From NCBI GenBank assembly GCA_002771015.1, contig PCUO01000007.1:10388-36971 (forward strand): a stretch of DNA of 26,584 bases, in the 5' to 3' direction. Below, in pieces: positions 1 through 26,584 of this stretch. Made by a program: the position numbers and the translations under genes. A model generated the notes under the pieces. It ran no database searches. It was not told the DNA's origin and saw nothing but the letters and a program-made list of their open reading frames with translations. Each line of letters begins with the position of its first letter. Positions within the stretch are counted from its first letter, which is position 1. This stretch comes from Candidatus Yonathbacteria bacterium CG17_big_fil_post_rev_8_21_14_2_50_43_9 (lineage in GTDB: Bacteria > Patescibacteriota > Minisyncoccia > Phycocordibacterales > UBA1550).

Positions 1-474
1 GTTTTTTGAGAGAATTTTGTTCAAATTCTCTTTTATTTTTAAAATATGCTTTGCGGTAATGGCAATATCGGATGCCTGTCCTTCTGTCCCTCCAAGTGGC
101 TGATGAATCATAACTTCCGCGTTTGGGAGAATGAAACGCTTGCCTTTTGCTCCTGCGGAGAGTAGCACAGCGCCCATTGAGGCAGCCATACCGACGCAAA
201 TAGTCGCAACATCCGGCTTCACGTGTTGCATTGTGTCGTAGAGCGCCATCCCAGCAGTGACTGAACCGCCGGGGGAGTTGATATACAAATAGATGTCCTT
301 CTTTGAGTCCTCAGATTCAAGGAAAAGGAGCTGGGCAATTGTAATATTTGCCGTGTCGTCATCAATAGCGCCAGACAAAAAAATGATGCGCTCCTTGAGC
401 AGACGTGAATAAATATCATAAGCTCGTTCGCCCTGTGGAGACTTTTCAATAACAGTTGGAATTAAGTAGGACAT
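1..474 (-). CDS. clpP: ATP-dependent Clp protease proteolytic subunit, 3' end cut by window edge
   Basis: The first 158 residues of ClpP, the serine peptidase that assembles into a barrel and degrades proteins fed by ClpX or a similar ATPase in the cytoplasm. The nucleophile Ser99 lies in the motif GMAASMGA and the catalytic His124 in MIHQPLGG. The substrate-groove motif [13 protein letters not shown] is at about residues 65-77. About 35-40 residues, including the expected catalytic Asp, lie beyond base 1. The start at 474 is supported by a -10-like hexamer six bases upstream, which suggests a leaderless mRNA. In most bacteria clpP directly follows tig. Here tig lies about 3 kb upstream on the same strand, with plus-strand accessory genes between, so clpP needs its own promoter. 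The family call is secure. Confidence 0.97.
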
Positions 475-480
475 TTAGTT

Positions 481-508
481 ATGCTACCACAATTTTTGAC
501 GTATGCAA
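481..508 (-). promoter_or_regulatory. Putative clpP promoter (leaderless)
   Basis: Read on the minus strand: -35 TTGCAT (508-503), 16-base spacer, then -10 TAGCAT (486-481) preceded by TGG as an extended -10. Exactly six bases separate the -10 from the clpP ATG, so transcription should start at or next to the A of the ATG. Predicted from sequence only. Confidence 0.5.
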
Positions 509-513
509 GTTCG

Positions 514-559
514 CACTACGGACGTATCTAATACTATAGTATTAGATACGTCCGTAGTG
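514..559. repeat. Perfect 46-bp palindrome, family copy 1
   Basis: Two 23-base arms are perfectly complementary with no loop. The centre is TACTATAGTA and the outer ends are CACTACGGACG and CGTCCGTAGTG. It sits between the divergent clpP and antitoxin promoters, and its right edge is 8 bases before the antitoxin -35. A related 48-bp palindrome lies at 24114-24161 and shares 17 of 23 arm positions. It could be a cruciform, an operator for the downstream antitoxin, or a mobile palindromic repeat. The sequence alone does not decide. Confidence 0.85.
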
Positions 560-567
560 ATAATGTA

Positions 568-595
568 TTGACAGGAGATTTTGTGTGTGTATTAT
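568..595 (+). promoter_or_regulatory. Putative promoter of the antitoxin-rsmE pair
   Basis: A consensus -35 TTGACA (568-573), a 16-base spacer and a -10 TATTAT (590-595). The start point would fall near 602-603, at the GTG taken as the antitoxin start. An AGGAG at 573-577 looks like a ribosome binding site for an upstream GTG at 585, but it would lie inside the promoter and so would not be transcribed. Confidence 0.55.
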
Positions 596-602
596 AGCGG
601 GG

Positions 603-797
603 GTGAACACAACTTTACAAATTCGACTAGATAATAAGCTAAAAGATGGCGCAACAAAAGTGTTTAGGGCAATGGGGCTCACGCTCTCTGGCGAAGTCAA
701 ACTATATTTAGCGTATGTAGTAAATAAAGGGATGATACCTTTTGAAATTACTACAATAAATAATATCTCCAAATCTAAAAATAAGGCGACAAAATAA
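603..797 (+). CDS. RelB/DinJ-family antitoxin-like protein, no adjacent toxin
   Basis: A 64-residue protein starting NTTLQIRLDNKLKDGA and containing GLTLSGEVKLYLAYVV and GMIPFEI. This matches the ribbon-helix-helix plan of RelB/DinJ antitoxins: a beta strand, two helices and a short PFE-type tail. These proteins bind DNA as dimers and neutralise a RelE/YafQ-type ribonuclease. I chose GTG 603 because the TTGACA/TATTAT promoter puts the transcript start there and because family members begin at this point. GTG 585 would add six residues. No toxin gene follows: rsmE begins four bases after the stop. It may be an orphan antitoxin, a solitary repressor, or the remnant of a module. The 46-bp palindrome just upstream could be its operator, which is an inference. 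Confidence 0.75.
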   Translation: MNTTLQIRLDNKLKDGATKVFRAMGLTLSGEVKLYLAYVVNKGMIPFEITTINNISKSKNKATK

Positions 798-801
798 CAT
801 C

Positions 802-1536
802 ATGAGGCTACACCGATTTTTTGTAGAAGAAAAGATTCCAGCAGTTGACGGTATCAACTTGGAAACAGGACGTCCAAGTGGGGAGTTTTTGGTTACGAAT
901 GAAATACTCTTGAATCAATGGCGGAATGTTTTGCGTATGGGAGAGGGCGACAAAGCAGTTCTTTTTTCTGGTGATGGGAGTGAGTCACTGTGTGAATTTG
1001 TTTCACTGACTGGCAAAATTGCAAAAAAGAGTGCAGTACTTAAAATACTTGAAACAAAAAAGGGACTTATGCCTTCTCGTGAAGTCACTTTATACATTGC
1101 GCTCATCAAGAAAGATAATTTTGAACTTGCGCTTGAAAAGGCGACCGAGCTTGGTGTTTCGCACATTATTCCCGTGCAAGCAGATAGAAGCGAAAAGAAA
1201 GGCGTGAACTACGAACGCGCGGAAAAGATTCTTCGCGAGGCATCAGAGCAGTCTGGACGCGCGACTGTTCCAACAATCAGTAAAGTAATTGATGTAGAAA
1301 AACTTCCGAACGATGTTGTCGTATTTGATCCGCGCGGAGAAGCCTCCACAAGAGAGTATTTTGCAAAACACACCAACGCTCCAATTGCAGTATTAATAGG
1401 CCCCGAAGGAGGTTTCACTGATGCTGAGATGGAGTCGTTCCACGCGCGCAACATCCCCATAGTCTCCACCGGCACCCAAATCCTTCGCGCCGAAACTGCC
1501 GCCATTGTCGCGCTGACACTTGCACTCGTGATGTAG
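802..1536 (+). CDS. rsmE: 16S rRNA (uracil-1498-N3) methyltransferase RsmE
   Basis: A SPOUT-class methyltransferase of 244 residues, the usual family length. It methylates N3 of U1498 in helix 44 of 16S rRNA using S-adenosylmethionine. The N-terminal PUA-like region (about 1-75) begins MRLHRFFVEE. The trefoil-knot catalytic region carries EKATELGV (112-119), EQSGR (149-153), IGPEGGF (199-205) and ILRAETA (227-233), all in the expected order. The gene starts four bases after the antitoxin stop and has no clear ribosome binding site, so it is probably co-transcribed from 568-595. Its location between clpP and tig is unusual and forms part of the inserted plus-strand block. Confidence 0.95.
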   Translation: MRLHRFFVEEKIPAVDGINLETGRPSGEFLVTNEILLNQWRNVLRMGEGDKAVLFSGDGSESLCEFVSLTGKIAKKSAVLKILETKKGLMPSREVTLYIALIKKDNFELALEKATELGVSHIIPVQADRSEKKGVNYERAEKILREASEQSGRATVPTISKVIDVEKLPNDVVVFDPRGEASTREYFAKHTNAPIAVLIGPEGGFTDAEMESFHARNIPIVSTGTQILRAETAAIVALTLALVM

Positions 1537-1561
1537 CTATTTCGTCCTGTATTAAAAACGA

Positions 1562-1765
1562 TTGGGTGGGTACTTGAAACTACGTAAAACCCCTTCTTGT
1601 GAGCCAAACGGTAAAAATTTCATACAAAAAGTCGCGGAAACGCACGCAATTGGGCACGCTACCGAGCACTCGTACCGCCCTACCCTCCAAGAATTGTTTG
1701 AGGAAATACCAGAGTTAGTGGATCTTCTAGAAGTTGTCTTCAAAAAAGCGCTTGGATTAAAATAA
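1562..1765 (+). pseudogene. Remnant resembling the N-terminus of a DNA methylase/type IIG restriction enzyme
   Basis: An open frame of 67 codons (TTG start, no convincing ribosome binding site). Its centre reads HAIGHATEHSYRPTLQELF. The ATEHSYRP block is typical of the first 40 residues of large N-6 adenine methylases and combined restriction-modification enzymes. Those proteins run to hundreds of residues. This frame stops after about 30 more residues and runs directly into the hairpin at 1783-1839. No methylase catalytic motif is present. I read it as a truncated remnant. The family link rests on one short motif and should be treated as tentative. Confidence 0.45.
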
Positions 1766-1782
1766 CAAAACCACGCAAAAAC

Positions 1783-1839
1783 TGATCTGTACCCCAAAAA
1801 GTAGACACCAAAAGTGTCTACTTTTTGGGGTACAGATCA
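1783..1839. repeat. 57-bp inverted repeat resembling paired IS ends
   Basis: Perfect 26-base arms starting TGATCTGTACCCCAAAAAGT, with a 5-base loop (1809-1813). The outer tips are TG and CA. The arm resembles, from memory, the terminal repeats of the IS150 group of IS3-family elements. An imperfect continuation of the pairing reaches about 1762 and 1859. There is no transposase between the arms, so this could be a minimal MITE-like element, an IS scar or a strong bidirectional terminator. Confidence 0.7.
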
Positions 1840-1971
1840 AACTTGCGCGTTTTTGTTATGAGCGAGGTGTGCCTTTATAGCACCGTAGGGGATTATCTGT
1901 AACTCAGTCGTTCCTACTTCTCCGCGGGGGCGATTATAAAATAACAGTATTGTTTGTGGGAGAATACACAA

Positions 1972-2269
1972 GTGAATTCAGAACAATATAAACTACATAT
2001 CTATATTTCTATATTGATGAATCAAGCACGCTTGGTATAAAGAAAAATGAGCCGTACTTTATCGTTTGCGCACTTGCTCTGTCTGAAGTAGAAAAACGCC
2101 CAATTAAAAATGCGGTAAAAAGAATTATAAGGAAAATTTCGGTAAAAGGTATTCTAGATGAACTACACGCGAGCGAGACGTCAAAACCGAAAGAATTATA
2201 ACAAGCACGGTAAAAGCAATCGCTTGCATATGCTTGCAATCTGCATGCTGTATGATACCCTATAAATAG
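1972..2269 (+). pseudogene. Frameshifted, truncated DUF3800-like gene
   Basis: A GTG at 1972 has a good ribosome binding site (GGGAGA at 1958-1963, spacing 8) and encodes VNSEQYKLHIYI. The frame is then lost near 2000-2006. It resumes one frame over as YIDESSTLG, then EPYFIVCALALS and ILDELHASETSKPKEL before a stop at 2199-2201. A second shift would extend it (ITSTVKAIA) to 2269. The opening YIDES(G) block, the strand motif near PYFIV and the later E-L-H-A-S match the start of DUF3800 proteins, a family with RNase H-like predicted folds often found near restriction and defence genes. At least one frameshift plus the loss of the C-terminal part make it inactive. Confidence 0.6.
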
Positions 2270-2335
2270 GTGAGTCTTTTAGTTACGCTTATTGTAAGTA
2301 AATGTACTGTAAGGACATCGTGCAAAAAGCTCTAT

Positions 2336-2397
2336 GAAAACACACTGCGGGGTGTTTTCGCTTTATATACAAAAAACCAGCATATGCTGGTTTTTTT
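2336..2397 (+). terminator. Tandem hairpins, the second a terminator
   Basis: The first hairpin pairs GAAAACAC (2336-2343) with GTGTTTTC (2352-2359). The second (2371-2397) is A6-CCAGCATATGCTGG-T7, a compact stem with a T run on the plus strand and an A run that would also work on the minus strand. It would end transcription from the DUF3800 remnant. Confidence 0.65.
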
Positions 2398-2422
2398 GCT
2401 AAAATTCCAGTTTCTGGGGGGC

Positions 2423-2485
2423 AGAAACTGGAAGACTTTTTCGTTGGTGAGTATGAGCTCGAGATTGAGGTGGGCGCGGGCTGGT
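2423..2485 (-). pseudogene. Divergent fragment of the tig 3' end
   Basis: Compared without gaps to 3498-3560 (the last codons of tig), about 51 of 63 positions match, starting with a 24-base exact run. Read on the minus strand it encodes ...NLELILTNEKVFQFL, against HLEMMLINEKVFQFL in tig. Several changes are conservative (M to L, M to I), as expected of a once-coding homologue. Only the C-terminal tip is present. An added 12-bp hairpin at 2405-2433 repeats the CAGAAACTGGAA part in inverted form. This is a scar of recombination or duplication at the tig end. Confidence 0.65.
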
Positions 2486-2509
2486 GGGGGTTTTGTTTTG
2501 GGTAAATAT

Positions 2510-2537
2510 TTGCTATTGTGAAAATACGCTTTATAAG
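2510..2537 (+). promoter_or_regulatory. Putative promoter of the 178-residue unknown gene
   Basis: TTGCTA (2510-2515), a 16-base spacer and TATAAG (2532-2537). The start point would be near 2544, ten bases before the ATG at 2554. This is the main reason for preferring that ATG to a GTG at 2518. Confidence 0.4.
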
Positions 2538-2553
2538 CTTAATCTACACATTT

Positions 2554-3090
2554 ATGGAAGGACTACAACAAGTAAAATCAGAAGAGGCTGTGGGTGTTCA
2601 GGTGGTTGAGGAGATTAATGATTATGAAAATGCGGAAATTCGCGACATGCTTGCAGATGCAGGGATGGTGGTTGATGGGGACGCCATTACTCCAGAGGAC
2701 TACGAGGCAATAAAAAGTCGTGCGAAATATTTGGCAGAAAAGGCGACAGCGCCGATCTCTACAAAATCACTTTTGTTTGGAGCGTTTGTTGATCGTATGG
2801 AGCATGTGGGTAAGTCCGGAGTGGAGCGATTGAAGGACGTTTCAGATGATGTAATAAAATGCGTTGTTCGCGCTTGGGGTGAGGGCGATCTGGACGATGA
2901 AGAGATCAGCCTTTTTCGCAGTAGCAGATTGCCTATCAGCGAATGGATGGAAAAAAGAGCATCGGCGAAAGGGCAAATAAAAGATATCGTTGTCGTAATC
3001 GATGCGAACGAAAATGTTATTAAGTCGGCAGAAACTCCTGAAGTGGCGCTTCTTCGCGCGCAGGAGGCAAAGGAAGGAGAGGGGCGATAA
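2554..3090 (+). CDS. Hypothetical acidic protein
   Basis: I do not recognise this 178-residue protein. It begins MEGLQQVKSEEAVG and has no signal peptide or membrane segment, so it should be cytoplasmic. Composition is acidic and helical, with segments such as AEIRDMLADAGMVV, TPEDYEAIKSRAKYLAEKA and DLDDEEISLFRSSRLPISEW. A short hydrophobic beta-like run, IKDIVVVIDANENVI, is near the C-terminus. The start at 2554 fits the predicted promoter; the upstream GTG at 2518 would add 12 residues and overlap that promoter. A strong terminator follows. It lies between the tig 3'-end fragment and intact tig, so it may be cargo of the segment inserted there. Confidence 0.75.
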   Translation: MEGLQQVKSEEAVGVQVVEEINDYENAEIRDMLADAGMVVDGDAITPEDYEAIKSRAKYLAEKATAPISTKSLLFGAFVDRMEHVGKSGVERLKDVSDDVIKCVVRAWGEGDLDDEEISLFRSSRLPISEWMEKRASAKGQIKDIVVVIDANENVIKSAETPEVALLRAQEAKEGEGR

Positions 3091-3115
3091 AGAAGAGTAT
3101 CGCTGGTGGAATGAA

Positions 3116-3148
3116 AAAAAGGTCGGCTAGATTCTAGCCGACCTTTTT
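3116..3148 (+). terminator. Rho-independent terminator
   Basis: The stem AAAAAGGTCGGCTAGA pairs with TCTAGCCGACCTTTTT around a minimal loop. It has a T run on the plus strand after the unknown gene and could also act on minus-strand transcripts from the 63-residue gene. Confidence 0.85.
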
Positions 3149-3173
3149 GTTTTGAAAGGGTACATTCGTAATT

Positions 3174-3365
3174 TTAGTGCACCTTATTGAATGTGCTTGG
3201 GTTTGCATCAACAACCGCCCGCCCAAGTATTAACTGTAACCTGCGCCCCATTGCGAGTATTTTGCGTACGCGCTCTGCTGCCTTCTCGGGGGTTATGTCG
3301 TCCCCGATGTCCCGCTCCATGATAAGGAGCGGGAAGTCATTACTTTTTCTTTCAGTGCCGCTCAT
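3174..3365 (-). CDS. Small hypothetical protein (63 residues)
   Basis: This short gene is well supported by its start. GAGGAG lies nine bases before the ATG, and a promoter with -35 TTGCAT, 17-base spacer and -10 TATAAA lies upstream at 3399-3427. The protein begins MSGTERKSNDFPLLIMER. Its core, TPEKAAERVRKILAMGRRLQ, looks like one basic amphipathic helix. There is no membrane segment and I recognise no family. It is one of few genes in the window with a clear Shine-Dalgarno site, unlike the leaderless housekeeping genes, and lies in the accessory patch beside tig. Confidence 0.65.
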   Translation of the reverse strand: MSGTERKSNDFPLLIMERDIGDDITPEKAAERVRKILAMGRRLQLILGRAVVDANPSTFNKVH

Positions 3366-3398
3366 GATAAGGAACTCCTCTTTTGTTTAGCCTTTTAC

Positions 3399-3427
3399 TT
3401 TATAACATAACTTCATAAAAAATGCAA
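3399..3427 (-). promoter_or_regulatory. Promoter of the 63-residue gene
   Basis: Minus strand: -35 TTGCAT (3427-3422), 17-base spacer, -10 TATAAA (3404-3399). The start near 3392 gives a leader of about 26 bases that contains the GAGGAG site at 3380-3375. Confidence 0.6.
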
Positions 3428-3438
3428 GTTTCGTAATA

Positions 3439-3483
3439 AATCATCAAAAAATCCAGCTTTTTTAGCGGGAATTTTTGATGATT
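3439..3483 (-). terminator. Hairpin terminator of tig
   Basis: 16-base arms (3439-3454 and 3468-3483) with one mismatch and a 13-base loop. They overlap the tig stop codon. The downstream arm contains six T when read on the minus strand. Confidence 0.6.
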
Positions 3484-4501
3484 ATTTCTGCGTCTCTAGA
3501 AACTGGAAGACTTTTTCGTTGATGAGCATCATTTCGAGGTGCATGCGGACGCTGGCTGGTTCGGCGTCTTTGTATTTTTCCATAAAGAATTTTGACTCGC
3601 GGTCAAGATCTTCTTTTAGAACTTCAATTTTTTCTACGAGAGAGATTTCCCTGATGGCGATTTGCACCTTTGCGCGCTTTTCTGCGTCTGCGGTCCATTC
3701 TTTTCGCATTTCCTCAATAGTTTTCTTTGTTGTCGCGAGGTAGTCTTCAAACTTCATCCCCATTTGTTCCACGTCATGTTTAAATTGACCAACCATTCTT
3801 TCAAGTTCGCCGTCAATCAAAGTTTGTGGAAGTTTCGCGGTGATGCCTTCAGCAATTTTTTCCATAGTCTGCATTCGTTTCTTTTCACGCGCGCGAGTGG
3901 TTTTTTCGTGAGCGATTGATTCCTTGATTTTTGTTTTAAATTCTTCTACCTTTGCAAATGGCCCAAATTTCTGCGCGAGCTCGTCGGTGACTTCTGGGAG
4001 AACCTCTCTCCCTTCAGCATCCTTGGTTGCAAATTGCCTTCGGAGTTCCTCAAGTGCTTTTTCAACTTCCTCGTCTGTGACATCCATCTTTTCTTCACCA
4101 GACATCACCTCTTTAGCAATTTTCTTGTAGTCAGGAAGTTTTATTTCGGGCATCACTTGAAATGTGAGTGTGAACTCAAAAGGATTTCCCTTTGCGAGTT
4201 TTGTAACTTTTACTTCTGGCATCGCAATGGCGTGAATCTTGTGGCGAGTGAGAACCTCCGAGTACGCGCGGTCCATAGCAATATTTGCCATTTCTTCCAA
4301 AATAAATGCGTCGCCAAACTTCTGGGAGATCATTGACTCAGGCACATGACCCTTGCGGAAGCCTGGAAGAGATATTTCTTCGCCAACTTTTTTGAGCGCG
4401 ATTGGGCGTTCCTTTTCAAATAATTCCGCAGAAACTTCGCAGATAATTTCAATACTGCTCTCTGAAATTTCTTTTAATGTTGTTTTGATGTCGTTATTCA
4501 T
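3482..4501 (-). CDS. tig: Trigger factor lacking the PPIase domain
   Basis: Ribosome-bound chaperone that meets nascent chains at the exit tunnel. The ribosome-binding domain (about 1-115) holds the signature GFRKGHVP (47-54). It is followed by EIKLPDYKKIA, and then EKALEELRRQFATKD (147-161) leads almost directly into EVLPEVTDELAQKFG (166-180). In full-length homologues, including E. coli (432 residues), the FKBP-type PPIase domain of about 85-90 residues sits at this point, so it has been cleanly lost; the protein is 339 residues. The helical C-terminal arms end in LINEKVFQFLETQK. I chose ATG 4501 over ATG 4531 because the -35/-10 pair at 4510-4538 places the transcript start next to 4501. 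It is flanked by terminators on both sides, so it is probably transcribed alone. Confidence 0.93.
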   Translation of the reverse strand: MNNDIKTTLKEISESSIEIICEVSAELFEKERPIALKKVGEEISLPGFRKGHVPESMISQKFGDAFILEEMANIAMDRAYSEVLTRHKIHAIAMPEVKVTKLAKGNPFEFTLTFQVMPEIKLPDYKKIAKEVMSGEEKMDVTDEEVEKALEELRRQFATKDAEGREVLPEVTDELAQKFGPFAKVEEFKTKIKESIAHEKTTRAREKKRMQTMEKIAEGITAKLPQTLIDGELERMVGQFKHDVEQMGMKFEDYLATTKKTIEEMRKEWTADAEKRAKVQIAIREISLVEKIEVLKEDLDRESKFFMEKYKDAEPASVRMHLEMMLINEKVFQFLETQK

Positions 4502-4509
4502 AGTTTTCC

Positions 4510-4538
4510 AATATAGCCTTTTCGTATTCATTTGGCAA
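4510..4538 (-). promoter_or_regulatory. tig promoter (near-leaderless)
   Basis: Minus strand: -35 TTGCCA (4538-4533), 17-base spacer, -10 TATATT (4515-4510), then eight bases to ATG 4501. The alternative ATG at 4531 would lie inside this promoter. Confidence 0.6.
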
Positions 4539-4540
4539 GG

Positions 4541-4583
4541 AAAGAGACGGGTAGTCGCGCAGCGATTACCCGTCTCTTTTTTT
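4541..4583 (-). terminator. Terminator upstream of tig
   Basis: 18-base arms (4541-4558 and 4562-4579, one mismatch) around a GCA loop, with seven T on the plus side and a pyrimidine-rich TCTCTTTCCTT tail on the minus side. It separates the upstream envelope-protein transcript from the tig promoter. Confidence 0.7.
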
Positions 4584-4617
4584 AGAGAAATTTAGGAGAT
4601 GCTAGCATCATCGCAAT

Positions 4618-4740
4618 TTAATTCAGGCCACCTCGCCAGTTAATTTCGGCGACGACCTGTTGAAAATTCTTCAGAGATGCTCGCATCACCTTAGAATTTT
4701 CAACTGCGTCTCGCTCGAAATTTCCTTGGCGTGATGACAT
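4618..4740 (-). other. Imperfect hairpin element containing a 40-codon ORF
   Basis: Most of this segment folds back on itself. A perfect 12-bp pair, GTTGAAAATTCT with AGAATTTTCAAC, encloses a 22-base loop, and an imperfect arm of about 45 bases continues outward to AATTAATTCA/TGAATTAA. On the minus strand an open frame from ATG 4740 to TAA 4618 encodes 40 residues, MSSRQGNFERDAVE... to ...QQVVAEINWRGGLN. There is no ribosome binding site and no close homologue that I can name. A motif of the form GATGCTnGCATC occurs in the loop (about 4679) and again just beyond the left end (about 4599). It could be a mobile palindromic element, a structured RNA or, less likely, a true small gene. It follows the 98-residue gene by 20 bases. 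Confidence 0.55.
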
Positions 4741-4759
4741 GAATTAATTTGTTCTGGCG

Positions 4760-5056
4760 CTAGATTGCGATGTCGCTCAAGCCTGCATCAAGTCCAGAGA
4801 GGTCCGTTGCGTCTAGGTCTTTCTGTATATCAGCTAGATCAGTTGAGGTACCTTGTGTAGATAGAGAAGAGATTGCTGAATCCGCTTGTATTTCTGATGG
4901 GGTTAAGACATCAGAGCCAGTAGGTACTTGCTTTAGGAAGTAGTAACTGCCAAAAGCAAGTACGAGGACAACAACAACGATGCTTACTGTTGCTCCAACC
5001 GACTTCTTTTCTTCAGGCGCTTGTGGCATTTGTGTGCCCATGTTCATTTGTTCCAT
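4760..5056 (-). CDS. Small single-pass membrane-anchored protein
   Basis: A 98-residue protein with a short polar N-terminus (MEQMNMGTQMPQAPEEKKSV), one hydrophobic helix at about 22-41 (ATVSIVVVVLVLAFGSYYFL), and an outward Ser/Thr/Asp-rich tail that ends SGLDAGLSDIAI. The tail has no cysteines or catalytic motif. It looks like a surface or periplasm-facing anchor protein of unknown role. The gene follows the 279-residue secreted protein by 29 bases on the same strand, so the two are probably one transcript from the promoter at 5983-6011. Confidence 0.8.
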   Translation of the reverse strand: MEQMNMGTQMPQAPEEKKSVGATVSIVVVVLVLAFGSYYFLKQVPTGSDVLTPSEIQADSAISSLSTQGTSTDLADIQKDLDATDLSGLDAGLSDIAI

Positions 5057-5085
5057 AGTTGTGTGAATTAAATCTGTTAAATTAC

Positions 5086-5925
5086 CTATTGAGTTGTTGT
5101 TGCTGTTGTAGTTGTCCCTGTGTTTGCTGGTGTTGTTGTGGCAGGGCGTGGTTTGTTAAGGCCCGGCTTTACAGTAGAGATGGAGAGTGCAACGTGCCTG
5201 TGAGCCTCTTGGATTGTTTTTGCAACATCTTTAACTAACGCCTGAACCTCCTTCATAGCATTTTTGGGTGTGGTGCTAGGAGTGGTGCTTGTAGTCGCTT
5301 CTGCTGTGGCTGTTGCAAATGCATTCTCAATTGCAATTTTGATTCCGGCTACCTTTGTGAGAGCTTCATCAAGCTTTGTTTTTGCTTCAGCGAGGTGTCC
5401 GCGAGAAACAGTTGTTGTAATACCCTCTGCTTCTAATATGGTCAATCTTTCCGCAACGCGGTCGGAAAGTTTCTGCACGCGCTCTATTGCAGCTTCTAGG
5501 CGTCTGTTGACAAGTTCTGTATGCTTGCGAGCTTGCTCAAAACGCCTTTTCAACTGTTCGTCTTGAATCTTCGCGCGCAAAGCTGTGGTTGAGGCGCGCA
5601 TTTCTTTTGCGCGTCTCTCCATTCCCTCACGGTTGGCTTTCATAGCCGCGGTTGTAGTCGCGCCTAGGCGAGCCTTTTCTCCAAAAGATGCACCCTGTGT
5701 TTGCTTTGGACTCGTTGCCCCAGAGCGGAGCGCTTTTGCACGGGCTTCCATTTCATCGCGTGTCAATGGTTTTGGTGGCAAACCAACCGTTCTTGCGCCT
5801 GTTATGCTTGTGTTAGTAGTTGTAACCGTTGCGTCAGCACTCGTTGTTACTGCTGTTTGCGCGCTTGCAGTAACACCTGTGAAGGCGAGTAATGTTAAAA
5901 GCGCAATGCTTATATTTTTGTTCAT
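5086..5925 (-). CDS. Secreted coiled-coil protein, unknown function
   Basis: A 279-residue protein with a signal peptide (MNKNISIALLTLLAFTGVTASAQT; likely cut after ASA). A Thr-rich linker comes next, followed by a long charged helical region (about 55-195) rich in Arg, Glu, Lys and Ala. That region includes EQLKRRFEQARKHTEL and AIERVQKLSDRVAERL, which suggest a coiled coil. The end is a Thr/Pro-rich low-complexity tail (TTTPANTGTTTTATTTQ). It probably acts outside the cytoplasmic membrane, perhaps as a structural or cell-wall-associated protein, but no family is recognised. A promoter at 5983-6011 gives a leader of about 50 bases. The gene lies downstream of ppa on the same strand but appears to have its own promoter. 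Confidence 0.82.
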   Translation of the reverse strand: MNKNISIALLTLLAFTGVTASAQTAVTTSADATVTTTNTSITGARTVGLPPKPLTRDEMEARAKALRSGATSPKQTQGASFGEKARLGATTTAAMKANREGMERRAKEMRASTTALRAKIQDEQLKRRFEQARKHTELVNRRLEAAIERVQKLSDRVAERLTILEAEGITTTVSRGHLAEAKTKLDEALTKVAGIKIAIENAFATATAEATTSTTPSTTPKNAMKEVQALVKDVAKTIQEAHRHVALSISTVKPGLNKPRPATTTPANTGTTTTATTTQ

Positions 5926-5982
5926 ATACTTACTTAATTATTTAAAACGAATAAAATTCTAACAATTTCTCCTACGTCTATT

Positions 5983-6011
5983 AGTATATAAGATGATGAA
6001 GTTGTCCACAA
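5983..6011 (-). promoter_or_regulatory. Promoter of the secreted-protein pair
   Basis: Minus strand: -35 TTGTGG (6011-6006), 17-base spacer, -10 TATACT (5988-5983). The start near 5976 leaves about 50 bases before ATG 5925. Confidence 0.5.
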
Positions 6012-6021
6012 TAGAGTGTTT

Positions 6022-6558
6022 TTACTTTACGAATTCTTTTTTATATAACTCAATACTCTTTGTAACAGCTTCTCGTGCTTCTTTTACTCCTTCAAATCCA
6101 GAAACTTCAACGATTTTGTTCTGAATTTTCTTGTAAGTTGTGAAAAAGTGCTCCATTTCCTTGAGAGTGTGTTTGTTTATGTCATTCAAATCATGAACGT
6201 CCTCCCAGCGTGGGTCGCCCACAGGCACAGCAATCACCTTGTCGTCACCTTCTCCAGAGTCCGTCATGTGCATAATGGCAATCGGGCGAGCATCTACAAG
6301 GATTCCTGGGAAAAGTGGATATGTTGTGAGGAGAACAACGTCAAGAGCATCACCGTCGTTCCAAAGCGTCTGTGGCACAAAACCGTAGTCAAAAGGGTAA
6401 TCCTGTGCAGTATGAAGTGCGCGGTCAAGCGCAATTAGTCCAGTTTCCTTGTCTATTTCATACTTATTTTTTGACCCTTTTGGGATTTCAACAATTACAT
6501 TGATTTCTTTTGGGGCATTGTCACCGAGAGAAACATCGTGCCAAAGGTTTAAAGACAT
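6022..6558 (-). CDS. ppa: Inorganic pyrophosphatase (family I)
   Basis: A soluble Mg-dependent pyrophosphatase of 178 residues that splits pyrophosphate to two phosphates and so drives nucleotide polymerisation and aminoacylation. Visible motifs are VEIPKGSKNKYEID (23-36), YPFDYGFVP (54-62), the metal-binding signature DGDALDVV (68-75, with D68, D70 and D73), and MTDSGEGDDKVIAV (98-111, with D100 and D105). Length and order are normal. It lies 32 bases after nusA on the same strand and is probably co-transcribed with it. The CPR assignment does not depend on this gene, which is widely conserved. Confidence 0.97.
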   Translation of the reverse strand: MSLNLWHDVSLGDNAPKEINVIVEIPKGSKNKYEIDKETGLIALDRALHTAQDYPFDYGFVPQTLWNDGDALDVVLLTTYPLFPGILVDARPIAIMHMTDSGEGDDKVIAVPVGDPRWEDVHDLNDINKHTLKEMEHFFTTYKKIQNKIVEVSGFEGVKEAREAVTKSIELYKKEFVK

Positions 6559-6590
6559 AGTTTTTAGGTGTTAGGTTTTATCTGATAGAT

Positions 6591-7856
6591 TTATTTGGAA
6601 TCAGTTTCTACGGCAGGAGTTTCTGGTGGCTTTTCTTCTACCGCAGTTTCTTTTGTCGTTTCCTCAATTAAAACATCATCCTCTGATGTGCCATCGGCAA
6701 CACTTTCTCCTGCAGTTTCACCAACGAGCCCCACAATATCAAGCTTCCACCCAGTAAGCTTTGCTGCGAGACGCACGTTTTGGCCTCCGCGACCGATGGC
6801 GAGGGATTGCTGATCGGCAGAAACCGTTACGGTTGCTTGGTGATTCCCCTCATCAAGAACCACCGACTGTACTTGTGCTGGCGAAAGCGCGTCCTCAATG
6901 AACTTTTTCGCATCATCTGACCAGATAATAAGGTCAATCTTTTCACCGCCGAGTTCGCTCATTACTGTTGAAACACGGACTCCACGCTGACCAACACACG
7001 AGCCGATAGGGTCAATGTGTTCGTCGCTTGAAGCCACTGCAACCTTTGCGCGGGAGCCTGCTTCGCGCGCAACTGCTTTGATTTGCACCGTGCCTGCCGC
7101 AACTTCTGGCGCTTCTTGAGAAAAGAGTTTCTCAATCATTTTTGGATGAGCGCGTGAGAGGCGAACGTCAATTCCTCGTGGATTTTCCTCCACTTTATAT
7201 AGATATGCGCTGATCCTCTCTCCCTGCTTGTAACGTTCGCTAGGAATTTGGTCTTCGTATGCAAGTAATCCGGTTGTTTTGCCTAGGTCAACGAAAATAT
7301 TTCCACGGTCCATTCTCTGAACAGAACCCTGAATAATGTCGCCAACCTTTCCGCCGTATTCGCCAACGATAGAAACCTTTTCTGCTTCGCGAATACGCTG
7401 AATAATCACCTGCTTAGCGGTTTGCGCGGCGATGCGACCGTAGTCGTCGTGCGTTTCAAGAGGGAAAATGATCTCATCACCAGAAACTGCGTCACGTTTG
7501 ATTCGGCGAGCATCATCAATGAGAATATCGTGCTCGGGGCTGAAACGGCGAATGGAAATTTCCTCACCCTCTGGAACGTCTGTGTTGAGAGCCTTTTCCT
7601 TTGCCTCGGCATCCTCATCGGTGTCATTGGGCATACGTACTGCACCCTCGTCAACGACGATTTTAACCTGCACAAATTCAGTCTTTCCGGAGTTTATGTC
7701 AAAAACAGCGCGAACAATCTGACCTTTTTTACCAAAGTCCTTTTTGTATGCGGCCGCAAGCGCTTGTTCAATAGCCTCTATGATTTTTTCTCGCGGTATA
7801 CCACGCTCTTGCTCAAGCTGTTCCAACGCTGAACCCAATGTTTTTAAGTCTAACAT
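6591..7856 (-). CDS. nusA: Transcription elongation/termination factor NusA
   Basis: Binds RNA polymerase and nascent RNA and modulates pausing, termination and antitermination. The N-terminal polymerase-binding domain (1-130) contains GIPREKIIEAIEQALAAAYK and a longer acidic insertion (about 74-105). An S1 domain follows at about 171-235 (GDIIQGSVQRMDRGNIFVDL). Two KH domains come next, marked by DPIGSCVGQRGVRV (282-295) and AIGRGGQNVRLA (353-364). The C-terminus is a short acidic Glu/Thr tail rather than the acidic repeats of enterobacterial NusA. No rimP gene precedes it, unlike the common rimP-nusA order. The leader of about 170 bases, from a consensus promoter at 8035-8062, contains an attenuator-like hairpin. 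ppa follows. Confidence 0.97.
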   Translation of the reverse strand: MLDLKTLGSALEQLEQERGIPREKIIEAIEQALAAAYKKDFGKKGQIVRAVFDINSGKTEFVQVKIVVDEGAVRMPNDTDEDAEAKEKALNTDVPEGEEISIRRFSPEHDILIDDARRIKRDAVSGDEIIFPLETHDDYGRIAAQTAKQVIIQRIREAEKVSIVGEYGGKVGDIIQGSVQRMDRGNIFVDLGKTTGLLAYEDQIPSERYKQGERISAYLYKVEENPRGIDVRLSRAHPKMIEKLFSQEAPEVAAGTVQIKAVAREAGSRAKVAVASSDEHIDPIGSCVGQRGVRVSTVMSELGGEKIDLIIWSDDAKKFIEDALSPAQVQSVVLDEGNHQATVTVSADQQSLAIGRGGQNVRLAAKLTGWKLDIVGLVGETAGESVADGTSEDDVLIEETTKETAVEEKPPETPAVETDSK

Positions 7857-7982
7857 GGTGAATTTCTTTGAGCGAACGATTCTATAGAAAGGCTATTTAC
7901 CCCAGTTAAAGCCTGCAATGCAGGGATTTTTCTACGAAAAATTATTTAACGGTGTATAAGTAAAATATAGTCGCTTTGCTCC

Positions 7983-8024
7983 TTATTTTTCTAATAAAAG
8001 TGTCCGACCTCGGCGGACGGACAT
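7983..8024 (-). promoter_or_regulatory. Attenuator-like nusA leader: 13-codon ORF overlapping a hairpin
   Basis: About ten bases after the predicted -10, an ATG at 8024 opens a 13-residue frame, MSVRRGRTLLLEK, ending in TAA at 7983. Its first half coincides with a hairpin (8001-8023) of 9-bp arms, TGTCCGTCC and GGTCGGACA on the minus strand, with one mismatch. The hairpin is followed by CTTTTATT. A short peptide over a terminator-like stem ahead of a transcription factor gene suggests attenuation or autoregulation. No ribosome binding site is visible for the peptide. Confidence 0.4.
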
Positions 8025-8034
8025 TAACTTCACT

Positions 8035-8062
8035 ATTATATCAAAATGGGTGGGGATGTCAA
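8035..8062 (-). promoter_or_regulatory. Consensus promoter of the nusA-ppa operon
   Basis: Minus strand: TTGACA (8062-8057), 16-base spacer, TATAAT (8040-8035). Both hexamers are exact consensus, the best pair in the window. Start near 8028. Confidence 0.75.
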
Positions 8063-8272
8063 CATCAACGCAGTAGAACCTCTATTGTATAATCGCACAC
8101 GTGTTTGCTCCATTAACATAATCACTCGCGCATCCTCATTAAGGACAACCACTCCAGCACTCATACTTTCTCTACAGAAATTATTTGCTATAGCGTATAA
8201 TTGCTGGAGAGATGGCGATGGTGAGTGGAGAGTGTTGTTTGTTGTTATACACACCTACTCTGCTGAAAAGTT

Positions 8273-8294
8273 TGCTATACTATTAGGATATAAT
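8273..8294 (+). promoter_or_regulatory. Candidate pilB promoter
   Basis: TGC-TATACT (8273-8281) is an extended -10. A second exact TATAAT is at 8289-8294. A further TATAAT lies at 8196-8201. No convincing -35 is seen. The stretch 8063-8417 otherwise holds no supported gene: it contains these sites, a small GAATT-AGCA-AATTC hairpin near 8316-8329 and the heptamer array. A transcript from here would have a leader of about 120-130 bases. Confidence 0.4.
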
Positions 8295-8370
8295 GTCGAA
8301 TGTAGAATATTGACGAATTAGCAAATTCGCACTTGGCGCTATAGAAAAAACAGAGGACTCTTTTGATCCC

Positions 8371-8447
8371 TTTCAACTTTCAACTTTCAACATTCGATAT
8401 TCGATATTCAACACAAAGTGACCGTTAACAACAAACAACTCAAAGAA
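8371..8447 (+). repeat. Heptanucleotide-period array across the pilB start
   Basis: Eleven consecutive 7-base units in one register: TTTCAAC three times, ATTCGAT twice, ATTCAAC, ACAAAGT, GACCGTT, AACAACA, AACAACT, CAAAGAA. The first six are near-identical; the last five are degenerate. The pilB GTG (8418) lies inside the array, so the first codons (TVNNKQLKE) come from it. Confidence 0.8.
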
Positions 8448-10166
8448 TTTATAGCAGACTCGGGGCTCGTGCCACGCACAGAGCTTGACCTTGCAGAAAA
8501 ACAATCTGAGGAAAAGAAAACATATCTCGGAAATCTTCTCGTTTCTAGTGGAAAAATTTCAGAAGATGGTCTTCGTCGCACCGAGGCATACATTTTGGGC
8601 ATCCCGTTCGTAAACTTAAAAGGACAAAAAATTGATTTTGAAGTTCTTTCTCTCATACCAGAACCTATTGCGAGAAAGAACAACATTGTTGCATTTAAAA
8701 AAACCACTACAGCTCTTGAGGTTGCAATGTTGGACACCGACGACCTTGGCGCTATTGAATTCGTAAAAAAGAAAGTGGGATTAAAAATTCTCCCGCGACT
8801 CACTGATCAGGAATCAATAAAGGGTGTTCTTCTCCAGTATCAAAAAAGTTTGAAAGCCGAGTTTGGAGATATAATAGAAAAAGAAGCTAGCGCCTTAAAG
8901 ATGGTCTCGGAAGGAGAGGGCCCACAGAGCGAAGAAGAACTAAAAAAACTCGCAGAGGATTTGCCTGTTGTAAAAATTGTAGACACTTTGCTTAATCATG
9001 CCATTATTCAAGGAGCATCAGACATTCATATAGAGCCACTTGATGCGCAAGTTGTAATTCGTTACCGTATTGACGGGATATTGCATGATGCAATGGTTTT
9101 GCCAAAGACAGCTGCGGCTGGCATCGTGGCACGCGTGAAGGTCCTCGCAAACTTGAAGCTTGACGAAAAACGTCTCCCACAAGACGGACGTTTCAAAATA
9201 GAATCTGCAGGAGAAAAAGTTGCGTTCCGTGTTTCAACGTTGCCAACATATTACGGCGAGAAAACCGTTATGCGTCTTTTGCGTGAAGCTGTTTCGGGCT
9301 TTACTCTAGAGGGGCTAGGTTTTATTGGGATCAACCTTGAGCGTATTCATGAGGCAACAAAACAGCACGTCGGTATGATACTCACCACAGGTCCAACTGG
9401 GTCTGGTAAATCAACAACGCTTTATACAATTCTAGATTTGGTTAATAGCCCAGAGGTAAACATCTCTACTATTGAGGATCCTATTGAATATCAAATGGCG
9501 CGCGTGAACCAAACACAAGTGAAGTCTGAGATTGGGCTCACGTTTGCGTCCGGGCTCCGCACGCTTATGCGTCAGGATCCAGATATTATTATGGTCGGCG
9601 AAATCCGTGATAATGAAACGGCGTCTCTCGCAGTGAATGCCGCGCTTACCGGGCACCTCGTACTCTCTACTCTCCACACCAATTCTGCGGCGTCAACAAT
9701 GCCACGTCTTATTGATATGGACATTGAGCCGTTTCTGATTGTTTCTACGGTGAATGTTATTATTTCGCAACGACTTGTCCGTCGACTCACTAATGTGAAT
9801 GAAAAGTATTTTCTTAGCACAGATGAAATAAACGCGCTCAAAAAATCTATGGACCTTGATCGCATTATGAATGTTTTGAAGGAAGAAAAAATTGTCTCGC
9901 AAAATGCAGAATGGAAAGACGTGCCACTTTATCGCCCACAAAAATCAACTGACAGCGAGGATGGTTACAATGGACGCGTTGGAATTCATGAAGTTCTAAA
10001 AATGTCTCCAACAATACGCGACCTTGTGATAAAAGGGGAAACAGCGACTATTGTTGAGGGTCAGGCGCGCAAAGAGGGAATGCTCACGATGACCGAGGAC
10101 GGTATGATAAAAGCTGTGCAGGGTCTTACGAGCATAGAGGAGATTTTCCGTGTGGTTTCGGAATAA
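8418..10166 (+). CDS. pilB: Type IV pilus assembly ATPase, PilB/GspE family
   Basis: A cytoplasmic hexameric ATPase of 582 residues that powers pilus extension. The N-terminal MshEN-like domain (about 1-145) includes LGIPFVNL. The NTPase core carries the NTD motif ASDIHIEP (200-207), Walker A GPTGSGKSTT (325-334), the Asp box EDPIEYQ, Walker B DPDIIMVGEIRD (387-398) and the His box TGHLVLSTLHTN (411-422). The zinc-binding tetracysteine region that usually follows VRRL is absent: after LVRRLTNVNEKYFLSTDEI there are no cysteines. The GTG start is inferred; no other start lies upstream in frame after the array, and no ribosome binding site is visible. First gene of the pilus operon. Confidence 0.95.
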   Translation: MTVNNKQLKEFIADSGLVPRTELDLAEKQSEEKKTYLGNLLVSSGKISEDGLRRTEAYILGIPFVNLKGQKIDFEVLSLIPEPIARKNNIVAFKKTTTALEVAMLDTDDLGAIEFVKKKVGLKILPRLTDQESIKGVLLQYQKSLKAEFGDIIEKEASALKMVSEGEGPQSEEELKKLAEDLPVVKIVDTLLNHAIIQGASDIHIEPLDAQVVIRYRIDGILHDAMVLPKTAAAGIVARVKVLANLKLDEKRLPQDGRFKIESAGEKVAFRVSTLPTYYGEKTVMRLLREAVSGFTLEGLGFIGINLERIHEATKQHVGMILTTGPTGSGKSTTLYTILDLVNSPEVNISTIEDPIEYQMARVNQTQVKSEIGLTFASGLRTLMRQDPDIIMVGEIRDNETASLAVNAALTGHLVLSTLHTNSAASTMPRLIDMDIEPFLIVSTVNVIISQRLVRRLTNVNEKYFLSTDEINALKKSMDLDRIMNVLKEEKIVSQNAEWKDVPLYRPQKSTDSEDGYNGRVGIHEVLKMSPTIRDLVIKGETATIVEGQARKEGMLTMTEDGMIKAVQGLTSIEEIFRVVSE

Positions 10167-10172
10167 AGGTCG

Positions 10173-10272
10173 CTCGGGGTCGTCTTGTGCGTGGTACGGA
10201 TATTTTTCTGCTGAAAAATTCCTCGTGCTCGTGTCGACACACTCGCAAGTCCCCGCACAAGAGACACCCTCG
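10173..10272. repeat. Nested hairpin between pilB and pilC
   Basis: An imperfect outer stem of about 19 bp joins CTCGGGGTCGTCTTGTGCG (10173-10191) to CGCACAAGAGACACCCTCG (10254-10272). Inside it, GGATATTTTTC pairs with GAAAAATTCC around TGCT (10198-10222). No T run follows, so it may be an mRNA-processing or partial-termination structure or a palindromic insertion. Confidence 0.55.
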
Positions 10273-10308
10273 CTTAAAGTTGTAATGCAAATGCAAATTA
10301 AAACTTGT

Positions 10309-10338
10309 TTGATTGCTTGTAATGAGAGATAATATAAA
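10309..10338 (+). promoter_or_regulatory. Putative internal promoter for pilC
   Basis: TTGATT (10309-10314), then overlapping -10 candidates TAATAT (10330-10335, spacer 15) and TATAAA (10333-10338, spacer 18). The latter ends five bases before the pilC ATG. This suggests a near-leaderless pilC transcript in addition to read-through from pilB. Confidence 0.4.
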
Positions 10339-10343
10339 CAGCG

Positions 10344-11558
10344 ATGCCAAAATTTAAATACCAAGTTCGTGAACTCTCAGGAGAGTATACATCAGGCGAG
10401 ATGGGAGCCAAGGATCGTTTTGCTGTTGCTTCCGAACTTCGCGCTAACGGAAAGTCTGTCGTGTCTGTAGAAGAGGTTGCTGTAGGGTTTGTAATTAATA
10501 TCGACAGCATCAACGAGATGCTTTCTCGCGTGAAAGTTCGCGAGCTTATTACTTTTTCTCACAACCTGAGCGCTATGATGACGGCAGGACTCTCCTTGTC
10601 TCGCGGGCTTTCCATTCAGGAGCGTCAAACAAAAAATCCCGCTCTCAAAAAAACACTGAAGACTTTGATAGCTGAGATTAGCAAGGGCTCTACCTTGTCG
10701 GCAGGAATGGAAAAGTCCCCAAAAGTATTTTCTCCAATTTTCATTTCTATGGTGCGCGCGGGCGAGGAGTCTGGAAGCCTTTCAGACGCGCTCCTTACAC
10801 TAGGTGACCAGCTTGAAAAAAGCTATCTTTTGAAAAAGAAAATAAAAGGGGCGATGATTTATCCCTCTGTTGTTATCGCGACACTCATTATTATCGGTGT
10901 GCTGATGTTTATTTATGTTGTTCCAACACTCGCGGCAACATTCAAAGAGCTCAACACTGAGCTTCCAACAAGCACAAAAGTAATTATGTGGATTTCAGAG
11001 TTTCTTTCTAATCATTTGATTGTTGGCTTAGCTATTGTTGCAACAATAGGAACAGCGATATTTTTTGCTCTTCGCACAAAACAAGGTCAGCGCGTACTTG
11101 AATTCATATCGTTCAAGTTGCCGGTAGTTGGGGATCTTGTGCGACAGTCCAACGCGGCTCGCACTGCTCGCACATTGTCGTCGCTCCTTTCATCCGGGGT
11201 GGATATGTTGGAGGCGATATCTATCACAAAAGATGTTTTGCAAAACTCGTATTACAAGGATAGGTTGAAATTGGCGGGTGAGCGGGTTCAAAAAGGTATT
11301 CCATTGTCGTCGGTTTTTGCAGAGACAGATATTTATCCGCTTTTGGTCGGGGATATGATAGAAGTGGGCGAGGAAACAGGAAAGTTATCAGAGATGCTTC
11401 TCAACCTTGCGACTTATTACGAGAATGAAGTTGATGAGGCGACAAAAAATATGTCTACAATCATTGAGCCGGTTTTGATGGTGTTCATTGGCGCATCAGT
11501 CGGGTTCTTTGCTGTTTCTATGATTTCTCCTATGTACAGCGTGATGAGCAATGTGTAG
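10344..11558 (+). CDS. pilC: Type IV pilus inner-membrane platform protein, PilC/GspF family
   Basis: A 404-residue polytopic platform protein that couples the ATPase to pilin insertion. It has the two tandem T2SF domains. The first (about 63-190) includes FSHNLSAMMTAGLSLSRGL and MVRAGEESGSLSDAL. The second (about 270-390) includes ARTLSSLLSSGVDMLEAI and MIEVGEETGKLSEML. Membrane helices are at about 172-195 (VVIATLIIIGVLMFIYVVP), 220-240 and 375-397. Domain order and length are normal for the family. The first pseudopilin gene starts 17 bases after the stop. Confidence 0.95.
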   Translation: MPKFKYQVRELSGEYTSGEMGAKDRFAVASELRANGKSVVSVEEVAVGFVINIDSINEMLSRVKVRELITFSHNLSAMMTAGLSLSRGLSIQERQTKNPALKKTLKTLIAEISKGSTLSAGMEKSPKVFSPIFISMVRAGEESGSLSDALLTLGDQLEKSYLLKKKIKGAMIYPSVVIATLIIIGVLMFIYVVPTLAATFKELNTELPTSTKVIMWISEFLSNHLIVGLAIVATIGTAIFFALRTKQGQRVLEFISFKLPVVGDLVRQSNAARTARTLSSLLSSGVDMLEAISITKDVLQNSYYKDRLKLAGERVQKGIPLSSVFAETDIYPLLVGDMIEVGEETGKLSEMLLNLATYYENEVDEATKNMSTIIEPVLMVFIGASVGFFAVSMISPMYSVMSNV

Positions 11559-11565
11559 GTTGGGG

Positions 11566-11650
11566 AACAATTGACATGAAACAATTAACAACTAACAAGA
11601 TTTTCGACGAGTGGGTTTTCGCGAAGCGAAAACCCACTGTCAACTGTTTT
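11566..11650 (+). repeat. Heptamer array with central hairpin, first pseudopilin leader
   Basis: From 11567 the sequence reads as 7-base units: ACAATTG, ACATGAA, ACAATTA, ACAACTA, ACAAGAT, then less regular ones, ending CTGTCAA, CTGTTTT. The middle is a perfect 13-bp hairpin (11610-11638), AGTGGGTTTTCGC and GCGAAAACCCACT around GAA. Outer parts also pair: AACAATTGACA near the left end with TGTCAACTGTT at 11638-11648, one mismatch. The array encodes residues 1-25 of the protein. Confidence 0.7.
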
Positions 11651-12106
11651 CACCGTGGCTTCACCGCTCTTGAAATACTCATTGTCATTGCAATTCTAGC
11701 GATTCTTTTGGCGACTATATTACCGTCATTTATAAACTTTCGCAGGAGCAGTCTCTTGAATACAGACACAATGAATCTCGTAACAATTATCAACCGCGCG
11801 CGTTTACTTTCAGTCTCTTCAAAAGATGATGAGCGGTACGGTATACACCTTGAGTCTGGTAAGGTGGTGCTGTTCAAGGGAGACACATACTCCGAAGGCG
11901 AGCCAACAAATGAAACTCATTTGTTCAGCACGGACCTCACTCTTTCAATTATTGCGATAAGTGGCGGTGGTTCAGAAATTTTGTTTGAGAAAGTTACCGG
12001 CGCGACGACTGATGGTAAAAATGCAACTACGACACTCCTTGTTACTGGCACTACATCAAGTACGACAGTGTTGATATATCCAACAGGAATTGCGACTATA
12101 TATTAA
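11576..12106 (+). CDS. Type IV pseudopilin 1 (GspH/FimT-like)
   Basis: A 176-residue prepilin-like protein. The class III signal is G28|FTALEILIVIAILAILLA, with Glu at +5 of the mature form and a hydrophobic helix of about 20 residues. The remaining soluble domain has strand-rich segments (ERYGIHLESGKVVLFKGDTY) resembling GspH/FimT minor pilins. The leader before Gly28 is 28 residues and hydrophilic, longer than the 6-15 typical of type IVa prepilins. There is no in-frame ATG, GTG or TTG between 11576 and the cleavage site, so the long leader must be translated. GGGGA lies about ten bases upstream of the ATG. It probably belongs to a pilus tip or assembly-priming complex with the next three genes. 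Confidence 0.88.
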   Translation: MKQLTTNKIFDEWVFAKRKPTVNCFHRGFTALEILIVIAILAILLATILPSFINFRRSSLLNTDTMNLVTIINRARLLSVSSKDDERYGIHLESGKVVLFKGDTYSEGEPTNETHLFSTDLTLSIIAISGGGSEILFEKVTGATTDGKNATTTLLVTGTTSSTTVLIYPTGIATIY

Positions 12107-12109
12107 TAT

Positions 12110-12200
12110 AGAATATGGAATACAAAATATCAGAAAAAAGAATTTGGAAAAGAGAATGGAGAATCAAAAGTCCCCATTCCCCATTCCCTGTTTCCCATTC
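12110..12200 (+). repeat. 13-unit heptamer array, second pseudopilin leader
   Basis: 91 bases, thirteen units in one register. The left part is GAAT-type (AGAATAT, GGAATAC, ... GAGAATG, GAGAATC). The right part is ATTC-type (AAAAGTC, CCCATTC, CCCATTC, CCTGTTT, CCCATTC). Because GAAT and ATTC are complementary, the two halves can fold on each other. The CCCCATT words resemble the heptameric STRR repeats known from cyanobacteria. Confidence 0.75.
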
Positions 12201-12675
12201 TGATCAACGCGGTTTCGGGCTCATAGAGGTTGTCATTGGCTCTGCTGTTCTTTCGGTCGCGGTTTTTGGAATCTCTGGTTTTTTTCACACAGTTTTAAAG
12301 ACGAGCAGAATTACAGAGTCAGCTGTTCAAGGAGACTACCTTTTGGAGGAGGGGATTGAGGTGGCGAAGATTTTTCGCGACATGAGCTACACGAGCAATA
12401 TTAAAAATATGTCCACCACTACCACCTATTATTTTTTTTGGAGCGATACAAACTGGGCAACCACAACAACCAAAACAATTGTTGATGGAAAATATGAACG
12501 CAGTCTTACTTTTGAAGATGTGAAACGCGACTCACTCACAAAAGATATTTCTGCAACAGGAGTTTACGATCCAGACGTGAAGCTCGTTGCTGTGTCGGTG
12601 GCATGGTGGACGCCTGTAGTAGGAACAACAACACGTTCAATACAGACATACATAGTGAATCTTTTTAACAATTAA
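12115..12675 (+). CDS. Type IV pseudopilin 2 (PilV/GspI-like)
   Basis: A 186-residue prepilin-like protein. The cleavage motif is G33|FGLIEVVIGSAVLSVAVFGI with Glu at +5. The mature part has YLLEEGIEVAKIFRDMSY, typical of PilV/GspI-like minor pilins, and a Thr-rich mid-region. The 33-residue leader (MEYKISEKRIWKREW...) is encoded almost wholly by the heptamer array at 12110-12200. No alternative in-frame start lies between the ATG and the cleavage site. The gene starts nine bases after the previous stop with no visible ribosome binding site, suggesting translational coupling. Confidence 0.87.
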   Translation: MEYKISEKRIWKREWRIKSPHSPFPVSHSDQRGFGLIEVVIGSAVLSVAVFGISGFFHTVLKTSRITESAVQGDYLLEEGIEVAKIFRDMSYTSNIKNMSTTTTYYFFWSDTNWATTTTKTIVDGKYERSLTFEDVKRDSLTKDISATGVYDPDVKLVAVSVAWWTPVVGTTTRSIQTYIVNLFNN

Positions 12676-12680
12676 GTGGG

Positions 12681-12771
12681 TAGAATATAGAATATGGAAT
12701 ATAGAATAAAAAAAATCATACAAAGAGGAATAAAGAATATTCAAAATTCGATATTCAAAATTCGATATTCA
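12681..12771 (+). repeat. 13-unit heptamer array, third pseudopilin leader
   Basis: 91 bases, thirteen units in one register, the same length as the array at 12110. Left part: TAGAATA, TAGAATA, TGGAATA, TAGAATA, then irregular units. Right part: ATATTCA, AAATTCG, ATATTCA, AAATTCG, ATATTCA. The halves are complementary in type (GAAT against ATTC), so the array can form a hairpin. Confidence 0.8.
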
Positions 12772-13293
12772 GCCCAAAAAGGGTTCACTTTGGTGGAGAT
12801 GATTATCTACATCGCTTTTTTTGCGATTCTGTCTGTTCTCTCCATCAACGCAACAATTTTGGTAATGAAGTCATTTTACACACTGCGTATAAATCAAAGC
12901 ATAAGTCAATCTGCCACGACCGCGCTTGAGAGAATGAGTCGCGAGATTCGAAATGCGTACAGCATTGATATGGTCAACAGCACTTTTGGCACGAACCCCG
13001 GCAGGCTAACGCTCCTAACAAAAGACGATCTAGGCGCCCTAACTACCATTGAGTTTTATACTACTGCTGGCAACCAGATCAATATGAAGGTTGGTGGTGT
13101 TGAACAAGGGTCGTTAATGACAAAAACGGTTTTAGCGACTAATCTTGTTTTTCGTTCAATGTACAACGGAACAGCGACTTCTACGAATTCAAAAGCGGTC
13201 AAAATTGAAATGACACTTGCCGACAACAGGGCTGGTATCTCTAAAACAGTAAAGTATTATGATACTATAGTATTGAGAGGTTCAATGCATTAA
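12694..13293 (+). CDS. Type IV pseudopilin 3 (PilW/GspJ-like)
   Basis: A 199-residue prepilin-like protein. The cleavage motif is G30|FTLVEMIIYIAFFAILSVL with Glu at +5. The mature region includes ATTALERMSREIRNAYSIDM, the SxSxxxALxxMxREIRxA pattern seen in PilW/GspJ-like minor pilins. The 30-residue leader, very basic and Ile-rich (MEYRIKKIIQRGIKNIQ...), is encoded by the heptamer array at 12681-12771 and has no in-frame ATG, GTG or TTG inside it. Gene spacing to the neighbours is 18 and 6 bases, so it is part of the operon. Confidence 0.87.
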   Translation: MEYRIKKIIQRGIKNIQNSIFKIRYSAQKGFTLVEMIIYIAFFAILSVLSINATILVMKSFYTLRINQSISQSATTALERMSREIRNAYSIDMVNSTFGTNPGRLTLLTKDDLGALTTIEFYTTAGNQINMKVGGVEQGSLMTKTVLATNLVFRSMYNGTATSTNSKAVKIEMTLADNRAGISKTVKYYDTIVLRGSMH

Positions 13294-13299
13294 TTCAGT

Positions 13300-14646
13300 A
13301 TGAGCAAGCACTACGTCAATCGTAAAAAGGGAGCCGCAATCATTACCGCTGTTATATTTTTTGTCGTTATTTCTGTTACTATGGCGGTCGGACTTTCTTC
13401 TCCTGTTGTCCGCGAGTATGTAACTGCGCGCGATTTTGAGAAATCCAAGGGCGCGTATTATTTGTCTGAAGCCGGAATGGAGGATGCTGTTTACCGTCTT
13501 AGGAAACCAAGAGCGATTGACGCGCAAGAAGTTATTTCACTCGGTGGCAACACTGCAACAACGACTATTACAACTGTAAGCGCAACACAAAAGACCATAA
13601 GCTCTCTTGGTGATATTTTTAGAAACACACGTAGGGTAAAATCCACAATTACCACTACAACTGGTGAGTCGTTTGTGTATGGTGTGTGGGCCGGGCAAGG
13701 TGGCGTTAGAATGAATGGTAATCTTATCAACTCATATATTTCTGGAAACCTCTATTCAATAGGACCTATTTGTGGCGGTGGAAGTTCTGGTGCAACATGT
13801 ACTGGAGGCAGTGGAGCGAGCTTAATTACGGGAACTGTTATTTCTGGAGGAACTTCAGGATTAAATGGGACTATTGGTAGAATTCAAAATCAAGGAGATG
13901 CTTCTATGTACGCGGGGACCATCAAGAGTTCAACAATTTCAGGTGTAGCATATTGCAACACAATCTCAGGTTCTTCAACCTCCACTTGCCAGACACTTCC
14001 TGTACAGCCACCAGTAGAGCTCCCTATTACTCGAGGAGATATAGAAAACTGGGAAGCAATATCTACGGCAGGGGGAAGTGTGACGTGTACAGGCGGTAAG
14101 TATTATATTAATGGTACAATAAGCATTGGTCCTAAAAAGATTCCTTGTGATTTAGAAACAAGTGGAAGCAACTACACTATTACACTCACGGGGCCCATCT
14201 GGGTAGAAGGTGATATTAAAATTAATAACAACCAATCATGGCGCGTTGACCCATCTCTTGTGGGGCAAAGTATTATGGTAATTGCAGACAAGCAAACTGC
14301 GAGTACAACAGCCGGTACAATTGAAATTGAAAACAATCCAGTATTTTCTGGTGCCCCTGGTGGAAATTCGTGGGTGATGCTTCTATCGGAAAACACAGGT
14401 GCTTCTATTGGTGCTGACGCAGAGGCTATTTGGCTTGAAAACAATGTATCCGGTGCACTCCTTCTCTACGCTAGACTCGGGGATGTTAAATTACAGAATA
14501 ACTCTAATATTAATGAGGTTACAGCGTATCAGATAACATTAGAAAATAATGCTGTAGTGAATTATCTTTCAGGGTTACAAAATACGCTGTTTACTTCAGG
14601 GCCTGGGGGCGCGTGGTATGTGCAGGGCTGGAAGGAAGGGCAGTAA
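13300..14646 (+). CDS. PilX-like pilus-associated protein with a beta-helix-like tail
   Basis: A 448-residue protein. The N-terminus (KKGAAIITAVIFFVVISVTM, about 10-29) is a hydrophobic helix like that of PilX, and is followed by AYYLSEAGMEDAVYRLRK, a pattern typical of PilX_N domains. There is no Glu at +5. The remainder is rich in Gly, Ser, Thr and Asn. It contains short repeats such as GNLINSYISGNLYSIG and IEIENNPVFSG and WLENNVSGALLLYARLGDVK, which suggest a right-handed beta-helix or bactofilin-like fold. Three Cys pairs in the middle could form disulfides. It is the last gene of the pilus operon, before a large terminator, and may be exposed at the pilus tip. Confidence 0.82.
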   Translation: MSKHYVNRKKGAAIITAVIFFVVISVTMAVGLSSPVVREYVTARDFEKSKGAYYLSEAGMEDAVYRLRKPRAIDAQEVISLGGNTATTTITTVSATQKTISSLGDIFRNTRRVKSTITTTTGESFVYGVWAGQGGVRMNGNLINSYISGNLYSIGPICGGGSSGATCTGGSGASLITGTVISGGTSGLNGTIGRIQNQGDASMYAGTIKSSTISGVAYCNTISGSSTSTCQTLPVQPPVELPITRGDIENWEAISTAGGSVTCTGGKYYINGTISIGPKKIPCDLETSGSNYTITLTGPIWVEGDIKINNNQSWRVDPSLVGQSIMVIADKQTASTTAGTIEIENNPVFSGAPGGNSWVMLLSENTGASIGADAEAIWLENNVSGALLLYARLGDVKLQNNSNINEVTAYQITLENNAVVNYLSGLQNTLFTSGPGGAWYVQGWKEGQ

Positions 14647-14670
14647 ACTAGTTAAAAGTCGAAAGTGGTT

Positions 14671-14741
14671 GCGAAAAACAAAAATAAAGGACCGTCCTTT
14701 TTAAATTCAGAAAGGACGGTCCTTTATTTTTATTTTTTCGC
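14671..14741 (+). terminator. Large terminator closing the pilus operon
   Basis: A perfect 20-bp stem, AAAATAAAGGACCGTCCTTT (14681-14700) with its complement at 14711-14730, extends almost perfectly to about 30 bp (14671-14741). The loop is ten bases. T-rich sequence lies on the 3' side. It ends 15 bases before the tpiA extended -10. Confidence 0.9.
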
Positions 14742-14755
14742 ACCTGAAAACTCTG

Positions 14756-14764
14756 TGATATAAT
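14756..14764 (+). promoter_or_regulatory. tpiA extended -10 promoter (leaderless)
   Basis: TGA-TATAAT, then exactly six bases to the tpiA ATG at 14771. No good -35 is visible, which is acceptable for an extended -10. Confidence 0.6.
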
Positions 14765-14770
14765 GATGGT

Positions 14771-15538
14771 ATGAAAATCAAAAAACTCATCATCGGCAAC
14801 TGGAAAATGTACCCCGCGAGTTTAAAAGACGCAAAGGCAAAGTTTACAGCAATAAAAAAGGTCGCAGGAAAACTCGCCAATGTCCAGACAGTTATTTGCC
14901 CACCTTTAGTGTACGTGAGCGAGATTAAAAAATTTGTGAGCGGGCGACGCATTGTTGTGGGCGCGCAAAATGCGTGGTTCGAAACAGAAGGCGCGTTTAC
15001 TGGAGAGGTTTCCATAGCAATGCTTGCGTCTGTTGGCGCAGAGTATGTTATAGTCGGTCATTCTGAACGGCGCGCGATTGGTGAGAGTGATGAGTTGATA
15101 AACAAAAAAGTTTTAGCAGGCGTAAAAGCTGGGATGACAATTGTGTTGTGTGTTGGTGAGCGCGAGCGTGACCCAGACGGCGTGTATCTAAAGTTTATTA
15201 CTGAGCAGATAAAAGAGGCCCTTCATGGCGTACAAAAAAAGGAGCTAAAGAAAATTGTTATTGCGTATGAACCAATCTGGGCAATAGGCAAAAATGCAAT
15301 CCACCCAGCATCTCCAGATGACGCCCTTGAGGTTTCAATATTAATCAAAAGGACTCTGGCGGATTTGTATGGAAAAGACGGCAGTGTAATTCAGGTTCTT
15401 TACGGCGGTTCTGTGGACTCAAAAAATGCGTGGGAGTTCATACTCAAGTCCCAAGTCAACGGCCTCCTCGTCGGCCGCGCAAGCTTGGACCCAAAGATTT
15501 TTGGAGAAATATTAAAAAGCGCGGATACGATTAAATAA
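14771..15538 (+). CDS. tpiA: Triosephosphate isomerase
   Basis: Interconverts dihydroxyacetone phosphate and glyceraldehyde 3-phosphate in glycolysis. It is a 255-residue TIM barrel. Catalytic residues are present: Asn10 and Lys12 in GNWKMYP, His97 in VIVGHSERR (93-101), and Glu167 in AYEPIWAIG (165-173). Phosphate contacts are YGGSV (211-215) and GLLVGRASL (231-239). The mobile loop 6 differs from the textbook form: after WAIG it reads KNAIHPAS instead of TGKTAT. The reaction should still be supported because the catalytic Glu and the hinge Pro/Trp remain. The start is fixed by the -10 element six bases upstream. pgk is the next core gene. Confidence 0.96.
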   Translation: MKIKKLIIGNWKMYPASLKDAKAKFTAIKKVAGKLANVQTVICPPLVYVSEIKKFVSGRRIVVGAQNAWFETEGAFTGEVSIAMLASVGAEYVIVGHSERRAIGESDELINKKVLAGVKAGMTIVLCVGERERDPDGVYLKFITEQIKEALHGVQKKELKKIVIAYEPIWAIGKNAIHPASPDDALEVSILIKRTLADLYGKDGSVIQVLYGGSVDSKNAWEFILKSQVNGLLVGRASLDPKIFGEILKSADTIK

Positions 15539-15559
15539 AAAGCTTGCCTAAATTTTATA

Positions 15560-16078
15560 ATGAAGAAACCAACAACCTTGAGTTATGCAACATGGAACCC
15601 AAGCAATATTAAGGATCTTTCTTTTCCAAAAAATTTAGTATTAAAAAATACGAGTTGGGTTATTGTAGGACTCAATCCATCTAAGCGCATCTCTTTCCCA
15701 GAAAATTTTCATATGGGGAAATTTGACAAGTGGCATAGTCTTGCGTTTATACATAACGAGATTGAGGGGGCATCAATGCTTGATTTGATTGACGAAGTAG
15801 ACTTAAATTCAAAAAATATTATTAAAAAATGGAAAGTGAATAATAATTGGAGAAAAAAACAAATTGCACGGTTTATCGCAGAAATAGAATTTCTTTTTAA
15901 AAAAGATAAACCTAATTTATTATGCATCGGCAAAAATGCATCAGAGTTGATTTTAAAAGGGAAGGGAATTATTAGGTTATTTTCTAGAATGCATGTTGTT
16001 TCCAATCCAAATGGAGTTCGGGTTAAGGGGGCACAACAGGAGTATGTAAAAATGGTAAATAAATGTGCAGATAACTAA
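15560..16078 (+). CDS. Hypothetical AT-rich protein with a GLNPS motif
   Basis: A 172-residue soluble protein of unknown function. It contains VIVGLNPSKRISFPENF (34-50), WHSLAFIHNEIEGASMLDL and LLCIGKNASELILKGKG. The GLNPS opening and the later hydrophobic I-G-K-N-A turn recall DUF1643 and uracil-DNA-glycosylase-like folds, but similarity is too thin for a firm call. The gene is visibly more AT-rich than tpiA and pgk, with long A runs and AAA/AAT/ATT codons, and it separates two glycolysis genes, so recent acquisition is likely. The start is uncertain: a TATAAT overlaps the ATG, while TAAATT lies five bases before it. Confidence 0.7.
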   Translation: MKKPTTLSYATWNPSNIKDLSFPKNLVLKNTSWVIVGLNPSKRISFPENFHMGKFDKWHSLAFIHNEIEGASMLDLIDEVDLNSKNIIKKWKVNNNWRKKQIARFIAEIEFLFKKDKPNLLCIGKNASELILKGKGIIRLFSRMHVVSNPNGVRVKGAQQEYVKMVNKCADN

Positions 16079-16086
16079 TGTACCTG

Positions 16087-16095
16087 TGCTAATAT
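16087..16095 (+). promoter_or_regulatory. pgk extended -10 promoter (leaderless)
   Basis: TGC-TAATAT, then exactly six bases (AGTCAA) to the pgk ATG at 16102. Confidence 0.55.
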
Positions 16096-16101
16096 AGTCA
16101 A

Positions 16102-17253
16102 ATGAAACAGCAAATCCTCCCCACCGTAAAAGACATTAAGAATCTCAAAGGTAAGCGAGTGGTGCTTCGTTTGGATTTCAATGTGCCAATCAAGAATGGG
16201 AGGATAGTGGAGACGATGCGTATTGACCGCGCGATACCGACTATTGAATACCTGCGCAAGAAAAAAGCGCGCATAGTTATTTTTTCGCACATAGGCAAAG
16301 ACGCGACATCGTCTCTAAAACCAGTTGCGCAATATCTTTCAGGAACGATGAATATCGGTTTCGTTCCAGACTTTCGCACAGAGGAAGCGCGAGCAATCGC
16401 AGATGGTCTTCCTGAAGGGGGTGTGGTTCTTTTTGAAAATCTTCGCTTGGACGATCTAGAAACAAAAAACGATCCAGCGTTTGCAAAATATCTCGCGTCA
16501 TTTGGCGAGGTGTATGTGAACGATGCTTTTGCTGTTTTACACCGAGCTCACGCGTCCGTTGTCGGTATTACAAAGTATCTTCCAAGCTACGCTGGTCTAC
16601 TTATTGCAGACGAGATAAAACATTTGTCGCTTGCGCTAAAGCCAAAGCATCCATTTTTGTTTATTCTTGGCGGGGCAAAGTTTGAAACAAAGATGCCTTT
16701 GATGAAAAAGTTTATGAAGATTGCTGACAAAGTGTTCGTTGGAGGTATTCTTGCAAATGACTTTTTTCACGACCAAGGCATTGAGGTAGGAAAGTCTTTT
16801 GTTGATAAGTATAGTTTTAAACTCTTGCCACTTTTGAAGAAAGGAAAAATAATTTTGCCAACTGATGTGATTGTGAAAAATGGCGATGGGAATAAAACAA
16901 GCGTGAAAAAGTTGAGCGAGATTTTATCTGGAGACAGCATTGTTGATGTTGGACCGGAGACTATTAAAAATTTATCGCCAATACTAAAAAAAGCAAAGCT
17001 TATTGTATGGAACGGGCCTATTGGATTTTACGAGGGAGGTTTTGATAGGGCAACCATTGCGCTTTTGAAAGCGATAACGGAGGTCAAAGCAACATCAATC
17101 ATAGGTGGGGGAGATACTGCGGTTATTGTAGAGAAACTTGGCGTAGCAAAGAAACTTTCATTTGTATCCACAGGCGGTGGGGCAACTCTAGACTATCTTT
17201 CAGATGGCAAGCTTCCTGGGATTGAAGCGATAGTGAAGTGTAAGAAAAGATAA
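16102..17253 (+). CDS. pgk: Phosphoglycerate kinase
   Basis: Transfers phosphate from 1,3-bisphosphoglycerate to ADP in glycolysis. The 383 residues are slightly shorter than typical (390-400). Visible motifs are VLRLDFNVP (21-29), FSHIGK (61-66), VLFENLRL (about 102-109), ILGGAKFETK, VWNGPIGFYE and IGGGDTAV. Two substrate-site positions differ from the common form: SHLGRP is SHIGKD, and ENLRF is ENLRL. Lys for Arg keeps the charge. The C-terminal nucleotide-binding domain is complete. The start is fixed by the -10 six bases upstream. The MFS gene begins five bases after the stop and is probably co-transcribed. Confidence 0.95.
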   Translation: MKQQILPTVKDIKNLKGKRVVLRLDFNVPIKNGRIVETMRIDRAIPTIEYLRKKKARIVIFSHIGKDATSSLKPVAQYLSGTMNIGFVPDFRTEEARAIADGLPEGGVVLFENLRLDDLETKNDPAFAKYLASFGEVYVNDAFAVLHRAHASVVGITKYLPSYAGLLIADEIKHLSLALKPKHPFLFILGGAKFETKMPLMKKFMKIADKVFVGGILANDFFHDQGIEVGKSFVDKYSFKLLPLLKKGKIILPTDVIVKNGDGNKTSVKKLSEILSGDSIVDVGPETIKNLSPILKKAKLIVWNGPIGFYEGGFDRATIALLKAITEVKATSIIGGGDTAVIVEKLGVAKKLSFVSTGGGATLDYLSDGKLPGIEAIVKCKKR

Positions 17254-17258
17254 GCTCT

Positions 17259-18509
17259 ATGATGTCTCATTCTCAAAAAGACCCAGCGCGCAAGATTGTC
17301 CCGCTGGTTTTCATAACAGTTTTAATTGATATGTTGGGAATAGGAATCCTCATTCCAGTCATTCCTCAGCTTTTTACAAACCCACAGTCACCGCACTATA
17401 TACTGGCAAGCACTGCGTATGGTGAAAGTGGGTATTTTTTGGTCGGGCTTTTGCTCGCGCTGTATGCTGGCGGAATGTTTCTCTCCGCGCCAATTTTTGG
17501 AGAACTCTCTGACAGATACGGTCGCAAAAAAATGCTTTCATTGGCGCTTACTGGAGGGGCTCTGTCGTATGCATTATTTGCTTTTGCAGTTGCAACACAA
17601 AATATTCCTTTGCTTCTTTTTGCGCGTGTCACTGGTGGTTTGTCTGCAGGAAACATTGGTATCGCGCAAGCTGTCATTGCGGATATTACTCCTCCAGCGC
17701 TTCTTGCCGGACGTTTCGGTCTTATTGGCGCGGCGTTTGGCATCGGCTTTATTCTTGGACCATCGCTAGGAGGCATACTTTCAAATCCCAAAGGCCTCGG
17801 CATTTTTGGAGCTTCGACACCATTTTGGTTTTCAGCATTTCTAGCTGGCGTGAATGTTCTATGGGTACTGTTTGTTTTGCCTGAAACAAACAAGCATATA
17901 GAGAGGATACACAAAAACCTTTCGCTTCTTCGTTCATTTACAAACATCGCTAAAGCTTTTCGCCCGTCAAAGCTCCGCGCTCTTTTCGGCGTTAACTTTT
18001 TATTTCAAGCAGGTTTCTCATTCTATACATCGTTTCTAGGGGTGCTACTTGTGTATCGTTTTGCGATGAGTGAGGTGGATATCGGAACATATTTTAGTTT
18101 TGTGGGGATATTTATTGTTCTTACTCAGGGGCTCATCACGCGCCCTGTGACAAAGCGATTTACAGAAAAACAAATCCTTAGCAAAATGATCCCAGCAGTT
18201 TCGTTGATAATCATTCTGATTGCGCTTGCTCCCACCGAGACTACTCTGTATTTGATTGCCCCATTTTTTGCGGTTGCAGTAGGGCTCTCAATGGCAAACC
18301 TTACGTCAGCAGTGAGCCGACGTGCTGGAGATACTATTCAAGGCGAAGTGCTGGGAATTAACAGCAGTGTCAATGCGCTCGCGCAAGCGTTTCCTCCGCT
18401 TCTAGGTGGAGTAATAGCTACGCTTTCCACCCCTGCCACAGCGCTTCTTGTAGGCGCGACCTCTGTTGCATTTGCCGCATACGGGTACAAGCATGTTACG
18501 CACGACTAA
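17259..18509 (+). CDS. Major facilitator superfamily transporter, DHA1/TetA-like
   Basis: A 416-residue, 12-helix membrane transporter. The first helix, LVFITVLIDMLGIGILIPVI, and the loop 2-3 motif A, GELSDRYGRKKML (81-93), are typical of drug:proton antiporters of the TCR/Tet(A) type. Other family features are LLFARVTGGLSAGNIGIAQA and GAAFGIGFILGPSLGG (motif C-like, in helix 5). The substrate cannot be told from sequence; export of a drug or metabolite is the family expectation. It follows pgk by five bases and ends at a strong bidirectional terminator. A second in-frame ATG directly follows the first. Confidence 0.9.
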   Translation: MMSHSQKDPARKIVPLVFITVLIDMLGIGILIPVIPQLFTNPQSPHYILASTAYGESGYFLVGLLLALYAGGMFLSAPIFGELSDRYGRKKMLSLALTGGALSYALFAFAVATQNIPLLLFARVTGGLSAGNIGIAQAVIADITPPALLAGRFGLIGAAFGIGFILGPSLGGILSNPKGLGIFGASTPFWFSAFLAGVNVLWVLFVLPETNKHIERIHKNLSLLRSFTNIAKAFRPSKLRALFGVNFLFQAGFSFYTSFLGVLLVYRFAMSEVDIGTYFSFVGIFIVLTQGLITRPVTKRFTEKQILSKMIPAVSLIIILIALAPTETTLYLIAPFFAVAVGLSMANLTSAVSRRAGDTIQGEVLGINSSVNALAQAFPPLLGGVIATLSTPATALLVGATSVAFAAYGYKHVTHD

Positions 18510-18552
18510 AAAGTCAGCCGAGCACAATTCTTGTGCTCGGCTGACTTTTTAG
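18506..18552. terminator. Bidirectional terminator between convergent genes
   Basis: A perfect 22-bp stem, CTAAAAAGTCAGCCGAGCAC and onwards, around a TTC loop, with A5 on one side and T5 on the other. It serves the MFS gene (plus) and the YtxH-like gene (minus), and its arms overlap the MFS stop codon. Confidence 0.92.
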
Positions 18553-18555
18553 TGT

Positions 18556-18933
18556 TTACTTAGTCTTTTTTACTGTTTTCCTAGCGTGTTTCTTCTTTTG
18601 CGCTGGTGAAATTGATTTCTTTATGTTCTTCCAGTGTCCGTGAAGTTCTTTCATCATTGCGTCCACTTCTGCAGGGTCTATGTTTTTTATAGCTTTATAT
18701 TTTGATGCAACCTTGTCTACGATCATCGCATATTGTTCCTCGGTTACATCTTTCATTTTTTCTACACCTTCAAGCACTTCGCCTTTTGCTTTAAGCATCC
18801 ATCCGCGAACTTTCTTTCTATTTCTTGCTCCATCCTTGCTTCCATATAGAAAATATCCCGCTGCCGCAAGCGCTGCAATAGCCGCCACTCCCGCGCCAAT
18901 AGCCACATTTGTTCCTGTTGTTTTTTTTGTCAT
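18556..18933 (-). CDS. YtxH-like membrane-anchored protein
   Basis: A 125-residue protein. The N-terminal helix NVAIGAGVAAIAALAAAGYFLYGS (about 9-32) is followed by KDGARNRKKVRGWMLKAKGE, the pattern of YtxH-like proteins, then a helical middle (EGVEKMKDVTEEQYAMIVDKV) and a very basic tail (KKKHARKTVKKTK). It is probably anchored in the cytoplasmic membrane with the charged part inside; the role is unknown. A TATAAA seven bases upstream of the ATG suggests a leaderless start. It lies 23 bases after the 91-residue membrane gene. Confidence 0.8.
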   Translation of the reverse strand: MTKKTTGTNVAIGAGVAAIAALAAAGYFLYGSKDGARNRKKVRGWMLKAKGEVLEGVEKMKDVTEEQYAMIVDKVASKYKAIKNIDPAEVDAMMKELHGHWKNIKKSISPAQKKKHARKTVKKTK

Positions 18934-18956
18934 ATTAATATTTATAAATTATTAAA

Positions 18957-19232
18957 CTACTTCTTTGATTTCATTTTATCTGTGGAAAAAGTCTGTACAA
19001 AAGCAATAATTTTTTGTAGTAAGCTCTCTCCCCGACCTTTTATCTTTTGACGCGCCGAGGCCGCTCCCTTTGCAAACCGCTCACTTTCTCTCCGTACGAT
19101 ATGTATCACCTCGCTTACGTCCTTAGCGGTACGAAGTATGTAGTAAAGCAGGACAGTCCCAAAAATCGCAATTACCACAATTGCGACAGTCGTAACCAAA
19201 AAGAAAATATCCATTTTTGCAAAAGCGTCCAT
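18957..19232 (-). CDS. Small membrane protein, unknown function
   Basis: A 91-residue protein with one hydrophobic helix (about 9-33, IFFLVTTVAIVVIAIFGTVL...) and a basic, helical cytoplasmic part that includes RTAKDVSEVIHIVRRESERF. The arrangement is DUF948-like, but no family is certain. The first ATG (19232) is preferred over Met7 because TTGCAT, a 16-base spacer and TATAAT end exactly six bases upstream. It is paired with the YtxH-like gene downstream, which suggests an envelope function. Confidence 0.75.
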   Translation of the reverse strand: MDAFAKMDIFFLVTTVAIVVIAIFGTVLLYYILRTAKDVSEVIHIVRRESERFAKGAASARQKIKGRGESLLQKIIAFVQTFSTDKMKSKK

Positions 19233-19238
19233 AGATGC

Positions 19239-19266
19239 ATTATACAGTTAATATCTAGCTATGCAA
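19239..19266 (-). promoter_or_regulatory. Promoter of the small membrane protein pair (leaderless)
   Basis: Minus strand: TTGCAT (19266-19261), 16-base spacer, TATAAT (19244-19239), six bases, ATG 19232. Confidence 0.65.
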
Positions 19267-19270
19267 AAAA

Positions 19271-19678
19271 TCACACAGAGTTTTTGATTTTTTGCGCCAC
19301 TTCTCGAGCCTCTCCTTCGTTGTATCCTCGTACCCCGTGCCAGTGAGTGAAGCCGTCACCGGAAAATCTGGGTATGATGTGGAGATGGGTGTGAAAAATG
19401 ATTTGACCAGCGATGGGGTCGTTGTTCATCTCAATATTTATACCGTCGGCAGAAAGCGCGCTCTTTATGGCGATTGAAAGTTTTTTCACGACCGTCATCA
19501 TGCGCGCTAGGGTTTTGTCGGGTGTTTCGTATAGGTTCAAGTGGTGAACTTTTGGAATAACGAGAGTGTGCCCAATATTTACTGGGTGAATATCTAGAAA
19601 GGCGAGCACAGTGTCGTCCTCGTAGACTTTTGTGCTGGGGATTTCACCAGCGATGATTTTGCATAATAGGCAGTCCAT
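19271..19678 (-). CDS. HIT-family nucleotide hydrolase (HINT-like)
   Basis: A 135-residue histidine-triad protein. The catalytic triad motif is HTHLHIIPR (96-104); Thr replaces the usual Val in H-V-H. CLLC near the N-terminus (3-6) with downstream histidines fits the zinc-binding HINT/HIT subfamily. HPVNIGHTLVIPKVHH (31-46) is also typical. These enzymes split AMP or other groups from nucleotide conjugates in the cytoplasm; the exact substrate is unknown. I chose ATG 19678 over one at 19714 because an extended -10 (TGC-TATAAT) ends six bases before it and the family starts at DCLLCKI. Confidence 0.92.
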   Translation of the reverse strand: MDCLLCKIIAGEIPSTKVYEDDTVLAFLDIHPVNIGHTLVIPKVHHLNLYETPDKTLARMMTVVKKLSIAIKSALSADGINIEMNNDPIAGQIIFHTHLHIIPRFSGDGFTHWHGVRGYNEGEAREVAQKIKNSV

Positions 19679-19684
19679 AAGTTC

Positions 19685-19693
19685 ATTATAGCA
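19685..19693 (-). promoter_or_regulatory. HIT gene extended -10 promoter (leaderless)
   Basis: Minus strand: TGC-TATAAT (19693-19685), then six bases (GAACTT) to ATG 19678. Confidence 0.6.
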
Positions 19694-19746
19694 AAAAACA
19701 TGGCAAGCGCGCATTTTTAATTTATCGTCGCGTAATACATGTTTCT

Positions 19747-19817
19747 GTCATTGCGAGTACCCGAAGCAATCCAGAGGTCGCGCCACACCGTGGATTGCTT
19801 CGGGTACTCGCAATGAC
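19747..19817. repeat. REP-like palindrome of a widespread type
   Basis: Perfect 26-base arms, GTCATTGCGAGTACCCGAAG and onwards, around a 19-base loop. The TCATTGCGAG...GAAGCAATCC wording matches a palindromic repeat seen in many unrelated bacterial genomes (recalled, not searched). Reading frames through it, such as one giving WIASGTRNDR, are artefacts. Confidence 0.85.
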
Positions 19818-19838
19818 GGTTTAGGAGACTTCCGTGAC

Positions 19839-19873
19839 CATTTTCGACTTTAGGACTTTTGACTTTATAGACT
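19839..19873 (+). repeat. Short heptamer-period tract upstream of recJ
   Basis: CATTTTC, GACTTTA, GGACTTT, TGACTTT, ATAGACT: five 7-base units with a drifting GACTTT core. It is the same kind of repeat as in the pilus region but shorter. The rest of 19694-19927 holds the REP-like palindrome and a TATATCG/CGATATA hairpin near 19874-19891, with no supported gene. Confidence 0.5.
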
Positions 19874-19927
19874 ATATCGAATACGATATATCGTCGGCAT
19901 TCGCTCGGGAACAATAATGAGTACATT

Positions 19928-19956
19928 TTGTTCACTCACTCATTTGACGATATAAT
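19928..19956 (+). promoter_or_regulatory. recJ promoter (leaderless)
   Basis: TTGTTC (19928-19933), 17-base spacer, exact TATAAT (19951-19956), six bases (ACCCCA), then ATG 19963. Confidence 0.7.
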
Positions 19957-19962
19957 ACCCCA

Positions 19963-21627
19963 ATGCCATCCGACTTATCGAGTTGTCCAGATCTTGCGCA
20001 GATGCTCCTCAAAAAGAGAGGCATTACAAATGCGGGCGATGCGGAGCATTTTCTGTATCCAGATTTTGAGCGAGACGTACGCGATCCATTCGGGATTTTG
20101 AATATGGAAAAGGCGGTGGAACGTATTTTGTGCGCCATTGATACTAATGAACGCATTGCAATTTATGCGGATTACGATTGTGACGGCATTCCTGGCGCAA
20201 CTATTTTTTACGATTTTTTGAAGAAGATTAAATATGAGAACTTTGAGGTGTATATTCCGCATCGCAATATTGAGGGGTATGGGTTGAACAATAAAGCGCT
20301 AGACGCTCTCGCGGAACGAGGAGCAACTGTTGTCATTACTATAGATTGTGGAATTGTAGATATAGAAGAGGCGGATCACGCGCGAAAGCTTGGCATTGAC
20401 CTAATCGTCACCGACCACCATTTGCCACAAGATATTCTTCCAAAAGCGTACGCAATTATAAACTCCAAGCAGGCTGGTGATACGTATCACGACAAGATGC
20501 TCTGTGGAGCAGGTGTCGCATGGAAACTGGTGTGCGCTTTACTCGCGCGTCGTGGAGAAGTATGGGGAGTGCCAAAAGGCTGGGAAAAGTGGCTTCTTGA
20601 TATGGCGGGGATTTCAACTATCGCTGACATGGTGCCACTACGCAATGAAAACCGCGCGCTCGCAAAGTATGGTTTGGTAGTGCTTCGTAAATCCCGTCGT
20701 CCGGGACTGCTTGCACTTCTTCAAAAAATGGATATGAATCAGGCGAACATCGTTGAGGACGATATTGGTTTTATGATTGGTCCGCGCATCAATGCAGCGA
20801 GCAGAATGGGAGAGCCGATGGATGCGTTTCGTCTGCTCTCTGCGGAGACTCGCGAAGAGGCGGATGAGTATGCAGAGAAGTTGATGCACTTGAATGATGC
20901 ACGCAAGGGGCTTGTTGCAAGTATGGTCAAGGAGGCGCACAAGCATTTAGAAGGTCGTACACTAAGAGAAATTATTGTTATAGGAAATCCAATGTGGAAG
21001 CCGGGACTCGTGGGGCTTGTTGCGATGAGTCTTGTAAAAAAATACGAGCGGACTATTTTTGTTTGGGGTCGCACAGAGAGCGGAGAGATAAAAGGTTCGT
21101 GTCGCTCGGACGGCACAGTGCATGTGGTTGATATGATGACATCTGTTCCAGAAGGAGTGTTTATAGATGTGGGTGGACACGAAGAGGCAGGAGGTTTTTC
21201 TGTTTCATCTGACGCTGTTCACACACTTGAAGATGAGCTCGTGAAAGCGTATCAGCTTGCGCGAAAAGAAAAAGAAAATACCGAACTATCCGTAGATATG
21301 GAACTTGCTCTATCGGAGGTGAACTGGGTGAATTGGAAACAAATTGAAAAGTTTGCGCCGTTTGGAACGGCAAATCCGAAGCCAGTTTTCCTTTTTGAAA
21401 AAGTAAAAATAGCAGAGGCGCGATTCTTTGGAAAAGAAAAAACACACCTTGAACTTTCGTTTGATGGTTCGGGTATTAAGGCAATTTTATTTTTCGCTGA
21501 CAGTGGAAAATACAAAATTTTGAAAGCAGGGGTCACGGTGGATCTAGTTGCAACGATGGAAGTAAATACATTTCGTAATAATAGAGAACTTCGTTTACGA
21601 ATTGTGGAGGTGGTAAAAAAAATGTAA
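19963..21627 (+). CDS. recJ: Single-stranded-DNA 5'-3' exonuclease RecJ
   Basis: A DHH-family exonuclease of 554 residues that resects 5' ends in recombination and repair. Motifs in order: ADYDCDGIPGA (69-79, motif I), ITIDCGI (125-131, motif II), VTDHHLP (149-155, the DHH motif III), CGAGVAWKL (181-189) and ADMVPL (221-226, motif IV region). The DHHA1 part follows with GPRINAASRMGEP (273-285) and GGHEEAGGFSV. A C-terminal OB-like region (about 430-554) includes FAPFGTANPKPVF. Length is normal. It shares a transcript with the RNase H gene ten bases downstream. Along with the pilus and ComEC genes it could process incoming DNA. Confidence 0.96.
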   Translation: MPSDLSSCPDLAQMLLKKRGITNAGDAEHFLYPDFERDVRDPFGILNMEKAVERILCAIDTNERIAIYADYDCDGIPGATIFYDFLKKIKYENFEVYIPHRNIEGYGLNNKALDALAERGATVVITIDCGIVDIEEADHARKLGIDLIVTDHHLPQDILPKAYAIINSKQAGDTYHDKMLCGAGVAWKLVCALLARRGEVWGVPKGWEKWLLDMAGISTIADMVPLRNENRALAKYGLVVLRKSRRPGLLALLQKMDMNQANIVEDDIGFMIGPRINAASRMGEPMDAFRLLSAETREEADEYAEKLMHLNDARKGLVASMVKEAHKHLEGRTLREIIVIGNPMWKPGLVGLVAMSLVKKYERTIFVWGRTESGEIKGSCRSDGTVHVVDMMTSVPEGVFIDVGGHEEAGGFSVSSDAVHTLEDELVKAYQLARKEKENTELSVDMELALSEVNWVNWKQIEKFAPFGTANPKPVFLFEKVKIAEARFFGKEKTHLELSFDGSGIKAILFFADSGKYKILKAGVTVDLVATMEVNTFRNNRELRLRIVEVVKKM

Positions 21628-21636
21628 ACTGAACAC

Positions 21637-22446
21637 ATGACAAAGTCACCTGACATCATTATTTACACAGACGGCTCGTCACGAGGTAACCCAGGGCCAG
21701 GCGGATGGGGGGCCATTATTGCGTACAATAATGGCGAGTCTAAAAGTTTTCATGACCAAGCCACGAATCAGCTGATTCGAAGTGTAAAGTCAAAAGTCAG
21801 AGAAATTGGAGGAGGAGACAAGCACACGACAAACAACAAGATGGAGCTCACGGCAGCGATTGAGTCACTCCATTTTGTTAGAGAGATGGGGGATGCATTC
21901 ACTATAGATATGCATGTGGACTCGCAGTATGTTATCAACGGCATCACAAAGTGGGTCGCTGGTTGGGAGAAAAATAATTGGATGACGAGTAAAAAAGAAG
22001 AGGTGCTTAATCGCGATTTGTGGGAACCTCTCGCGCGCGTCGTTGCTGACCTTCAGATGAGCGGTTGCAAAATTTCTTGGAACTACACACCGGGACATGC
22101 TGGAATAGAAGGGAACGATAGGGCAGATATTATTGCGACAATGTGTGCTGATGGAGAAAATCCAATTCTTTTTAACGGACAAAAAAGTGATTATGAGGTT
22201 GACCTCGTGCCACATGCAGGCGACCCAAAGCTTCTTGCGTCAAAAAGAGCAAAATCTCCAGAAGAAAAAAAGCGACAAAAAATTAAAGCATATTCATATT
22301 TGAGTTTGGTAAATGGGAAATTGGAAAAGCATTCCAATTGGGCAGAATGTGAAAAACGCGTGAAAGGAGCACGAGGGACAAAGTTTAAAAAATCAGTCAG
22401 CGCGGAGGATGAAAAGGCAATAATAAAAAGTTGGCTTGGTAAGTAG
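21637..22446 (+). CDS. Ribonuclease H with a C-terminal viroplasmin-like domain
   Basis: A 269-residue protein. The RNase HI domain (1-170) has all four catalytic acids: D12 in YTDGSSRGNPGPGGWG, E70 in TNNKMEL, D95 in VDSQYV and D161 in GNDRADI, plus His154. It cleaves the RNA strand of RNA-DNA hybrids. An insertion of about 25 residues (38-62) lies between the first strands and is partly encoded by a heptamer-like stretch (about 21785-21800). The C-terminal segment (about 218-269), with NWAECEKRVKGARGTKFKK, resembles the viroplasmin/hybrid-binding domain that is N-terminal in eukaryotic RNase H1 and in many bacterial RNases H. Here it is at the other end. The gene lies ten bases after recJ. 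Confidence 0.88.
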   Translation: MTKSPDIIIYTDGSSRGNPGPGGWGAIIAYNNGESKSFHDQATNQLIRSVKSKVREIGGGDKHTTNNKMELTAAIESLHFVREMGDAFTIDMHVDSQYVINGITKWVAGWEKNNWMTSKKEEVLNRDLWEPLARVVADLQMSGCKISWNYTPGHAGIEGNDRADIIATMCADGENPILFNGQKSDYEVDLVPHAGDPKLLASKRAKSPEEKKRQKIKAYSYLSLVNGKLEKHSNWAECEKRVKGARGTKFKKSVSAEDEKAIIKSWLGK

Positions 22447-22552
22447 TAGGAGTATGCAGAACCAGAGTATCAATCCTGTTTGCACGTACAATGGGGTTTT
22501 CTCCAAGTATTGTTTCGCTTATAACAAATGTTCTACTGTCTGCGATATTCAT
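22397..22552 (-). CDS. Possible 51-residue gene antisense to the rnh 3' end
   Basis: On the minus strand, TAGGAGG lies four bases before an ATG at 22552. Upstream, a TTGTAC, 17-base spacer, TATAAG pair can be read near 22574-22602. The 51 residues begin MNIADSRTFVISETILGENP and continue IVRANRIDTLVLHTPTTYQ before a less convincing tail that overlaps the end of the RNase H gene. The first 30 residues look like a real beta-rich protein, but no family is recognised. The region 22447-22611 has no other gene. Confidence 0.35.
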   Translation of the reverse strand: MNIADSRTFVISETILGENPIVRANRIDTLVLHTPTTYQANFLLLPFHPPR

Positions 22553-22598
22553 AGAACCTCCTACACTTTAATGTCTTATATAATGCTGGTAATGTATG

Positions 22599-22604
22599 TA
22601 CAAT
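22599..22604 (+). promoter_or_regulatory. comEC -10 element (near-leaderless)
   Basis: TACAAT followed by seven bases (AGACAAT) and the ATG at 22612. No clear -35 is present; TTATAT lies 17 bases upstream. Confidence 0.4.
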
Positions 22605-22611
22605 AGACAAT

Positions 22612-24087
22612 ATGCGCCCGAATTATTTTTTTGGTTTCATAATCAGTTTCATTGTTGGTGTCGCGCTAGAAAGCATTTTAGATTTTGGATACTTGTTCGC
22701 GATATTATTTGCGCTATTGTCTCTCTTTGTATTGTTAACCCCTCGTGTGGTGTCGCAATCAAAAAGCGTTCTCATTGTTTCACTTATTTTGTTTGGTGTT
22801 GCTCTGGGAATTTACCGTGTAGATGTTTCCAAAACAAATACATCAGCGAGCGCGTTAGATGCTGTTGTTGGAGAGGTTCTAAAAGTTGATGGAATGATTG
22901 TCGGTGAGCCTGATGTACGAGAAGAATATACAAATGTTGTCATAGAGACAAAAAGTGTATATAAAGAAAAAACAAGAATCCTTGTTCGTACGCAGGCCTT
23001 CCCAGAATTAAAATACGGAGACCTAGTGTCTGTTGTAGGCAATGTAACGGTTCCTAAAAACTTTCCGAGTGATGACAATATGCGAGCGTTTGACTATCAG
23101 TCATATCTCGCAAAGGACGGCATTTTTTACCAGATGTATTTTCCAAAGGTGGCAGTAGTTTCACATGGCAATGGGAATGTAATTCTTGAAAAACTTTTTG
23201 CGTTTAAATCATGGCTTATAAAAAATATTTCACAGAGAATTCCAGAGCCTGAAGCGGCACTCGCGAACGGTATCACACTTGGAGCAAAGCAGTCCCTTGG
23301 CGAGGATTTAATTCAAAAGTTTCGCGAGACTGGGATTGCTCACATTGTGGTTCTCTCGGGGTATAACATCGCGGTGGTAGCAAGTATTATTTCTCGCCTC
23401 GTTATGTTTATGCCTTTTTCAATTCGTTTGATTATGAGCGCGCTCGGTATTATACTTTTTGCTGTGATGGTTGGCGGTGGAGCAACAGTAGTACGCGCGA
23501 CATTGATGGCGCTTGTGGTGATCATGGCGAGAATGCTTGGTCGCGAGGGGGACGCGCTTCGAGTGCTCGCCCTTGCGGGAGGAATTATGATTTTTGCGAA
23601 TCCAATGATTCTCCTTCACGATGTGTCGTTTCAACTTTCATTTTCTGCGACGCTCGCGATAGTTATTTTTGTTCCAATAATTGAAAAATATTTTTCGTTC
23701 ATTTCAAACAGAATTTTTAGAGAAATTGTTGTCACAACTTTTGCAACACAAATCTTTGTACTACCGCTCATTCTTTATCATATGGGGAGTGTTTCACTCA
23801 TTGGCTTCATTTCAAATATTTTCATCCTGCCAGTTGTCCCAATCGCGATGATGCTCGTGGCGCTTGTCGCAATATTTTCGTGGGTGCCACTCGTCGGAAG
23901 TTTGCTCTCATTTGTTGCGTATGCGCTTCTTTCGTACATTATCACCCTCGTAGAATTTTTTGCACTAATGCCGTTTGCGTCGCTTCATGGCATTCATTAT
24001 TCATTCTCTATGTTAGTTCTCGCTTACGGCATACTCATGATAGTCTGCAAGAAATCTTTTTTAAAAACTAGCAGTGTAGATAAATAA
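22612..24087 (+). CDS. comEC: ComEC/Rec2 channel part (DUF4131 plus competence domain)
   Basis: A 491-residue polytopic membrane protein. The N-terminal helices and OB-like segment (about 1-190) correspond to DUF4131 (YGDLVSVVGNV...). The competence domain begins near 215 and holds ANGITLGAKQSLGEDL (218-233) and GIAHIVVLSGYNIAVVA (241-257), the counterpart of the usual LSG(L/Y)H motif. About eight further helices follow (FQLSFSATLAIVIFV, LPLILYHMGSVSLIGF). In the family it forms the inner-membrane DNA translocation channel. The C-terminal metallo-beta-lactamase domain is missing here and is encoded separately at 24965-25831, across the dedA gene. Confidence 0.92.
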   Translation: MRPNYFFGFIISFIVGVALESILDFGYLFAILFALLSLFVLLTPRVVSQSKSVLIVSLILFGVALGIYRVDVSKTNTSASALDAVVGEVLKVDGMIVGEPDVREEYTNVVIETKSVYKEKTRILVRTQAFPELKYGDLVSVVGNVTVPKNFPSDDNMRAFDYQSYLAKDGIFYQMYFPKVAVVSHGNGNVILEKLFAFKSWLIKNISQRIPEPEAALANGITLGAKQSLGEDLIQKFRETGIAHIVVLSGYNIAVVASIISRLVMFMPFSIRLIMSALGIILFAVMVGGGATVVRATLMALVVIMARMLGREGDALRVLALAGGIMIFANPMILLHDVSFQLSFSATLAIVIFVPIIEKYFSFISNRIFREIVVTTFATQIFVLPLILYHMGSVSLIGFISNIFILPVVPIAMMLVALVAIFSWVPLVGSLLSFVAYALLSYIITLVEFFALMPFASLHGIHYSFSMLVLAYGILMIVCKKSFLKTSSVDK

Positions 24088-24113
24088 TTTAGATTCCATC
24101 TCAATATCTGAAA

Positions 24114-24161
24114 CCACTATGTCCGTATAATATACTATAGTATATTATACGGACATAGTGG
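24114..24161. repeat. Perfect 48-bp palindrome, family copy 2
   Basis: Two 24-base arms with no loop. The centre is TACTATAGTA and the ends are CCACTATGTCCG and CGGACATAGTGG. It lies between the convergent ends of comEC and dedA. Aligned from the centre with the palindrome at 514-559, 17 of 23 arm positions agree, and all six differences are matched on the opposite arm. It may terminate both genes, but there is no T run. Confidence 0.88.
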
Positions 24162-24175
24162 AAAAGTGTAATTGA

Positions 24176-24766
24176 TTAACGCTCAAGCTCGCTCACGATT
24201 GCTGGGCTATTGATGTAGCGATAAAAAAGAAGGACAACAACTGTTGCGATGGTAACAAGAATGATTGCGTATTTGCCAAACACATCTGCAGATTTTCCAA
24301 AAAAATATCCGATATAAATAAATCCAAGTGACCAGATGAATGATGCGACAAACATTATAGGCGAAAAAAATACACGTGAGAATTTTCCAAGCCCCGCAGT
24401 AATCGGAACAAAAACTTTTATTGCGGGTAAAAGTTTTCCTATGAAAACAAACCATGCGCCTTTCTTTTTGAATGCGTGCTCAACTTTACTTAGCTCTCGT
24501 GTCGGAAAAATTTTCATTCGTTCAATAAATGTTCGTCCGTGTTTGCGAGCAAGTTCGTAAAGAATGATGTTGCCAATAGTGTTGCCAATGGCTCCCACGA
24601 GCGCAACAAGAAAAAGCGCAAGGTCTCCGCGCGCGATGAAGTATCCAGCAATGATGTAGAGCACTTGGCTTGATGGAAAAGAAACTGCACCATTTGCAAT
24701 CATTAACATAAAAATTGTGAAGTAGCTCCCACCCTGTATCAGCGCCTCTATAGCAGTATCAGTCAT
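24176..24766 (-). CDS. DedA family membrane protein (SNARE-associated domain)
   Basis: A 196-residue integral membrane protein with about five hydrophobic segments. Family features are FPSSQVLYIIAGYFIARGD, GAIGNTIGNIILYELARKHG (the G-x(3)-G-x(3)-Y-x-GR-like block) and GAWFVFIGKLLPAIKVFVPITAGL, where the usual R-(F/I)-x-P-x-(V/I)-R appears as K-L-L-P-A-I-K. DedA proteins are implicated in undecaprenyl-phosphate or phospholipid recycling and in proton-motive-force homeostasis; the role here is inferred. It lies between the two ComEC genes on the opposite strand. An extended -10 ends six bases before the ATG. Confidence 0.9.
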   Translation of the reverse strand: MTDTAIEALIQGGSYFTIFMLMIANGAVSFPSSQVLYIIAGYFIARGDLALFLVALVGAIGNTIGNIILYELARKHGRTFIERMKIFPTRELSKVEHAFKKKGAWFVFIGKLLPAIKVFVPITAGLGKFSRVFFSPIMFVASFIWSLGFIYIGYFFGKSADVFGKYAIILVTIATVVVLLFYRYINSPAIVSELER

Positions 24767-24772
24767 GATACT

Positions 24773-24781
24773 ATAGTAGCA
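24773..24781 (-). promoter_or_regulatory. dedA extended -10 promoter (leaderless)
   Basis: Minus strand: TGC-TACTAT (24781-24773), then six bases (AGTATC) to ATG 24766. Confidence 0.55.
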
Positions 24782-24814
24782 TATAGAATTATCGCATTCA
24801 TGAACCTCCTCATA

Positions 24815-24925
24815 TTACAATAAACAACTATATAGCTGGGTACAATATCTCCTGCATTTGCTAGGAAGTTGCAAATACCGTGTTTGCACTTCGCTCACTA
24901 ACTTGGAGATAGCTGTTTATTGTAA
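24815..24925. repeat. 111-bp structured element with 12-bp terminal inverted repeats
   Basis: TTACAATAAACA (24815-24826) is perfectly complementary to TGTTTATTGTAA (24914-24925). An additional inner hairpin, TGCAAATACCGTGTTTGCA, and a CTAT/ATAG pair lie inside. It occupies most of the gap between dedA and the downstream gene. No ORF is supported. It could be a MITE-like element or a structured RNA. It does not contain recognisable T-box sequences. Confidence 0.55.
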
Positions 24926-24949
24926 AAACGCTGGAAGGGATGTTGGTCG

Positions 24950-24958
24950 TGGTACTAT
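24950..24958 (+). promoter_or_regulatory. Extended -10 promoter of the ComEC MBL gene (leaderless)
   Basis: TGG-TACTAT, then six bases (GTCGGT) to the ATG at 24965. Confidence 0.55.
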
Positions 24959-24964
24959 GTCGGT

Positions 24965-25831
24965 ATGTTAAAAAATTTCTCTAGACGAAATTTGCAATAC
25001 ACAGTACTCTCAGTTTTTATTTTTACAAATATTTTTATTTGGTTTGCGGTTGCGCGCGCGGACAGACACGGCGTGCTCACTGTCGCATTTCTAAATGTTG
25101 GGCAAGGTGATGCAATGTATATTGAAGCGCCGAATGGGAACCAAATGCTTGTGGACGGGGGCCCTCCTAGTGGCGCAGTACTTCGTGAGCTCGGGAGAGT
25201 GATGCCGTTTTGGGACAGGTCCATTGATGTCGTGCTCGCCACGCACCCAGACCAAGATCATGTAGGGGGGTTGCCATCAGTGCTCGCGCGAATGCGTATC
25301 GACAATGTTATTACAACGGAGAACACATCAGACACAGGCGTGTATGGAGCATTTAAAAAAATAGTTTCTGAAAAACGCCCGACACGAATTATTGCGCGCG
25401 CAAGGGAAAGAATTATATTAGACGACGGAGTTGTATTTGAGATTTTGTTTCCTGATAGAAACGCTGCAGGTTGGGAGACCAACACTGCTTCAATCGTTGC
25501 TCGACTTTCGTATGGTGACCAGTCTTTCATCTTCACAGGCGACTCGCCACTCTCTGTGGAGAAGTATCTTGTTGGCAAAAATGGTGGTGCTTTGGATTCC
25601 ACAGTACTTAAACTCGGTCATCACGGTTCCCGTACCTCAAGCTCAAAAGTGTTCCTTTCCGCCGTTGATCCAGAGTACGCTGTTATTTCTGCAGGCAAGG
25701 ATAACAAGTATGGTCACCCGCATAAAGAAGTAACCGACCTCCTCGCTCTCCTAAAAATCCCATCTATTAGCACAGCTGAAAAAGGAACAATAATTTTCAA
25801 GACAAATGGAGAGTCGTTGCGCGTAGAATAG
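24965..25831 (+). CDS. ComEC-type metallo-beta-lactamase domain protein
   Basis: A 288-residue protein. An N-terminal membrane helix (about 11-30, QYTVLSVFIFTNIFIWFAVA) anchors an exported MBL-fold domain. Motifs are VAFLNVGQGDA (40-50), LVDGG (62-66), THPDQDHVGG (93-102, zinc ligands), NTASIVARLSYGDQSFIFTGD (173-193), LKLGHHGSRTS (215-225) and YGHPH (249-253). This is the set found in the C-terminal domain of full-length ComEC, thought to act on incoming DNA. Here it is a separate gene on the same strand as the channel gene, 877 bases downstream, with dedA between on the other strand. Confidence 0.92.
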   Translation: MLKNFSRRNLQYTVLSVFIFTNIFIWFAVARADRHGVLTVAFLNVGQGDAMYIEAPNGNQMLVDGGPPSGAVLRELGRVMPFWDRSIDVVLATHPDQDHVGGLPSVLARMRIDNVITTENTSDTGVYGAFKKIVSEKRPTRIIARARERIILDDGVVFEILFPDRNAAGWETNTASIVARLSYGDQSFIFTGDSPLSVEKYLVGKNGGALDSTVLKLGHHGSRTSSSKVFLSAVDPEYAVISAGKDNKYGHPHKEVTDLLALLKIPSISTAEKGTIIFKTNGESLRVE

Positions 25832-25850
25832 TTATCCACACATACTCTAC

Positions 25851-25880
25851 TTGCCGAACACATCAGGGGGGGGGTATACT
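25851..25880 (+). promoter_or_regulatory. Promoter with a nine-G spacer tract
   Basis: TTGCCG (25851-25856), 18-base spacer, TATACT (25875-25880). The last nine spacer bases are all G (25866-25874), directly abutting the -10. The start near 25887 leaves about 22 bases before the ATG, with AGGA at 25899-25902 as a ribosome binding site. Confidence 0.6.
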
Positions 25881-25908
25881 ATATGTACTATTAACAATAG
25901 GATATTTT

Positions 25909-26584
25909 ATGAAATCAATATTCCCCGCAATTAAGGTTTATGCGCTCGCTATCGTACTTTCTTTTGGACTCTCCTACGCACTCGCATGGACAGCACCAAC
26001 AAGTCAACCACCAGTAGGAAATGTTTCCGCACCGATAAATACTGGTGCGACAGCACAGACAAAGACGGGACCGTTGACTATTTTGGGCGGGATTACTGTT
26101 GGCACTAATACAGCCTCATGCGACACTACCACAAAGGGCTCCATTCGTTACAGTAATACTTCAAACATACTTGAGTATTGCAATGCGACGACATGGAAGA
26201 GCATCGCTGATGTGATTAGCTCTCCAGCGTTTACTTCGTTCACGGCTCCAACCGTTGCGCGCACAGGAACAGCGTTTAATCTATCATGGGTTACCGTAGA
26301 TGCCGTTTCTTGTCTCGCTGGTGGTTCGTGGACGGGGCTAAAACCAGTTTCTGGCAGCCAAAGTATTACTGAGACTATTGCTTCGCTAAAGACGTACAAT
26401 CTCGATTGTACAAATGCATCTGGCACTGCAAATGGTTCAGTGTCTGTTGATGTGCTTTTATCTATCGGCACAATGACCACCTATACAGGAACAGGGGCTG
26501 CCCCCTCCGGTATCGCCTTTGACGGTACCAATATGTGGACAGCGAATCCCAGAGGATACAGTGTGACAAAAATCACTCCCACAG
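25909..26584 (+). CDS. Secreted surface protein with Ig-like and propeller-like parts, 3' end cut by window
   Basis: The first 225 codons of a larger gene. A signal peptide (MKSIFPAIKVYALAIVLSFG..., about 1-27) is followed by a Thr/Pro-rich linker (PTSQPPVGNVSAPINTG). A short region with two Cys follows (ITVGTNTASCDTTTKGSIRY ... LEYCNATTWK), then an Ig-like segment (FTAPTVARTGTAFNLSWV with SCLAGG and LDCTNASG). The last visible residues, GAAPSGIAFDGTNMWTAN, are typical of NHL or Vgb-type beta-propeller repeats. It is expected to be exported and exposed on the cell surface; ligand and role are unknown. Expression may vary through the G tract in its promoter. Confidence 0.85.
   Translation, partial: MKSIFPAIKVYALAIVLSFGLSYALAWTAPTSQPPVGNVSAPINTGATAQTKTGPLTILGGITVGTNTASCDTTTKGSIRYSNTSNILEYCNATTWKSIADVISSPAFTSFTAPTVARTGTAFNLSWVTVDAVSCLAGGSWTGLKPVSGSQSITETIASLKTYNLDCTNASGTANGSVSVDVLLSIGTMTTYTGTGAAPSGIAFDGTNMWTANPRGYSVTKITPT

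Follow-up and report, generated by a model that had tools for sequence, protein, structure and literature searches.

Palindromic heptad elements at the start codons and leaders of prepilin genes in Candidatus Yonathbacteria

Our results reveal that the leaders of three consecutive prepilins (P1, P2 and P3) of a Candidatus Yonathbacteria genome are encoded by palindromic DNA built of 7-base words (heptads), similar to elements that occur genome-wide, commonly close behind stop codons. We consider it probable that these elements are tolerated as prepilin leaders because such leaders are cleaved off, and that they are sometimes copied between pilins as start-plus-leader cassettes. The analysis was performed on a stretch of 26,584 nt (hereafter, the window), whose source genome comprises 638 kb in 41 contigs, and was extended to related genomes. 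A preliminary description of heptad arrays at these genes is partly confirmed: the observation is real and wider than first described, with the corrections given below.

The pilin operon and its three heptad elements

The operon encodes, in this order, a PilB-like ATPase, a PilC-like protein, the three prepilins and a fourth gene that we judged to be pilus-type (Table 1), at which no heptad leader was seen. All three prepilins score above the curated cut-off of PF07963 (N_methyl; 21.2 bits), and the same genome carries a prepilin peptidase gene (PF01478, 39.3 bits; G000:C10:10226-10567). Relatives of the T2SSF protein are found in the Candidatus Yonathbacteria assemblies UBA12043 (94% identity) and UBA11698 (93% identity), and this anchor is present in 16/16 same-genus genomes.

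Table 1. Coordinates of the pilin operon genes and heptad elements in the window
Feature	Position	Strand	Description
Further element, intergenic	8284..8417	+	Adjoins GTG start of pilB-like gene; lag-7 windows 0.55 and 0.69; 84-base peak 0.60
PilB-like ATPase (T2SSE + MshEN)	8418..10166	+	Profile matches; GTG start
PilC-like inner-membrane protein (T2SSF)	10344..11558	+	Profile match; anchor for ortholog search, 16 genomes
Element 1 (CAATTGAC/GTCAATTG type)	11562..11652	+	GGGGAACAATTGAC... to ...GTCAACTGTTTTC; includes P1 start codon; ends by eye
Pilin 1 (P1)	11576..12106	+	Leader 27 aa + Gly, glycine codon 11657; PF07963 N_methyl 24.1 bits
Hairpin core of element 1	11610..11638	.	Perfect 13-bp stem, 3-nt loop
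Element 2 (GAATNNN/NNNATTC type)	12107..12205	+	Directly after P1 stop, includes P2 start codon; ends by eye
Pilin 2 (P2)	12115..12675	+	Leader 32 aa + Gly, glycine codon 12211; PF07963 22.1 bits
Element 3 (TGGGTAGAAT...ATTCAGCCCA)	12677..12776	+	31-nt arms 81% complementary; includes P3 start codon
Pilin 3 (P3)	12694..13293	+	Leader 29 aa + Gly, glycine codon 12781; PF07963 22.9 bits
Fourth downstream gene	13300..14646	+	GAAIITA N-terminus, DUF7305 match below cut-off; pilus-type by position + N-terminus

The ORF of each window prepilin begins at an ATG (11576, 12115 and 12694) inside repeat DNA. Heptad DNA does encode the leaders, as had been claimed, with the qualification that array 1 is only weakly heptad. 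Specifically, the lag-7 self-identity is 0.60 for array 2 (12110-12200) and 0.65 for array 3 (12681-12771), with best 84-base windows of 0.64 and 0.65, respectively, vs. a maximum of 0.51 and a mean maximum of 0.44 in 100 dinucleotide shuffles of the whole window. Array 1 (11567-11650) reaches 0.44, equal to the mean shuffle maximum, and the lag-7 value of its leader region (0.40) is above 200/200 shuffles of its own composition. Across the window, the 84-base lag-7 value exceeds 0.47 at three places: arrays 2 and 3, and the element directly before pilB, which the preliminary description had overlooked together with arrays in the leaders of a pilin operon on contig C10.

The "strict register" and "12 units" ascribed to array 1 are wrong because only about five heptads are present, followed by the perfect hairpin at 11610-11638, with CAATTGAC-type arms flanking it. 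Arrays 2 and 3 are 7-base arrays by periodicity but not uniform tandem runs; their words switch half-way from GAAT (left arm) to ATTC (right arm), which makes each an imperfect palindrome, with arms 77% complementary in array 2 (12139-12164/12176-12201) and 81% in array 3 (12677-12707/12746-12776). The statement that both measure exactly 91 bases hinges on where their soft ends are placed. Within the words, GAAT or ATTC is nearly constant and three bases are free, with no tandem copying of one fixed word; the five period-7 rows that TRF reports within 11580-12771 match at only 66-91%, and a perfect 14-base unit in 2.5 copies (12737-12771) is the window's exception to mostly degenerate units. 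The leader lengths agree with the 28-33 residues given before (27, 32 and 29 residues plus the glycine), and so does the lack of alternative starts: none of the three has an in-frame ATG, GTG or TTG between the start ATG and the cleavage glycine.

Heptad palindromes across the genome

To count arrays genome-wide, N positions were masked and all lags from 3 to 13 except 7 were required to be lower; control lags were taken from 5, 8, 10, 11 and 13 because multiples of 3 run high, as expected from codons. The scan, a check proposed with the preliminary description, returned 28 arrays in 247,640 bases of the window's own genome (0, 3, 3, 6 and 3 for the control lags, in the order given) and 72 in 367,093 bases of genome G008 of the same genus (0, 3, 8, 7 and 7). 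When the condition of lower other lags was dropped, lag 15 gave 39 places vs. 36 for lag 7 at 0.53. The arrays belong to elements of about 80-150 nt, with arms of GAATNNN/NNNATTC or CAATTGAC/GTCAATTG words and often a hairpin core. No predicted gene is overlapped by 16/28 arrays in the own genome and 38/72 in G008, and, where an array with a recognisable word follows a gene by no more than 160 nt (37 genes, pilin-operon genes included), the first word begins 3-11 nt past the stop codon in 29 cases. One element elsewhere (L015:5800-5930) lies between convergent genes, its GAAT arms close behind both stops and sharing one hairpin, a layout like that of a two-way terminator. More broadly, five consecutive GAATNNN words were found in 42/192 genomes drawn from the phylum, and this kind of element is therefore widespread but patchy, with the caveat that the backward control of the pattern matched in 11 genomes and sometimes exceeded it (e.g., 24 vs. 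2 in G435).

Among the 556 predicted genes of the own genome and G008, 26 array midpoints fall within genes: 11 within 130 nt of the start of eight genes that the prepilin motif identified (two of which had no Pfam match when tested), one in a further pilus-type gene overlooked by the motif and 13 deeper in other genes; a weak one (0.53) has as its host a gene that we take to encode RNase HII. The count for pilin leaders is too low since the crude gene caller overlooked P3 of the window. The prepilin leader is the commonest 5' coding site of the elements in the two sampled genomes. In-frame arrays also occur in genes matching tRNA_Me_trans (MnmA), Formyl_trans (Fmt), TP_methylase (presumably RsmI) and prepilin peptidase (PilD-like), as well as in a C-terminus that we take to be that of NusA; in-frame heptad elements of RsmI-, MnmA-, Fmt- and prepilin-peptidase-like genes were seen at L027:6958-7656, L116:4345-5469, L125:13193-14080 and L079:2867-3694. 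The ortholog comparison covered RsmI, whose loop contains heptad-coded residues in 2/14 genomes; of the remaining 12 genomes, 11 have a different and shorter sequence at this place and one (G010) a different, longer insertion.

Alternatively, the elements might be RNA hairpins between cistrons that tune pilin expression (by occluding the start codon, altering mRNA stability or acting on ribosomes past the stop, as described for E. coli REPs), with leader coding as a by-product. The predicted folds of the window elements are consistent with this idea (z of -3.75 for element 1 at 11556-11665, -2.19 for element 2 and -5.34 for element 3, with 0, 7 and 0 of 200 shuffles as stable, respectively), as is the frequent position 3-11 nt behind stop codons, inside the 15-nt range for which the cited account of REPs reports ribosome stalling (PMC12306157). 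However, the start-codon accessibility of leaders with arrays (0.20-0.83) overlaps that of leaders without significant arrays (0.29-0.89), and relatives have unrelated sequences, or none, in place of the elements. Start-codon occlusion was rejected given that accessibility varies without pattern. Hence, we find it somewhat unlikely that RNA structure is the main account, and regard RNA effects behind stop codons as a serious rival or companion role.

A further alternative is that the elements are REP-type sequences moved by a Y1 (RAYT-like) transposase. The palindromes near stop codons and the Y1_Tnp matches in 14/16 genomes speak for this idea, but G009 has none and 30 GAAT-array matches, vs. 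six and two, respectively, in G003 and four and zero in G004. We rejected the Y1 transposase as mover, there being no visible relation to element density upon inspection of the 16 genomes, and rate this mechanism the least probable of those considered.

Prepilin leaders of the genus: arrays, reading frame and junction

We examined 143 prepilins of the genus, out of 153 places derived from 196 PF07963 matches (ten were dropped by the narrow motif search). Arrays recur at these genes, as the preliminary description had anticipated: among the matches listed, 26/143 prepilins reach a lag-7 self-identity of at least 0.53 over the 120 nt that precede the glycine, vs. 0-3 for control lags. The fraction of array-bearing prepilins tracks the genome-wide GAAT heptad count (Spearman 0.81, p 1.6e-4, n=16 genomes), although a single array-bearing prepilin is present in each of three genomes with few GAAT heptads (2, 0 and 0 matches). 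Here and below, counts taken over related genomes are not independent. In the orthologous operon, 41 leaders were recovered from 14 genomes (none from G013 and G014, and one P1 was not recognised), of which 32 were long enough for the shuffle test and nine too short. The lag-7 value is above all 200 shuffles in 13 of the 32, i.e., three each in the window genome, G009 and G008, two in G001 and one each in G002 and G010. These array-bearing leaders span 26-52 residues, and 26 of the 28 leaders without a significant array span 3-24 residues; the remaining two, of G015 (63 and 49 residues), carry palindromes without heptads. A single-assembly artefact was rejected, as similar leaders occur in other assemblies.

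Several side observations were made in the same operon. Downstream of the orthologous T2SSF gene, G013 (L075) and G014 (L077) have first a long prepilin-type open frame, of 502 and 610 codons, respectively, and not the three-pilin set; the G013 stretch ends shortly past this frame and G014 has a second one of 246 codons. Inserts without heptad structure were seen at the cleavage motif in P1 and P3 of G015 (L065), P1 of G003 (L066), P1 of G006 (L071) and P3 of G001 (L076), the last of which also contains some heptads. These inserts, some of them palindromic-looking, leave a second GFT-like motif upstream (e.g., GFTPTPT...GFT and GFTLQNFSRKNLGGFT), and are possibly another element family landing on the same codons.

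It is also conceivable that the arrays are 5' UTR and that translation begins from a non-standard codon near the cleavage site. In its favor, leaders span 3-24 residues in most array-less relatives, and ATGs at 7-9 codons from the glycine exist in some relatives with arrays (e.g., 7 and 9 codons in P1 of G009). Among the matches listed, an in-frame ATG lies at least 29 codons upstream in 20/26 array-bearing prepilins, and in only 11/26 is the closest possible start (ATG, GTG or TTG) found on the 5' side of the array middle; in the rest, all or part of the array could therefore be untranslated. The median leader, again among the matches listed, is 32 residues with arrays (n=26) vs. 10 without (n=102) when taken from the farthest ATG, and 17.5 vs. 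7 residues when taken from the nearest start. The three window genes, which have no in-frame ATG, GTG or TTG after the element, argue against the 5' UTR reading, and so does the reading frame. Among the matches listed, 21/26 array-bearing prepilins keep the coding frame open throughout the final 84 nt, vs. 16/52 for the other two sense frames (Fisher p 3.5e-5); in 53 intergenic arrays, 76/318 frames are open. Prepilins without arrays among the matches listed also show an excess in the coding frame (34/105 vs. 18/210 for other frames), as expected if the upstream DNA is partly leader.

The exact 25-mer ACAATTGACATGAAACAATTAACAA, which includes an in-frame ATG, provides another view of the same question. 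Six copies exist in the 16 genomes and 6/6 start a pilus-type gene with the frame open; the hosts are five prepilins and one G009 gene judged by its N-terminus, whose counterpart of the same type in G008 had no Pfam match. Allowing at most three mismatches adds five more copies, one at another prepilin and four non-coding. Where the pilin 25-mer reads ATGAAA, the four non-pilus near matches read ATGTAA (two), ATTTAA and ATAAAA, and their frame closes at once or after seven codons, which stands against the arrays being 5' UTR. We therefore rate that reading as unlikely. Most likely, the elements are translated at some pilins and form the leader that is later discarded; we infer from the sequence that the start-codon ATG would be translated and the leader cleaved by prepilin peptidase.

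The elements meet the cleavage motif at a nearly fixed distance. In the 297 genomes of the order that were searched, three ATTC heptads followed by 6-16 free bases and GGNTTY matched 21 times, in 14 genomes, vs. no match for the reversed pattern. Fifteen of the 21 are prepilins, in which the last ATTC precedes the glycine codon by 10 nt (13 cases) or 13 nt (two cases), and the six non-prepilin matches have spacings of 14, 10, 15, 12, 14 and 8. Among the prepilins with spacing 10, two of G096 and one of G154 come from other families of the order. Consistently, the last ATTC is 10 nt before the glycine in 12/18 genus prepilins with lag-7 of at least 0.5 and an ATTC within 45 nt, vs. 1/28 of those with lag-7 below 0.5. 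The frame alone does not require a spacing of 10, since 7, 13 and 16 are equally in frame. Shared ancestry of some leaders contributes to the fixed spacing; a fixed landing site, conversion via a motif in common and selection acting on the final residues may each play a part as well.

Evolution of the leaders and comparison with known systems

The leaders are largely or partly uncoupled from their pilins at several loci. Per-locus identity among the window genome, G009 and G008 is 82-88% for mature pilins and 55-65% for leaders (for P1, 83-87% vs. 55-65%), with one exception: the P2 leaders of the window and G008, which are 81% identical and of equal length (96 nt, substitutions only) and are inherited with the gene. 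Within G008, the reverse is observed; the P1, P2 and P3 leaders are 76-88% identical (P1 vs. P3, 88%), vs. 58-61% for the mature parts between loci. The block common to P1 and P3 of G008 begins ahead of the start codon and breaks off at GGTTTCAC, and a gene on another contig carries a third copy with the same start block. Part of this likeness is due to common heptad words, but the blocks also include non-heptad bases. Such strong within-genome identity is found in G008 only, the values for the window genome (57-64%) and G009 (60-68%) being near the level of unrelated leaders, although the first bases and start codon (a 25-base word) are common to all three leaders of G009. Similarly, the median leader similarity of same-genome pairs (12.5, n=84) is close to that of between-genome pairs (11.5, n=997), and therefore copying is limited to a minority of pairs; some between-genome pairs with unrelated mature parts (G015 vs. 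G008) score like the best.

These comparisons also bear on the proposal of the preliminary description that the arrays are contingency loci, in which slippage by one heptad would shift the leader frame and toggle each pilin on or off. The proposal draws on 7 being no multiple of 3, on window starts that lie inside arrays without downstream alternatives, on the perfect 14-base unit of array 3, and on near-perfect runs in some relatives (e.g., four TTCCCTA-type units in P2 of G008). However, the units are mostly degenerate, as the TRF matches indicate, and similar arrays are common between genes. Further, the P2 leaders of the window and G008 differ by substitutions only, and for P1 the length difference between the leaders of the window and of G009, 45 nt, is no multiple of 7. 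The whole-unit differences in copy number that had been proposed as a check were not seen between the three close species, and phase variation as the main role was rejected on this ground. Between close species, variation is mostly whole-element replacement. Hence, we consider the slippage switch very unlikely, although rare slippage may occur. Conservation of orthologous leaders at the amino-acid level without 7-base periodicity, which had been named as evidence against the repeats, was not found either, i.e., leaders of orthologs are not conserved.

Taken together, we favor the hypothesis that the elements are tolerated as cleaved leaders and occasionally copied. The three arrays are members of the genome-wide population of palindromic heptad elements that commonly sit just behind stop codons. 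At the window prepilins, each element stretches from the stop codon of the preceding gene to within about 5 nt of the cleavage-glycine codon and would therefore provide both start codon and leader peptide. Under the hypothesis, such a coding element could be tolerated because prepilin peptidase removes the leader, which has to offer little more than a basic end and an open frame. Pilin genes of some genomes may have received translatable versions from one another at the same junction, either by gene conversion at the shared GGTTTCAC coding motif or through insertion by some agent, and the resulting start-plus-leader cassettes would evolve separately from the mature pilins. A bolder form, which we entertain only tentatively, is that a mobile or gene-converting "leader donor" always lands equally far ahead of the cleavage motif, in many unrelated pilins and species, swaps their start and leader for its own, and thus circulates in translated form among a genome's pilin genes, since the leader is discarded. 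If the favored hypothesis is true, a cleaved leader is a safe harbour for repeat DNA in proteins, rewritable without harm to the mature part, and such Patescibacteria pilins have modular starts and leaders, to which orthologs are no guide. The nearly fixed junction and the several copies also make this a tractable place to study the origin and movement of heptad palindromes.

Heptad palindromes have long been known in cyanobacteria and other organisms, and cyanobacterial STRRs are heptamer repeats. In the titles and abstract openings listed by searches of the open-licence PMC literature, heptad arrays are named neither as prepilin leaders nor in Candidate Phyla Radiation genomes. TAACTGA repeats of Beggiatoaceae, some Cyanobacteria and Bacteroidetes are, in the cited account, 7-nt direct repeats of one word, mostly intergenic and often directly before starts, with few in ORFs, at protein ends (PMC4679880). 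The elements described here resemble these repeats in location, share with them and with STRRs the 7-nt unit and, as the preliminary description had remarked for heptads of other bacteria, similar words (CAATTGAC and CAACTGAC), but differ from TAACTGA repeats, as described there, in that words vary per array, arms are inverted into a palindrome and GAATNNN is dominant. Rickettsia palindromic elements (RPEs) are described as about 150 bp long, encoding a conserved peptide and lying in frame within unrelated proteins whose orthologs can lack them (PMC10969869). The elements studied here are likewise palindromic and genome-wide, and they too lie in frame within unrelated genes; in the case of RsmI, there are orthologs that lack them. 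By that description, RPEs are set apart from these degenerate heptads of 80-150 nt, which at the prepilin leader also supply a start codon. E. coli REPs, palindromes of which some lie within 15 nt behind stop codons according to the source cited above for stalling, resemble the present elements in this position; unlike REPs as portrayed there, the latter have a heptad structure, are translatable and show no visible link to Y1 transposase number. Finally, compared to type IV and type II prepilin leaders, the leaders reported here have the same G-F at the cleavage site, mostly a basic residue before it, and N_methyl matches over the cut-off, but those bearing arrays in the orthologous operon are 26-52 residues long and encoded by repeats.
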